This document shows positions 1 through 64,000 of a stretch of DNA of 64,000 bases, piece by piece. Under the pieces are notes generated by a model, which worked only from the letters and a program-made list of their open reading frames with translations, had not been told where the DNA came from and ran no database searches. A program made the position numbers and the translations under genes. Each line of letters starts with the position of its first letter. Within the stretch, counting starts at the first letter, position 1. The stretch is from Spraguea lophii (Eukaryota > Microsporidia > Spragueidae), in contig LDOQ01000174.1 in the NCBI GenBank assembly GCA_001887945.1, forward strand, positions 62,001 through 126,000. The letters are read 5' to 3'.

Positions 1-1
1 A

Positions 2-601
2 GGTTTGGAAGATGAAGAATATAAATATGATGAAACACCTTCTGAAATAAATAATAAAGCTTTAATCTCAGAAAGTACAGAAGAACAAGTAATAGAAAAA
101 GTAAATAAATTAAACATAAAAGAAAGTAAAGAAGTTAAATCCCGTAAATTATATCAAAATAAACAATATTCCCAAAGCTATGCTGATATATTTTCTGCTG
201 AAACAGTACAAGAAGAATTTAAAGATGATACAGATATTTTTATAAACAGTTATGAAAAAGAAAAAAAAGAGGTTAAAAAAGAAGAGCAAAAATCATCATC
301 TCTATTTAATATATTTAATTTTTTCAAATCAAAAAAAGAAAAGAAGGTAAAAATAGAAGTTAAAGAAGCAGAATATGTTTATGATAAGATAACAAAGAAA
401 TGGATAGATAAAAATAAAAAAACAGAATCTAAACCTAAGGAAAATGTAGAAAAGATAAAGAAAGCATTACCTACGATTGGAGATAAAAAAACACAAGCAA
501 CAATAAAGAAGGATGGTTCTTTAAGTAGTAGATATGCTTTTAAAAGCACAAATAAAGAAAAGAATATTAATAATTTAATACCACAAATGAAGAAACAGTA
601 A
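2..601 (+). CDS. SEC16: Sec16-like COPII coat scaffold, C-terminal part (5' end outside window)
   Basis: The reading frame is open from the window edge, so only the last 199 codons are present and the start lies outside. Most of it is lysine/glutamate-rich and low in complexity. Near the end is a short block (EYVYDKITKKWIDK, about residues 124-138 of the visible part) followed some 45 residues later by SSRYAF. In known Sec16 proteins the C-terminal Sec23-binding tail carries a similar Y-x-YD...(K/R)W(V/I) block and a later RYV/RYA motif, so I infer a Sec16 orthologue, an ER-exit-site organiser of COPII vesicles. The gene converges on KAE1, whose stop lies 256 bp away. The identification rests on two short motifs only. 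Confidence 0.5.
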   Translation, partial: GLEDEEYKYDETPSEINNKALISESTEEQVIEKVNKLNIKESKEVKSRKLYQNKQYSQSYADIFSAETVQEEFKDDTDIFINSYEKEKKEVKKEEQKSSSLFNIFNFFKSKKEKKVKIEVKEAEYVYDKITKKWIDKNKKTESKPKENVEKIKKALPTIGDKKTQATIKKDGSLSSRYAFKSTNKEKNINNLIPQMKKQ

Positions 602-856
602 AAAATATATAATTTTATTAAAATTAAAATAATGAATTGAACAGTGATTAATTTTAAATAGACTTTGTAATCCATTAAATGGTATTTTAAATAAAAGTGT
701 AAGGTTGTTATTTTAATGAAATAATATATTGTTTAATTGTTTTTTATCTTTAATTTCTTTCTCTAGCAACAAGCTAACTGGTCCAATTGTTAATTTATAA
801 AGATATTTATTTTTAAAAATATTTTTATATCTTAAATTGCTTATAACATTTGATTC

Positions 857-1846
857 TTATTTCCATAATACTTCTACTGAATCTGTTCTAAATCTCTGTG
901 TAATCTGAGTATCTTCAATATTATGTCTTATATTACTTTCATACATTAATTTTCCTGTATATGCTATCATAATACCATTATCTATACAATATCTTTCATC
1001 TGTTGCATATAAAACTCCCCCTCTTTCTTCTGCCATCATTTTCATCATTTCTTGTAATCTTTTATTACATCCAACTCCACCTACGATCAAAACTTCTTTA
1101 GAATTAAGTAAAGCCATTGTTCTTTCTGTTACTTCAACAAGTGCAGAAAATATATTTTCTTGTAAGGAATAACATAAATCATATACTGTTTGTTCATCTT
1201 CTATTTTTATATTTTTTGTATGGGAGATAATACCAGAGAATGATATGTCCATTCCTTTAACCACGTATGGTGTTTTAATGTAATTTTTACCTTTTTTAGC
1301 ATTCAATTCAATATTTAATCCTGGTGATGGATCATTTGAAATATTTAATTGCCTGGCAATTCTATCAAGTGCATTTCCTGCGGCAATATCCAATGTTTCT
1401 CCGTAAATAAAATATTTATTATTTCCTCTGGCTATTATCTGAGTATTACCACCACTGGCATATAAAATAACAGGATTTTTTGCATTAGTAATAAATCTAC
1501 CCATTTCTATATGGGCTATACAATGGTTTACACCAATAATAGGTTTATTGTAATAATTAGATATTACTCGTGCGAATAATGCACACGCACTGAGTGGTGC
1601 ACCCATCCCAGGTCCTTTAGTAAATGCAACAAGATCTATTTCAGATGGGTTTATGTTGGCTTTAGAACAACAACGTAAAAATAATGGAAGAATATTTTGA
1701 GAATGATGTAAAGCGACTGCGCTTGGAACAAAACCAGTTCCTGGTGGTGAAATATACGTTATACGTTCATTGCATAATATAGTGGTGTTTTGCAATATTC
1801 CAATACCAAGTTTGTTAGCACTTCCTTCAATTCCAAGAATTAGCAT
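857..1846 (-). CDS. KAE1: KEOPS subunit Kae1, tRNA N6-threonylcarbamoyladenosine (t6A) synthase
   Basis: The product has 329 residues, normal for Kae1/OSGEP. It transfers the threonylcarbamoyl group to A37 of ANN-decoding tRNAs as the catalytic subunit of cytoplasmic/nuclear KEOPS. The ASKHA-fold signature is visible: LGIEGSANK at the N terminus, PPGTGFVPS at about 34-42, the metal-binding pair H108 and H112 in VNHCIAHIEMG, YASGGNTQ in the phosphate-binding region, and a C-terminal GGVGCN-type nucleotide loop. The HxxxH motif and length fit the archaeal/eukaryotic cytosolic form, not the mitochondrial Qri7 form. The start has TCC immediately upstream, a weak form of the local CCC signal. No frame damage is seen. 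Confidence 0.95.
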   Translation of the reverse strand: MLILGIEGSANKLGIGILQNTTILCNERITYISPPGTGFVPSAVALHHSQNILPLFLRCCSKANINPSEIDLVAFTKGPGMGAPLSACALFARVISNYYNKPIIGVNHCIAHIEMGRFITNAKNPVILYASGGNTQIIARGNNKYFIYGETLDIAAGNALDRIARQLNISNDPSPGLNIELNAKKGKNYIKTPYVVKGMDISFSGIISHTKNIKIEDEQTVYDLCYSLQENIFSALVEVTERTMALLNSKEVLIVGGVGCNKRLQEMMKMMAEERGGVLYATDERYCIDNGIMIAYTGKLMYESNIRHNIEDTQITQRFRTDSVEVLWK

Positions 1847-1992
1847 GGATGGAAAAATAAATTTATTTAAAAATTGTAACCACTTTCAAAATTATGTATA
1901 AATTTTTTAAAAAAATAAATTTAACATTTAAAAAAGCATAAATAATTTATGCTAAGTTAATAAAAAAATCTAAAAGAAAAGAAAATTAACAT

Positions 1993-3441
1993 TTAATCAA
2001 TAAATGCCATTCCTTTCATAGTAAGACTCTCCTTAACAAATAATTCCAAATATTGCCATACGATTGACACTGCTAAAATAATATTTGTTCCACTACCAAT
2101 GGTATCCAATAGATCAGATAATAATACAACCAGACCAACAAAGAAACCACTTAGGAATGCTGCTGTAGGAACGTATTTCTCCAAATGGTGCGCAATATTA
2201 TCCTGTTTCACTCCTCTCAATGTTATCTTTTGAGACTTCATTTGTTCTGCAACCGAGTTTTGATTGTTCTCTGTAATATCTATCCATGCTCTACTGAAAA
2301 ATGCACCAAAGAGTAAAATGAATGATACATAGATTATAGAATGTATAGGCTTGGTAATAAATTCAGTAAGATTTTGTGGAGGATATAAGAAATAACATAT
2401 TCCACTTACAGGAACAATATTTCCACCTTTGATATGTTCCCAAACACCCAACAATCTTACTAAAAAGAAATGAGGGAATTTATTGTATAAAAGCCTGGAT
2501 GCTGTACTTGTATAAGTAACCATGTAATTCTGAACTATTATAGGCATGGTAGATGCATATAATAATTTTATTGGATATCTACCTACTTGTCCTCTTACTT
2601 GCGTAGATTCTGTTGGTAATTCTACTCTCAATCCCTGCAAATAAATAACAATGCAGAAAATAAAAATAGTAGATACGAAACAAGCACAATTGGGTAAATT
2701 TTGCCTAAAGAATGCTTCATACAAAGCAGCTATCTTATTTTTCTTTGTCACTAACAAATAAATCAAAGAAATGATACTTCCCTCAAATTCTATACCTCTT
2801 GCTGTCTTATAAACTCTAGGACTGAATGCCTTCCAAACAATATTCTCACAAACATTTGTCGCAATAAACAAATTAATACCAGAACCAAATCCATAACCCT
2901 TCTGTAAAAGCTCATCCAACATAATAACGATAATACCAGAAAACAACAATTGTACTACCAACAATACACTTACTGACAATCCCAAATTATTAGGACTACC
3001 ATAAAATCCAGATATAACCTGAACTATTGCTTGTCCTACAGTTAACAACACTGCAAGAAATTTTGTCAAAGCCTGATACAATAACTTATCCTCCTTCAAT
3101 TGGAAATTAACCTTTATCAATTCACTACTAGTTAACATCTGCAATATCATACCAGATGTAATAACTGGAGATATTCCCAAATCCATAAGAGTACCTCTAT
3201 TACTAGCCATCATCATCCTCATCCAACCCAATGGGTCTTTTACATTTGCAGTAATAATACCAAACAAAGGAACCTGTGAAGATACCAAATATATAAGAAG
3301 AGTAACTGTTGTCCAAACAACCTTCTCTTGAAATGGAATCTGCCTACCAGGAGATTGTATTTCAGGAAGAAATGGAACAAAAGGACGTATAAGATCTAAT
3401 GTTCGAACTAAAAAATTAAAATATAAAAACTTACATGTCAT
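1993..3441 (-). CDS. SEC61: Sec61 alpha, ER protein-conducting channel (27-nt intron at 3408-3434)
   Basis: This is the SecY/Sec61 alpha pore subunit in the ER membrane, which takes secretory and membrane proteins across co- and post-translationally. About ten hydrophobic segments run the full length. LDLIRPFVPFLPEI at the N terminus and GYGFGSGINLFIA in the middle are family hallmarks. The uninterrupted frame gives 482 residues, but the first codons contain an odd insert. Removing the bases at 3408-3434 (GTAAGT...TTTTAG) changes the start to M-T-F-R-T-L-D-L, which matches the conserved family start M-G-F-R-(x)-L-D. The mature message should therefore encode 473 residues. CCCC lies 5 bases upstream of the start codon. 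Its stop lies close to the KAE1 start, and both genes point the same way. Confidence 0.95.
   Translation of the reverse strand: MTCKFLYFNFLVRTLDLIRPFVPFLPEIQSPGRQIPFQEKVVWTTVTLLIYLVSSQVPLFGIITANVKDPLGWMRMMMASNRGTLMDLGISPVITSGMILQMLTSSELIKVNFQLKEDKLLYQALTKFLAVLLTVGQAIVQVISGFYGSPNNLGLSVSVLLVVQLLFSGIIVIMLDELLQKGYGFGSGINLFIATNVCENIVWKAFSPRVYKTARGIEFEGSIISLIYLLVTKKNKIAALYEAFFRQNLPNCACFVSTIFIFCIVIYLQGLRVELPTESTQVRGQVGRYPIKLLYASTMPIIVQNYMVTYTSTASRLLYNKFPHFFLVRLLGVWEHIKGGNIVPVSGICYFLYPPQNLTEFITKPIHSIIYVSFILLFGAFFSRAWIDITENNQNSVAEQMKSQKITLRGVKQDNIAHHLEKYVPTAAFLSGFFVGLVVLLSDLLDTIGSGTNIILAVSIVWQYLELFVKESLTMKGMAFID
3408..3434 (-). other. Spliceosomal intron in SEC61 (27 nt, in frame)
   Basis: On the minus strand exon 1 is only ATGACAT. 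The intron starts GTAAGT and ends TTTTAG, with TTTTAA close to the 3' end as a likely branch region. The length is a multiple of three and contains no stop, so gene callers read through it. The evidence is conservation: splicing restores the canonical Sec61 alpha N terminus, while the unspliced reading adds nine unrelated residues. Position at the extreme 5' end and tiny size are typical of microsporidian introns. Confidence 0.85.
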
Positions 3442-3655
3442 ATAATGGGGTAGGAAATTGTTTTTTTATTTAAAATTAATTTTAATTAAATTCATAAATG
3501 AAATGAAGTGATAATGATAGTAATAAGTATTAGAGTGATAACGGTAGTGATGAGGTGATGAATATGATAACGATAAAAATGATAATGGAAATAAGGCTTT
3601 TAATTAATAATTAAGTGATATATTATATATTATATGAATATATTATTATATAACT

Positions 3656-3670
3656 TAACCTAACCTAACC
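3656..3670 (+). repeat. Three tandem TAACC pentamers
   Basis: TAACC occurs three times without a gap in the spacer between the SEC61 start and the TERT stop. On the other strand it reads GGTTA, a permutation of the TTAGG telomere unit. At only 15 bp it may be chance. Confidence 0.5.
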
Positions 3671-3720
3671 ATAATACAATATAATCTATTATAATATAAC
3701 CATAATACAATTATCATTAT

Positions 3721-6700
3721 CTATTTATATTCTTTATATAATTCTTTCTCTTTTAAATAAAATAATAAATAACTATCTTCTAATGCTTTATATTTTATAT
3801 ATTTTATCTTTCTTTTACTTATAGATATAGAATATAAATATCTATCAGGTAAAGATATTAATTTTCTAATAAATTTATTATTTATAAAAATACTTCTGGT
3901 AATAGAATAATATAATTTTTTATAATAAAATAGATATAGATTATAAATATTATTATTATTGTTATTGTTAATAATATTGTTGTTAGTAGTATTATTATAT
4001 GATGTATTAATAATATTATTGTTGTCAACTGTATTACTATCAACTTTAATCTTATCATTATTGTTATTAATCTTGTTGTAATATCTTTTATAATTAAAAA
4101 ATAATGGATGTATCTTTCTTCTTATCATCTTATTACATTTATAATATAAATTAATATTATAATCTATATTCTTATGTGCTATAGAATATGGTATAGCATT
4201 ATAATCATTATATATTTTATAACCATAACTATTTATAAGTATTCCACAGTATTTAATATATTTATAAGGATTATAATTATAATGATAATCGATATTATTA
4301 GTGATAATGATGTTATCGTTAGTAGTAATAGTAATATTAGTAGTAATATTGTTATTGTTAATATTAGTAATATTATTATCTTTAATATTGCTATTACTAT
4401 CATTATCACATTTACTATTACACTCATTATCACTAACACTATCATATCGATTATCATTATTACATAGAATATCATCTATATTAAAATTACTTTCTATTTT
4501 ATTATAATTAACTATAAATCCATCTAATGTTTTTATACATTGAAAGAAAGCTTTTATCTCCTCTATATTATCTGTTACTATAATATAATCATCTACATAT
4601 CTTATTATACTACCAGATATAAATATTTTTTTAAAATATTTATTATGAATATATGAATAATATAGATTACATAGAAGTGTAGATAGAATAGAACCTTGTG
4701 GTATACCTCTATTCTGTATATATGTATTATTTTTATAATATATTCTATTTTCTAATAACATGTTACGTATAGAAGATATAATAGATTGTAAATATACTTC
4801 TTTAGTGTATATATTATCCCATATAATTTTATTATTAGTTTTAATATTATTATTGGTTGTGTTGGTAGTAGTAATATTATTATTAGTAATGTTATACGTA
4901 TTACTATTATCTGTATTGTTATTAATATCATTACTATTATAATATCTCTTATTATCATTCTTATTATGATCTTTCTTACTATAATCCATCTTATTATAAT
5001 TATTATTTATATCTAATTCAAATATAGATCTATTAGATATAATACTTTTATGTTTTATAATTAATTTATTATACAATAATTCTATCGTTGAATATTTCTT
5101 AATAGAATATTTATTCTTAGATAATATTTTAGGTATAAGATATAATAGAGTATCTACAGGTATATTATCATAACAATCTTTTATATCTAATTTTAAAATA
5201 TATTTATTCTTAGATGTAGTAATAATGTTTGTAATGTTGGTAGTAGTATTGGTAGTATTATTATATTTCATATCACTTTTATCATTATCTTTATTATCGC
5301 TATTACTCTTATTACAATTACCATCATCATTACAGTTATCACTCCTATTACAATTATTATCTCTATTACTATAATTACAGTTATTATCATTTATAGAATA
5401 TAGATTATGTAATAATTCTTTATAAGATAATATTATATCTTTTCTTTTATTTAGAATATGAGATAATATACTATGTATATCTCTAAGACTATTATTATTA
5501 TATTTTATATTATTATTCTTCATATTAACTATTATTCTATATTTATCTATGTTATTTATATCTTTAGGTATAAGACGTATAGTAGGTAGATTCTTATTAG
5601 TATTAATATTATTAATATTATTTATGTGATTGTTAGTAGTATGATTGGTATTGGTATAATTGGTAGTAATATAGTTATATTTATTATTATTATATTTAGA
5701 TGATTGAAAGAATGATGGTATAATATACTTTATCTTATTTTCATTAATAATATTTTTGTTGTTACCATTATTATCTTCTATGGTATAATTATTCTTTAAA
5801 TATTCTTCTATCTTCTCTTTCTCATATTTATACCATATATCTCTTTGTATATAATACAGTTTGTATTTAGATTTAGTAATCTCTGTAGTATAGAAGAAAT
5901 GTGATATCAAAGGAATATATATCTTAGTAAATAATGCATTAATAAAATATAAAATAAAATTATATCTGTTTATGTATTCTATTCTGTTACATTTATTTTT
6001 AACAGTATGATTGTTATTAGTGATATTATTAGTGGTAGTATGATTGTTAATGCTGTTATCAGTATGTTTGTTATTATACTCTTTATTACAATCATTATCT
6101 ACATCATTATAGAATATTTTAAATTTATTTATTTTAAAATAATTAATAAGCTCTGATATTGTTATATCTTCGTATTTATTTTTAGTAATTAATAATTTTA
6201 TCTTAGATTTTAAAATTATAAAGTTTTTATAATCTATAATATTATTTAATATCTTTTTAGATATAAGAAATATAAAATTTATTATTTTATTATTAGCAGT
6301 ATTAATAGTATTTATATTATTAATATTGTTAGTATCATTATTGGTATTTTGATTATTGATATCATCGTTAACATTTTTATTATTATCATACTTATCACTT
6401 ATGTCATCAGACCTACTACCTATATCCTTACTATCATTCTTACCATCATACTGATCATCATACATATTATCTTTATTGTTAAAATAACTATTAAATATAT
6501 CATTGATATTTAATCTTTCAAATTTATCTATAAATCTATTTATTTTATTTTTCATAAATGGTTTACATTTACATTCTTTGTTTATAAAATCTATAACATT
6601 TAATTTTTTATAAAATATTTTCTTTTTCCATAATACTTTTCTATCTAATGTATAATTATTCTTATTAATAGTAGTATTATTAGTAGTATTGTAGGTAGGG

Positions 6701-7395
6701 TCAGTAAGGTTAGTATTGTTAATATTATTAGTATGTATATTGTTATAAGTATTATTATTATTAATCTTATCAGTCTTATTATTCTTATAATTATCATTAA
6801 TGTTATTACTTATAAGTTTATTATATTTTTTAGTACTATCAATATTACCTGCTAATAATACATAATTGAGATCTTTTTCTATTATATTACATGATGTTAA
6901 TAAAAATATAGCAAAATTATTAGATATTGATTTAAAGAATTGGGACCATTTTTTAGTTTTAAATCTATTGGTAGATGAATTAGGATAATTGACAATAATA
7001 TTTATGTTATCTATATTACTATTATTACTATGATATTTATTGTTAATAATAGTATTATCTATATTATTATTATATTTGTTATAGTTAGATTTCTTATTAT
7101 CAATATTAATATTATACTTTATTTTATCATTATATTTGTTATAATTATTATATCTATTGTTTATTGTATATCCCTGTGTTAATATATTTTTCTTATTATC
7201 TTTTAATAGATATTTTACTGCTGTATCTATTATTTCATTTACTGTTAAATTATTATAATTATATTGTTGTATGTGTTTTTCTATTTGTTTTATAAATATA
7301 GTGGATGTAAATTCTGTATTGGTATAATAGATGTTATGATGATTTAGGAAGTTTGTAAGTGATGTAAAACCAAGAGTGTGGAGAATTTGGTTCAT
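3721..7395 (-). CDS. TERT: Telomerase reverse transcriptase with asparagine-rich insertions
   Basis: The product has 1224 residues and is the catalytic protein subunit of telomerase, which extends chromosome ends in the nucleus. The TERT order of motifs is present: T motif at about 490-530 (IPLISHFFYTTEIT, then RDIWYK); motifs 1-2 at about 605-625 (IRLIPKD...YRIIVNM); motif A at about 732-746 (KLDIKDCYDNIP); motif B' at about 893-905 (RGIPQGSILSTLL); motif C at about 931-940 (IRYVDDYIIV); and a motif D-like KIESNF. The FYxTE motif T is specific to telomerase, so this is not a retroelement RT. Long runs of N, mixed with D, T, I and S, separate these blocks and swell the protein well beyond the conserved core. 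Catalytic aspartates are present in motif A (LDI) and motif C (VDD). CACCC lies just before the start codon. The DNA of the inserts is AAT/TAT/GTT triplet-like. Confidence 0.92.
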   Translation of the reverse strand: MNQILHTLGFTSLTNFLNHHNIYYTNTEFTSTIFIKQIEKHIQQYNYNNLTVNEIIDTAVKYLLKDNKKNILTQGYTINNRYNNYNKYNDKIKYNINIDNKKSNYNKYNNNIDNTIINNKYHSNNSNIDNINIIVNYPNSSTNRFKTKKWSQFFKSISNNFAIFLLTSCNIIEKDLNYVLLAGNIDSTKKYNKLISNNINDNYKNNKTDKINNNNTYNNIHTNNINNTNLTDPTYNTTNNTTINKNNYTLDRKVLWKKKIFYKKLNVIDFINKECKCKPFMKNKINRFIDKFERLNINDIFNSYFNNKDNMYDDQYDGKNDSKDIGSRSDDISDKYDNNKNVNDDINNQNTNNDTNNINNINTINTANNKIINFIFLISKKILNNIIDYKNFIILKSKIKLLITKNKYEDITISELINYFKINKFKIFYNDVDNDCNKEYNNKHTDNSINNHTTTNNITNNNHTVKNKCNRIEYINRYNFILYFINALFTKIYIPLISHFFYTTEITKSKYKLYYIQRDIWYKYEKEKIEEYLKNNYTIEDNNGNNKNIINENKIKYIIPSFFQSSKYNNNKYNYITTNYTNTNHTTNNHINNINNINTNKNLPTIRLIPKDINNIDKYRIIVNMKNNNIKYNNNSLRDIHSILSHILNKRKDIILSYKELLHNLYSINDNNCNYSNRDNNCNRSDNCNDDGNCNKSNSDNKDNDKSDMKYNNTTNTTTNITNIITTSKNKYILKLDIKDCYDNIPVDTLLYLIPKILSKNKYSIKKYSTIELLYNKLIIKHKSIISNRSIFELDINNNYNKMDYSKKDHNKNDNKRYYNSNDINNNTDNSNTYNITNNNITTTNTTNNNIKTNNKIIWDNIYTKEVYLQSIISSIRNMLLENRIYYKNNTYIQNRGIPQGSILSTLLCNLYYSYIHNKYFKKIFISGSIIRYVDDYIIVTDNIEEIKAFFQCIKTLDGFIVNYNKIESNFNIDDILCNNDNRYDSVSDNECNSKCDNDSNSNIKDNNITNINNNNITTNITITTNDNIIITNNIDYHYNYNPYKYIKYCGILINSYGYKIYNDYNAIPYSIAHKNIDYNINLYYKCNKMIRRKIHPLFFNYKRYYNKINNNNDKIKVDSNTVDNNNIINTSYNNTTNNNIINNNNNNNIYNLYLFYYKKLYYSITRSIFINNKFIRKLISLPDRYLYSISISKRKIKYIKYKALEDSYLLFYLKEKELYKEYK

Positions 7396-8094
7396 TTTGG
7401 GTGTATAAAAGATAAAATATAATTTATAAAAGAATAATAATTATAATAATATATATTGTGTTTTAGATATAATATTGTTGGACTCGGGATGTACAACCTG
7501 TTAGATGATAATGATACGGTATCTGGGAAGCTTCAGGTACAAGCATTTTATTGAAAACTGGTTTTAGTTAATAAATTATGTTTAGAAAACCTATGATGAA
7601 AAAACCATTTAATTTCTTAAATATTTTAAATATTTCAAAAGGGAAAGGTCATTATTTGACGCATCTGGTATAATATATCAATCATTTACTTTCCATCAAC
7701 TATCTCTTTTTATTGTCTATACGATATATTGTATAAATACAAATTACTTTACATAAAGAATATTCATTTCTACAATAATAATAGAATTAGAACACTTCTG
7801 AAATTAAGATATAAAATAATATTATTAGCAAATAGAATTTAAAATTGAAGGCTAAGTTTATATCAACTAATTGATATCTTAAAATACATAATATATTTAT
7901 GATAATTATCTTAATTATATATATTATATTCATATATAGAAATGAACAAATAAAAAAATTATGTTTGATAATAAGAATAATTTGTGTTAATCAGATATGG
8001 TTATATGATTAATAAATATGGTTATCGGCTATAAAATATGAAAATATAAGAACAAATATTAAATAGAAGTTATCTTATTATGTTAAGAAATTTC
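7396..8094. other. Spacer upstream of TERT with a small GC-richer, foldable island
   Basis: There is no gene that I can support. Most of it is A/T. Bases 7478-7550 are clearly less AT-rich and can form a stem: TGTA and CCTG at about 7490-7500 pair with CAGG and TACA at about 7535-7545, with a small GATACGGTATC palindrome inside. It could be an unrecognised small RNA or a degraded repeat. Confidence 0.4.
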
Positions 8095-8139
8095 GGTAAA
8101 AAGTCGTTTTAACTTTCAAAAAAGGTATATAAAAGAGCA
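8095..8139 (+). repeat. Left terminal inverted repeat of the Merlin element
   Basis: Begins GGTAAAAAG. From about 8107 to 8137 it matches the reverse complement of 9482-9512 without a mismatch. The outer dozen bases match less well (GGTAAA shared). Confidence 0.8.
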
Positions 8140-8265
8140 GTTTTTAAAAGAAAATAAATCCATCAAGTAACCTTTAATAGTTCCAATAATGTGGAAAATT
8201 GGGATTCTTTATCATATAAATAAAAATATTCTCTTATATAATTTTTTATATTTTTATTCCTATTA

Positions 8266-8274
8266 GATTTTCTT
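8266..8274 (+). repeat. Target-site duplication of SINE copy 1, left
   Basis: GATTTTCTT, identical to 8771-8779. It lies outside the SINE A-tail and belongs to the transposase sequence. Confidence 0.8.
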
Positions 8275-8770
8275 GTTTTTTTTTACGAATGAAACTTTTA
8301 TTTATCAAAGCTTCCTGGACGGTTGCGGCCTACCATGGTCTGTGACCTTCGATTCCTCGAGCGAATTTAAGCTTGTACTAACTGGTTTCGCTACAGATAT
8401 GCATTAATCTCATCTTACCTTATGCTCCAGAGTGTTAGGATTTGCGTCTGGTGCGCGTCGCCGCCCACCGCTTCCAGCTCTTAAGGAATTCCCAGCCTCT
8501 TTCGTTGCATAGTATTGGCCGAGTCACAAATCAATACAGGGATTGCAACTACATCAGCTAAACACTACTTTAATCTAGTAGCGGGGCCGTCATACAAGGC
8601 ACAGCTATGCTGCACTATCGAAGCCTCACCCACTCAACAACCTTTTTCTTCTCTTCTGCGTTTATTATTATTTTTTTTTGTTTTGAAAATTTTTTTCTGG
8701 ATGAGGGATTCGAACTCGCCAGGCTTGGGGTTTGGTTACTACCCCACGACCACTGGGCCAGGCGGGACTG
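8275..8770 (-). mobile_element. tRNA-derived SINE, copy 1 (youngest), inserted in the Merlin transposase
   Basis: Sense is the minus strand. The head at 8770-8695 looks like a tRNA: A-box TGGCCCAGTGG and B-box GAGTTCGAATCCC, the internal promoter of RNA polymerase III. A roughly 400-nt unrelated body follows, ending in GTTTCATTCGT and a tail of nine A's at 8276-8284. The 9-bp direct repeats GATTTTCTT at 8266-8274 and 8771-8779 flank it, the target-site duplication expected of LINE-driven insertion. It has a GC content near half, in sharp contrast to the surrounding genome. Open frames inside it are accidental. Confidence 0.85.
8695..8770 (-). promoter_or_regulatory. Internal pol III promoter (A and B boxes) of the SINE head
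   Basis: The reverse complement contains TGGCCCAGTGG and, about 45 nt later, GTTCGAATCC, which match the tRNA A-box and B-box consensus. The cloverleaf is imperfect (the T stem is mispaired and the anticodon loop too large), so it is a tRNA-derived promoter and not a functional tRNA. Confidence 0.7.
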
Positions 8771-8779
8771 GATTTTCTT
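8771..8779 (+). repeat. Target-site duplication of SINE copy 1, right
   Basis: GATTTTCTT directly beside the tRNA-like head of the SINE. Same sequence as 8266-8274. Confidence 0.8.
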
Positions 8780-9480
8780 TTTTAAAAAGAATTTCACATG
8801 TTTCCATTCATTTTCTATGTTTTGTGTGTGGATTACAGGATTATTTGAATTTACAAAAGTCCTGAAATGATTTACGCCATAATGATTATTCCCTTTTTTA
8901 TATCGCAAAATACACATTTTTTAAGTTTTAATGCATTTCTTTTTTAGTAGTTATTTCAAAAAACATTCTTTTTTCCTTTACATCTCCTTCAACACATCCT
9001 TGTTTTTTTTTGTTATTTTATCTCTATTATACTTTCTTTTTGTAAGGTTAGTTTCATCTACCTAGAATGTTAATTTTTTTCCTCCTATTCTTTTTTCAGG
9101 TAGATATTTTATTTTATCCCATAATATATTTCTAATATTTACATAGGTAGTATTAAAAATACCATTTTCTCTTAAAATTTCTTTTTTTTGAAATATCGTG
9201 AATTATCAATAAAATTTTTGATAAAGATGTCTTCATACAATATAATAATGATTCTTTCTGATAAAAAATGAAGTGTTTGTGCATCTAAAATTATGACACA
9301 CCAATAACCATTTGTCTATGTCTTCATTAATCATCAATTTCAATGCCTTTTTACATTTAGAACATTTTTCAAATTTTTTAAAATACCAAAATCCACCAAA
9401 TAATCAAAAAAAAACTTGTGGGTTCTTCAACAATGAGATTAATTCTAATCTGTTGATAACATCCATTTTTACCATAATGG

Positions 9481-9524
9481 TCTCTTTTATATACCTTTTT
9501 TGAAAGTTAAAATAGTTGTTTACC
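9481..9524 (-). repeat. Right terminal inverted repeat of the Merlin element
   Basis: Reverse complement begins GGTAAACAAC and continues into the same roughly 30-bp core as the left end. The two copies define the transposon limits. Confidence 0.8.
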
Positions 9525-10009
9525 TGACCTATAATATGTTTGACATATAATTCTAAAAAGTTACAATAAATATTTATAATTTAAAACATACTGACTGGTT
9601 ATTATTTTTTATCCAGTTTCATAGGATTATTAAAACAAATTTAATTATAAAATTATTAATAATAACATATATGGTTAAAATAGATTAATGAGTTATACGA
9701 TTAAAATAAAATAAAAATTATATTTTATATTAAATGTATAATTCTTTTTCTATGTAAATTAGCTTTATATAACTAGATATTTTATCATTAATAATCTATA
9801 ATCATAATTAAATAGTCTATCACTATAGCCAAATCTTTCTATAACTAAATACTATATCATTATAACTACTATAATTTAAATTTATATCAAAATTTTTAAA
9901 TTAATCATATTTTTTTAGAATTAATTTACTATTTTAGTATAAAACACATATATTCTTTTTTAAGAAAAACAAAAAAAATAAACCTCTTATACCTTATTAA
10001 AAACTTTAT
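9525..10009. other. AT-rich spacer, nothing recognised
   Basis: Very A/T-rich sequence between the Merlin end and the stop of the next gene. I see no frame, RNA signature or repeat in it. Confidence 0.5.
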
Positions 10010-10516
10010 TTAATGCTGTGAAGTTTTTAAAAGCTTAATTGCACCACTCTCAATACTTTTTATTGTTATTTGTATTTTTTTATTATTTTTCGTTTTAAAT
10101 TTAATAATATCATTTTCTATTTGTTTGATTATGACACTTATAATCTCACCATTCATATTTATTTTGACTGTTTCATTCTTCTTAAAATTACTATCACCTA
10201 TTTTTATACTATTATTTCCAATCTTTATATTTACTGAAATACCTTTTATATTATTATAATCCTGTATTTTCTCCTCTTCTGTACATGGTCTTAACATCTC
10301 TGTTTTTCTCCTACGCCTACCAACATGCTCTTCTTTCTTAATATCCTTCATTTTATCTATCTCTCTTTCAAATCCCTCTATTTTTTCGTATACCATCTTT
10401 AAAATGTCAAAATATCTATTTTTTGTACTCTGATCTGGCATCTGTGATAACCCATCTTTCTGTTCTTTTATATTCATATCCTTATCATGTTTTATATATT
10501 TTAAATCATTTATCAT
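10010..10516 (-). CDS. Unrecognised 168-aa basic protein with a beta-rich C-terminal domain
   Basis: I do not recognise the family. The N-terminal half is charged and helical. A basic patch GRRRRK (about 66-71) could be a nuclear localisation signal. The last 80 residues alternate hydrophobic and polar residues, with a pattern of IGDSNFKKNETVKI followed by short strands (VIIKQI, IIKFKT, IQITIK), suggesting a small SH3/Tudor-like barrel as found in chromatin readers and adaptors. That function is a guess. A 168-codon open frame in sequence this AT-rich supports a real gene. The start lacks a CCC run but has TCC 11 bases upstream. Confidence 0.65.
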   Translation of the reverse strand: MINDLKYIKHDKDMNIKEQKDGLSQMPDQSTKNRYFDILKMVYEKIEGFEREIDKMKDIKKEEHVGRRRRKTEMLRPCTEEEKIQDYNNIKGISVNIKIGNNSIKIGDSNFKKNETVKINMNGEIISVIIKQIENDIIKFKTKNNKKIQITIKSIESGAIKLLKTSQH

Positions 10517-11571
10517 TTTAGATATAAGGAGTACTATTTTCTATAAATGTTAGTATAATCTTATATATAATCTTAATATAATAAAGATATTCGTTTAATA
10601 TAAGTGTTAGTATAATCCTATTAAGTATATGCATTAGTATAATAAATATTTATTTCATATATTTTTAATATAACAAAAATATATTTGATTTTTTTTTGTT
10701 TAAAAGTTTGACATTAAAAATTGCTAATTATTTTACAAAAAAAATACTTAGAATTTTTTTATATTGGAAATATGAAATAAATGACATATCATATTTTTTT
10801 TATTTAAATTAAAATTTTAATAAATATGGAAATTATGATGATTAAATGATATTTGGTAAACTTAAGCTTATATTAAATAATATAGAATATTTTTTAAATG
10901 TATAATTTTAAAATGGATAGTTTAATCTTAAATAATTTTTATAGTAATATTACATATTATTGTATTATTATAATGACTATATTTGGTTTAGAAGATATTT
11001 TAAAATAATACTGATTTTATAAATATTAAGTTTATAAATGAGTTTAGCTTGTGATTTGAATTTAGTATGTTAAAACCATCTAAGATAGTAAAATAATATT
11101 CAATATACATATCAAATAGTATTAAAACTTATTCATGTAATGGTTCTCATTCTTCTGAATATTATATAAATAATATTGTGAAATAATATCTAAAAATTAT
11201 GCTATATAAAGAAAATATATTTTATTGGTATTTAGTTTATTTTATATAAATATTTTTAAAATAATAGTGTAATATATATTTTATATTTCCATAATAGTAA
11301 ATTTAAGAAAGATTGAGTATATGAGAGGAAATAATTACAAACATTCAATTTACTGTGATTAAAAAAATAATGAAATTTTAAAACTTTAAAAGAAAAAATA
11401 TTATAGAAATGAAATTATTTTGAGCTAAGAATGAAAATAATAAAGAGTATAAATAAAATAAATATAATTAAAATTTATGGTTATATTTTATAAGAAATTA
11501 ATGTCATTGTCAAATGATATTTTAAAAAAATATATTTAATTTATTAGTTTATTTTTAGGAATGATACATAT
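10517..11571. other. 1-kb AT-rich desert, nothing recognised
   Basis: No frame longer than a few dozen codons with a plausible start, no tRNA boxes and no obvious repeat are visible. It ends at SINE copy 2. Confidence 0.5.
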
Positions 11572-12048
11572 TAGTAATATATATTTTTATTTATAGGAGT
11601 TTTTTAATCGATTGTGGTCTATTATGATCCATTATTTTTAGTTTCTAAAGCATAATTAAACTTATATTAATTGGTTTCATTACAGATATGTATTGATCTT
11701 ATTTTACCTTATACTCCAGAAGGTTAGGATTTTGTGTATAATGTAATCATCATTCTATCATCTTTAATGATATCCCTATCCTTCTTCTTGGTATAGTAAT
11801 GTACATTCATAAATCAATACAGGGATCGCAATTACACCAGATAAACATTATTTTACTCGTGTAATGATACCGTAATACAAGGTGTGGATAATGTTACTCT
11901 ATCGGATGCTCACTTGTTCAACAACCTTTCTCTTCTTCTCTTCAATTTTTTTATTTTTTTTTTGAAAATTCTTTTGGGTGAAGGATTTTAACCAGCTGAC
12001 TTGGGATTTGGTTACCACATCACGACTATTCTGTGAAGTAGGTTTAGA
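11572..12048 (-). mobile_element. tRNA-derived SINE, copy 2 (full length, decayed)
   Basis: It aligns along its whole length with the SINE at 8275-8770 in the same orientation. Shared blocks include TTAGGATTT, AATCAATACAGGGAT and CTTGGG(A/T)TTTGGTTAC. Most differences are C to T or G to A, so GC content has fallen to near the local background. The B-box GTTCGAATCC has become GGTTAAAATCC, so the promoter is probably dead. No target duplication can be recognised. Confidence 0.75.
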
Positions 12049-12841
12049 AATGTTTTTAAAATAAAAACAATAATAACTGTTTAATAAAAATACGATATGT
12101 TCTAATATTATAGTTACATAAAGAAGTTTTAACAAATTAAAATAAATCAAAATGGAAATAAATAGTTATTGATGATTTATAAGGAATATTCTTATAAATT
12201 ATAATGTAATGAATTATTACAAAAACTAAAAAATATACAATATATTATAAAATTTATTTGAAAATATATATGTTATTGAATAATCGTAAAACATTTTTGT
12301 CATACTCTAATGATAAATTGATAGAATGTTCGATCCTGGTATAAATTGGTCGGAGTAAAACTTATTGAATTGTTTTTAAAAAATAGATAGATTGAAAAAC
12401 ATGTTTTTATATCCTTTTATATTCATAAGATGATATATGACATCGTTTATAATATACCATCAAGAACAAAGATGGCAATCGATATTTTGACATTCAAAAT
12501 ATCCACCAAAAATTCATGCATATATGGCAAATTTAAAATTTCGGTCAGTAATTGAATCTACCAACATATTTTTATTTTAAAATATAAGGTAAATATTACA
12601 TACAAAGAATGTATTAGAGAATAATTAAATAAAAATATTTTATTTTCTTTTATATAGGAAAAATAATTAATAACAAATAAGCTTTATTTGAAAACGGCTA
12701 AGTCTGATTTTTCTACAAATATTACAATCATATTGTCTTGCACGAACTAATATTATTATTTTATTCTGCGTATGCTTGTTGATAATAAGTTGATTAAAAA
12801 AGTAAATGATTACAATTATATATTTTAAAATCTATTATTTT
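12049..12841. other. AT-rich spacer with a possible integrase relic
   Basis: There is no intact gene. On the plus strand 12427-12555 is open and reads NIPSRTKMAIDIL, faintly like the start of a retrotransposon integrase core (basic residues followed by a DIL/DIxGP block). There is no further support on either side. Confidence 0.3.
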
Positions 12842-13423
12842 CTATATTTTTATATTTAAGATTTCTTCTTTCTTTAAAATTGCACCTTCTCTAAATGAAT
12901 TCTTCATTGAATCATAATATACATCAAATAGTGTATTGATTTCATTTATAGATTCTAAGTAATATCTAAAATTTATTAAGAGTAGATTACCATTAGATCC
13001 CAACTTTTTATTTTTCAAAAAAATAGCTTTATTTTCCTCTAATAATCTTTTATCTAATAAATTAACAAATTTAATAGACTCATTTTTAAATTCTTCAAAA
13101 ATTACTGTTTGTTTTATATTTATAACCATATCCTTCATCCATTGTTCTACACCCATAAACTGTTCTTTATCTTTAGTATAATCAGCATCAACCAAATCCA
13201 GGATCAAAGCTCTAATTTCCAGAATTTTAGATTCCACAGCTAATTTAAATATATCATCAACATTTTTATACCTTGATAGAAGGTATAATAGTGGTAATGG
13301 TAAATTATTGTCTTGTATTCTTTCTTTTACTCTAACAATATATCTTTCTATTAATTTATTAAGATGGATATTATCATCTTTGTATTCTTCTAAAAGATTT
13401 TGTATCTGGTGTAAAACATTCAT
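12842..13423 (-). CDS. Unrecognised 193-aa helical protein
   Basis: The predicted protein is soluble and almost wholly alpha-helical, with heptad-like leucines (QIQNLLEEYKDD, LIERYIVRVKERI). It has no signal peptide, membrane segment or known motif that I can name. The start codon directly follows CACCCTT, the local start signal, and the frame is intact, so it is very likely a real gene. It sits alone between AT-rich spacers. Confidence 0.7.
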   Translation of the reverse strand: MNVLHQIQNLLEEYKDDNIHLNKLIERYIVRVKERIQDNNLPLPLLYLLSRYKNVDDIFKLAVESKILEIRALILDLVDADYTKDKEQFMGVEQWMKDMVINIKQTVIFEEFKNESIKFVNLLDKRLLEENKAIFLKNKKLGSNGNLLLINFRYYLESINEINTLFDVYYDSMKNSFREGAILKKEEILNIKI

Positions 13424-14391
13424 AAGGGTGTATAAACAAAAGATAGTCTATATATATTATATAAGAGAATAATGTAGATAGAATAATAGAATTCAAGGAG
13501 ATTTTATTTGTTATATGGATCATATATTTTATTTGTGCAATAAATAAATATATAGTTCATTATATATCAATTTTAATTATTTTTAAATTAAAAAAGTAAC
13601 ACTGAATGTGATGATAATAATAGACAGATTATAAAAATATATAAAGATAGAATGTTTTTTTAAATAAAAATATATAAAGACGGGAGGTTTTCACTTTGTC
13701 TGGCAAAAAAAATATATAAAAATATAAATGCTGGTTAGGTTCTTATTAAATACAAAATTAGGTAGATAATAATATAATATTATCTGTTTTTATACAACAC
13801 CATTATAGGATTAGATCACTGATTTATTTTTTTATTTTAATTATTAAATAGATCACGGTATTATATCAAGAATGCAGATATGATGTCGTTTAGTTTAGAG
13901 GGGTTTATGTAATATATGCAAAATACTAATACGCTGTAGCATAAAATAAAATGAGATTAATATATGTATTGTATCGTACGATAGACCAAAAAAATATCAG
14001 AAATCAAATGCTGTAAATTATGTTTAATAGAAATATGTTTATGAGGTAATTTAAAATAATTCAGTTCAAATATTTTTAATATTATCCGACTTTTATAAAT
14101 TTGATATAATACTATAAAGATGATTATAATATTTGTTATTTATATTTAAGCAGTATTAAAATCTTAATGGATGCTTATAATATTAAAAGTATAGAATAAT
14201 TATTTATTAAAAAATATATTTAACCGTATTGTTATAAGATTGAAAATCAATAAACGATATTTGTAAAATAAATCTTTTCAAATTTTTAAACTAAAATAAA
14301 TCCTTTTATTATAAACAACTTTAATCTTCTTTTTTTCTTCATTTGTCGTGCGAAACATTAGAAATTATTCACCACTATTTTAACCTGTTAT
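13424..14391. other. AT-rich desert
   Basis: No gene or RNA signature is supported. A less AT-rich patch at 13680-13715 (CGGGAGG...GTCTGG) stands out but matches nothing that I know. Confidence 0.45.
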
Positions 14392-14835
14392 TTAAAATCT
14401 TACATTTTTTATAATATTTTCTATAATTTCTCTATGTGGTGATTCTTCTATTATTTTCAGACATTCATGTATATACTCTGGTATTGTCTTATCAAGTAAA
14501 AATTTTATTACATCATCTATAAAATGATTACAATTATTTTTTAATACATGATATGTATCAACATTATAATCACCATTAATCGATTCTAGATATTCTATAA
14601 AAATTTCATGCTGGATTAATGTTTCTCCCATATCATGTTCATAAACATGCATACCATATCCAGAAAATCCGGGCTGTGTGTTTCTTATTCCGCTCGAATA
14701 AAAATATTCCTTATCGTAAACAACAATAGAAGAATGCCATATTCCTTTAAAATTAAGACCTAATGTTTTACAGAAGAATAATGTTTGTGGTGATGCTAGA
14801 TTATAAACACGAAGTAATACTTTTTGATGTGACAT
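14392..14835 (-). CDS. PPPDE/DeSI-family thiol isopeptidase
   Basis: The product has 147 residues, the normal size for a single PPPDE domain. DeSI proteins are papain-fold cysteine peptidases that remove SUMO or ubiquitin from substrates in cytosol and nucleus. The catalytic pair is visible: His in GIWHSSIVVY and Cys in KNNCNHF. Other family features are the opening VLLRVYNLAS, EYFYSSGI and GETLI. The frame extends 31 codons further upstream, but I place the start at 14835, where ATG follows a CCCCCC run. The upstream extension lacks homology. Substrates cannot be told from sequence. Confidence 0.88.
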   Translation of the reverse strand: MSHQKVLLRVYNLASPQTLFFCKTLGLNFKGIWHSSIVVYDKEYFYSSGIRNTQPGFSGYGMHVYEHDMGETLIQHEIFIEYLESINGDYNVDTYHVLKNNCNHFIDDVIKFLLDKTIPEYIHECLKIIEESPHREIIENIIKNVRF

Positions 14836-15039
14836 AAATGAGGGGGGATACAAATATTTTATATATTGATTACCAAACAAAAAAAATGATATGTTTGGGA
14901 AATGGAATATTATTAATACTTCAGGCATATAGACTTATGCGAAAGAAAATTTGGTAAGATATGCACATTAAAACGGTATAAATAAACGGTTAAAAAGGAA
15001 ACAAAATAATAAAACAAATAAAATAATCATTTAATATAT

Positions 15040-15890
15040 TTTAGATCGTTTAAAACTTCACGAACAAGATTTTTTATTTGTTTTTGAATAAAGTACGTTG
15101 ACGTTTAAGTCATTAATCATTTCACATTACGCATATGTTACTTTTTTAACTATTTTTTTATATCTCCACGTAATTTCAATGGTTTGAATGTGTATTCCTC
15201 TACTTTGTAGATGTACAAAATTAACTATGTGATTAATTGTTTCGTGCATATAGCCCAAGCTGTATACTTTTGAATAAGCTTTTTAACCATTTGTTATTAT
15301 TTTATCCTAGATTAACGTTGTTTTTGATCACTTTTTCAATAACTTCTGCGTTTCCTTTCATTTCACTATTATAAAACACTTCTTTTATATTCCGGGAAAT
15401 AACATTAATAACCCGAGATTGTTTTTGAGATTTTCCGATATTATATTTTGTTTTCGAGACTACAATCTCATCAAATTCTATTATGTCATCACACCCACTT
15501 ATTTTATTTTATTTCTTTTTGATTTCTACGGTTTTTAATTTATTTATTATAGAATTTATTACTTTATAACTTAAATTGTTTTTTTCTATAATGCATTTAT
15601 GTATTAATTTATTACGTACTTCCTATAATACTTGAAATATTCCGTAGATAAAAATTTTAAAACCATCAAAAAAAGGTTTTTTTCATATTGATATTGTTTT
15701 TTTCTTTGATTTTGCATCAAAACATATCCATTCGATCTCCATAATCAATTGATCTGATTTTCTTACATTTGGGGCATAATCTTTTAGATGAAATTACCCC
15801 ATCGTTTTTAACTCAACAAAAAGACACATACAATTATTTAGACAGTTCATATATTTCTATTGATGTTTTGTTTGTTATAAACATTTGAGG
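15040..15890 (-). pseudogene. Second Merlin/ISXO2-like transposase relic, different lineage
   Basis: Read on the minus strand, scattered blocks in shifting frames match the same family: a zinc ribbon (RLCPKCKKI) near 15770, IIEFDEIVVSKTKYNIGK near 15420-15480, and a C-terminal block HETINHIVNFV followed by IHIQTIE.TWR near 15200. Many stops interrupt it. The residues differ strongly from the copy at 8163-9466, so it comes from another Merlin subfamily. I did not find its terminal repeats. Confidence 0.65.
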
Positions 15891-15958
15891 TTATTAAGGT
15901 TTTTATTTACACATGTTATTTAAATATTTTATAAAATATATTTTATTGTTTTTTATCC

Positions 15959-16114
15959 ATGAAGAATTTCAATGATATTTATATGAAAATATACAATGAA
16001 GAGAGAACTAATAATAAAAATATATTTTATAATATTTATGAAAAAGAAGATGTAGAAAATAATTATAATTATAATAAAACAATAAAAAATTATATAAACA
16101 AAGAAGAAGAATAA
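15959..16114 (+). CDS. Possible 51-aa small protein
   Basis: ATG follows ATCC, a weak version of the local start signal. The frame reads MKNFNDIYMKIYN and ends in an acidic INKEEE tail. The composition (N, K, E, Y) is like true genes here, but in such AT-rich DNA 51 codons could be chance. No family is recognised. Confidence 0.3.
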   Translation: MKNFNDIYMKIYNEERTNNKNIFYNIYEKEDVENNYNYNKTIKNYINKEEE

Positions 16115-17304
16115 GTAAATGAATATAAAACATAGTTATAACTATCATAGTTCTTAAAATTATATAATAAAAATATAACGTTTATTTAATTATAAAGTCA
16201 TATGATTTTGAATTATAACAACTGTAAATATAAAATAAAGTAATTGGTCAATTTAATTATATTTAAAATAAATAAAAATTTATTTTATGTTACCAAGACC
16301 TTTTAATTACAAAATATTTTGTAAGTGTAAAACAGCTCATAATTGTATCATGTCAATTTATATGAGAAATATTTTTAAGTCACCAGTCAAATCATAATAT
16401 AACACCAATGTAATATTTATATGGCCATTTTTTCTTTCATATCAATTAAACATAAAGATATTATAAGTACACCAATTTAACCTTTGAATACTTTTTTATT
16501 ACTTAAAAGTCAACCTGTAATAAATAGATGTAACATCTTATAATAAATATGATCTGAAATCTGAATGTTTAAAGATATAGACACAAGTACAGCATTATGT
16601 AAAAGATATATATGTATTTTTAATGATAGATTCTAGGAAACAATATTACCTATAATAAATGAATTTCGCGAGCTGAAACCACCTATATATTTTGATCAGT
16701 AATTTAAATATATAAATATATTAGAGAGTATGTTTTGGGGATATCATATGATTAGCCACAATAGAAATTTCGTGTGTCACAAAATAAGAGTAAACATTCA
16801 ATCAATAAAATTTTACTCAAATAAATGAAAATACTAAGAAAGAGAAATACATAAAACATTATTAAAAGCTTATTTGAAAGATTGAATAATTATACAAAAC
16901 ATAATATAAAATGATAGTAATATATTATTTAAATGAAGATACAATAATTAAATAATCCATTAATTTATTTTATAAAGAAAAGAAATAATAAACACGATCC
17001 AAATATTCCGAGTATTAATTTAAGAAAACTATTTTAAATAATATATTTCATCATTTTTATATTCTCCCCAATGAATTAAAATCTATTTACAAAATAAATA
17101 TAGAAATAATATTATTTTATTATAAAAATGAAATCCTCTTAAACCAATAAAAATAATAGTAAATAATAATAAACAAAAAATAATAGAAAATAATAATAAA
17201 GAATAAAGAATATCACTTAAAATATTACTTAAAGAAAATATTGATAATTAAATATTGATTATATTTTTTATAACAAAGAAAGAAGAATAATTTTTTATAC
17301 CCCC
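16115..17304. other. 1.2-kb AT-rich desert
   Basis: No frame, tRNA box or clear repeat is seen. A CCCCAATG at about 17067 looks like a start signal, but the frame stops after two codons. Confidence 0.5.
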
Positions 17305-18048
17305 ATGAATTTTTTATTATTTCTTATTCAATCACAAGCTTTTTATATTTACGATACATATAAAATGACCACATCACCAGATACCCAGATTTCATCATTT
17401 GTATGTGCTATTCTTATTTTTATTTCATTATGTATTTCAGTTATTGGTATACGATATAAAAAACCATGCTTAGCAATATTATCTACATGTATATTATCTA
17501 TATTTACAATCCATATATTTTATGCCATCAAAGTCAAATCATTTGTATTTCTATCAGAAATACTTTACTATGAAGATCTTAAAAATGTAATGGAAAATTC
17601 TATATTTCTACTTATATTAATTATGTATTCTCAGTATTTTATTCTCTCTTCGTTATTTGTATTAAGAAAAATTAGTTTTAATATTCTCTCGCTGATATGC
17701 ATGCTATTCTCCATTTACAGAATATTTTTTATCAAATATTCATTCTTCTATATTTCTGTTAGTATTATTTTTAAATGGATTATATTTAGTATACTTTCTA
17801 TGCTTAGTATATTTTTATATATTATACACCCATCACTTATGCTATCTATTATGTTTTCTCTTATTGGTATTACATCAGGATTAATATTATTAGATACACA
17901 AATTTCACATAATTTGGGAATGTCATCATTTATTGAAGCTTTAAAAATACAAGAATATAAAGTATCGTATATCAAGGAAATTATTATGATGTTGCTTATG
18001 ATATTTGTTTCGTTGGGAATACAGATATCATCAAAAATAAAAAAATAA
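17305..18048 (+). CDS. Bax-inhibitor-1/TMBIM-like multi-pass membrane protein
   Basis: The protein has 247 residues with about seven hydrophobic segments, matching BI-1 topology. The best family sign is at about 185-200: a hydrophobic helix followed by LILLDTQISHN, which resembles the BI-1 motif (Y/V)DTQ.I. Next come EALKIQEYKVSYIKEI and a final helix in place of the A.x.LY.D....F.R block. BI-1 proteins sit in the ER or Golgi membrane, leak calcium and damp stress-induced death. The start codon directly follows ATACCCCC. Divergence is large, so I call the family and not an orthologue. Confidence 0.55.
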   Translation: MNFLLFLIQSQAFYIYDTYKMTTSPDTQISSFVCAILIFISLCISVIGIRYKKPCLAILSTCILSIFTIHIFYAIKVKSFVFLSEILYYEDLKNVMENSIFLLILIMYSQYFILSSLFVLRKISFNILSLICMLFSIYRIFFIKYSFFYISVSIIFKWIIFSILSMLSIFLYIIHPSLMLSIMFSLIGITSGLILLDTQISHNLGMSSFIEALKIQEYKVSYIKEIIMMLLMIFVSLGIQISSKIKK

Positions 18049-18220
18049 AATATATATTTAGATTATATTTAAATTATCTTTAATTGTTAAAAATAAATTA
18101 TATTTCAATGATAGAAGAAGATGATATAAAAATATTTAATTATCACACAGTTGAATATTCAATTATTAAGAATATAAAATTATCAAACAATTGAATATAT
18201 AAAAGATTATTACATAAATA

Positions 18221-18904
18221 TTATTTATTTTTATTCATTAACTTCTTCATCTCTCTTTCTCTTTCCTGTATAATATTTTTATATTCTTTTTGATCTGCAC
18301 TTTTTATAATATTCCCATGTTTATCTTTCATCTCTTTTCTATTATACCTATAATTATATTTTAGATTTGGAACAATACCATTTTTATCCTGTCTAACCGA
18401 TACTCTTGTAATTGTATTATAACCACACTTAGAACAAAAATCTATTTTTTTATCATAAATTTTATAACAAGTATAACACCTCATTTTATATTCCTTATCC
18501 AAATTTCCATTTACTAATGAGAGTGCTTTCAATGCACTAACAACACCATAATCAGTAGAAAGGCATTTTACATTATTAAATTTATTAACCTTATCCATAT
18601 TATATTTTGATATCCAACAATCTTTTAATTTATCTGCTTCTATACTTTTTTGTAATGTTAATGCAATAACACTAATATCAGTGTCACCAACAAGTATATT
18701 ATGTTCATCTACTACCTTCATAACTTCTAATATGTATTTTTCTTCTACCGGTACTATTTCTATCTTAGATTCTATAGATTTATAATATAAGAGTGCATCC
18801 ATGCTTTTTATTTCTTCGATAACTAGTTTTGTAGTATATCCTTTCGTTATATTGTTTAAATGGTGATTTATAATTGCGCATGTGTCTATTATAAATATTG
18901 TCAT
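18221..18904 (-). CDS. NOB1: NOB1, 20S pre-rRNA site D endonuclease
   Basis: NOB1 makes the last cleavage that releases 18S rRNA during cytoplasmic 40S maturation. The 227-residue product has the PIN nuclease domain at 1-105 (IIDTCAIINH with the first catalytic Asp, KLVIEEIKS, and a later DTDISVIAL acidic cluster). A zinc ribbon follows at about 139-160 (CYTC...CSKC), then the basic PNLKYNYRYNRK tail typical of NOB1. It is shorter than yeast Nob1 (459 aa), having lost linkers. TCCC lies 4 bases before ATG. RIO2, its partner in late 40S assembly, is also in this window. Confidence 0.93.
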   Translation of the reverse strand: MTIFIIDTCAIINHHLNNITKGYTTKLVIEEIKSMDALLYYKSIESKIEIVPVEEKYILEVMKVVDEHNILVGDTDISVIALTLQKSIEADKLKDCWISKYNMDKVNKFNNVKCLSTDYGVVSALKALSLVNGNLDKEYKMRCYTCYKIYDKKIDFCSKCGYNTITRVSVRQDKNGIVPNLKYNYRYNRKEMKDKHGNIIKSADQKEYKNIIQEREREMKKLMNKNK

Positions 18905-19387
18905 TAAGTGGGATAAAAATAAAATATTTATAATATTTATAATAATATGAAAAGAGATGTGATAATACGAGATGTGATAGTATGGTAATATAATAAGATA
19001 GTATGGTTATACGGTATGTGATATATTATAGATATTATATTATCATATCTCTTTTCTTATTATCATATTATTACATTTATTTTTACTATGAGAAAATTTT
19101 TTAAGAATAATATTTCAAGGATTCTTTTTAATACCAACTATAAAATACTATGCATTAATAAATATGTTCATTTATTTAAAAAAGATATTCATAGAATAAA
19201 ATAAAAATAAACAGATAAATATTATAAATATTTTTTGTAATAACATTTTATTCTAAATTTTCTTATTTAAATTAACATCATACGTAAGAATAATTATTTA
19301 AATCAATATCATAATACGTAATAGAATAATTATATTTATTTCTGTTCAATATTTAATTCTTCTATATTTAAGTTTTATTTCTGTTCA
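18905..19387. other. Spacer upstream of NOB1 with an inverted repeat and a tandem repeat
   Basis: It holds the 18-bp inverted repeat at 18950/19038 and a 39-bp tandem duplication that runs into the TAF2 stop region; both are listed separately. Otherwise it is AT-rich with no gene. Confidence 0.6.
18950..19055. repeat. Imperfect 18-bp inverted repeat
   Basis: AAAAGAGATGTGATAATA at 18950-18967 matches the reverse complement of 19038-19055 with one mismatch. About 70 nt separate the arms, and the loop repeats GAGATGTGATA once more. It could form a hairpin in the NOB1 upstream region. Confidence 0.7.
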
Positions 19388-19412
19388 TTATTTAATTTTT
19401 TTATATTTAAGT
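19335..19412. repeat. 39-bp tandem duplication across the TAF2 stop codon
   Basis: TTTATTTCTGTTCA(A/T)TATTTAATT recurs with a period of 39 bp. The second copy encodes the last residues and stop of TAF2. The first copy is a diverged duplicate of that end, now non-coding. Confidence 0.75.
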
Positions 19413-22186
19413 TTTATTTTGATTCTTTCTATGTTATTTTTTATTTTAATTTTCTTATTATTTTTTATTCTTAATAGAATTCTATCTATTCCTGTTGTTT
19501 TTAGTTTTACAATCAAAGAATCTTCTTCCTCTGAACTAAATTCATGTTCTACAAAATCTAATTCTTCTCTAGGTACTTGTATTTCATTATAATCTAAAAG
19601 TTTAAAAATATTATCGTATACTTCCATTATCTCTGTATCATAACATCTTGTATATTCTATTTTTAAAGTATCTATGTATTGTTGTACAATGTTATTATTA
19701 TTACTATCGTATATAAGCATTATTTCTATACATTTGAGAATATGTAAAATAAAATATCTTTTATCTTTTAAGAAGAATAATAGAAATTTTATATTTTCTT
19801 CTAAGTAATTTAAAATTAAAATTTCTGCACTGATCATTCTTATGGTATAATAATTAAAATCTTGTAGTAAATATCTAAGATATTTTTGATCTATTTCTAT
19901 AAGATTGTATATTTTTAATTTTCCTAGAGAAAATAATGATGCGTGGGTAAGAAGATTGGCATGTGATGGAAATAATAAATCTTTTTTTCTATACCTGTCT
20001 ATTTCTTCTGTAGAAAGTGATTCTAATTTTGTAGTAATATTGTTTATATTTGTATTTGAATGTTCAGAAAAAGGATATAATTGATATGTGATACTTTTTA
20101 TGGTGGAAGAAATATATTCTATATCTGAGTATGTGTTGAATGTATTATCATTGTATTTAAGTATATTTAGTAAGAATGCTAAAATAACATTTTTAGCTTT
20201 TGTTTTTTCTTCAGTATTGGTGATTTCTTCAGGTGGTGTAATTGATAGAGCTTTAGGAATATGTGATTGAATAAAATACGTAGAAAAAACAGAAAAATCA
20301 TTATTTTTTACGATGGTAGATCCTTGGATACAAAATTTCTTAATAAAATACTGTATAACTTTCTGGTATCCAAATTCTCTGTTAATGCTTGAACGCGCTA
20401 ATTGATATAATAGTTCAATTCTTACTCTAAAATATAATTTTTGATCGTTAATGATTTTTTCTATTTTATCATAATTATTTTGGTTAACCTTTAAATTTTC
20501 TATTGCTTCTATTTGCGATATAACATTTTTATCGTTTTTAAGTTGATCTAATATCATGTATTCTGGTTGTTCTTGATGTATAATACACATATGTTCCATA
20601 TTTGGATCTACTCTAATCCACATAAGACCCATTTGCTCATCATCTTTTTCATCTTTTCTCTTTGCTTTCTTACTTCGTGTATGATAATTAAATGTTAAAC
20701 CTCCATCATCTAATGGTAAATTATGTTCAATAATACCATCTATTTCACATGATATAATTCTTACTGTTCCAGATAGTCGTTTATTTGCACCTACCATATA
20801 ACTAGTAGGCCTCTGTTTTACAAACATTCTAACTTCACCTTTCTTTTTATCAATCTCAAAAGAAGTAAATATATCAACGACACCACAATTAAAAATGTAA
20901 AAATCAAATAATCTCTTAAGATCTAATCCTGTAACATCTCTCACTAATTTAATGAAATTTGTTGTATTTTTAACTGTTTCTATTAACAGTTTAACTATTT
21001 TCTTCATAAATGCTTTACTACTGTTATTCTCTAGGATATAGAAAAACATACCGGATTTTTTCTTAAAAAAGTTGGTAAAACATGATGCTCTACTTCTTCT
21101 ATGATCGTACAATGGATATTCATATCTATCATTATTACAAACAAACTTTAAATCCTTTTTTATATTATAAAGATACTCATTATTTCCAAAAATGTATCTT
21201 AAAATATGATTTGTTAGGTATTCAGACAATCCCATTGATATCCACCAATCCAAATCCGATTCAGGTGTTACAATCAATGGTGTTATTCTACTACTGATAA
21301 TTTCTGCTGCAATTTCCTTTAAATTAAAATCATTTTCTATTGTATGTGGTTCTCTTTCTAAATATTGTAACGGAATTATAATAATTTCACCATAAATAAT
21401 TTTTGTAGCTTCAAAACTAAACACAAGTGAAAAATTCAAAGTAAAAGTACTTTGAACAAATGATTCTAATACTTTTATGATATTTAAAAAATCTTGTCCC
21501 ATTTCTTTGATCTTTTCCGATTTTTTATATCCTTGAGGTAAATACGCTGTTCTTCTATCATCTTCTGATACAGTTTCTATTGCCTCAAAATTTCCAATAC
21601 AAAAATTTATTGCACCTGCAAAAGTATTCACTTTATAAAGATATATATTTTTATCTCCTTCTTCAATTCCTTCTAGAATTCCTGGTGACACTACAGATAA
21701 ATTTTGTGGTACAATATATACAAGATCCCAATCATGCTTCTTCATATAATTAAGCGGATAAGGAAATATATTATTAATCTTATAATTATAATTACATCCC
21801 AATGCTTCTCTATGTCTATCATTATTTAAAAAAGGATAATAAAATTCTATGCCATTATGTTTATTTAGTATTATTTTTATGATGTTTATATTTTTTTCTG
21901 TCTCTTTTATTTGTTCGTATGCATAATCCTTAACGTATAATAATTGTACCATGCCATTATTATTTTGTAATGCATTATGCGACATATCAACTTTTAAAAT
22001 TTTGTTGTTTATTGTATATTCTGCATTGCAACCATTCAATATAACCTGTTTTATCTCATAATTTCCTATTTCAAAATCTATGGTTTTTTCTGTTGTTAAA
22101 AAACTCATTTCAACGTAACAATTAAACAATTTTTTGTCTATATCAAAATAATACACATTCTTTTGATGTGTTACTAATAGTTTCAT
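19388..22186 (-). CDS. TAF2: TAF2, TFIID subunit with a catalytically dead M1-aminopeptidase fold
   Basis: The protein has 932 residues. TAF2 binds initiator DNA within TFIID. The N-terminal three-quarters follows the M1 aminopeptidase layout, but the zinc-binding HEXXH is absent: the matching helix reads FNLKEIAAEIISS. WDLVYIVP, the region around WWISMGLSEYLTNHIL, and especially WIRVDPNMEHM followed by EQPEYMILDQLKNDKNVISQ match TAF2 and not a working peptidase. The C-terminal third is helical repeats, and the extreme C terminus is strongly basic. CCCC lies one base before ATG. The C-terminal codons lie inside a tandem duplication. Confidence 0.9.
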   Translation of the reverse strand: MKLLVTHQKNVYYFDIDKKLFNCYVEMSFLTTEKTIDFEIGNYEIKQVILNGCNAEYTINNKILKVDMSHNALQNNNGMVQLLYVKDYAYEQIKETEKNINIIKIILNKHNGIEFYYPFLNNDRHREALGCNYNYKINNIFPYPLNYMKKHDWDLVYIVPQNLSVVSPGILEGIEEGDKNIYLYKVNTFAGAINFCIGNFEAIETVSEDDRRTAYLPQGYKKSEKIKEMGQDFLNIIKVLESFVQSTFTLNFSLVFSFEATKIIYGEIIIIPLQYLEREPHTIENDFNLKEIAAEIISSRITPLIVTPESDLDWWISMGLSEYLTNHILRYIFGNNEYLYNIKKDLKFVCNNDRYEYPLYDHRRSRASCFTNFFKKKSGMFFYILENNSSKAFMKKIVKLLIETVKNTTNFIKLVRDVTGLDLKRLFDFYIFNCGVVDIFTSFEIDKKKGEVRMFVKQRPTSYMVGANKRLSGTVRIISCEIDGIIEHNLPLDDGGLTFNYHTRSKKAKRKDEKDDEQMGLMWIRVDPNMEHMCIIHQEQPEYMILDQLKNDKNVISQIEAIENLKVNQNNYDKIEKIINDQKLYFRVRIELLYQLARSSINREFGYQKVIQYFIKKFCIQGSTIVKNNDFSVFSTYFIQSHIPKALSITPPEEITNTEEKTKAKNVILAFLLNILKYNDNTFNTYSDIEYISSTIKSITYQLYPFSEHSNTNINNITTKLESLSTEEIDRYRKKDLLFPSHANLLTHASLFSLGKLKIYNLIEIDQKYLRYLLQDFNYYTIRMISAEILILNYLEENIKFLLFFLKDKRYFILHILKCIEIMLIYDSNNNNIVQQYIDTLKIEYTRCYDTEIMEVYDNIFKLLDYNEIQVPREELDFVEHEFSSEEEDSLIVKLKTTGIDRILLRIKNNKKIKIKNNIERIKIKLKYKKIK

Positions 22187-22910
22187 TGGGGTTAAAAAGA
22201 GAAAAATTTGAGAATTTAATTTTTAATACAGGAAAATGTATTAAGCAAATAAAAAAAATTATAAAATGTTATAATCAAAGAAAAAAAGAAGTAAAATATT
22301 TATAATGATTTAAATATATGTTTCTTATCCGAGGACGAACAGGTTAGTAGGTATTGATTATTTTAATGATGTAATTATTACAAATAATGTGTAACCTAAA
22401 GATCATATGAACAATGAAAGATATTTAATTTACTGCAATATTTTTATATAGGTTAGTTGCTATTGTCATACGCTGAATATATTTATTATTAGAATATTGT
22501 TCTTTTTGTTTTTTACCAGAGAATGAAAAAATCTTTTGCTCACTTATTATTAAGATTTTGTAAATTAAAATAATAGTTATTTTAAAAAGAAGTTCTGATA
22601 AATCGAGAGATGAAAACAAGTTTAAATATTCGTTGTATTTATTTCTTAAAGGGTTTACTTTTTTTATTTGAATAATTTTTTTATTAGTATATTTTACTTA
22701 TAAATTTATTATAACGAGAAAATATATTAATAAAAATATTTTATGTGATATAATCTAATTAAAGAAATTCATATCTTAAAATATATTTAATATGTAATCC
22801 TAAATACTATGATCTCTTATAAATAAAATATTATTTATATTTTATAAAATCGTTTTAAAGGTTTTCTAATTTTTCTTTCAAAAAATAAATTATTATTTTT
22901 TTACCCATTA
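22187..22910. other. Spacer between TAF2 and RPL11 starts
   Basis: This is a divergent intergenic region. A short less AT-rich patch at 22325-22390 (ATCCGAGGACGAACAGG) has a possible 6-bp AGGTTA/TAACCT stem but no RNA family that I can name. A 64-codon frame at 22425-22619 has no start signal and looks accidental. Confidence 0.4.
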
Positions 22911-23426
22911 ATGGCAGAAGAAAATCCTATGAACAAAATAAAAATACAAAAGCTATGCTTAAACATTTGTACTGGTGGCGGTGAAATACTTAATAAAGCA
23001 TCAAAAGTATTAGAACAACTCACCGGACAGAAACCAAGATTAAGTAAATCCAGACTAACTATTAGATCTTTTGGAATAAGAAGAAATGAAAAAATAGCAT
23101 GTCACGTTACTGTTAGAGGAGAAAAGGCAATGGAAATATTAGAAAAGGGAATTAAAATCAAAGAATATGAACTTATAGATTCTAACTTTTCTACTCAAGG
23201 TAGTTTTGGATTTGGAATTAAAGAACATATAGATATGGGTATTAAATATGAACCAGATGTCGGAATATTTGGTATGAATTTCTATGTTGTTTTAGAAAAA
23301 CCTGGAATAAGAGTATCAAAGAGAAAGAGAGTAAAAAGCCGCGTAGGAAATAAACAAAGAGTTACTAAAGACGAAGCAAAGAATTGGTTTGTTAAGAAAT
23401 ACGAAGGAATAGTTTTAGGAAAATAA
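22911..23426 (+). CDS. RPL11: Ribosomal protein uL5 (RPL11)
   Basis: This 60S protein contacts 5S rRNA and forms the 5S RNP with uL18. The product has 171 residues, the usual length. Hallmarks are [26 protein letters not shown] at the start (shown in part), [21 protein letters not shown] (in part), the glycine-rich [12 protein letters not shown], and [17 protein letters not shown]. The start is ATG after ACCCATTA, and no intron is evident. It converges on the secreted-protein gene with 52 bp between stops. Confidence 0.97.
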
Positions 23427-23478
23427 AGTTATTTTAAGAAGATTTTTTTTACTTTCTTTATTTAACATATTCACATCT

Positions 23479-24603
23479 TTATGGTGTTGACACAATTGTT
23501 AATGCTTGATTTAGAATAGCGTTATTTCGATCTTCTAAGGCATTACCCATACTTGCTATCTCAGAGAGTGTTACTTGTTCAACTACCGGTGCAAATGTAT
23601 CGTTAAGAGTATCTAATACAGCCATAACCTGGGTTTCAAGGTCTGCCATAGCGGTATCAACCTCTGCTGTTATATTTGTAATCTCATCATTAGTAACAGT
23701 ATCTAATGCTGTTCTTACAAGAGGCATAATAACGCTGGGATCATATTTATATGGCGTAATTGCAGCATAAACCATTTCATCATCACCAAATATATCATGT
23801 TTAATTTGATTGGATTTTTCATAGGCCTTGGTTATAGTATCATTTATTTTAGAATATAAAATATTGTTATTTCCTTTCATATGATTTTTTACCTTGCTAG
23901 CAGTTTCACGAAGATTAATATGCCCCCTTGAATTTCCATCTTCTTTTATTTCCTCTTCTTCTGGATTCAGTAAATTCATTACCTCATCTTTTAATTCTTT
24001 TCTTGTTTGTTTAACTATTCCATCTACTTCGTTTTTAGTTTCTATATTGAGTTCATTTATTTCTTTTGCTAATTTTTGATCCTTATCTGATTGATCATCT
24101 TTTGTCGGAGTTAGTGGATCTGGCTGAACCGTAGGTCCTGGTGGAGCTGGACTAGGTGTGTTTAATATCGTTGTTAATTCAGTTTCAATAGCCGCATTAC
24201 CCGTATCTATTTCATTTTTTATAAACGTTTTCAGACTATCCATGGTTGCATTTATTAGATCTTTTATTGTGTTTAATGCTGTGTTTATATTACCTGGTAT
24301 TGAATCTGATATTGTTTTTTCACCATTTCTTAAAATTATCAGTAAACTATCAAGGTTAGGTGGATCTATATGTGTTCTCGGAGATATAAGTGATTTGGCA
24401 TACATACCATGTGACATCTGCATATTTTTATTTGGTGTTGGTTTGTTTAAAACATTTCTTTGTGTGTATGGATTTAATTTCTTTATATTCATATTACTTC
24501 TTACGTTGTTATTTTTAAGCTTATATGCATCTTTGGCTGATAACGTATGTATTGTAATAAACATAGATGATAAAATAAAAATATAACAATATAAAGAATT
24601 CAT
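23479..24603 (-). CDS. Secreted acidic, cysteine-free helical protein (candidate spore-surface or host-exposed protein)
   Basis: The product has 374 residues from the ATG at 24603. That start is preferred over an upstream extension because it begins a textbook signal peptide (SLYCYIFILSSMFITIHTLSA, cut likely after LSA) and follows AGCCATTA, as in RPL11. The mature part has no cysteine, a proline-rich linker (PSPAPPGPTVQPDPLTPT), and long amphipathic helices around ELNIETKNEVDG and again near ITAEVDTAMADLETQVM. I recognise no family. The features suit a secreted structural protein such as a spore-wall or polar-tube component, but that is inference. GC is somewhat higher than in neighbours. 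Confidence 0.8.
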   Translation of the reverse strand: MNSLYCYIFILSSMFITIHTLSAKDAYKLKNNNVRSNMNIKKLNPYTQRNVLNKPTPNKNMQMSHGMYAKSLISPRTHIDPPNLDSLLIILRNGEKTISDSIPGNINTALNTIKDLINATMDSLKTFIKNEIDTGNAAIETELTTILNTPSPAPPGPTVQPDPLTPTKDDQSDKDQKLAKEINELNIETKNEVDGIVKQTRKELKDEVMNLLNPEEEEIKEDGNSRGHINLRETASKVKNHMKGNNNILYSKINDTITKAYEKSNQIKHDIFGDDEMVYAAITPYKYDPSVIMPLVRTALDTVTNDEITNITAEVDTAMADLETQVMAVLDTLNDTFAPVVEQVTLSEIASMGNALEDRNNAILNQALTIVSTP

Positions 24604-24744
24604 TAATGGCTGAAAAATTTTCTTATTATATACTTTTAAAAACAAACAAATTTACATATAAGGAAATCTTATATCAAATAAACAAACAAAAAAGAATAAT
24701 ATTGTTTTAATGACTAAATTTTATATTTAAATTATTTGGTATTA

Positions 24745-26328
24745 TTACAAAAATATCTTTTTTATGTCATTCTGAGAAAATCCTTCTCCACATATCGGAC
24801 ATTTTCTATTTCTATATTTCAATCTGCTATCAATGCAGTCTTTGCAAAAAACATGCATACATTTAAGTAATGCAGTATCTTTAAAATTAAGATCACATGT
24901 AGTGCATCTCAAAAGTTTTCGATATCTATCAACATTTAGTATCATCTCCGTTGAATCATTCTTCGAGATCATCGCAACAATTTTTGTATAATTTTTAAGC
25001 TCTTCTTCTAAAAGAACAATTTTCTTTATTTTTTCTTCACTACTTTTTATTTCATTTGCCAACTTTTCTTTTAATGATTCAACTTCTTCTCTAAATACTT
25101 CAGATTTTCTTTTATAAAATGAACCTTCTTCACTTGATTTTAATAAATTTCTTTTATGAAATGATGCTGCTGTAGATCTTTCTTGTACCCTTTTTTGTAA
25201 ATCTTCTATTTCTTTTTTACTTTTTAAATTTTGATCTTTATATTCATGCTTCATCTCGGCAATTTCCGATAATTTCTTTTTTATTTTTATCTTATCCAAT
25301 TCTACACCTGCCCTTTCGTTTTCACTCTTCTTAAGTTCTAATTTTAACATATTCACCTCCACGTCCTTTCTTTCGAATTTCTTAGTAGTCTCTTGAATTT
25401 TTTTTATAAAATCTTCTCTTTCAGATATAAGAACTTTGTTTTCTTCTGTTGTATTATATTCATTTCTTTCTTTTAAAAAATTCATATGTTTTTCTTCTAC
25501 ATAATTCTTGGTTTTAAGAATACTTAGATGTTCCTCGGTTTCCTTTAACTTTGTTTGTAAATTTTTAATTTCTTTGTCTTTTTCCTGTGTTTCTTCAAAC
25601 AGACTATCTTTTAATATTTTTATATTTTGTTCAAGTTGCTCAATCTTCTTTTCCATATCTTGTATTTCGGATACATAAATTTGTTTTTCTTCTTTAGAGT
25701 TTTTAAAATTTTGTAAATTTTCTTCGTTCAATTTTTCAACCAATTCTTTTAATGTTTTGATTCTTTCGATTTCTTCATTATGCATATTATTTGTATTTTT
25801 AGAGATTCTTTCTTCATGTAATTCTTTTTTTAAATTACAAATTTCATCCTTAAAATTTTCTATTACTGAATCATTTGTTAATTTTATTTCCTCAACAATT
25901 TTTTCTATATCTAAATTAATATCTTTATTTTCAACATGCTCTTCTTTTATTTCATTTTTTGATTTTTGAGGAATATGTTGTTTTTTCTCTAAATCTTTTC
26001 TCAATTCCATTATAATTGATCCTTGTTTTTTAATTTGATCTTTTAACTTCGATAAATAATTGATTTCAAGCTCATCTATACCTTTATTCTCTTTATTAAT
26101 GTTTTCATCAATAGTTTGTTTTTCTACGTCTATATTTTTTGTTGAAAATAACTTACTTTCTAAATTCAATCTTTCATTGTCTTCAATAAGCGTTTTGTTT
26201 TCAATTCTATATTCTTTTATTCTTTTTCGTATATATTCTCTCTGCATTTTATTTATTCCTTCTTTTGCACGTATTTTATTAAGTTCTGGTATTATTTCAG
26301 ATGTTGCTAGTTTTCTTCGTTTATTCAT
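24745..26328 (-). CDS. BRE1: Bre1-type RING E3 ligase for histone H2B
   Basis: Bre1 works with Rad6 to mono-ubiquitinate histone H2B in the nucleus. The protein has 527 residues. Residues 1-460 are an almost continuous coiled coil (K/E-rich heptads). The C3HC4 RING is at the extreme C terminus, about 475-520 (CTTC, KCMHVFCKDC, CPIC), and ends GFSQNDIKKIFL, matching the Bre1/RNF20 ending in which the RING finishes the protein with a (N/D)D(I/Y)..I(Y/F)L tail. It is shorter than yeast Bre1 (700 aa). The start is preceded by GGGG, the purine form of the local start signal. Confidence 0.88.
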   Translation of the reverse strand: MNKRRKLATSEIIPELNKIRAKEGINKMQREYIRKRIKEYRIENKTLIEDNERLNLESKLFSTKNIDVEKQTIDENINKENKGIDELEINYLSKLKDQIKKQGSIIMELRKDLEKKQHIPQKSKNEIKEEHVENKDINLDIEKIVEEIKLTNDSVIENFKDEICNLKKELHEERISKNTNNMHNEEIERIKTLKELVEKLNEENLQNFKNSKEEKQIYVSEIQDMEKKIEQLEQNIKILKDSLFEETQEKDKEIKNLQTKLKETEEHLSILKTKNYVEEKHMNFLKERNEYNTTEENKVLISEREDFIKKIQETTKKFERKDVEVNMLKLELKKSENERAGVELDKIKIKKKLSEIAEMKHEYKDQNLKSKKEIEDLQKRVQERSTAASFHKRNLLKSSEEGSFYKRKSEVFREEVESLKEKLANEIKSSEEKIKKIVLLEEELKNYTKIVAMISKNDSTEMILNVDRYRKLLRCTTCDLNFKDTALLKCMHVFCKDCIDSRLKYRNRKCPICGEGFSQNDIKKIFL

Positions 26329-26453
26329 ACCCCTTTAATAAAATTTTTTTTTTATTATTATATATTTTTTTTATCCTTCTTCATTTTTATTATTATAAAA
26401 ATTTTTAATTTATGCATCAAATAAAAAATATTCTGAATTATAAAAATTTATTT

Positions 26454-28742
26454 TTATATTATGTCTAACTTATTTTTCAACTCAATTACCAACATCCAAT
26501 CATCATCACATAATTCTTCTTTAAAATTTTTCTTTAAGCTATCAATAGATTTTCTATTAATCCATGAGTATAACAAATCTTCTTGAACAAAATGTCTACC
26601 AAAGAGTCTTGGTGTTTCATTTGATCCTATTTCAATTTTAATTGCTACCTTATCTCCAACAACAGCTTTTTCAGTAGCTTTTTTGTTATTCTCAATAGAA
26701 GTTACAGTACCAAGTCCTAATACATTTTTTCTTATTATACAAAGCACTGTTCCAATTTTAAGTATACCTCTCTTAACTTCTACTCCAAGAACTAAAGGAC
26801 TTCTTTTATTGAAAACACAATTGGGTAAAATCTCAAGTTCACAAGGGAAAATAGTTGAACTCTTTGCAGCATCCTTCATTTTATTTCGTAAATTTGCACT
26901 ATACTCTTTATATTTATCTAAAAGATTGTATACTATCTTTTCACAAAATATTTTAATATTGTATTTTTCTGCGATTTCAGAAATTTCTTTATCTATTTTT
27001 ATATCAAAACAGAGTAATGGTGAATATTCTATTGATTTTTCTGCCATTATAGATGCTCTTACAATATCTTTTTTATTAAGTTTTCCAACACCCACGGTAG
27101 CTATAGGAATATTAGAACTTGTTACAAATTCAACAAGTGCTTCTAAAGATCCTAAAGTACTGCTTTGTAAATGAACACCAATTTCTTCTGTCTTTACTTT
27201 CGATATTACATTTTGCAAATCTTGCATCACTTCCTTCTTTGCCTCTTCTTCATTATTTTTCACTATAACTATCCTACTACCTGCAACAGCATTTTCTAAA
27301 TTTAAGGCTGCTATTTTTACACCTAAAGATGCTTTGACTTCACTTTTTTGCATGTATTCCCCTTTAACTCTGATTTCTTTCAATGCCTTGGGTACTAAAA
27401 GTGATTTTATGTTCGTAATTATAGGACCATCAAACCCACATACTGCAATCTTATCTCCTTTCCTTAATATACCATTGCTTAATATTACATCAATTGTACT
27501 TCCATAACCATCAATTTCTTTTACTTCTAAAATAGTACATTGTACTTCATCTTTATATTTCATTTTTGTTGACATAAAGCTTTCGGAAAGTTTTAAAATT
27601 GTGGAGATTAAATCAGGTATACCTTCACCTGTTATTGCTGAAGTTGGTACAATAGAAACAAATTGTTTTTCATTGTTATTTTCAGAGAAGAGTGTTGTAT
27701 TTAATCCTATTTCAGAGAATTTCACTATCGTGTCATTCATTTGTCTTTTAAATTCTTCTTTTGTAACATCTGTTTGTTTTTCGAAAGATTCGGTAAATCC
27801 TGCAAAGTTTGTAGATTTCCATCCATATATACGATCAATTTTATTCAGAGCGATTATAAAAGGAGTTTTTCTTCTTTTTAATAATTCTATTGATTCTAAT
27901 GTTTGGTTCTCTAAAAGATGAAGAATATCAACAACCAATATTGCGATATCACAAAGAGAGGAACCTCGCGATCTTAAATTTGAAAAGGTTTCATGCCCTG
28001 GTGTATCAATTATAAGAATTCCTGGTAGATTATTTTCAGGAACATTAAATTTTCTTTTTAATTCTTTTACAGGGAAAAAAGTTGCACCTATTTGTTGTGT
28101 AATACCTCCAGCTTCTGATCCTTGAACATCAGTTTCTCTAAGCTTATCCAAAAGTTTAGTTTTTCCCGTATCCACATGTCCTAAAATACAACATATAGGA
28201 CTTTTAAGATCTGTTTCGATTTCTTCTTCTATTTTCTCTATCTTCTTCACTGTTTTTACCTTTTCTCTAACTAAAAAATTTCTTAATTTCATTTTCTTCA
28301 TCTTATTCTCCAATTCTCTTTCCTCTTTTTCTTTTTTCTGTTTTTCTATTGCTAATTTTTTCTCTTCTTCAATTTTCCGTATTCTTTCCAAATCTTCCTC
28401 TTCCTGTTGTTTTTTCAATTTTTTCAACTCTTCTTCTTGCTTTTGCTTTTGTTCAGCAAGTTTTTTAATCATCGCAATATTAGGTCCTCGCCTTCTTCCT
28501 CCTTGTTTAACAGGCTCTATTTTTTCAGTTTCTTTCTCTTTTTTCTCTTCCTTCTTAATTTCATTAGTAGATTCTTCTTTATTTTCAATTACCACTTCTT
28601 TTTCCGTAGGTACGGATATAACATCTTTTTTCTGAACAACGTCCTGTTGTTTATTACCTTTTTGTTTTTTCTTTCTTACAAATTTGGGTTTTTTCTGAGA
28701 TTTTGTATCAGTAGTTTGTCCTGCACCATTTTTTTCATCCAT
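26454..28742 (-). CDS. FUN12: Translation initiation factor eIF5B
   Basis: eIF5B is the GTPase that joins the 60S subunit to the start-codon-bound 40S. The protein has 762 residues. A lysine/glutamate-rich tail occupies 1-180. The G domain then starts at about 185 with GHVDTGKT (P-loop), followed by a GGITQQIGA switch I, DTPGHE (switch II), NKIDR (G4) and SAITGEG (G5). Domains II-IV follow, with IGVHLQSSTLGSLEAL as a clear eIF5B/IF2 block. It is shorter than yeast Fun12 (1002 aa), mostly in the N-terminal tail. No CCC run precedes the ATG. Confidence 0.96.
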   Translation of the reverse strand: MDEKNGAGQTTDTKSQKKPKFVRKKKQKGNKQQDVVQKKDVISVPTEKEVVIENKEESTNEIKKEEKKEKETEKIEPVKQGGRRRGPNIAMIKKLAEQKQKQEEELKKLKKQQEEEDLERIRKIEEEKKLAIEKQKKEKEERELENKMKKMKLRNFLVREKVKTVKKIEKIEEEIETDLKSPICCILGHVDTGKTKLLDKLRETDVQGSEAGGITQQIGATFFPVKELKRKFNVPENNLPGILIIDTPGHETFSNLRSRGSSLCDIAILVVDILHLLENQTLESIELLKRRKTPFIIALNKIDRIYGWKSTNFAGFTESFEKQTDVTKEEFKRQMNDTIVKFSEIGLNTTLFSENNNEKQFVSIVPTSAITGEGIPDLISTILKLSESFMSTKMKYKDEVQCTILEVKEIDGYGSTIDVILSNGILRKGDKIAVCGFDGPIITNIKSLLVPKALKEIRVKGEYMQKSEVKASLGVKIAALNLENAVAGSRIVIVKNNEEEAKKEVMQDLQNVISKVKTEEIGVHLQSSTLGSLEALVEFVTSSNIPIATVGVGKLNKKDIVRASIMAEKSIEYSPLLCFDIKIDKEISEIAEKYNIKIFCEKIVYNLLDKYKEYSANLRNKMKDAAKSSTIFPCELEILPNCVFNKRSPLVLGVEVKRGILKIGTVLCIIRKNVLGLGTVTSIENNKKATEKAVVGDKVAIKIEIGSNETPRLFGRHFVQEDLLYSWINRKSIDSLKKNFKEELCDDDWMLVIELKNKLDII

Positions 28743-29160
28743 GATATAATTTAAAAAATTTTATAAATATTTAAATTATTATTTTTTAAAATTTTTTAAA
28801 GCGTATAAAAATAACTACGATTTAATATTTCAGTTATTTAAAATTATCGTAATATATTTTATAGTTATAAATTTTTAAAGAAATTATATTATATTATAAA
28901 ATAAAAAAATATATAAAAATAAATTAAAATAAATTTTATATTAATTGTAAAATAATAAATATACAAATACTACAGTATCTATATTCATTTGAGTAGTTTT
29001 TATTTGCATATATTCCCTTCTTTTACTAATAATTTAAATAAACTAAATAATTAATAATAAAATATTCTCTTTCAACCTCTCTTATATCATCCAGGACATA
29101 TATTACTTTTTAAAAAGATTATTGAATCATAGAATTCTTGTTTAATCTATATTTTTTAAA
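28743..29160. other. AT-rich spacer
   Basis: Between the eIF5B start and SINE copy 3. It is mostly A/T with nothing recognised. Confidence 0.5.
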
Positions 29161-29373
29161 AATGAAACTTCTATTTATCAAAGCTTCTTGGTTGACTACG
29201 GCCTATCATGGTTTATGTTCTTTTGTTCGTAAAGCACAATAAAATTCGTATTAATTGCTTTCGCTACATATATGTATTAATCTTATGTTATATTATGCTT
29301 CAGAACATTAGGATTTCGTGTATGACGCATGTCTCCATCCTTTAGTTTTTTGAAGACTCTTTACTTCCTGTAT
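29161..29373 (-). mobile_element. tRNA-derived SINE, copy 3 (5'-truncated)
   Basis: It aligns with the tail half of SINE copy 1 (AATGAAACTT, TTTATCAAAGCTTC, CTACGGCCTA, TTTCGCTACA). The same left end as copy 1 is present, but the tRNA-like head is missing, so it is truncated at its 5' end, as expected when reverse transcription stops early. Differences from copy 1 are mostly G:C to A:T. Confidence 0.7.
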
Positions 29374-29491
29374 AATTCGTATTTATTACAAATAATAATA
29401 TATACACCATCGTACGTATCTTATAAATATTTTTTAAAAACAGGATAATAGTCAAAGAAAATTATTGAATAAATACAAAATAATTACTTTT

Positions 29492-30655
29492 TTATTTTTT
29501 TGTTTTTCCACGCATACTATATTTTGTTGATAAATTTTTATAATGATTTGAATTATTTGAATCTTTATTTTGATTCAGAACAACTTCATTATTTATTTTC
29601 TTAGATAATAAATCTTTCAACATATCAAAATTTTCCGTCGGTGTTTCTATGTTTTTTTCACTTTCCTTTGATGGTAATCCTAATTTAAAACGCTTGAACG
29701 TCAAAGAATTATCATTGTGTGCTGGTTTTTTTATTTTAGGTGTATTATGTTGTGATATAATAGAATTTAAATTTTCTGGTGTCGGTTCTTCCGGTAGTTC
29801 TGATTTAAATTCTATTTTTGAGGCTAACATAGATGTAGCATATGAAAATTTCTGTAAATAACATAAAAATTTACCTATGTGTTTTATCTGATCTAATAAA
29901 AAAATACAAATAGATTTACATACATCCATTTTAGCTTCTAATTTTTCACAAAAATATTTTGATGTAAATTTTTGTCCTAGAAATTGTGCTTCACAAATAT
30001 ATACACCGTTTTGTTTTTCCAAAAGATATTCTGGTGGGAAAACATAAAGTTCTTTACATATATTTGTTATACGTTCATTATATTCTATATTTCCATCTTT
30101 TAAAATATTTTTATATGTATTGGTGTTTATATTCTCTGAGTTTTCCATCATGGCCTTTATATTTAAAGTTCCATTAAATTTTTTTTCGTACATGGGTTTA
30201 TTTTTACTATTTCCATTCATCCCTATTGCTTTATTAAGTGTCTTAAATGTATTATGTTCACTTTTCTTTTTCTTTGATTGTTTGTTTTGTATAATATTAT
30301 TATTCTGTAAATTAACTTTAATTTCTTTTTTTACTATATCCGGTTTATTACATTCTTCTATTATTACATCATTTGAAATAATCTCATCTGGGTTTTTAAT
30401 ATTCTCATTTATAAAAGATTTCAACATTAACATCATTTCTTTCAAAGCTGAGGATATTGATGATTCTTTTGATGAAAATACTTTTTCACCATTAATAATA
30501 CAATCAAATATTTTTATTGACGAAATAAAACCTTTGTCAACTTTCTTCGTAGTGATTGTTGGTGGTGTACTTGATGGAAATAACGAAGTAAATATATTTA
30601 TAATATATTGTTCTCTATCAGTATATTTAGAAAAAATATTTCTATTGTTATTCAT
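29492..30655 (-). CDS. Protein with two weak dsRNA-binding-like repeats, unrecognised
   Basis: The product has 387 residues from the ATG at 30655, which follows AAAGGGTTG. Five extra codons upstream would need a TTG start. Two segments share a dsRBD-like pattern of strands followed by an alanine/lysine-rich helix: KGFISSIKIFDCIINGEKVF with a later SISSALKEMMLML helix (about 40-90), and YLLEKQNGVYICEAQFLGQ with KLEAKMDVCKSICIFLLDQI (about 215-260). Between and after them is low-complexity N/K/S sequence, with a basic C terminus. If real, it would be an RNA-binding protein; the family assignment is tentative. Confidence 0.7.
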   Translation of the reverse strand: MNNNRNIFSKYTDREQYIINIFTSLFPSSTPPTITTKKVDKGFISSIKIFDCIINGEKVFSSKESSISSALKEMMLMLKSFINENIKNPDEIISNDVIIEECNKPDIVKKEIKVNLQNNNIIQNKQSKKKKSEHNTFKTLNKAIGMNGNSKNKPMYEKKFNGTLNIKAMMENSENINTNTYKNILKDGNIEYNERITNICKELYVFPPEYLLEKQNGVYICEAQFLGQKFTSKYFCEKLEAKMDVCKSICIFLLDQIKHIGKFLCYLQKFSYATSMLASKIEFKSELPEEPTPENLNSIISQHNTPKIKKPAHNDNSLTFKRFKLGLPSKESEKNIETPTENFDMLKDLLSKKINNEVVLNQNKDSNNSNHYKNLSTKYSMRGKTKK

Positions 30656-30901
30656 CAACCCTTTACTCAAAAAAATTAAAGAAAATATTTATTTTTTACT
30701 GTTTATTATAAAAAAATAATTTTCACAAACAAATTTTTATTCTTAGATTTTAATTTTTTTATATCGAAAAAAAACCACCAATAAGAGAAACAGAATAAAA
30801 TAAATATTAAATGTTTTTTTAATAAATATTTTCATAAAAGAATAAAAAACATATAAAAATCAATATAACATCTTTATTATTGCAGCTTCAAAATTAAATA
30901 T

Positions 30902-31792
30902 TTATACGGGTATAACAGTTTCAGCAATGGTGTTCCTAAATTTGAACGGAGGCCAATCAGTAGTAATCTCATATGTTTTCTTAAAATTAATTCCATCGCA
31001 ATTTTCACCATACAAATATAAAAAATAAAATTTTCCTAACGCTTGTTCAAGATTTTTAAAATATCCCAAATCATATGGAGATTTTCTACATTCCATACCA
31101 TATGCTTTAACATCTTTATATTTCTCATGTTCTATATATGTCATATTAAGCAATACTTCTTTCACTCTGTAATAGAAAAATACACTCACTACTACAAAAA
31201 AGAAGAAATTAAGAACGAAATGAAGTATAAACAATATATTCAATATCCAATGAAATCTTTTTGTCTTGAAATCTACAATATACGTATACATTAGCCAAAA
31301 CATATTAATGAGCATAGAAAGTAAACAGAAGAACAACAGGCGTATAAAATACCCGTGATTATCACTATTAACACACACCAGAAGCCAATCACAATGATGG
31401 TCCATCTTTTTAATACAAGATTTACACCTACTACAGTGATGTGCTCTTTCTGGTTTAAAATTATCGCATTTTCTACAGTATCTAGAACCATTAGATTTGA
31501 ATAGGAGATAATCCATCTCATCATTCATTTCTACCTTTCCTCCATTTGTTTTGCATAAATAGATATAAATATAAATCATTAACGACGAGCCATTAAGAAT
31601 TAAGAGTATTGCAATATCCAGTTTTTTCATCTCTTTTTTTATTACTATTAATGCCTGTGGTATTAAATGTAAGTAGAATATAAGTAATATAACAATTATG
31701 AATCTTGTGTTTTTTTCTTTATTCGAGCCCATCAGTAAACAAAAAATTTTGATATTTAACCCAGAATGATAATCTAAAATTAAAAATGGCAT
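30902..31792 (-). CDS. DHHC-type protein S-acyltransferase
   Basis: It attaches palmitate to cysteines of membrane-associated proteins in the ER, Golgi or plasma membrane. The protein has 296 residues. The zinc-binding cysteine-rich domain at about 104-150 reads CRKC...[11 protein letters not shown]...[11 protein letters not shown], with the catalytic DHHC near residue 130. Two hydrophobic segments precede it and two follow, the usual four-pass layout. A TTDWPPFK motif near the C terminus resembles the TTxE-like region of the family. The second methionine (residue 21) is an alternative start. No CCC signal is seen at either. Confidence 0.93.
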
Positions 31793-32255
31793 GAAAAAAA
31801 AATATTTAAAAATATACTGAGACTATGATTTTATGTTTCAAAATTGTTTCATTATAAAAAAATAACATGACTTTAAGATATTTAAATTTTTGATATTTTT
31901 GAAAAATTGAATATAATATTTAAAAAAATATTTTTAAGCGTAAAATAACAATTACAATAAAATTTTAAATAATTTTAAGAGGAATATTTATGAAAAAATA
32001 AAATTAATATAAGAGTTGAAGAGTAGGAAAAAGGATATAATAATTGTAATGAATTAAAAAAGCATCATAAATAAAATTTTCTTATGTTAAAAAAAATAAA
32101 ATTAATATAAGAATACTTATTTATTTAGGTTATGGTATCAATTACCGTTAGATATAATAATATATGATCGTTCCATATTGATTTTAATGAGCTTTTTATA
32201 AAATCTCTTTGAAAGATAATTATAATAATTAAATTTTATAAAAAAAAATATTATT
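31793..32255. other. AT-rich spacer with a short direct repeat
   Basis: AAAAATAAAATTAATATAAG occurs at about 31994 and again at about 32092. No gene or RNA feature is recognised. Confidence 0.4.
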
Positions 32256-32957
32256 TTACCCTCGTCTGTATGTATTTCCTTTTTGTAAATTATCTTTAAA
32301 TTCATCCCATTTTCTCAATTCTTCCAAACTCTCTTCTTTCACTTCTTTTGGTCCTATTGTAACTTCTTTATTTGCTTCAATATTTTTCATTATTTTATCT
32401 GAAAATTCTTCTAATGTCATTGTTGGATTATTTCTATTTCGGAAAATTTCAGTTCTTATATTTTTATCTGTTAATTGAACTACTTTCATTCCTTCTTTAG
32501 GTTTAATTTTTATATCTTTATATTTCTGTATCTCCTTTTCTTTATTCATCATATCCATAATATCTATACCTTTAATATATAAATACTTTAATAATTCTAT
32601 TGCCCAATATCTAGATTCCCAATCTATATTTGATTTTTTAAAATTTTGTTTTATTTCATATACAAATATTTTATCATCTCTGTTGTACATTTTACCTTCA
32701 AGAATATTATTTTTAATTTGAATGAATTTTTTATCTACAATTTGTAGATGTTCTAATTCTTCAAAGAAGTTTTTATAATAAAATATATTATTGGTTTTAA
32801 TTCCTATTATCAGGGATTGTGTTAAAGTGTATAAACTATCTAATGATAGATCTTCTACAAGTTCATTGGATGAATATATCTCATTAGTCATTATTATTTG
32901 TTCTTCTGATATATCCTCATTTTTTAAGATTTTTGATAAAATTCTTTTAAAGTTCAT
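32256..32957 (-). CDS. TAP42: TAP42/alpha4-like PP2A regulator
   Basis: TAP42 binds free catalytic subunits of PP2A-type phosphatases downstream of TOR. The 233-residue product is shorter than yeast Tap42 (366 aa). The N-terminal part is helical (14-3-3/TPR-like array). The C-terminal signature is clear: NPTMTLEEFSDKIM, then EELRKWDEFKDNLQKGN, matching the family PTMT(V/L)(D/E)E(F/Y) and (R/K)(W)D(D/E)(W/F)KD..(P/Q)KG blocks. CCCC sits immediately before ATG. It is divergent from RPS3 with a shared upstream region of 132 bp. Confidence 0.85.
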   Translation of the reverse strand: MNFKRILSKILKNEDISEEQIIMTNEIYSSNELVEDLSLDSLYTLTQSLIIGIKTNNIFYYKNFFEELEHLQIVDKKFIQIKNNILEGKMYNRDDKIFVYEIKQNFKKSNIDWESRYWAIELLKYLYIKGIDIMDMMNKEKEIQKYKDIKIKPKEGMKVVQLTDKNIRTEIFRNRNNPTMTLEEFSDKIMKNIEANKEVTIGPKEVKEESLEELRKWDEFKDNLQKGNTYRRG

Positions 32958-33089
32958 GGGGATATAATAAAACTTTTGAATAAAAAATAAATTTATTTTA
33001 TAAAGATTTGGTTGTTAATGCAAAATAAATCTATTTTTCCACAATTAATTTTTTTTAATATTTTTTTTCAAATTATATTTTTCACCCTA

Positions 33090-33746
33090 ATGTTCAACCC
33101 AGAAGCAAGTTCTATTAAAAACAGATTTGTCGAGAGAGGATGTTATTATGCTGAGATTAATGAATTTTTGTCAAAGCTTCTTCAAAAAGAAGGATTTTCT
33201 GGATTATCCTTACGTTTACACGAGAGACCTATTAGAGTAGTCATTAGATTAGAAAAGACTACAGAGGTTCTTAAAGATAATAGCGTATTGCTCAAACAAA
33301 TAAAGGCTTTGATAGGTAAGAGATTACAAGAAGATGTTTCTAACATAGACATATTGATTGAGATGGTTAAGAATAAAGGACTATGCCCAGCAATACAAGC
33401 AGAATTTATTAGAAGTAAATTTGAAGAGAATATACCATATAGAAGATCAGTGGTATCAGCAATTAAGAATATTAAGAGCGCAGGAGGACAAGGATGTGTT
33501 ATTGAGGTATCTGGTAAGCTAAAAGGACAAAGAGCCAGAAGTGTCAAGACTATCGATGGAAAGATAATCCATGCAGGACAACCAAAGGAAGAATTTATGA
33601 GATACGCAACCACATCAGTTCTTCTTAAACAAGGTATTATTGGTATAAAAGTAGGAATCATGCTTCCTCAAGATGACGAAGGAATAAAAGGACCAGTATA
33701 TGATATGGTAGATAAGATTAAAGTCTTGCCAATCAAGGAAGAATAA
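33090..33746 (+). CDS. RPS3: Ribosomal protein uS3 (RPS3)
   Basis: This 40S protein at the mRNA entry channel has 218 residues, as in other eukaryotes. FVERGCYYAEINEFL opens the fold. A KH domain follows (EVRIE-like RPIRVVIRLEKTTEVL, GKRLQEDV), then the C-terminal domain GGQGCVIEVSGKLKGQRA and GIIGIKVGIMLP. The frame is open 26 codons further upstream, but that part is hydrophobic, lacks homology and needs a TTG start. The ATG at 33090 follows CACCCTA and is the better choice. Confidence 0.97.
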   Translation: MFNPEASSIKNRFVERGCYYAEINEFLSKLLQKEGFSGLSLRLHERPIRVVIRLEKTTEVLKDNSVLLKQIKALIGKRLQEDVSNIDILIEMVKNKGLCPAIQAEFIRSKFEENIPYRRSVVSAIKNIKSAGGQGCVIEVSGKLKGQRARSVKTIDGKIIHAGQPKEEFMRYATTSVLLKQGIIGIKVGIMLPQDDEGIKGPVYDMVDKIKVLPIKEE

Positions 33747-33767
33747 AGCTTATTGCTAATTAACTCT

Positions 33768-33924
33768 TTAATTATCATTTTTAATTTTCTTTTTGAAACT
33801 TTCAATCAACTTTAAACTTTCTGCGATATTTTTCTTATAATTCTAATTAAAATAAACTTACATTTATAGAATCAATGTAATAGGATATTTTATCATTCAC
33901 CTTTTCTTCCATATTTTCTCCCAT
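33768..33924 (-). CDS. Hidden small gene with a tiny intron, unrecognised helical protein
   Basis: ATG at 33924 directly follows ACCC, the local start signal. Exon 1 (33862-33924) reads MGENMEEKVNDKISYYIDSIN, then the minus strand reads GTAAGT. Joining to 33833 (28-nt intron) keeps the frame and continues KNIAESLKLIESFKKKIKNDN to a stop at 33768, a 42-residue product. Using an earlier TAG (19-nt intron, ending at 33843) also keeps the frame and adds three residues. The product is a short charged helix or coiled coil of unknown role. It is too short for an ORF caller. It converges on RPS3 with 21 bp between stops. Confidence 0.6.
33834..33861 (-). other. Predicted spliceosomal intron (28 nt; 19-nt alternative)
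   Basis: Starts GTAAGTTTAT and ends ATTATAAG, or, as a 19-nt form, ends at TTAATTAG. It shares GTAAGTTT and ATTTTAATT with the SEC61 intron. Unspliced, a stop is reached within a few codons. Confidence 0.6.
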
Positions 33925-34147
33925 GGGTTTGTTTATAAAAAACATTTTTTTTTGTTTTCTACGGAAGAAGAAGAAACCCTTTTATTCTACTATTACTAAG
34001 ATCTTGTGAAATATTACATTCTAGAATAAAAATATTCCCTTTTAGAAAATTAAAAAAGAAGCGTTCTAAGATTTCTGTTCTGGAATTAATTTTATGACAA
34101 AATTAAAATTTAGAAAAATAAAAATAGGCAAAAAAAATTTAATGATA

Positions 34148-34945
34148 TTAAGCCAGATGCATTACATCAATATTAGCATTTCTTAATATTGTAATACCCT
34201 CCTCATAATCTTTGTATGCTCTTCTATAAATTATTTTTTTTATTCCTCTCTGAACAGATTGTTTTATACAAAGCCTACATGGAAATACTGTTGTATAAAG
34301 ATGTAAATCATCACGAGCAATTTTACATGATGACATAATAGCATTTTCCTCTGCATGTAAACATATACATGTTTCTATTCCATTTAAACTTTCTGTTCTA
34401 GCACATTTTTTACATCCAAGTTTATTACAATTTTCCAAACCAAAAGGTGTTCCATTATAACCCGTAGAAACAATAATTTTATTACTCACTAAAACAGCAC
34501 CTACATGTTTTCTTATACAAGATGATCTTCTTGATATCACCTCTGCTAATCTCATAAAATATTCATCCCATGAAGGTTTATCAAAGTATTGAAGTAAATT
34601 AATCTGTTTAAAATCTTCCAATGAACCAAAATTATCTACAAAAATAGCATCCTGAATTTTATTTTTTTCCATTGAAATTTCCTTATAAAATAAATCATCA
34701 TTCTGTTTTCTCCATTTAGAATTCGATGAAGAAAATATAATAAATAATTTAACATGTGGTATTTCTATTAAACTATGCCAATCCTGTAAGCTTTCTAAAA
34801 TTATTACATTTTTTTCATATAAATACCTTTTTTCTTTATCATTATAGATTTCTTTAAATGTATTCAATGTAAATCCTATAGAATGAAACATTTTAACCAA
34901 TTCTTTTTTTCCAGATCCTTTACCACCAAATATAACAGCAAGCAT
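34148..34945 (-). CDS. DCD1: dCMP deaminase
   Basis: It converts dCMP to dUMP, feeding thymidylate synthesis in the cytosol. The 265-residue product has two parts, as in yeast Dcd1. An N-terminal kinase-like region has a P-loop (GGKGSGKKELVKMF). The C-terminal zinc deaminase domain has CLHAEENAI (zinc His and catalytic Glu) and PCRLC (two zinc Cys), preceded by the deaminase opening SWDEYFMRLAEVISRRS. A CX4C pair (CNKLGCKKC) may bind a second zinc. CCC directly precedes ATG. Confidence 0.93.
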   Translation of the reverse strand: MLAVIFGGKGSGKKELVKMFHSIGFTLNTFKEIYNDKEKRYLYEKNVIILESLQDWHSLIEIPHVKLFIIFSSSNSKWRKQNDDLFYKEISMEKNKIQDAIFVDNFGSLEDFKQINLLQYFDKPSWDEYFMRLAEVISRRSSCIRKHVGAVLVSNKIIVSTGYNGTPFGLENCNKLGCKKCARTESLNGIETCICLHAEENAIMSSCKIARDDLHLYTTVFPCRLCIKQSVQRGIKKIIYRRAYKDYEEGITILRNANIDVMHLA

Positions 34946-35931
34946 GGGATATTTATATTTTTTATATTTATAGGTTAATTGAAATTTCTATGATTTTTGT
35001 TTCGCTTCATTATCTGGAAGTAGTTTTTTTAAAAAGAAGTTATTAATGTGTATAACGATAATCTTATGAATTATATTTCTTTTTTTTAAATAAATTGAAA
35101 GGAATAATGACATTTTTATTAAAATATATTGTTACATATGACAATAATATTTTGTAACATAAGATAATATAATGGTTACAAGACTTTAGTAATAAGTGTA
35201 TAAAAGGGTTTCATCTACTCTGATAGAAAACAAAAAAAAGGTAATATAAGGTTAATGAAATTATTATAACACCAAACAAATACAAATAAAAAAACCTTGG
35301 AATGATAAATTATAGATTATAAGATATAATGTGTTAGAGCTTGTAAGAATAAAATTAACTTTTTTTAAAAAATATTTTATAAAGTAATAATCATCATTTA
35401 TTTTTTTAATAAATATAGAATATTTTTATTATAAATATTAATAGATCCCAAACGAAGTGGTATTTAATTCCAGGTATATGATTCATGTATATATTTTTAA
35501 TAAAACCTTTTATTTTTATTTGTTCCTTATGTTCTTATAATATTAATACTAAATCCTACGATTATTTATAAACTAATCTATTTAAATAGATAAATAGTGT
35601 ATATCAATCAATTAAAAAGAGAGTAAATGTAAAGTCTCGAATATAACTGGACCAACATTATTTTTCTTACCTAACAAAAAAACCTCATTCAACCATTTAT
35701 TTTAAAAATCCAAATATTTTATAAAAACACGTATCCGTCAAACTTTCCTTAAAAAAACAAATATAAATCAATAAATCATAATTTTAAAAATATTGAATAC
35801 CATATTTATAAAACAAAATAAAAATATTTCCTATAATAACCAATATTTCTATAATCAAATAATATTTAAATAGAAGAATGTATCAAAATATTTACATTCT
35901 ATTTTTTATTTTAAAAATAAGAAATATCCCT
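34946..35931. other. Divergent AT-rich spacer between DCD1 and IRE1
   Basis: Almost 1 kb without a frame that I would support. No tRNA boxes, snRNA motifs or clear repeats are seen. Confidence 0.5.
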
Positions 35932-38136
35932 ATGTTATTCTTTCTGTATGTTATTCATATTTTTTCAATAACATTTCTTATAGAAACTTATAACAGAGTA
36001 TATTTTGTAGATTTAGAATCTATGGAAAAATATTCTATAGATCTTTTACATCTTTATCATAATCAGACGAAAGAGTTAGAAGCAAAAGATCCTGAACAGG
36101 ATAAAATAGTTTTAAATAATAATCTAAGTAATATGATTCATATATCGAAGAGTAAAAATAATTTGGATTATTTTAAATGTAATGTATTGAAAGGATATAG
36201 TAATTCTAAAAAAGAAAATGTGGTAAAAAAACTAAGAATGGTGGATGGTTTAACAAATACGGAGGAGAGAGTAGATTTAGACAATATATTTATAGAATAT
36301 GATTTTTCTAATAAAAATATATTTTATAAAAATAAAAAATATAAGATTATGGATATAAATCAGACACAACAGGATGAATACATGATGAAAATAGAAGAAG
36401 ATGAGAATAATGAAATTAAAGAAAATATAGGTGATGGATTGATAATCCCCGTAGAAAATCAATCTGTTAGAAATATGATATATTTGGGAAAGGATCAAAA
36501 TATATATTTTAAAGATAAACAAGAATATTTTAGATCCGAATTAAATTTATTGGATATTGTAAAATATCCTAGGATAATAGATTATAATTTTATTAGTGCT
36601 GATAGATCATCTAAGTTACGTTACGTGGTTTTTAATAGAAAAATTATATGCATAATACTAATAAGAAGTGAACTTTCGGTGCAAGATATGTTTTCTCATA
36701 CAAAAAGAGTAGAAGAATATATAGATATTCATACTGATAATATAAGGATACATAATCATATAATAAATAATAATATATTAGTAATAGATCAATTTCGAAT
36801 GGAATTGAGAGATGAAGAAAAAATAAGAAATGTGTATATTGCTGAAAATAAAGACGGTTTATATTTTTTAGAAAAAATAGTGAATAATGATAGAATAGAA
36901 ATTTATAAGGAAAAAAGAAGTTATTTTAAAATATATTTTACAGTATTTATTTGTTTGCTTTTGTTTATGCTATTTAGGACACATAATCTCATGAAGAGAA
37001 AAGAGTTATTAGAAGAAAGAAATGGGTTTAAGATATATTTTGGTGAGTTTGATAAGCAGATGGTACTTATAAAGACATTTGATGTCAATGATAATAGAGC
37101 TGAGAAAGAAATTAATATATTGAGAGAACATCATCACCAGAATATTATAAAATATATTTATAGTGAGAAAAGCAGAAAAGAAATATCTTTGATATTAAAA
37201 TTCCATAAAACAAGATTGTGTGATGTTGATATGGAGATCTTTAAACCTAATATTATAATTTTAGTAGAATTATTATATTTTCTACATTCTAAAAATATAT
37301 TTTATAACAATATACATCCTTCTAACATTTATATAGAAAATGATACATTCTATCTTTCAAATTTTGAAGATTCTATATCCATAAAAGAAAATGAAATTTG
37401 TAAAGAAGAAGTAACAGGTATTATTGGGTATAGAAGTAAAGAGTTGATAGAGTATTGTAATCATAACATTGATTTATCGTTTGATGCTATACGAAAAATT
37501 GATATATTTTCATTGGGTATTTTGATTCATCAGGTGTTATATAAGGAACATCCATTTCAAACAGCATTTCATGGAAGAGATGATGAAAATATTTTAAGAG
37601 AAGAAAAAATAATGGAAAATAATTATACACTTAAAACGATAGATAATTATACGCTTAATGATTTAATACATAACATGTTGAAAACTGAATACAGTGAGAG
37701 ATTTGATATTCAGCAGGTAAAAAATCATCCTTATTTTTGGAGTAATGAAAAAATATTTAATTTCTTTTGTAATATCAGTGATTATTTAGAAAATAGGACA
37801 GATGAGAGTGTAAATACAAAAAGATTATTTAAAAGATTAGAAAGAAATAAATTTAAAGTATTTACCGATTCTTGGTCAGATTCTCTGGATGAAAGTATAA
37901 AAAAAGATTTATTTTCCTTTCGACATTATAGCACAACAATAAAAGCTATGCTTAGATCTATTAGAAATAAAGGAAGACATTATAAAGAATTACCAGAAGA
38001 TATAAAATCTATATATAAAGGATTTCCCGATGGATATGTAAATTATTATTTAGAAAAATTTCCTACTCTTTTAATTGTGTGTTATCATTCAGCTAAATCA
38101 GAGAAAGATGATGAGTTATTGAGAGAATTTTATTGA
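35932..38136 (+). CDS. IRE1: IRE1-like ER stress sensor with degenerate kinase and intact KEN RNase domain
   Basis: I place the start at 35932, where ATG follows ATCCCT and opens a signal peptide (LFFLYVIHIFSITFLI), giving 734 residues. A luminal part runs to about 330, then a membrane segment (FTVFICLLLFMLF, about 335-350). A kinase-like domain at about 362-602 has lost its catalytic signature: the HRDLKPHN position reads YNNIHPSNI, and DFG reads NFE. The C-terminal RNase domain (about 603-734) keeps the family core, including FRHYST (Tyr) and RNKGRHYKELP (Arg, Asn, His of the RNase site) and ends in YH-aromatic residues. It would sense unfolded protein in the ER lumen and cut RNA in the cytosol. 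RTCB follows 70 bp downstream on the same strand. Confidence 0.9.
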   Translation: MLFFLYVIHIFSITFLIETYNRVYFVDLESMEKYSIDLLHLYHNQTKELEAKDPEQDKIVLNNNLSNMIHISKSKNNLDYFKCNVLKGYSNSKKENVVKKLRMVDGLTNTEERVDLDNIFIEYDFSNKNIFYKNKKYKIMDINQTQQDEYMMKIEEDENNEIKENIGDGLIIPVENQSVRNMIYLGKDQNIYFKDKQEYFRSELNLLDIVKYPRIIDYNFISADRSSKLRYVVFNRKIICIILIRSELSVQDMFSHTKRVEEYIDIHTDNIRIHNHIINNNILVIDQFRMELRDEEKIRNVYIAENKDGLYFLEKIVNNDRIEIYKEKRSYFKIYFTVFICLLLFMLFRTHNLMKRKELLEERNGFKIYFGEFDKQMVLIKTFDVNDNRAEKEINILREHHHQNIIKYIYSEKSRKEISLILKFHKTRLCDVDMEIFKPNIIILVELLYFLHSKNIFYNNIHPSNIYIENDTFYLSNFEDSISIKENEICKEEVTGIIGYRSKELIEYCNHNIDLSFDAIRKIDIFSLGILIHQVLYKEHPFQTAFHGRDDENILREEKIMENNYTLKTIDNYTLNDLIHNMLKTEYSERFDIQQVKNHPYFWSNEKIFNFFCNISDYLENRTDESVNTKRLFKRLERNKFKVFTDSWSDSLDESIKKDLFSFRHYSTTIKAMLRSIRNKGRHYKELPEDIKSIYKGFPDGYVNYYLEKFPTLLIVCYHSAKSEKDDELLREFY

Positions 38137-38206
38137 TTATTTTTGATTATAAAAGTTATTTAATTCTTATGGATAATAAAATATATTATAATTTTTATAT
38201 TATCCC

Positions 38207-39550
38207 ATGACGATAATAGAAGAAAAAAACCACAAGATAAAAAATATTTATAAATCGAAATCAATAGATTTAGAAATTTTAACAGATGAAAAAATAGATG
38301 AAATTTCAGTAGAACAACTGGAAAATATAACTACTATTCCCAAGGTCAAAAAGGTTGTAGTGTTACCAGATATACATGGAGGTTATTTCTTTCCTATAGG
38401 ATGTGTTGCTGGCATAGAAGATTACATTGTTCCAGAGGGTGTTGGATATGATATTAACTGTGGTGTTCGTGTACTAAGAACTGGTGTTCTTGCCGATAAA
38501 TTTCTAGAAGTTAGAAATGAATTGGGAGAAGCAATCAGAAAAAAGATACCATCTGGAATGTATGATAAAAAAAATAAAAAAAACAGTGATGGTTTTTTAA
38601 ATAACATAGATTTACAAACATTAAATAAAATACTGGATGTTGGATGTGATGCACTAAAAGAATTTGGAATAGATAGTAGTTATGTAGAAAATAATGGTTC
38701 GTTGCTTGGTAATAGTAGAATTATAAGTCAGAAAGCAAAAAGTAAAGGTTTGAAAGAGTTAGGTTCTTTAGGAAGTGGAAATCATTATTTAGAAATACAA
38801 AAGATTGAAAATATATTAGATAAAAAGATAGCTGATACGTTAAATATTAAAGAAAATGAAATAATTGTTATGATACACACAGGAAGTAGAGGAGTAGGAC
38901 ATCAGATTCTAACAGATTTTAAAAATATATCATCAGACGTATATTTCGATATAAATTCAGAAAATGGGAAAAAATATATTCAAATGATGAACAGTGCAGC
39001 CAATTTTGCTTTTGCCAATAGAGCAGTAATTACAGAAAGAGTGAAAGAAGTTTTTAAAAAATTTTTTGATGTTGAAATAGCACTGATTTATGATGCTAGT
39101 CATAATATTGCATCACTTGAAAAAACATATATCAATGGAGAACAAAAAAATATTGTAATCCACAGAAAAGGTGCAGCAACAGCACAATCATCTTTAGATA
39201 ATTTACCCTCACCGTATAATTTATTAGGACAGCCAATACCAATAGGAGGCTCTATGGGAACAGCATCATATATTTTAGTTTCAAATAAAACTGATATATC
39301 TCTTTCTAGCTGTGCACATGGTGCTGGAAGGATTATAGCAAGAAAAGATGCCAAGAACAAATATACACCAGAAGAAATAAAAAATTACTTAGAATCAAAA
39401 AATATTGTTGTTCTTGCAAACGATAAAGAATTATTAGAAGAAGCACCACAAAATTATAAAGATATTGATAAAGTTGTAGAACAATTAGAAAATAAGAATA
39501 TTATAAAAAGAGTATGTAGATTATTACCTCTACTTGTTATTAAAGGATAA
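38207..39550 (+). CDS. RTCB: RtcB, 3'-phosphate RNA ligase
   Basis: RtcB joins 2',3'-cyclic phosphate and 5'-OH RNA ends, as in tRNA exon joining and XBP1 mRNA splicing in animals. The 447-residue product has all family blocks: DIHGGYFFPIG, GVGYDINCGVR (Mn-binding Cys), LGSLGSGNHYLE, MIHTGSRGVGH, HRKGAATA, GGSMGTASYI, and SSCAHGAGR with H371 as the GMP-accepting histidine. The length is closer to archaeal/eukaryotic than to short bacterial forms. CCC directly precedes ATG. Common yeasts use the unrelated ligase Trl1, so RtcB in this fungal relative is notable, and its neighbour IRE1 suggests a shared role. Confidence 0.96.
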   Translation: MTIIEEKNHKIKNIYKSKSIDLEILTDEKIDEISVEQLENITTIPKVKKVVVLPDIHGGYFFPIGCVAGIEDYIVPEGVGYDINCGVRVLRTGVLADKFLEVRNELGEAIRKKIPSGMYDKKNKKNSDGFLNNIDLQTLNKILDVGCDALKEFGIDSSYVENNGSLLGNSRIISQKAKSKGLKELGSLGSGNHYLEIQKIENILDKKIADTLNIKENEIIVMIHTGSRGVGHQILTDFKNISSDVYFDINSENGKKYIQMMNSAANFAFANRAVITERVKEVFKKFFDVEIALIYDASHNIASLEKTYINGEQKNIVIHRKGAATAQSSLDNLPSPYNLLGQPIPIGGSMGTASYILVSNKTDISLSSCAHGAGRIIARKDAKNKYTPEEIKNYLESKNIVVLANDKELLEEAPQNYKDIDKVVEQLENKNIIKRVCRLLPLLVIKG

Positions 39551-39613
39551 ATATTTTTATTACATTTATTCATCATTGATTAACTTTTTATTTTATTTTT
39601 ATTTGTATACCCA

Positions 39614-39784
39614 ATGAATAATTTATCTCAGAAACTTACAACAAAATTTGAATTATTTTTAAAATCTTTTGGTGATAATAATATAAAAGAAGAAGATAAA
39701 AATGAAATTGTTAGAGATTTGGAAGAATGTGTATTGGATATTACAATGAGTGTAGATAATGGAAATATTAAAAATATAAAATAA
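39614..39784 (+). CDS. Small 56-aa protein, possibly histone-fold-like
   Basis: ATG follows ATACCCA, so I take this as a real gene although very short. It reads MNNLSQKLTTKFELFLKSFG and continues as charged helices with a LEECVLDI motif. The spacing of FGD and the later LE..V.DI weakly recalls the first two helices of TAF13 histone folds, but a third helix is missing, and I do not assign it. It lies 63 bp after RTCB on the same strand and converges on GLE1. Confidence 0.5.
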   Translation: MNNLSQKLTTKFELFLKSFGDNNIKEEDKNEIVRDLEECVLDITMSVDNGNIKNIK

Positions 39785-39948
39785 TAACTAATTTTTTCAT
39801 ATTTCGAGAGTATCAAAAAATGACGAACAGAAAGAAATAAGGATTTACTGTATTTATTATTAAAAAATTCTTTATACAGATTGAAGTATCTATGAGTTAA
39901 TATGTAATAAAATATATTCTTTAAAAATAAAAATATGTAACCTTTGTA

Positions 39949-41199
39949 TTATTTTTTATTTATTATTTTAGTTGTTAAATTTTCTATTCTTACTCTACTT
40001 GGTTCATCTTCAAACATTTTTAAATATGTATCTCTTATATATTTCAATAAACCTATGAATCTTTCTTTGTATTCTTCTAACATTTTATCTCCTAGCACAG
40101 ATAGAAAACTTTCTAAAACATAAAAACTAGAATGGTTGGGTTCAACATTTAACAGGCCTGCTAAAAAGAACCAACTTTCTTTAAGATTATTTTTTATATC
40201 TAATAATCCAAAATATATAAGATATACACCTTTAATACTCTTTTCTTCAATTTTGGATGTAATTATTTTATTTTTAAAAATTAAACATAAAGAATCAAAT
40301 GTTTTTTCTTGATCATATATTTTTGATAGAAGGTATGCGTAACTTTTATATGAATCTTTGTGTTGTGATACCTGCACTCTTGCTTGTTCTATAATTTTAT
40401 TAGATAAATATTCCATAAAAATGTAACTGTTTTTAATAGGATCAAGTGTCTGTATTATTTTATCTATTTGATTGGTATCTGTTGTTATTTGTGATACTCT
40501 TTTAGAAACCGTTAAAATTATTTTGTTTTGTTGTCCTTTCTGTATTTTATTTCTATCATTTTCTATTAATTTTAAAATGGTTGAATATTCCTTTGTATTT
40601 ATTGATGTGTCGATGAAATGTTGTGTTAATGGAATATTAGTGAATATTGTTTCTTCTTTTGTTGAATTATCTATGTTTGGTTGTTCTGTATCTTTATCAT
40701 GGCTATGATTTTCAACTTCTGTCTGGGTTGGTATATTTAGTTGTTCTGATTTATCACTATTATCAGATACTGCTGAAATGGGAGTCTCTTCTTTTTTTTC
40801 TATTTCCTCTGTAAAAATGGAACTTGTGGACTTTTTCAAAATATCAGCGAATGGATTTTTGTTATTTGCAAGAGTTTTACTAAAATCAATATTTGATATT
40901 TTATCTTTTGCTGTATTATTTTGAAAACTAAAATTATTTTTACTTTCAAAAAATTTTGTTTTAGGACTTTTGTCTTGTTTTATAAAATTATTTGAATATT
41001 TTGGTTGATTTATTTTTTTTTCCTGAATTTTATTTTTATTTATTTCTTTGTTATACATTTCCAATCCTATTTTATAAACCAATTCCTTAAATTCTTTGTT
41101 CCATTTTTCTCTATCTATTTTTAATTGTTCTAATTTTTTATTCAACGTTTCAAATTTCCTTTCGTCAATTTTGCGAAACTCTTCATCGATATCTCGCAT
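39949..41199 (-). CDS. GLE1: Gle1, mRNA export factor at the nuclear pore
   Basis: Gle1 with InsP6 activates the DEAD-box ATPase Dbp5 on the cytoplasmic face of the nuclear pore. The product has 416 residues. An N-terminal coiled coil is at about 1-60 (RKIDERKFETLNKKLEQLK), followed by a low-complexity region with PTQTEV-like repeats. The C-terminal GLE1 domain is at about 205-416: KRVSQITTDTNQIDKIIQTL, then YIFMEYLSNKIIEQARVQV, corresponding to the Y.YIL..LAK.IV.QAE block of the family. CCC directly precedes ATG. Confidence 0.85.
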   Translation of the reverse strand: MRDIDEEFRKIDERKFETLNKKLEQLKIDREKWNKEFKELVYKIGLEMYNKEINKNKIQEKKINQPKYSNNFIKQDKSPKTKFFESKNNFSFQNNTAKDKISNIDFSKTLANNKNPFADILKKSTSSIFTEEIEKKEETPISAVSDNSDKSEQLNIPTQTEVENHSHDKDTEQPNIDNSTKEETIFTNIPLTQHFIDTSINTKEYSTILKLIENDRNKIQKGQQNKIILTVSKRVSQITTDTNQIDKIIQTLDPIKNSYIFMEYLSNKIIEQARVQVSQHKDSYKSYAYLLSKIYDQEKTFDSLCLIFKNKIITSKIEEKSIKGVYLIYFGLLDIKNNLKESWFFLAGLLNVEPNHSSFYVLESFLSVLGDKMLEEYKERFIGLLKYIRDTYLKMFEDEPSRVRIENLTTKIINKK

Positions 41200-41376
41200 G
41201 GGATAATGAATATTTTAATTTTCATCATAAGAAAGAAATCTTATATAAAATATTAATTTATATGATTATTTCATTGTAAATAAAACCTATAAATTTATTT
41301 TGTATGATAGTCTGATATAAAATAAATATTTTATTGGTTCTTAACAAACCTGAAACTTTTTATTATTATAAAATAA

Positions 41377-42291
41377 ATGATTGTTTCATTAAAAAATATG
41401 TGTAAGAGTATTAACCTTTATTATGTTGTCATATTTTATCTTCTTTTGTTTTTATTACTGGTTTTTATTCCACAAAGAAAACAAAAGAATTTTATAGAAG
41501 GTAATCAAATTTTAATAATAGGCGGCAGCACTGGTTTAGGCATTTCTTTGGCTATACAATTACAAGACATGGGATGCAAAGTTTATATAGCAGGAAGAAA
41601 TTTGGAAAAGTTAAAACATTTACAAAAAATACATGGTTTTAATTTTTATGTCTTAGATGTTAGAGATATAAATACTCTGAAAGTAATAACAGAAAAATTT
41701 AATTACGTGTTTTATTGTGCTGGATATTGTGTACCTGGTTATTTCATTGATTTAAAAATAGAAGATTTCAAACAAATGATGGATACTAATTTTTTTGGAT
41801 GTATAAACACTTTGAAATATCTTTTACACGCGAACAAAACACCGTTTTCATATATTGCAATTGCATCTACTGTATGTTATTATACATTTCCCGGATATTC
41901 TGGATATTCTCCTTCTAAAGCAGCTTTGAAATCATTTTTTGATGCTGCCGAATTAGAATTAGAAAAAAAGAATATAAAAAGTTATATTTATTTTGTTAAT
42001 ACTATAGATTCATTAGGATTTAAAAATGAAAATAAGACAAAACCAGAGTTTACTAAATATGTAGAAGGTGAAGCTACAGAAAAATCCAATCCCGATATTA
42101 GAGCATCAGTATTAATAAAAAGCTTAAAAGATGAAAGGACGAAAATAGTTAAAGATTTTGAAACACAAATTCTTAAAGTTGCACCATCAATCGATTATTT
42201 TAGTGAAATAATATATCTTCCATTGGCTATAATAATATTACCGGTATGGAATTATTATATAAGAAAATTATTTCTCAACCATCATCAATAA
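41377..42291 (+). CDS. TSC10: 3-ketodihydrosphingosine reductase (SDR family)
   Basis: It reduces 3-ketosphinganine to sphinganine with NADPH, the second step of sphingolipid synthesis, at the ER. The protein has 304 residues: an N-terminal membrane anchor (VVIFYLLLFLLLVFIP), the nucleotide-binding GGSTGLG loop, the FYCAG strand, an N-F-F-G helix and the catalytic Ser (IASTV), Tyr and Lys (YSGYSPSKAAL). KTKPEFTKYVEGEA matches the TSC10/KDSR-specific KP..T..IEG region, which separates it from other SDRs. A C-terminal hydrophobic segment is also present. It is divergent from GLE1 with a 177-bp spacer. Confidence 0.88.
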   Translation: MIVSLKNMCKSINLYYVVIFYLLLFLLLVFIPQRKQKNFIEGNQILIIGGSTGLGISLAIQLQDMGCKVYIAGRNLEKLKHLQKIHGFNFYVLDVRDINTLKVITEKFNYVFYCAGYCVPGYFIDLKIEDFKQMMDTNFFGCINTLKYLLHANKTPFSYIAIASTVCYYTFPGYSGYSPSKAALKSFFDAAELELEKKNIKSYIYFVNTIDSLGFKNENKTKPEFTKYVEGEATEKSNPDIRASVLIKSLKDERTKIVKDFETQILKVAPSIDYFSEIIYLPLAIIILPVWNYYIRKLFLNHHQ

Positions 42292-42474
42292 AATTTTATG
42301 AAATATTTTTAAAGAAATAAATGGTCTCAAATCATGAGAATATAAGACAATGAAAACTTTAACTAAATTAAAATATTATAAGTAAAATTATATTGAAATT
42401 ATCTGATTTTTCATTTTCTTATTTTTATTTGGTAATATTTTTTTGAATATTCTTTGATTATAATATTTATCCCC

Positions 42475-43308
42475 ATGCTTTTAATAACCGATGCAGTATG
42501 GAGTGTATCATCTACACATTTACGAATTTTAAAACTTTTAGAAAAACAAAAAACCATGAATTTCGAAAGAATAAAAAAAGTTGTAAACGTAGGAAATTTA
42601 AAAGGATACATAGACGATCTCATACAAGCCAAATTTCTTAACTTCAGAGATAGAAATTACCATTTAACATATTCTGGATATGATTGTATTGCCATAAACG
42701 ATCTTAGAAAAGATGGCTTAGAAGAAATGGGAGAAAAAATCGGGGTTGGAAAAGAATCTGATATATATATTGGAATGTATAAAGGTATAGATGTTGTGTT
42801 AAAATTTCATAGATTAGGAAGAACCAGTTTTAAAAATCTTAAAAACAAAAGAGCGTACACCAAAGAAAATCTCAGTTGGATGGAACTTTCTGCAGTATCA
42901 GCAAAAAGAGAATTTGAATATTTAAATATGTTTCAAGAATTAAATGTACCAGAAGTTTATACATTCAATAGACATGTATGTATAATGAAAAGATTAATAG
43001 ATTTTATACCACTTTATACAACAAAAGAATTCGATTATGAAATCATCTATAATCAAATGATAGATTTTATGGTAAATTTATATGAGAGAGGATACGTGCA
43101 TGGTGATTTCAATGAGTTTAATTGTATGATCAAAGGAAATGAGATTGTTGTTATAGATTTTCCACAGTGTGTTAAAATTGAAGATATATTTGCAGATAAA
43201 TATTTATTAAGAGATTTTGAATGTATAAAAAAATTCTTTTATAAAAAATTCAAATATACATCAAATAGAGATATACAGAATGAATTGGAAATTAAAATAA
43301 TTAAATAA
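42475..43308 (+). CDS. RIO2: RIO2 atypical kinase/ATPase, 40S maturation
   Basis: Rio2 binds pre-40S particles and promotes their late cytoplasmic maturation, near the NOB1 step. The product has 277 residues from the ATG at 42475, which follows CCCC; seven codons upstream are in frame but lack the signal. Residues 1-85 form the winged helix of RIO2 (HLRILKLLEKQK, YHLTYSGYDCIAI). The kinase domain follows: GVGKESDIYIG nucleotide loop, VVLKFHRLGRTSF, HGDFNEFN catalytic loop and VVIDFPQ metal-binding loop. It lacks the long C-terminal tail of yeast Rio2 (425 aa). Confidence 0.95.
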   Translation: MLLITDAVWSVSSTHLRILKLLEKQKTMNFERIKKVVNVGNLKGYIDDLIQAKFLNFRDRNYHLTYSGYDCIAINDLRKDGLEEMGEKIGVGKESDIYIGMYKGIDVVLKFHRLGRTSFKNLKNKRAYTKENLSWMELSAVSAKREFEYLNMFQELNVPEVYTFNRHVCIMKRLIDFIPLYTTKEFDYEIIYNQMIDFMVNLYERGYVHGDFNEFNCMIKGNEIVVIDFPQCVKIEDIFADKYLLRDFECIKKFFYKKFKYTSNRDIQNELEIKIIK

Positions 43309-44055
43309 ATATTATTTTACTTTTATTCAATAAAAACAATATTTATTTAATTATAATATGAGTGTAATTTGCCATTGGATTAGGTATAAATAGGTCTTTA
43401 TGATATTTTGAACTGATTGATATTTTATTATGGAACATAATTATTATTATCCTAATTAAATATATGTTAAAAAAATTGAATCTCTTTAAGACTGTAATAA
43501 TAGGATTAATAAGAATAACATCATATTTTTATTTCTAATGGCTGTTGTTCAATATAAATTAGATTTATAATTTAATTAATTTCCGGAAATGATTTGTATT
43601 ATTTATTTTAATCGTCAATATAATAAAATATATTTTTATATTTTTTCATATATACATTTATTATAGATATTTTTTATATTATTCTTTAATCTTTTAGTAA
43701 TTCTCTACCTATATTTTCTATAGGATAACTTACAGACAAAATAAATTATAATTTTAAAATACATATATATATAACACTTAAATTATAAAGGAATGTCAAC
43801 ATTAACAAACTTTATAATACATTCAACACAAAATAACAAAATATTTTAATTATAAAGATTTATAACATTTTATTTATCTACTTTTTTTATATTATACGAT
43901 TATAAAACTAAAATTCATTTCTCTTTATTTCAAAGAGATAAAAAAATATTTTGAAAACCTTCTTTTTTAGATACGTATAAATTATTTCAACAAAAAAATA
44001 ATGATTAAAATATTTTAATATAAAAATTGTATTCCAAAAATTTATTATTTATATT
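43309..44055. other. AT-rich spacer
   Basis: No gene or RNA feature is supported. Some patches (43360-43410 and 43540-43600) are a little less AT-rich but give no frame. Confidence 0.5.
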
Positions 44056-44613
44056 TCATATTTTTTTCTTTCTAAAAATATTTCTAAAAGACATTCTCTC
44101 TCTATCATAAACAGTAACAAAAATAAACAATGCTAAATAAAACAGATTATATTTGAGTATATTTGTTTTCAACATATTATATATATGTAAATATATTAAA
44201 AATTCACAAATATAATGTGTATATCGTAATTTATGATTTTTCTTATAAAAAATTTGATAATGTGCACAAAATTGTATTATATTCAACAAAATATAATAAA
44301 AAGATATTTTTATATTTTTATCTCTCAAATGCAGACTGAGAAAAAAATAATAACTTATTCCAAATAAAAATTGAAAAATTGACATTCTACTTTTATTGTA
44401 TCTAAAAATAATAGTTTCTATAAATCTTCTTGTTAAATGTAAATTAAAAAAATTTATCTTTGGAAATAGTGTAAGTAATCCAACAAAGTAAAATATAGAA
44501 TAATTATTTTTAGATAATAGCTTGTTATAATATCCATGACGAATAAAATTTCTCGCAAATAAAAAACTAAAAAGTGTTGTAAATATTACAAATATAAAAT
44601 ATATTTCCATCAT
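44056..44613 (-). CDS. Short 5-alpha-reductase-like membrane protein, probably polyprenol reductase
   Basis: The protein has 185 residues with several membrane helices. LHLTRRFIETIIFRYNKSRM followed by FGISYYFFLSL matches the (L/H)..RR..E..(F/L)...S...M....(Y/F)..G..(F/Y)Y block of SRD5A3/Dfg10, and THYICEFLIYL matches their PHY..E.LIY segment. Dfg10 makes dolichol from polyprenol in the ER, for N-glycosylation and GPI anchors. It is much shorter than the usual 250-320 residues, lacking N-terminal helices and the conserved C-terminal YK..FP.YP.R tail, so it may be a minimal or altered enzyme. TSC13-type enoyl reductase is the alternative. The start follows AACCCTCT. Confidence 0.55.
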   Translation of the reverse strand: MMEIYFIFVIFTTLFSFLFARNFIRHGYYNKLLSKNNYSIFYFVGLLTLFPKINFFNLHLTRRFIETIIFRYNKSRMSIFQFLFGISYYFFLSLHLRDKNIKISFYYILLNIIQFCAHYQIFYKKNHKLRYTHYICEFLIYLHIYNMLKTNILKYNLFYLALFIFVTVYDRERMSFRNIFRKKKI

Positions 44614-44647
44614 AGAGGGTTTATAAAATACTTTATTTAATTTATTT

Positions 44648-44797
44648 AATGAACCCTTTATTTATAAAAGTTTTCTGACATAATTGTGGTCTATAACTTT
44701 TTGTTTTTGAAATATATTTAAATTCGTATTAGCTGGTTTTGTTATAAACATACGTTAATCTTATTTTATTTTATATTCCAAAACGTTAGGATATACT
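44648..44797 (-). mobile_element. tRNA-derived SINE, copy 4 (5'-truncated, decayed)
   Basis: It aligns with the tail of SINE copy 1 in the same orientation: AATGAACCCTTTATTTAT, ATTGTGGTCTA, TTCGTATTAGCTGGTTTTG and ATTCCAAAACGTTAGGAT. About 150 bp remain, and the head is missing. It lies just upstream of the reductase-like gene. Confidence 0.6.
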
Positions 44798-45095
44798 TTT
44801 AGTTAATGGTTTTACAACTATTATAATAAATCATATCATGTAAATGTTAATATCGATTCATAATATTCTTATATATTTTATTTCTATAATTTTTTTTTGG
44901 TTATAAAAAGGGATACATATTATCTTTCATGTGTTAGTTAATAATATTAAATTTATTTTAGCATTCATTATATTATATTACCTATATCAATTATCTTTTA
45001 TCAACTCTATTATAATTTATTATAATAATTACTATATATATTCTTATTCATTATTATCTTTCTTGTCGTTAATTACATTTTATTATTTTTCTGAT

Positions 45096-45329
45096 TTATC
45101 TATCATAAGAATACAGAAATATATAATATAAAGAAAATGAAAGCAAAGAAAAAACTATTTGTAATATTGATAAGAATATATATATTATTATACGTTTTTT
45201 TAAATCCTGTAATAACATAAGTGCTGCTACTTCTAATTCATATTCATTGTTATTAATATCTTTAATTCTTGTTCTTATTGAATGTATTTCTTTATTGAAA
45301 AAAGTTTTAGTGAATGTATTAGTTGTCAT
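45096..45329 (-). CDS. Small tail-anchored membrane protein, unrecognised
   Basis: The product has 77 residues. A charged helical N-terminal half (NKEIHSIRTRIKDINNN, ELEVAALMLLQDLKKR) is followed by a C-terminal hydrophobic stretch (IIIYIFLSILQIVFSLLSF), so a tail-anchored topology is likely. ACACC directly precedes ATG. No family is recognised. It is small enough that chance cannot be excluded. Confidence 0.5.
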   Translation of the reverse strand: MTTNTFTKTFFNKEIHSIRTRIKDINNNEYELEVAALMLLQDLKKRIIIYIFLSILQIVFSLLSFSLYYIFLYSYDR

Positions 45330-45999
45330 GGTGTAATAAATAAAAAGAGACGTATATGTGATTATTTCCTTTTTTGTATAATGATATATATAGTCTGTTG
45401 AGATTTTATAGAAATAATTGTTTATTATTGAAAATATTATAATAGGGATTATATGTTAAGGATTATAAGTTTAATATAATACGTTACTCGATATATTAAA
45501 TCAGCAAATTCTATTGTTAAGGTTATAATTTAAATACTAAATTTTTATTATCTAACAAATGTTATTTCATTATATGTTAATTTAAAATGTAATCTTTATA
45601 ATATTTTCAAAAGAAAAAATATATTTTTTAGAATATTTGTATATTAGTTATATAATAAAATTCTTCTTATTTTAAATTATTATAATTATAATCTTTACGG
45701 TATTCGTATATACCTCTGAATGTAAAAATATTTTTTTTTTATTTTTTTAAAAAAACAATTTCTCTCTAAATATATAAAATTTATTTATATTTATTTTTTG
45801 AAGTTGGTTCTATAATATTTTTCCTTGGGATATGTGAATTCCCTTATAACTTAAAATCTATTATTTCACCTATTTCAAACGATATTTTATTGGTTAAAAT
45901 TCACAGGATAAATTCTCCCAAATTACTCAATCTACGAAATCCTATTTATTTATTGGTTCTTTTTTATTTATATATTAGATAAAAGTGCTATTTATATTG
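45330..45999. other. Spacer with a possible protein relic
   Basis: On the minus strand about 45785-45960 reads FRRLSNLGEFIL, then ILTNKISFEIGEIIDF and NSHIPRKNIIEP with two in-frame stops. It looks like a broken coding sequence, but I cannot name it. The remainder is AT-rich. Confidence 0.3.
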
Positions 46000-46665
46000 T
46001 TATCTAGAATGATGAGGGTCATCATACGGACCATCAACGTATTCATATTTATTTAAAGGTTTATTTACAGGGCTTGGTGGAGCAAGAAAACGCTTACCAT
46101 GGTTATATTCTTCTTGATCGTATTCAGTAAAAGTTGTTTCCAACTCGTTGCGTGGAATAATGAATATCAAAAAATCAAATACATCAGAAGTTTTTACTGC
46201 AGCGGAAAGGTCATTTTTTTGTAAAATTCTTCTTTTATTTTCTTCTGTATTTAACCAGGCTCGAAGAGTAAGTTCTTCAATAAAAACTTCAGCAATCTTG
46301 GAAAAAAGTATAGGGACTTCTGAAGCAACCATTTTCACTTCCTCTTCCACTTTCATAAGTCTTTTGATACGAGCTAATGGTAAACTAACATCTTTAATAT
46401 TCCAAGGTAAATTTTCAGCTTTATCTAACGATTCTATCCAAAACTTTTCTATTGTAGATATGGTTTTTTGTTTTAAAGAACGTAATGGTAGATTCATGGC
46501 TAAAATAATAGGGGTTTTTAAATATAAAAGATGAAACAAAACCAGTTTTAATTTTTGATACTCTAGACAGCAAGACAGATAGCGATTATAATGATCATCT
46601 AAACAGATATCACAGTATGATGGTGTTCCACCTTTTTGATCAATTCTTTTTTCTTCAAATCTCAT
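46000..46665 (-). CDS. HAP5: HAP5/NF-YC, CCAAT-binding factor subunit
   Basis: NF-YC pairs with NF-YB through histone folds and, with NF-YA, binds CCAAT boxes. The core is unmistakable: LPLARIKRLMKVEEEVKMV, LFSKIAEVFIEELTLRAW, TEENKRRILQKNDLSAAV and DFLIFIIPR. The full frame gives 221 residues. The homologous part starts near residue 57 (MNLPLRSL; ATG at 46497), which may be the true start. It follows AGCC, with CCCC further up. I keep the upstream ATG because the extra 56 codons are open, carry CDICLDDHYNRYLSCC, and share TAAACAGCAATGA with the SIN3 start. Confidence 0.92.
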   Translation of the reverse strand: MRFEEKRIDQKGGTPSYCDICLDDHYNRYLSCCLEYQKLKLVLFHLLYLKTPIILAMNLPLRSLKQKTISTIEKFWIESLDKAENLPWNIKDVSLPLARIKRLMKVEEEVKMVASEVPILFSKIAEVFIEELTLRAWLNTEENKRRILQKNDLSAAVKTSDVFDFLIFIIPRNELETTFTEYDQEEYNHGKRFLAPPSPVNKPLNKYEYVDGPYDDPHHSR

Positions 46666-47500
46666 TGCTGTTTAGAGATGTTTTGTAAAAAATCTGATAA
46701 TATATATTATCATAACACTGATAGATTTAAAAATCAATTATTTGTTCTGTATCGTTCTTTCAATTATATTATTTATTATAATTTTTTTCTTCTAATTCCA
46801 ATAAAAATTTTAATATGCTTTTATTAATACGCTTTTATTTTGTTTACCATCTTTAACTTTCATATTTTATCCATTACATTATTTTCTCAATTACTATAAA
46901 CACACCAAGATTTTTTAGCAACAATAAAATTAATATACGTAACAAAACAAAATATAAATACAATTAATATAAAACCATGATTCAAATAAAATACATTATA
47001 TTAAACATTCCAATAAAAATAATAAATAACTTTTAAAGCTTAGATACATATATTTTTATTCTTTATTTTATTTATCAGATATGAAAATAATAAATATTTA
47101 ATATAAAAGATAAAGAAAGACCAATGTGCTAGAATATAACACTTATAATGTTTTATAAAAAGACATTATAATTTTATAAAACAGTATAGCATGTTAACAT
47201 ATGAAATAAAATAAAATGATGTTTATTATCTTTAATTCTATTGGATAAACCGATAATCATATTGTTTTATATAATAGAACCTTAGAATATAAATATATAA
47301 ATAATAATTATAATGTTTTATAAATATTTTTATCAGTAATAAAGTAAATATAATAATTAAAACTTTTTATAGATTTATAAGATTAAAAGTTTTTACCGAA
47401 GTAAGAAAACTGTTAAAATATTAAGAAGATAAATATAAAATGTTTTATAAAAAAATATTTCTATATTTATAGAACAATCAATTTTTTATTTATGAAAATA
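46666..47500. other. AT-rich spacer between HAP5 and SIN3
   Basis: It contains the HAP5 upstream region and the SIN3 3' side. Nothing is recognised in it. Confidence 0.5.
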
Positions 47501-50380
47501 TTACCAGTCACCTCTTTTACATTTTTTATTCATTACAAAATCTTCCTTATTATCAACATATTTTAGTTTATAGCTATTACGACATATCTTAAATTCCATT
47601 TTATATGATATTAAACTATCAGTGGGTGTATTCTTCTTATTTCTATTTAAAAATACCTTATCTTTTATTTTATTATTATCAACATTCATATCTAAAAAAC
47701 ATTTCACGTATTCATCAAATTGGTCTTTTGTATTTATTTTAGAAAGATGGATAGTCGTATGATCTTTTTTCAATGTGTATACTGGGTCTTTGAGAATGTA
47801 ATCGGATGATAAAATATTATCAATTTCGTTTTCTTTCATAATGGTTATAATTTCTTTTTCTAGTTTTTCTAATTGTTTATTGATTAAAAATAAATCATAT
47901 CCTTTGGTTTCTGTGAAAATTCTTATTTCTTCTTCATATTCCATTGTATCAATTTCTTTCAATATATATTTTCTCATTGCATCTAAACAATCATTATATC
48001 TTCCTTGTGATTCTATTTCTTTTTGTAATCCTAATTCAACAGCTATTTTATTAGATTTTAATTCTGATGTACAATTTTCCTTGACATTTTTTATTCTATT
48101 GTATAGGGAGGCAAATGTTTTTAGAAAGATGGAAAAATTAAAAGAAATTAATTTGTCTAATTTTTCAAGATTCAGAAATATTTTAAAGTTATTTACAAAC
48201 ATTTTGAAATCATCATTATTAATTCTCTCATCAATTTTCCGTCTCTTTTCCCTTCTTACACCATCTCCTCTTGTTTGAATCATAATACTGAATAAATCTA
48301 TTATAAAATCTATAATTTCATTGTCTTCAAGGTCAATATCTTCTTCATTGTTTATTTGGAATTTTTTACCATTCGAATTCTTTTTCTGTGCAGTTTTAAA
48401 TTCAACACCCTGTATATCTAAAGCTCTGTAATAATTTTTTTCATAAACTTCTCTCCATACTTTCTGTTTTTCTCTAATTTGTTTACGCCAAACTTTACTG
48501 ATACTGTATAACCGCTTAAGTACAATAGGTATTGTTGTTTTGGGATTTGACAGAACATCTTCAAATATTTCTTCACTCTTTTCTTCGTAAATATATGATA
48601 ATGTTTCTTCTACAATTTCTGCACTCATTCTAAGATCATTCACAGTTATTTCAAATTGTTCATTCTTTGATAATGTGTCCATCATAAGTTCTAATGATAT
48701 TATAAGATTTGTTACTCTTTCTAGATTTAATTCAGCTTCATATTTTTCATCTTCAACTCTACACAATGCTTCTTCATATACTGATCGTCTATGAATCGTA
48801 AAATTATCTTCTTCTGAATTAAACATTGGACAAGAAACACAGAAATTATTTAAAACTTCTTTTTCTAGAACACCTTGGTTAGATTCAATATCTCTATACT
48901 TCTCTGGTAAAATTCTATAGGAACCAACCTTTTTATATTTGCTGAGATTTTTTATATCATTAGGTGGTAAATTTATTTCATCATATTTTATATGTTCTTT
49001 AAAACAATCTAAAAGAGTCTGATCCTTTATGAGTGGTTTAAGGAAAAACATTAAATCCTTCGCAGGTAAAAGATCTTGGTTGAATAAATTGAGCGCTTTT
49101 AAGAATTCCTTATATATATTTTTATCTACCAAAATATTTTTTATCTGATTTAGTATTCTTTTTTCCTCTGGAACTTCTCGTTTATTTTCTGGTATAAACT
49201 TCAAAAAATCATCCATAAGATCTTTATGTCCTTCTAAAACAACTTTCAATTTCATTACCACTTGATTAACATCAATTTGTTTCTTTTGATATGATTGTAG
49301 AACCTCAATAAAATTTTTATATTTGGCTTTATTATAAAATAATCTACTTCTGACTTTAGATATATAATCAGTAGCCATATCCTGCTTTATTTGCTCATCA
49401 TCATCAACAGACACTTTTTTAATTTCTTTGTTTGGTGGTTGGTGATACATAATAGAAGGGTGTGATGGATGTGATGTAGAAATAGGTTGTTTCATTTGTG
49501 GTATATGGTTTGGTTTTGAGAAGTTTATCTTAAATTCCGTTGGTAGAAAATTATTAAAACCTTCGAGCAGGTTAATATTTGATTTGAAAAGTGTGGTTAC
49601 TGCCTTTACAACAGCAGATGGATCAATTCTACTATGTTTATAATCTTTCATAACCTCTAAAAAAGAATCATAGATTGTAGGTGTTTCTTTGAAAGCATCT
49701 TTAACTTTATTCAAATACGACATTGCATCAGTTGCATCAAATTCTGTATTTGTTTTCCTTTGTGTAAAAAATGAATGCTTAGGAATTGGTGGTTTTATAT
49801 GCGTAAATAATCTTTGAATTTTTTTATCATCTAACAATGTTGATGGTGGCCTTGTTGTAGTTGGCACCATTCTATTTTGATGCATTTTATCTTTAGTTCC
49901 ATCTTCTTGAGTTTCATAAAATGTCATCGGTGGTGGCCTTCTAAACCCCAAATCAGCTTCTCTACGTGGCATATGCGGAGGACCAAATTCTCTCCTATGA
50001 CCAAAATCCCGTGCAATTGGACTAAATTCTCTTGTTGGACGATATTGTGCAAATAAATCATCTCCATATTTCGCAGGAACACTTCCTCTTGGATAAAGAT
50101 CTCCTCTTATTGGATCAAAATTCTTTCTTATCGTCTCTCTTTCTTTCCCATTTTCTTGTATTAATTCTTCAGATTTTTCTATTTTTTCTTCATTTTTTTC
50201 TACTGCTGAAGAAGGAGCTCTTAGATAAGATACTTCCTCATCTGTTTCACTAGTAATATTTATACTCTCCATATCACTTTCCTCAGACGATACATTAGAA
50301 CCTTGATTATCTTCCACATTATCTTTAAATGCATCAACATTTTCATTTGTATTTTTTTCATTATCATTATCTTTGATCAT
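47501..50380 (-). CDS. SIN3: SIN3 transcriptional corepressor scaffold
   Basis: Sin3 holds the Rpd3-type histone deacetylase complex and binds repressors through PAH domains. The product has 959 residues. An acidic, then R/P-rich N terminus is followed by PAH1 at about 216-280 (AMSYLNKVKDAFKETPTIYD), PAH2 at about 330-395 (ATDYISKVRSRLF) and PAH3 at about 405-470 (IKNILVDKNIYKEFLKAL). The Sin3-specific interaction region from about 480 includes the SYR(I/L)LP motif (GSYRILPEKY). The rest is helical. It is shorter than yeast Sin3 (1536 aa). The start ATG has ACCC 9 bases upstream. Confidence 0.93.
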   Translation of the reverse strand: MIKDNDNEKNTNENVDAFKDNVEDNQGSNVSSEESDMESINITSETDEEVSYLRAPSSAVEKNEEKIEKSEELIQENGKERETIRKNFDPIRGDLYPRGSVPAKYGDDLFAQYRPTREFSPIARDFGHRREFGPPHMPRREADLGFRRPPPMTFYETQEDGTKDKMHQNRMVPTTTRPPSTLLDDKKIQRLFTHIKPPIPKHSFFTQRKTNTEFDATDAMSYLNKVKDAFKETPTIYDSFLEVMKDYKHSRIDPSAVVKAVTTLFKSNINLLEGFNNFLPTEFKINFSKPNHIPQMKQPISTSHPSHPSIMYHQPPNKEIKKVSVDDDEQIKQDMATDYISKVRSRLFYNKAKYKNFIEVLQSYQKKQIDVNQVVMKLKVVLEGHKDLMDDFLKFIPENKREVPEEKRILNQIKNILVDKNIYKEFLKALNLFNQDLLPAKDLMFFLKPLIKDQTLLDCFKEHIKYDEINLPPNDIKNLSKYKKVGSYRILPEKYRDIESNQGVLEKEVLNNFCVSCPMFNSEEDNFTIHRRSVYEEALCRVEDEKYEAELNLERVTNLIISLELMMDTLSKNEQFEITVNDLRMSAEIVEETLSYIYEEKSEEIFEDVLSNPKTTIPIVLKRLYSISKVWRKQIREKQKVWREVYEKNYYRALDIQGVEFKTAQKKNSNGKKFQINNEEDIDLEDNEIIDFIIDLFSIMIQTRGDGVRREKRRKIDERINNDDFKMFVNNFKIFLNLEKLDKLISFNFSIFLKTFASLYNRIKNVKENCTSELKSNKIAVELGLQKEIESQGRYNDCLDAMRKYILKEIDTMEYEEEIRIFTETKGYDLFLINKQLEKLEKEIITIMKENEIDNILSSDYILKDPVYTLKKDHTTIHLSKINTKDQFDEYVKCFLDMNVDNNKIKDKVFLNRNKKNTPTDSLISYKMEFKICRNSYKLKYVDNKEDFVMNKKCKRGDW

Positions 50381-52025
50381 TGCTGTTTATGGGTAAAAAA
50401 TTTTTATAAACGAAACAAAAAATTATAAATTTAAATCAATAATTTTAAATTTTATAAATTAACACAACATAACGATATAACCTAACATTTAAATTAATAA
50501 AATATCAATATTAATTATTTCAAAATACGTAAATTAACTGTCATACCCATAACATAAAACACAGTAATATAATTGAGAAAATAATAGGTTTATATTTTAA
50601 TTTACTTTATTAATAAAATTTACTTTTATACTCAGAAAATAATACAAATACAGCATATAACCCTAATAATCTATATATTATTATATTTATATCATTATTT
50701 ATTTATTATTTAATTACAAATGGTATATATTATTATTATACTCTTTTATAAATAAAAATATTGTGATAAAAAAAATAATATTATTTTTGTTAACTATTCT
50801 AGGTTATTGATAAAAAATAAATTTGTTAATAACTATATTATCGATATAAGATAAATTTGTTAACCATTCTATATCACAGATAAAAGATATATTATTTTAT
50901 AAATTTACAAAATATATTCTGTACAATAAATATTTATTTACTGAATAAAGAATATTAAAGGTTTATTATTTATATCATAGATAATAAGAATAAAGGTTAA
51001 TAATTATATTTTTTATATTATAAACAATAAGAATAAAGGTTAATAGATTTATTAGTTATATTGGTTATATTATAATTAATAAGAATATATTATTTAATAT
51101 ATTATACCATGTAGGTTATTTTAATTAAAATAAAAAAGGATAATATATTCTTGTATATATATTTTTATTATTTAATTTCTATACTTTTATTTTAAAATAG
51201 GAATATATACATCATATTTAAAGTTATTACAATAAAATATCAAATATATATTGGAGAAATATAAAATTTATAGTTTTACAATAAAATATCTAATGTATAT
51301 TGGAAATATAGAATTTATAATCTTGAAAGAAAGGTATTGGTTTATTGTATTATAATAATTTAGTATTATAATATAGTAACACAAATAATCTATATATTAT
51401 GTAGATTATTGTTTAATTAAATTATTTAATTAAAATGTACCATGGATTTTTTATAAACACGTAATTTTTTTAATTATAAAAAATATTTAGAGGAAATATT
51501 AACATTATTTCTTTTAAAGTAACAAAAAAATTATAACTCAATCTGGTAAGAAATTACGGGGTAAGAAATAAAATAATTATGTTATTTATATTTTGTTATG
51601 ATAATTGTTATTGAATATAATTATTTCTTTAAAAATAAAAAGTTTTGATATATGGTAGTGAACCATTATATATATTATTTTAAAATCTATTGTTTTATTT
51701 GGTTTTTAAAATAAAAAAATAAATCATTTTTAAATAAAATCAATTACATTTATTATTCTTGTATAATAAATCAATATAATTTTATTATATGGGAATACTA
51801 AATTTGTGTTAAACTTACAAAAATAATATTTTTTTTAAGAATAAAAATTTGTTGAAAATGATTTTATAAATTCTTTGTATTTTTTATATTGAAATAAAAT
51901 ACGTCTTGGATATGATAAAAAACTTCTTTAAAAAAGATTTATTTTTTTATCTTAATTGACTTTCTTTGACATTTATTCTTTGTAATAACTAATTTAAAAA
52001 TAGTTTATCATAAAATAAAACCCTT
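50381..52025. other. 1.6-kb AT desert with decayed minisatellites
   Basis: There is no gene. Short tandem repeats are visible: TTTGTTAA at 50787, 50822 and 50856 (period about 35), AATAAGAATAAAGGTTAATA at about 50982 and 51026 (period about 44), and ACAATAAAATATC at 51229 and 51278 (period 49, with shared TATATTGGA downstream). The region separates divergent SIN3 and the DYRK-type kinase. Confidence 0.6.
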
Positions 52026-53183
52026 ATGTGTAAATTACCTCTAAAAAATGATGATATCAATATCAATCAGGATGATATTCTTTTTTCTAATGGTGTAGAA
52101 TATAAAGTTAGAAGAGAGATAGGCTCTGGTACGTTTGGGAGAGTGTTTGAATGTTGTGTAAATAATAAAAAATTTGCTGTAAAGGTAATAAAAAGTGATA
52201 AAGGTTATTTAGAACATGGATTTGTTGAATATCAAATTTTAAAAAGTATTTCTGAAAAACATAAATCGTTTTTTGTAAATGTGTACGATATTTTCATGTA
52301 TAACAATCATTTGTGCATTGTTCAAGAATTATTAATAAAAAATTTATATGAATTGATACGTGATAATAATTTTGTGGGAATAAATTATATGCATGTTCAA
52401 CATATAACAAAACAGGTATTATGTGGATTGTATAGATTATCTACAATGGGAATTATACATTGTGATTTAAAGCCTGAAAATATAATGATATCAGATTTTT
52501 ATTCTATGAAAATAAAAATTATAGATTTTAGTTCTGCTACCACAAAACAAATCTGTACAAATTTTTATGCACAATCTAGATATTATAGAGCCCCTGAAGT
52601 AATTCTTGGAATACCATATAATAGTTCTGTTGATTTATGGTCACTTGCATGTATTGTATACGAGATGTTTATAGGATCACCACTCTTTCCTGGTAAAAAT
52701 AACCAAGATCAATTATTTCGCATATGCTCATTATTGGGAAATGTTCCTAATACATTAAAAGAAGTTTCACATAATCATTGGAATATATATGTAAGCGAAG
52801 AAAGGGTTTATAACACAAAACAAAATTTTTATAATAAAATAAATATAAAATCTATGGATTCTAACGAAGCTAGAATTATTATAGATTTTATTTTATATCT
52901 TTTGAATATTAATCATATTGAAAGACCTAGTGTTTATGAAGCAAAATGTCATGAATTTATTAGATATATTATACCGCTAAGAGAAGATATTGAAGAAAGA
53001 ATAATAACTTGTGATGGAAGAAATCATTGTGCACCATCTCCAAGTAATAAAATAGAACGTAGAAATTCTATTACTGATACAAATGTATTTGAAAGTATAA
53101 CTAAGCCTTTAAAAAACATTAGAAAAACTTCTGTCTTTGAATATAATTTAAATGAAAATAGGAATAACAAAGATAAAAAATAA
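52026..53183 (+). CDS. DYRK/YAK1-family protein kinase
   Basis: This is a CMGC-group dual-specificity-type kinase with 385 residues. GSGTFGRV loop at about 34-41, AVKV lysine at about 54, HCDLKPEN catalytic loop at about 145-152 (Cys in place of Arg is diagnostic of DYRK/HIPK/YAK1), and YAQSRYYRAPEV activation segment near 184, with the YxY-type tyrosine switch. The metal-binding DFG reads DFS (IDFSSAT), an unusual Gly to Ser change. The protein has a short N terminus and a basic C-terminal tail. ACCCTT directly precedes ATG. Substrate cannot be told. Confidence 0.9.
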   Translation: MCKLPLKNDDININQDDILFSNGVEYKVRREIGSGTFGRVFECCVNNKKFAVKVIKSDKGYLEHGFVEYQILKSISEKHKSFFVNVYDIFMYNNHLCIVQELLIKNLYELIRDNNFVGINYMHVQHITKQVLCGLYRLSTMGIIHCDLKPENIMISDFYSMKIKIIDFSSATTKQICTNFYAQSRYYRAPEVILGIPYNSSVDLWSLACIVYEMFIGSPLFPGKNNQDQLFRICSLLGNVPNTLKEVSHNHWNIYVSEERVYNTKQNFYNKINIKSMDSNEARIIIDFILYLLNINHIERPSVYEAKCHEFIRYIIPLREDIEERIITCDGRNHCAPSPSNKIERRNSITDTNVFESITKPLKNIRKTSVFEYNLNENRNNKDKK

Positions 53184-53273
53184 ATTATGATTATAAAAAA
53201 TATAATAAATAAATAAAAAAACCAAATAATTTCCATTTCTTCTCAATTTTACTTTATAAATAATTTAATATCA

Positions 53274-55358
53274 TTATTCATTTTTATTCATTAGACGATT
53301 ATTTATTTTTTTAATTGCCCATTTCTCAGTTTCTTTTATACTTTCTTCATTACTACTCTCTACATCCTGTGTTAGATCCTTATATTCACCTTCAATCAAA
53401 TCTATTGAGGATTTATTATTAAATATACCTTTTTTTATATCCATTGAATTCTCTAATCTATTCACATAAAAATAATTTACATTTAATAGATCTTTCACAT
53501 CATTACGCATAAAAAATTCTTGATAATTGGATGCTGTTATAACCTTGGTTTTCTTCAAATAATTCATAATTGCAATAAATACACTTATACCATCTTTTAT
53601 ATTTGTTCCTTTACCCATCTCATCTATAATACATAATGATTCTGCAGTTGATTCAGATATTATATGTTCAATCTGTAAAATATCACTCATAAAAGAGGAT
53701 ATTTTATTAGATATTGATTCTTTAGATTCTATTTTTGTTAATAATTTATCTATAATAGGAAATTTTGCTGATACTGCTGGAATAAATGATCCCATTTGAC
53801 AAAGAACAAGGTAAATTCCTATATTTTTTAACAAAGTGGTTTTCCCGGAAGAATTTGGACCTGTTAAAATTGTATTCTTATTTATTACAACTGAAAAATT
53901 ACTAGGATAAAAAAAGTTACGGCCTTTTTCTATTTCTATTTGATTTGTGATATCTGGTTTTACTAAATTATCTCTTTTAGCATAGAGTGATAATGAATGT
54001 AAAGCATCTACTATAGCTATATAGTCTATAAGCATATTAAAATATATTTTATAACTATCAATACTTTCTTTAAGTTTTAACATGATTTCTAATTCTCTAT
54101 CTTCTATATTATTTTTTATATCTCCATATTCTTTGTCTAATTCTTCAGTAATATTATTTTTATAATAAAAGAATGTATCATTTTTATAAATTAATTCCCA
54201 TTGACTAATCTTACTTTGAACTTCAGCTAAAAACCCTAATTGAGGCTGATATACTACAGCTATTTTTATTTTATAATTTTCAGCTAATATTTTTGCATAA
54301 TCTGTTAATATATCTTCTAAAGCACCATAAATGTTAATGTATGTATCTAATTCCTCATCTAATCCTTTTTTTATCACATTATTTCCTCTTAAATCTATTT
54401 TATATTCAATATTCAACATTAAACTTTCTACGATTTTATTATCACCTTTAAATTTTAATATAGAAGGAACATCTTTATTTTGATGTAAAATATTCATAAT
54501 TTTATTTACATTTTGTAGAAAATTATAAATTTTTACAAAATAATTTTTTTTAGACTTTTTATAAAATGTATCTTCTAAATTTGATAAATTAATACAACCT
54601 CGTAATTGCTTTGTTAATTTTATATTATTTTTTAAAATATATTCTATTGCTTTGTGTCTCTCTTTAATATTTTCTTTGTTTATCAATGGAAATAATAACC
54701 ATGATTTTAATAAATTACAGCCATATGTTGTTTCTGTTTTATTAATATGTGAAAAAATACTATACATTTCTTTTTTTGTGTTGATATGTTGATTAGGGTG
54801 TTGGTATTTATGTATCAATTGTAATGCATTTACTGTCTCATAATTAATATAAACATGTTCTCTAACATTGAATTTTGATACTATAAATCTTCCCATTCTT
54901 AACACTCTTTCTTTTAATTCTATTTTGTTTTTAACTTCAGTGATAGATAATTTATTATATTCTTCTACAAACAATTCTTCTATTTCAAAATATTCTAAAT
55001 TCTTTTTTAAATAATTAAGCATACTAACCAATGCATATATTGATAATTCATAATCTATAATACAAAAATATTTCCTTATTTTTGTAATAACACCTTTAAA
55101 TAATTTCTCTCTGCTTGCAAATTTAATTTTAGTTCCCGTATTATCTAAAAAATCATATTTCTCCACATCTAAATCTGGAGATATTAAACAAACATCAACA
55201 CCTAGCTTTATGATAATACTTCTTAAAAAATCACAACAAAGATTCTCATACTCATTCCTACAAAGTAAAAATTCTTTTGTTTCTGTTTCATATATACAAA
55301 TTCCTACGTATGTCTTTTTAATTTCTAAACTCATAATAATCATTTCTTCATTATTCAT
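53274..55358 (-). CDS. MSH5: MSH5-like MutS homologue (meiotic)
   Basis: Msh4-Msh5 stabilise meiotic crossover intermediates. The product has 694 residues and lacks the N-terminal mismatch-reading domain, as MSH4/5 do. HINKTETTYGCNLLKSWLLFP is the core clamp/lever block. The ATPase has Walker A GPNSSGKTTL at about 499-508, ESISNKISSFMSD and IIDEMGKGTN (Walker B and signature loop). The spacing of PNSSGK, GSFIPA and ES(I/L)S..(L/I)S(T/S)FM.D fits MSH5 better than MSH4. It argues for a meiotic programme. The start lacks a CCC signal. Confidence 0.82.
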   Translation of the reverse strand: MNNEEMIIMSLEIKKTYVGICIYETETKEFLLCRNEYENLCCDFLRSIIIKLGVDVCLISPDLDVEKYDFLDNTGTKIKFASREKLFKGVITKIRKYFCIIDYELSIYALVSMLNYLKKNLEYFEIEELFVEEYNKLSITEVKNKIELKERVLRMGRFIVSKFNVREHVYINYETVNALQLIHKYQHPNQHINTKKEMYSIFSHINKTETTYGCNLLKSWLLFPLINKENIKERHKAIEYILKNNIKLTKQLRGCINLSNLEDTFYKKSKKNYFVKIYNFLQNVNKIMNILHQNKDVPSILKFKGDNKIVESLMLNIEYKIDLRGNNVIKKGLDEELDTYINIYGALEDILTDYAKILAENYKIKIAVVYQPQLGFLAEVQSKISQWELIYKNDTFFYYKNNITEELDKEYGDIKNNIEDRELEIMLKLKESIDSYKIYFNMLIDYIAIVDALHSLSLYAKRDNLVKPDITNQIEIEKGRNFFYPSNFSVVINKNTILTGPNSSGKTTLLKNIGIYLVLCQMGSFIPAVSAKFPIIDKLLTKIESKESISNKISSFMSDILQIEHIISESTAESLCIIDEMGKGTNIKDGISVFIAIMNYLKKTKVITASNYQEFFMRNDVKDLLNVNYFYVNRLENSMDIKKGIFNNKSSIDLIEGEYKDLTQDVESSNEESIKETEKWAIKKINNRLMNKNE

Positions 55359-55643
55359 TGCATAAAATAGATTATATTTTTTTTATATTCAATTTATAAT
55401 TATGCAAAAAAATATTAATATCATGGTAAAGTATGGCAGACTATGATTTATTGATAACTTTAAATATATCAAATATTTATTATTAGAAAATAATAAAATT
55501 TAATTATTAAAGGATATTTAACCTTTCCTACAATAATAATTTCTCTCTAAATTTAATGGATTAGAAAACAATAAATAGATTTTATTTTAAATATAAAATT
55601 ACATAAAATAATTATAATTAAGAATACAATTAAATATTTATTT

Positions 55644-56807
55644 CTATAATTTTATTGATAATAACTTTACAGTTGCAATTAAAAGCAATGAGCCTACAAA
55701 ATCAGACAAAGAAGTTATTAAAGGTATTGAGTATACACCAGCCATATCTATTTGACTATGAAATTGTTTTAAAATCATTTCAATAATCTCCTTCAAAATA
55801 AATGTTTGGATGACAAAGAATATCATATACAGCATGCAAAATCCAATGGTATAACTAGATTTAAACAAAAACTGTATGAAAATATAAAACAAGGATACCA
55901 CCAAAGATATTATTAATAACGAAATAAATGTTGCTCTTTTATCCAATCTCGAATTACTATGCAAACTTGTTATTCTTCTATTCAAATAAATATATGAAGA
56001 AGATCCTGATATTCCACAAAAAACATATGAAGATCCGGCTAAAATGGGATAATATTTTGAAAAATATTCTATAGCAAATCCACCAATACTGGAAAATAAA
56101 TATGTTATCACCAATATATCCCATGATTGAGATGGAATTCTCATTTTACTTTTTACAGAAATATATCCTGTAAGCAATAAAACTAAAGAAATAAAAAATA
56201 TACAAAGTAAACATATTAGAAGAGATTGTGTGTAAAATACCCGTAAAAAATATACTAAAAGTATAGTTGATAGATAATCTGAGAATACGGCTATAAGTGG
56301 TAAAATGAAATTATCTGAATTTACATGAAATATATGAGAAAGATACAATGAAATTACCAATATCAATAATACAAACACAGTACTCATTAAACATGTAATA
56401 ACACATCCTATTATAACTCTTAATGAATATAAAAGACTGATACCATATATTAAAATACAACCTGAAGCACCTATAAGACCAATACTAATTCCGATTACTG
56501 TTGATTGGAAAATAACAAGACATCCATTTTCTATTGCATATTGTGAATATTCTGAGAAAGATGAGAGAATTTGAAGCATAGAAGATAGGTTCATTGAAAA
56601 TATAAGCTCTATATTACCTTTGAATGTCAATATGCATGTTTCTAACAATAATATAGGATATACCGTAAATAATTTATCGGTTATAGCATTTTCCAATTCT
56701 TGTCCAACAAGCATCAACCCTATAAGAGAAATGATAAGGCTTGGTATAGATTGTACGATTATAGATTTATTATATAATTTTCTCCTTCTTTGCGATATTT
56801 CACTCAT
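55644..56807 (-). CDS. SLC41/MgtE-like divalent cation (Mg2+) transporter
   Basis: The protein has 387 residues and about ten membrane helices. Two repeats show the MgtE-domain marks: FKGNIELIFSMNLSS corresponds to the LKGNLEMTLASRLST of SLC41, and DNFILPLIAVFSDYL and GVYSIPLITSLSDFVGSLLL correspond to the DN..(I/T)P....(G/S)D motifs whose acidic residues line the pore. It would move Mg2+ across the plasma or an internal membrane. The eukaryotic SLC41 layout (two MgtE domains in one chain) is present. It lacks the CCC start signal. Confidence 0.8.
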   Translation of the reverse strand: MSEISQRRRKLYNKSIIVQSIPSLIISLIGLMLVGQELENAITDKLFTVYPILLLETCILTFKGNIELIFSMNLSSMLQILSSFSEYSQYAIENGCLVIFQSTVIGISIGLIGASGCILIYGISLLYSLRVIIGCVITCLMSTVFVLLILVISLYLSHIFHVNSDNFILPLIAVFSDYLSTILLVYFLRVFYTQSLLICLLCIFFISLVLLLTGYISVKSKMRIPSQSWDILVITYLFSSIGGFAIEYFSKYYPILAGSSYVFCGISGSSSYIYLNRRITSLHSNSRLDKRATFISLLIISLVVSLFYIFIQFLFKSSYTIGFCMLYMIFFVIQTFILKEIIEMILKQFHSQIDMAGVYSIPLITSLSDFVGSLLLIATVKLLSIKL

Positions 56808-57000
56808 GATTAAACATTATTTTTTTCTATTTTGAGTTTTATTTTTATCAATGGTTTCAGATGTATAAAACAAATTATGATTTGAAACAAAATATGAAAT
56901 AATGTATTAGAAAAACAAATATTTCAGTTTAAACTGTTTTTCCAGGTTTTATTTTTAAATGTTATAATTATCAATCAAAAATAAAAGATATATTTGGGGT

Positions 57001-57276
57001 ATGAAATATATAACAAAAAGAGATGATAAAAGTCTATCAATAGATAAGTATCCTAGCTATCATCGTTTATATGTTAAAGTCATTGAGGAAAATGGGTGTA
57101 CAATTTTAAAAGTAAATAAGAAGGATGGTTTACTTTATGGTTTAGCAGAGAAAGAATATCAATCACCAGAAGAATTTTTTAATGAGAAGAAAAAAGAAGA
57201 AGAAAAGGTAAAAAAGATAGAACCACCACAAAAGAAATTTAAACAATCTACACTTTTTTCTTTTATTAAAAAATAA
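57001..57276 (+). CDS. Small basic protein with a C-terminal PIP-box-like motif
   Basis: The product has 91 residues. A compact N-terminal part (SYHRLYVKVIEENG, LYGLAEKEY) is followed by a K/E-rich stretch and the C terminus QSTLFSFIKK, which fits the PCNA-interacting pattern QxxL..(F)(I) at the very end of a protein, after a basic KKFK. This suggests a replication or repair accessory factor, but the family is unknown. GGGGT directly precedes ATG (the purine form of the local signal). Confidence 0.72.
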   Translation: MKYITKRDDKSLSIDKYPSYHRLYVKVIEENGCTILKVNKKDGLLYGLAEKEYQSPEEFFNEKKKEEEKVKKIEPPQKKFKQSTLFSFIKK

Positions 57277-57316
57277 TTTTTTTAAATTAAAAATTTGAAT
57301 AATAAAAATATTTTAT

Positions 57317-57480
57317 ATAAAAAATAAGAATAAATCTTATTTGCCAAAGAATAGCTTGTGTGAACAAGTAGCTTGTAAAAACAAGACTAGTTTTTGTTAC
57401 TAAAGTTTGGAATTTAGCTCCCATTAGCAACAATCTTATCTCTGTAAAAACATCATTGATAAGAAGCTCCGCGCAAGGAT
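57317..57480 (-). ncRNA. U4 spliceosomal snRNA
   Basis: Read on the minus strand from 57480. The 5' end ATCCTTGCGCGG is complementary to the universally conserved U6 GCGCAAGGAT (U4/U6 stem II). Next is a 6-bp stem-loop (57458-57463 with 57435-57440) whose loop has AATGATG and CAGAGA, the k-turn that binds Snu13/15.5K. Then GTTGCTAATGGG (57430-57419) gives U4/U6 stem I (human U4 has TTGCTAATTG). A central stem closes CCAAA (57410-57406) with TTTGG (57348-57344), followed by an A/T-rich tail with TTATTTTTTAT as a weak Sm site near 57315-57327. The 3' end is approximate. Length about 164 nt, within the known U4 range. Confidence 0.8.
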
Positions 57481-57554
57481 GGGTAAAAAAGTATTTTGTA
57501 TTTTCACAATAGCAATAATGTTCTTACAAATACAAATTGCTACGTAAACAATAA

Positions 57555-57561
57555 GCAGCCC

Positions 57562-57596
<35 letters not shown>

Positions 57597-57627
57597 GAGG
57601 CACCGAGATCGAAGCTCGGGGGCTGCA
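57555..57627 (+). tRNA. tRNA-Phe (GAA)
   Basis: This 73-nt cloverleaf has no intron. Acceptor GCAGCCC pairs with GGGCTGC. The D arm is GCTC...GAGC. The anticodon stem is TCAGA/TCTGG with loop CTGAAGA (anticodon GAA at 57588-57590). The T arm is CCGAG/CTCGG with loop ATCGAAG, and the discriminator base is A. The T loop starts with A instead of the usual T54. CCA is not encoded, as expected in eukaryotes. It is divergent from the U4 snRNA, with 74 bp between their 5' ends. Confidence 0.95.
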
Positions 57628-57630
57628 ATC

Positions 57631-57635
57631 TTTTT
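57631..57635 (+). terminator. RNA polymerase III terminator of tRNA-Phe
   Basis: TTTTT starts three bases after the discriminator base, the normal pol III stop signal. Confidence 0.75.
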
Positions 57636-57832
57636 ATTAAACATATTTTTTAAAAAAATATTAAAATTATAAATAGTTTTTAATAAATTTAAAAAGAAGG
57701 AAATAAAGGTTAATATTTTAAAATGTGTTTTTCTAATAAAATAAATTGATTTGAAAAGTGAAAGTTATAATTTTATTATCTTATGCTATTTGTCTGTGCA
57801 TCTTCTAACAATATTAACTACCAATCCAATTT

Positions 57833-60800
57833 TTAAATATCTTCATCCTTTTTTTTTCTGCTAATAAAAAGTTCATAGGCAGTCATAAAAAAACGAGCGC
57901 TTTTAAATACATAGCTATGATTCCACATATTCTCATTTAGATAATTAAAAATATTTTTGTTTGTGTTAAATTTTATCATAACTAAAGAATCATCTTTCCT
58001 ATTATTATTTATATTAGATTCATCGTTTTCTCCCATACGCTGGTGTAGCATTATAGTGGTATTTTTACATTTCTTTACTCTACAACCTATAATAAAATTT
58101 CCTTCCGTTACACCTACAGAAATAAAAGATTCTCCATTGCTGTTAATATCAATAGTATTAAATTTGAGATTTTTGATCCATTCGGCATATGGATATATCA
58201 ATTGGTAATAATCTCCATCTTGCTGGATCCATAATTTTTTTAAAGCTGCAGCTTTTTCCATTACGCTAAATACCGATTCCTTTAAATATTTGATAAACGT
58301 TACCAGGAAAAAAGATGATTCTTCTTTTTTGTTTTTGATTGTTGGCTCGTTTTCGTCTACGACATAATTAATATTATTGACCAATATTTTTAATTTAAAT
58401 AGAATATCATTACCATTGTTTATTTTCTCTAAAACAATATCACTAAATCTGCAATCTATTTCAAATTTATTAGATGGGAATAAAACATCGTTAATTCCAA
58501 TTTTATGAGAAAAACCGCCAACAACAACAATTCTTTTAGGAGGATATTGTAGTTCTAATATCGAGAAAAGATCAAATGCAATCCCTAATTTCGTGTTAGA
58601 TGGTGCTTGTCCATATATAAAGAAACTAAATTTATCATCTTCTTCTTTCTTCATATTTTTTATTTCTACAATCGCTTCTTTCATAATATCACCTAAAAAA
58701 GAAGAATCAACATTTTTACCATCTTCATTATTTTTTTCTTCTCCTCTGAAACATTTATCTCCTACGTTAATTGAAAATGGAGTGTTTCCCCCTTCATTAT
58801 TTTTTTCAATATTGATTTCTGCTTCCAATAATTTTTTATTTTGAACGCCTAAAATATTATTTTTTTCATTTTTCTTGGGATTAATAAACGAGAAAAAAGT
58901 TTCAGTTAGTTTAATATCTACATTCGAGTCTCCAATCGGCAAATTAATAGCAATCTCTGGGAAATTTACTGTTGTTGATATATTTTCAGGCCTTACTTTA
59001 ACAGGCAACGTATTTCTAGTTTCTGGGTTTGAAATATCATGTGCTACAATACCATATGAACTACAGGGTAGAGTAACATCTACATTATACTTATTAGATT
59101 GTTCTACGATATTTACAATAATATCACCTTCATTTTTAGTACATTTCTTTTTTCCTACAATAATCAAACTAAGAATAGAGGATAAAATTTTAGAAAATAC
59201 TCTTGTTTCGTCTTCTTTATATAAAAATGTTAACATTTCTAAATCAGAAGGAGTTTCGTTCAAAGTGACCTGTCCATATGCATCAGGAGCAATGAAGTAT
59301 ATATTATTAGTTGTATTATATCCAATATCTACATTTGTTTTATGAATATCAAATAATAAGAATCTTGTTTCTGTTTTATTGTTACCGATTATACCTAAAT
59401 AGAATGATGTATCTGGTGCATTAAATGTATTTTTTATCAAAGAATCCTGTAATTTTATAGCATCTTTATTCTCAGAAGCTCTAATATTAAGTTTTTTCGC
59501 ATTCTCTATAGATATAAGATGTAACGCTATTCTATTTATCATATCAAATGCCATTTCAACAAGAGATTGTCTACCGGCTCCTTTTCTACTAAATTTAAAT
59601 TCATTATTACTAATTGTTAATATTGGTACGAATGGTTTTATAATTCCCGTATCTACATCTTCTAATGCATTATTATCCTGATCATTATCACATATTTTAT
59701 TCTCATTTTTCTCTAATAAACTTTTTTCTATTACAGAATCTCTATATTTATTTATACTGTCCCGAATAGCATCATTATATTCTACATCTGTTGTAATATC
59801 AATTTTATTAAATACATAATATTTTTCATAAAAATTCAACTCTATATCATTTACATGAATATCAAATGTCAATCCAAAGACATTCAGTGTACCCATTAAA
59901 TTTTTCAATAAAATTCTTCTTTGTGGTTCTTCTTCATAATTAGATTTTTCAATTCTTGTTTTCATCCTCAATGTATTATCATTTTCTTCAAAATCATGAA
60001 TAAATTCAAATGTCTTCTGTCTTTTTCTTTTTCCTGATTCTAAAACATTACTCTTGATCCCATCCATTCCAACATCTACATAGAATGATTCAAAAATACT
60101 ATCAAAGAATGAGCAACGTTCTTTTTTACTCTCTATTCTAATATCATTTCCATCGTTATACATAGCATATATTATTTCCTGTTTTAATTCATAAACCTTA
60201 ACAAACATAACCATAATCTCATCTTCAACAGCTATTCTAAGTTCTAAATTACCAATATTATTTTTATATCCTTCTGCTGATATTATAAAATTAAGAACAG
60301 GGAAATCCATTACTTTCAAAGTTTGGATAATAAAATCTGATGTATAACCTTTTCCTATCATTGTTCTTATATACGTGCAATCTTTAAGATTACATACTTC
60401 CATATTTATTTCTTTAGCACCTGCAGTTTGTGTATTCCTCTTCATATAAAATTTATACGATCTAAATATTTTTTCTAACGCTTCAATATGCTTTGAATCA
60501 GTTCCTTCGATATCAATAATTTCTACATTATCTATACCAATACCGTTAAACATATCTTTTAATATTTTATTTATATTTCCTAGTGTTCGTTCATCATTTA
60601 AAAGGAAAATAAGTGTTACCTCGACGAAATCTGCTTTTGAATCAATATGAGTTTCTTCAATGAGAACTGGTATTACCAAATCTCCTATTTTTATATTAAA
60701 TTTATAACTTGATAGTTTTATTGTTAAAGAGTTCGGAAGTGTATCTTTATTAAGTTGTATTTTTATCTCGTATATATCATTTCCTTCTGAATCCTTTGAA

Positions 60801-61390
60801 TATTGTCCATCCAATACTCGAAACATTTGTTTATCACTCGAACCGTTTAATGGTATTTCTTTGGTTATGTTAATAGGAATTGCAAAATATCTTATCCCAA
60901 AAAACCTTGGCAAACAATTAAATTCTAGTTTTAAACAAGATTTTTTTGTATTGTGAACCATATTTGATAAATTCTTTGCCGTAGCATTTCCTATTTTAAG
61001 TGTATTTTCAACTTTCATCTTTTCCCATTTCTTCATTCTAAAATCACCAGTATTTACTTGCAAAGCAAATCTTTTCGATTCTTCCGTTTCATCATATACA
61101 TGTAAGTTTACATTCTTAAAAATAATATCCAATGGTGCAGACACATCAATAGATAACTTAAAACGTATAAGATCATCAGATTTATCATCAATATCTAAAA
61201 AATCTAATTTAATCATGCCTCTGTAAATTTTATATGCTGCATAAACAATACTACTTATTCTAAACAAAAGAACAAATAAAATCAATACTAAAATTAAACG
61301 TAGGGTCGTTTTTATAGCTTGTTTGTGTGTAGAACACCAAATATGCATTTTCTCATATTTTGTAAGCTCAACTGATGTTTTTTCTGTCAT
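57833..61390 (-). CDS. Large single-pass membrane protein with LEA2/WHy-like beta-sandwich repeats, unrecognised
   Basis: The protein has 1185 residues. A cytosolic tail of about 28 residues, one membrane helix at about 29-50 (LRLILVLILFVLLFRI), then more than 1100 residues that would lie in the ER lumen/vacuole or outside. These are beta-rich. DLIRFKLSIDVSAPLDIIFK, with later VNLHVYD and NTLKIGN, resembles LEA2/WHy or DUF3712 domains of fungal vacuolar or ER proteins (for example yeast Tag1), and similar strand patterns recur (near 240-320, 490-545 and 800-860). The sorting and function are unknown; the family match is tentative. ACCC lies 7 bases before ATG. Confidence 0.85.
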   Translation of the reverse strand: MTEKTSVELTKYEKMHIWCSTHKQAIKTTLRLILVLILFVLLFRISSIVYAAYKIYRGMIKLDFLDIDDKSDDLIRFKLSIDVSAPLDIIFKNVNLHVYDETEESKRFALQVNTGDFRMKKWEKMKVENTLKIGNATAKNLSNMVHNTKKSCLKLEFNCLPRFFGIRYFAIPINITKEIPLNGSSDKQMFRVLDGQYSKDSEGNDIYEIKIQLNKDTLPNSLTIKLSSYKFNIKIGDLVIPVLIEETHIDSKADFVEVTLIFLLNDERTLGNINKILKDMFNGIGIDNVEIIDIEGTDSKHIEALEKIFRSYKFYMKRNTQTAGAKEINMEVCNLKDCTYIRTMIGKGYTSDFIIQTLKVMDFPVLNFIISAEGYKNNIGNLELRIAVEDEIMVMFVKVYELKQEIIYAMYNDGNDIRIESKKERCSFFDSIFESFYVDVGMDGIKSNVLESGKRKRQKTFEFIHDFEENDNTLRMKTRIEKSNYEEEPQRRILLKNLMGTLNVFGLTFDIHVNDIELNFYEKYYVFNKIDITTDVEYNDAIRDSINKYRDSVIEKSLLEKNENKICDNDQDNNALEDVDTGIIKPFVPILTISNNEFKFSRKGAGRQSLVEMAFDMINRIALHLISIENAKKLNIRASENKDAIKLQDSLIKNTFNAPDTSFYLGIIGNNKTETRFLLFDIHKTNVDIGYNTTNNIYFIAPDAYGQVTLNETPSDLEMLTFLYKEDETRVFSKILSSILSLIIVGKKKCTKNEGDIIVNIVEQSNKYNVDVTLPCSSYGIVAHDISNPETRNTLPVKVRPENISTTVNFPEIAINLPIGDSNVDIKLTETFFSFINPKKNEKNNILGVQNKKLLEAEINIEKNNEGGNTPFSINVGDKCFRGEEKNNEDGKNVDSSFLGDIMKEAIVEIKNMKKEEDDKFSFFIYGQAPSNTKLGIAFDLFSILELQYPPKRIVVVGGFSHKIGINDVLFPSNKFEIDCRFSDIVLEKINNGNDILFKLKILVNNINYVVDENEPTIKNKKEESSFFLVTFIKYLKESVFSVMEKAAALKKLWIQQDGDYYQLIYPYAEWIKNLKFNTIDINSNGESFISVGVTEGNFIIGCRVKKCKNTTIMLHQRMGENDESNINNNRKDDSLVMIKFNTNKNIFNYLNENMWNHSYVFKSARFFMTAYELFISRKKKDEDI

Positions 61391-62048
61391 ATTTAAGGGT
61401 AAAAATAGTTTTTTATTTGAAAAGAAATTAGAGTAAAAAATTATTATTATTCAAAGAATATTTTTTTTTTGTTTGATCAATAAATCTGTTATGATGGTAT
61501 GATTATCCAAGATCAAACCTTAATTTGATTTTTTAATAAATCCTTTTATCATATAAAGAAATATTTTAGGTAAATTAAATTAAATTACACATTTGTGTTT
61601 AATTTAAATTTTTAATATAAATTTCTTAGAATAATGTAATAATAATAATATTTTTATTAAAAAAATGTAAAACATATAACGATTATAATTAAGAATAAAC
61701 AGAAGATCCATAATACCAAGAATATTTATTTTATATCTATTTTCTTGTTTATACAAATTTTTTATAGAAATTAACACGTGAATCATTTATTTTTTTAAAG
61801 CAACAAAATATTACAGTCATTTTTTAATATGAAATATTTAATTTAAAAAAATATTATTATTATTACATACAAAGCACTGATACTATAATACACGAATATA
61901 TATAAATTATAATATCATTTTATCTGATACATAGACACTGATAATAGATTATATAAATGTATTTTTAATTATGATAATTATATTTAGTATATTTTACTTT
62001 TATCAATAAGTTTATAAAAAATTCAAAATTTCTTAAAAATATCACCCA
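61391..62048. other. Divergent AT-rich spacer
   Basis: Nothing is recognised. A 60-codon hydrophobic frame at 61604-61786 has no start signal and is taken as chance. Confidence 0.5.
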
Positions 62049-63218
62049 ATGAGAAAACTTGAAGCAGCAAGAATTATTTTTGAACAGACTATAAAATCCT
62101 CATCAAGTGTTAAATTAGCACATAATATTCCATTTATGTATTTAAATATATCTCTTTTAATGTATAAATTACGTTTAGAAAATAATGAAGATCTTCTATT
62201 GAAAATATTAAAGAATAAATCAAAATTACTTAAAGATGTATTTTTAGAAGAATATATTATTACTTTAGTATATTATAATAAAATAGGTGAAGCATTAGAT
62301 AAAATGAAATATCTTCGTCATGAAAGTTTAGAAATAAAAAAAATTAAAATATTTATAAAATGTATGGAATTAAAAAATAATAAAGAATATACATATAAAA
62401 GAAATAATACAGATGAAATAAAAGATGAGAATATTAAAAACAATATATCAAATGATAAGTTAAATTGTGGTTCAGAGAAATTCCAAGATGTTATTCATCA
62501 TATTATAGAATTTTTAAAAGAAGATTATGATTCTGAAATATACGATCTTTATTATTATTTATTTTATGTATATTGTAAGAATTGTAATCATGATATAGAA
62601 TATAAAAAAAATAATTTAAGTTTTTTACTTGATGAAGATGTTTTGAAAAAACAACCAATACATGGACTATATAAAATAAGACAAATTATGACAAACAATT
62701 CTCTAGAAAAGAGATTAATATTTTTAGATAAAAATATATATCAAAAAACAGCCACATCCATTATTAAAAAATACAATATAGAAAATATATATGCAGAAAA
62801 AGTCTTAGAAAGAAAATATCATAAACCATTATACGATAATATTTTTAGAAATAAAAAATTTAGTGTATCAGGAAAGACTACAAAAGAAAAAAATTATATA
62901 ATAATAGAACATGGTAATTTGAATACTGCTAAACCATTAGATAAAATATCTGCTAAAAAAATACATTTAGAAGAACAAATAAAAAATTATAGAAAATATG
63001 TCAAAAAGAAGACAGAATCAAAAAAAATAACAAGAAATAATTTTAATGAATACCATTATAACAAATTAGCTATAGAAAGAAAATTAGAATGTGAAATAAT
63101 AAAACCAAATAAAAATAAAATTATTTCTAAAACGCAAAGAAAAGGTAAATATAGATTTCTTACACATCCAATAAACAATTTTGAAGTTATTGAAATAAAT
63201 TTAGAAGATGAATTTTAA
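62049..63218 (+). CDS. Unrecognised 389-aa protein with a helical-repeat-like N terminus
   Basis: The start is secure: ATG follows TCACCCA. The N terminus (EAARIIFEQTIK) resembles one HAT/TPR-type helix, and the next 230 residues are helical with paired amphipathic stretches. The last 130 residues are strongly basic (IHLEEQIKNYRKYVKKK, KTQRKGKYRFL) and end in an acidic INLEDEF. This suggests a helical-repeat scaffold with an RNA- or ribosome-binding tail (an SRP72-like layout was considered but no SRP72 motif is visible). No family is assigned. Confidence 0.75.
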   Translation: MRKLEAARIIFEQTIKSSSSVKLAHNIPFMYLNISLLMYKLRLENNEDLLLKILKNKSKLLKDVFLEEYIITLVYYNKIGEALDKMKYLRHESLEIKKIKIFIKCMELKNNKEYTYKRNNTDEIKDENIKNNISNDKLNCGSEKFQDVIHHIIEFLKEDYDSEIYDLYYYLFYVYCKNCNHDIEYKKNNLSFLLDEDVLKKQPIHGLYKIRQIMTNNSLEKRLIFLDKNIYQKTATSIIKKYNIENIYAEKVLERKYHKPLYDNIFRNKKFSVSGKTTKEKNYIIIEHGNLNTAKPLDKISAKKIHLEEQIKNYRKYVKKKTESKKITRNNFNEYHYNKLAIERKLECEIIKPNKNKIISKTQRKGKYRFLTHPINNFEVIEINLEDEF

Positions 63219-63766
63219 ATAAAATAATTTTATATTACAATAGAAATGATAAAAAGATTTTATTTTATTTACAATAATTTATGATATAATTAAACTATGG
63301 TGTTAATTACATATTCTTTATTGAATCTTTGATTATCATACATATGATAAAATATATTATTATTTAATTATCTAATAGTTTATCTTGTTGTTTTTCAATT
63401 TAATAATAGTTCTTATATTACTATTTAAATAACATATTTATTTAGTTGATATAATAATCATATAAGACTGGTGAAGATATAATACTAATTGTTTTTTGGA
63501 TGTAATAATTATTTAAATAATAATAGAATTTATTGAAGTAATTAAAATTAACCATAAAATTTTAATATAAAAGAATAAGAATATATTGAAATAATGCAAT
63601 ATAAATTTTTATCATAAGAATCAATATAAAAGAATATGTAATATATTGGAATAATTTAATATAAAATCATTATCATAAAATTTGTTAATTATTTCTTTTT
63701 AAAAAAAGATATTAAATATTATATTTATAATTAATAATATATTTTTATAATTAAAAGAAAATATGT
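63219..63766. other. AT-rich spacer
   Basis: Between convergent genes. TATAAAAGAATA-like phrases recur at about 63570 and 63625 (an approximate repeat of ATATTG(A/G)AATAATG/T). Nothing else is seen. Confidence 0.4.
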
Positions 63767-64000
63767 TTATTCTAATGTACATTCTTTAATATGTTTATCT
63801 ATTTCTTCTAAAGGATATAATTTTTTACAATTATTACACTCAATTTCATTATCTTCTATCATTCTATTACATAAAATAATATCTTTTATTGTTTGTTTTT
63901 TATAAATCTTTTCATTATGTTTAAAATCATTGATTTCTATTATTTTAAAATTAAAAAAACTTATATTTTCTATGTCATTCTTATTATTTTTAGATATTTC
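63767..64000 (-). CDS. C-terminal end of a C2HC zinc-finger protein (5' part outside window)
   Basis: The frame is open from the window edge to a stop at 63767, giving 77 residues. The end reads ECNNCKKLYPLEEIDKHIKEC: a C-x2-C-x11-H-x3-C pattern typical of small C2HC zinc fingers. The rest is N/K/I-rich and helical. The start and most of the protein lie beyond the window, so the family cannot be named. Confidence 0.7.
   Translation of the reverse strand, partial: EISKNNKNDIENISFFNFKIIEINDFKHNEKIYKKQTIKDIILCNRMIEDNEIECNNCKKLYPLEEIDKHIKECTLE

Follow-up and report, generated by a model that had tools for sequence, protein, structure and literature searches.

Two neighbouring genes in the window, by which we mean the whole 64,000-nucleotide stretch of Spraguea lophii DNA analysed here, encode an IRE1-type protein (positions 35932..38136) and an RtcB RNA ligase (38207..39550), both on the + strand, as are all window features given below. 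Judged by its sequence, the IRE1-type protein looks like a pseudokinase, and the firmest new point of the analysis is that loss of the kinase motifs, combined with a strongly conserved RNase, appears to be common to three related IRE1 proteins. Tentatively, and at somewhat below an even chance, we read the pair as separately started neighbours, of which the kinase-dead IRE1 RNase would cut the mRNA of a bZIP protein and RtcB would join the pieces. The first-pass annotation of this DNA had missed both the loss of the IRE1 kinase motifs and the job of RtcB in tRNA splicing.

As that annotation described, the two ORFs are adjacent and head-to-tail on the same strand, the first ending at 38136 and the second beginning at 38207, with an intergenic gap of 70 bp (38137..38206). 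Its family assignments hold as well. In the IRE1-type protein, Pfam recognizes Pkinase (77.8 bits, residues 398–620) and Ribonuc_2-5A (KEN, PF06479; 110 bits, residues 627–752), and among solved structures its top match is human IRE1 (about 1e-31), yeast IRE1 scoring 1e-30. The RtcB gene, present in the ORF list with 447 aa, matches the whole RtcB profile at 408 bits, and its solved-structure matches are led by archaeal RtcB (3e-79). A profile search of the 5,273,041-base genome returned a single match to each of RtcB and Ribonuc_2-5A. The proposed IRE1 start at ATG 35932, which gives a protein of 734 aa, is supported as the likelier one by a CCC signal just upstream and by the N-termini of two relatives, which align there; residue numbers used here count along the surrounding open frame (35878–38136, 752 aa).

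The protein is predicted to sit in the ER membrane. A hydropathy scan finds a hydrophobic N-terminus, probably a signal sequence (35932..35982; peak at residues 17–35), and a single transmembrane segment (36919..36975; peak at residues 348–366). The lumenal part has no accepted Pfam match, and the ankyrin family is absent among the Pfam matches of the protein. An AlphaFold2 model built from a 3-row alignment has a mean pLDDT of 35 and is unusable. The kinase-like domain (37021..37737, residues 382–620) is covered by Pfam over residues 398–620, and human IRE1 can be aligned with it starting at residue 382. At the HRD position it has Y-N-N (37303..37311, from the alignment), in which the catalytic Asp is replaced, and at the DFG position N-F-E (37360..37368, from the human IRE1 alignment), in which the metal-binding Asp is replaced. 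The ATP-binding lysine K399, the helix-C glutamate E411 and the loop asparagine N483 are kept. Phosphoryl transfer by the kinase-like part is unlikely, but nucleotide binding may persist. The RNase domain (KEN, Ribonuc_2-5A; 37756..38133, residues 627–752) keeps Y684, R696, N697 and H701, which we take to be the equivalents of the active-site Tyr, Arg, Asn and His.

A search with residues 560–752 returned two further proteins at E ≤ 0.01 among 263 candidates, P0124 and P0125, the latter being the 'IRE kinase' of Tubulinosema ratisbonensis and the closest named relative. Their HRD and DFG positions read YNN and NFE in P0124, and YTS and NFD in P0125; in the three-protein alignment a gap runs through the DFG columns, and NFE/NFE/NFD was read by eye. 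P0125 has no Pfam kinase match, its kinase-like part being too diverged, and no signal or transmembrane peak in the same hydropathy scan (cut-off 1.6). The whole-length homology search yielded only the protein itself and two weak kinase matches; because it missed P0124 and P0125, its failure to bring up another IRE1 means little. Among the three proteins, identity is 50–59% in the RNase, as against 25–37% in the kinase-like and 18–26% in the lumenal part, so that it is apparently the RNase, rather than the kinase, that selection keeps. Compared with human IRE1, the one cytosolic domain is about as diverged as the other (31% and 28% identity). That the gene is decaying and without function, as the lost kinase motifs and the fast-evolving lumenal and kinase-like parts might suggest, is hardly credible, for its 734-aa frame is uninterrupted, and the RNase domain and its catalytic residues are kept in all three proteins compared. 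A literature search, with most subscription journals outside its reach, named no pseudokinase IRE1 in microsporidia.

At the RNase interface, N632 and G699 presumably stand at the places of yeast Ire1 992 and 1059 (mapped by way of the human IRE1 alignment), and the relatives have N/G and S/G there. According to PMC8104961, yeast Ire1 positions 988, 992 and 1059 are tied to specificity, splicing-type enzymes having E/D, K/R and Y, and decay-type enzymes any residue, D/E and K/R. With N and G at the equivalents of 992 and 1059, the interface fits neither the splicing type nor the decay type. The same paper took 'difficult to place microsporidian RNases' out of its comparison.

The RtcB protein is a full-length domain, whose Cys and His motifs agree in alignment with those of the archaeal enzyme (at the positions that we assume to be catalytic). 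In an unrooted tree it groups, with support 100/99, on the side of Binucleata, Conglomerata, Encephalitozoon and Ordospora, a side of 16 rows including the window's RtcB, six of them microsporidian by name; the 31 sequences of this tree were hand-picked from 120 listed matches (7948 in all), and the exact placement is unsure because of a long branch (1.45). The occurrence of RTCB in microsporidia has been published before (PMC13247085). The genome has a ready use for such a ligase in tRNA splicing. Of 57 tRNA genes found, four have introns, and these four make up the full set of Tyr(GUA) and Ile(UAU) genes among the 57: both tRNA-Ile(UAU) genes have a 43-nt intron, and two genes that ARAGORN calls Ile(gat) with a 13-nt intron were read by eye as having a Tyr anticodon with a short intron after it, there being no other Tyr gene in the set. 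The tRNA intron endonuclease is also present (52.4 bits, profile search). Neither the Trl1 kinase domain nor the T4-type ligase domain gave a genome match; the control for the former matched only below the cut-off, in E. coli, and that for the latter nowhere, so the absence of Trl1 is not proven by controls this weak. Archease likewise had no genome match, with a control that worked in 6 of 14 genomes. RtcB is the only RNA ligase recognised in the genome, and tRNA splicing gives it a clear task of its own, which is probably essential. RtcB is found also in E. cuniculi (P0067), for which a kinome paper gives Ire1p as not conserved (PMC2078597). Given the tRNA job and this second occurrence, RtcB alone is no sign of mRNA splicing.

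The first-pass annotation had further raised the possibility that IRE1 and RtcB are co-regulated. Co-transcription or co-regulation as a functional unit is very unlikely, even with a gap that is the smallest of the 34 same-strand neighbour pairs sampled and the only one of ≤70 bp (71 neighbouring ORF pairs in total, ORFs of <80 aa ignored), a count made in a non-random 194,298-base sample, <4% of the genome, that comprises the window and the stretches fetched for tRNA, bZIP, Prp8 and other matches. Within the window, the second-smallest same-strand gap is 125 bp (n = 18). However, a CCC start signal lies directly before the first ATG of RtcB (38204..38206) and another before the second ATG of the IRE1 frame (35928..35930; ATG at 35932). 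Because each gene has its own signal, rather than the two sharing one as in an operon-like unit, co-transcription is not supported. The adjacency is in itself probably neutral. A CCC/GGG-type start signal has been described for Tubulinosema ratisbonensis (PMC6675976). Of 30 window genes, 23 have CCC or GGG ≤15 nt before an ATG that falls among codons 1–40, and 18 have it before the first ATG, versus 16 of 254 internal in-frame ATGs taken for comparison. These signals, together with the relatives of IRE1 and RtcB, are what marks the DNA as microsporidian in this analysis, since a search of the assembly with the microsporidian SSU rRNA model gave no match. The window also holds a telomerase-like ORF, which was excluded from this count along with six small or overlapping ORFs, leaving 30 of 37.

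After the loss of the IRE1 kinase motifs, the next of the new points, and a weak one, is a candidate for the target mRNA. Two bZIP genes of the genome score above the Pfam cut-off, L002 and L003; fainter matches occur at L004 (bZIP_1, 17.6 bits) and L008 (bZIP_2, 12.5 bits). L003 has no CNGCNG site. L002, on another contig than the IRE1/RtcB pair, has an ORF of 96 aa preceded by CCC at its ATG (G000:C43, 20400–20690; the candidate as a whole spans 20400–20768), scores 33.2 bits with bZIP_1, and is closest among solved structures to JUN-type proteins. The sequence CGGCAG (5' site) lies near the 3' end of its ORF, and CTGCGG (3' site) starts 29 nt past its stop codon. Cutting after base 3 at both sites (CNG/CNG) and joining would take out 81 nt (G000:C43:20641–20721), the stop included, and leave a frame of 95 aa that reads ...QWNS-ADFSQVKDINEALFF. 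The frame of this new tail scores best of three (3.57 bits, versus 1.07 and −3.53) and is coding-like relative to shuffles (p 0.007, one uncorrected test), and the stretch from the stop to the 3' cut is not coding-like (−0.95 bit per codon versus its own composition). No other of the 101 sampled ORFs has CNGCNG at two such places, one in the final 150 nt of the frame and one in the 200 nt that follow the stop; L002 itself came into the sample through the fetching of bZIP genes. For this count and that of the gaps, stretches L001–L003, L005–L007, L009 and L041–L043 were excluded as overlapping other sampled stretches; the scans of hairpin background, of open frame and GC after the stop, and of twin hairpins given below had the same exclusions plus the tRNA loci L047–L071.

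The splice sites of HAC1 and XBP1 are defined by 7-nt hairpin loops, and it is here that L002 falls short. Its 5' site forms an 8-bp hairpin with an 11-nt rather than a 7-nt loop (−3.4 kcal/mol), a stability reached by 18% of 136 background sites, and there is no hairpin at its 3' site. In folding, the region does not surpass its shuffles (z −1.03; +1.25 for the whole gene), and in the lowest-energy fold the 5' and 3' sites pair with each other. No strict twin hairpins were found in the 194-kb sample (<4% of the genome), L002 included, and Rfam gave nothing above its gathering score at the bZIP loci, and one match at chance level. There is also a third CNGCNG, in the basic region of L002, which would not fit the splicing scheme. 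Of the bZIP gene with twin hairpin loops of the CNGCNGN type that the first-pass annotation had suggested looking for, the two CNG/CNG sites in the right places were found and the twin 7-nt loops are absent; with the defining loops missing, L002 as a HAC1/XBP1-type spliced target is only a candidate.

The same gene can be read without IRE1. L002 might have an ordinary spliceosomal intron or end at its first stop, the pair of CNGCNG sites being there by chance and IRE1 having another spliced target. GTAAG overlaps the 5' site and the genome encodes a Prp8-type protein, which leaves room for a spliceosomal intron or none; the missing hairpins point the same way, as does the frame past the first stop, which is open for 25 codons without splicing, at least 26 open codons after the stop being common (17 of 90 sampled genes). 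GC just after the first stop as high as that of L002 occurs in 5 of 89 other genes, in three of which a tRNA gene lies there. Yet the longest GTAAG-to-AG joins would use the 1.07-bit frame and not the 3.57-bit frame of the CNG/CNG join, and immediately past the predicted second stop the GC content falls: it is 26.5% in the tail and 7.5% in the next 200 nt. We consider this reading of L002 improbable. An appreciable chance, though well short of even, goes to the view that IRE1 acts by regulated mRNA decay only, as in fission yeast, with RtcB confined to tRNA splicing and the adjacency due to chance. E. cuniculi keeps RtcB and is reported without Ire1p (PMC2078597), so that the conserved role of RtcB needs no IRE1; tRNA introns and their endonuclease are present, the start signals are separate, and the 194-kb sample, <4% of the genome, holds no strict twin-hairpin target. 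RNase L, likewise a pseudokinase, is moreover a promiscuous cutter according to PMC8104961. Against decay as the sole function stand the existence of a bZIP gene with two rightly placed consensus sites and the IRE1 interface, where the D/E plus K/R pattern linked to decay-type enzymes in PMC8104961 is missing.

On the reading that we tentatively prefer, of separately started neighbours acting on a bZIP mRNA, the lumenal part would cluster IRE1 on ER stress, and the pseudokinase, perhaps nucleotide-bound, might serve only as a dimerising scaffold, by analogy with RNase L. The RNase would then cut the CNG/CNG sites in the bZIP mRNA, for which the candidate on the other contig may stand, and RtcB would join the cut ends, so that the 81 nt are lost and the first stop codon with them. 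It is possible, if rather unlikely, that some microsporidia in this way have an unfolded protein response of minimal form: a kinase-dead IRE1 would cut the mRNA of a short bZIP protein for splicing at CNG/CNG sites lying outside the classical twin hairpins, and RtcB, whose other role is that of tRNA ligase, would seal it. This would be an IRE1-RtcB pathway of the fungal lineage with no phosphorylation involved. Of the metazoan-like IRE1-RtcB pathway proposed by the first-pass annotation, what stands is that both enzymes are real and adjacent, with no Trl1 domain match (under weak controls); their joint action in splicing is possible.

If selection strongly retains the RNase while kinase catalysis is given up, and RtcB is the only recognised ligase, such a lineage would offer a natural test of two questions: whether IRE1 needs kinase activity at all, and whether RtcB sealing of IRE1-cut mRNA predates the animal pathway. 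Compared with known systems, the arrangement resembles metazoan IRE1-XBP1-RtcB in its predicted ER-membrane KEN RNase, its RtcB with no Trl1 found, and a bZIP gene, a candidate for splicing, with two CNG/CNG sites; unlike that system, it has lost the kinase motifs, has no twin 7-nt hairpins, and Archease was not found. With yeast Ire1-HAC1-Trl1 it shares a fungal-lineage IRE1 and a candidate intron that would be removed in frame with a stop inside (the yeast HAC1 intron is 252 nt), whereas it has RtcB for Trl1, lost kinase motifs, and N/G for K/Y at the interface. RNase L is likewise a pseudokinase fused to the same RNase domain; however, it has ankyrin repeats, which bind 2-5A, where the protein described here has a signal sequence and a transmembrane segment. 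The closest named relative is the 'IRE kinase' of T. ratisbonensis, in which the kinase motifs are lost too (YTS, NFD) and with which the RNase motif RNKGRHY is held in common, although the kinase-like part of that protein is without a Pfam match.

A CCC or GGG triplet lies no more than 15 nt upstream of an early ATG (one among the first 40 codons) in 23 of the 30 window ORFs examined, and this arrangement marks most gene starts in the window. The same signal is present at the IRE1 and RtcB genes, as well as at the candidate bZIP gene (L002), a possible IRE1 target located outside the window.

The first large ORF beyond RtcB (39949–41199) lies on the opposite strand, and its Pfam match to GLE1, a protein of mRNA export, covers the C-terminal part. 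Also on the minus strand, the 1224-residue ORF at 3721–7395 contains long Asn-rich stretches and scores 58 bits against the Pfam telomerase RNA-binding domain and 36.5 bits against the reverse transcriptase domain; its predicted product is a telomerase reverse transcriptase. The 374-residue ORF at 23479–24603 (minus strand) has a hydrophobic N-terminus, returned no match in a Pfam search, and is possibly a secreted or spore protein.

A microsporidian SSU rRNA model, which matched nine of 14 control genomes, gave no match across the whole 5.27 Mb S. lophii assembly. Intron-bearing tRNA genes of the same assembly are located at L042, L043, L062 and L071: both tRNA-Ile(UAU) genes carry an identical 43-nt intron, and two genes with a Tyr(GUA) anticodon, each called Ile(gat) by ARAGORN, contain a short intron, anticodon and intron being read by eye.
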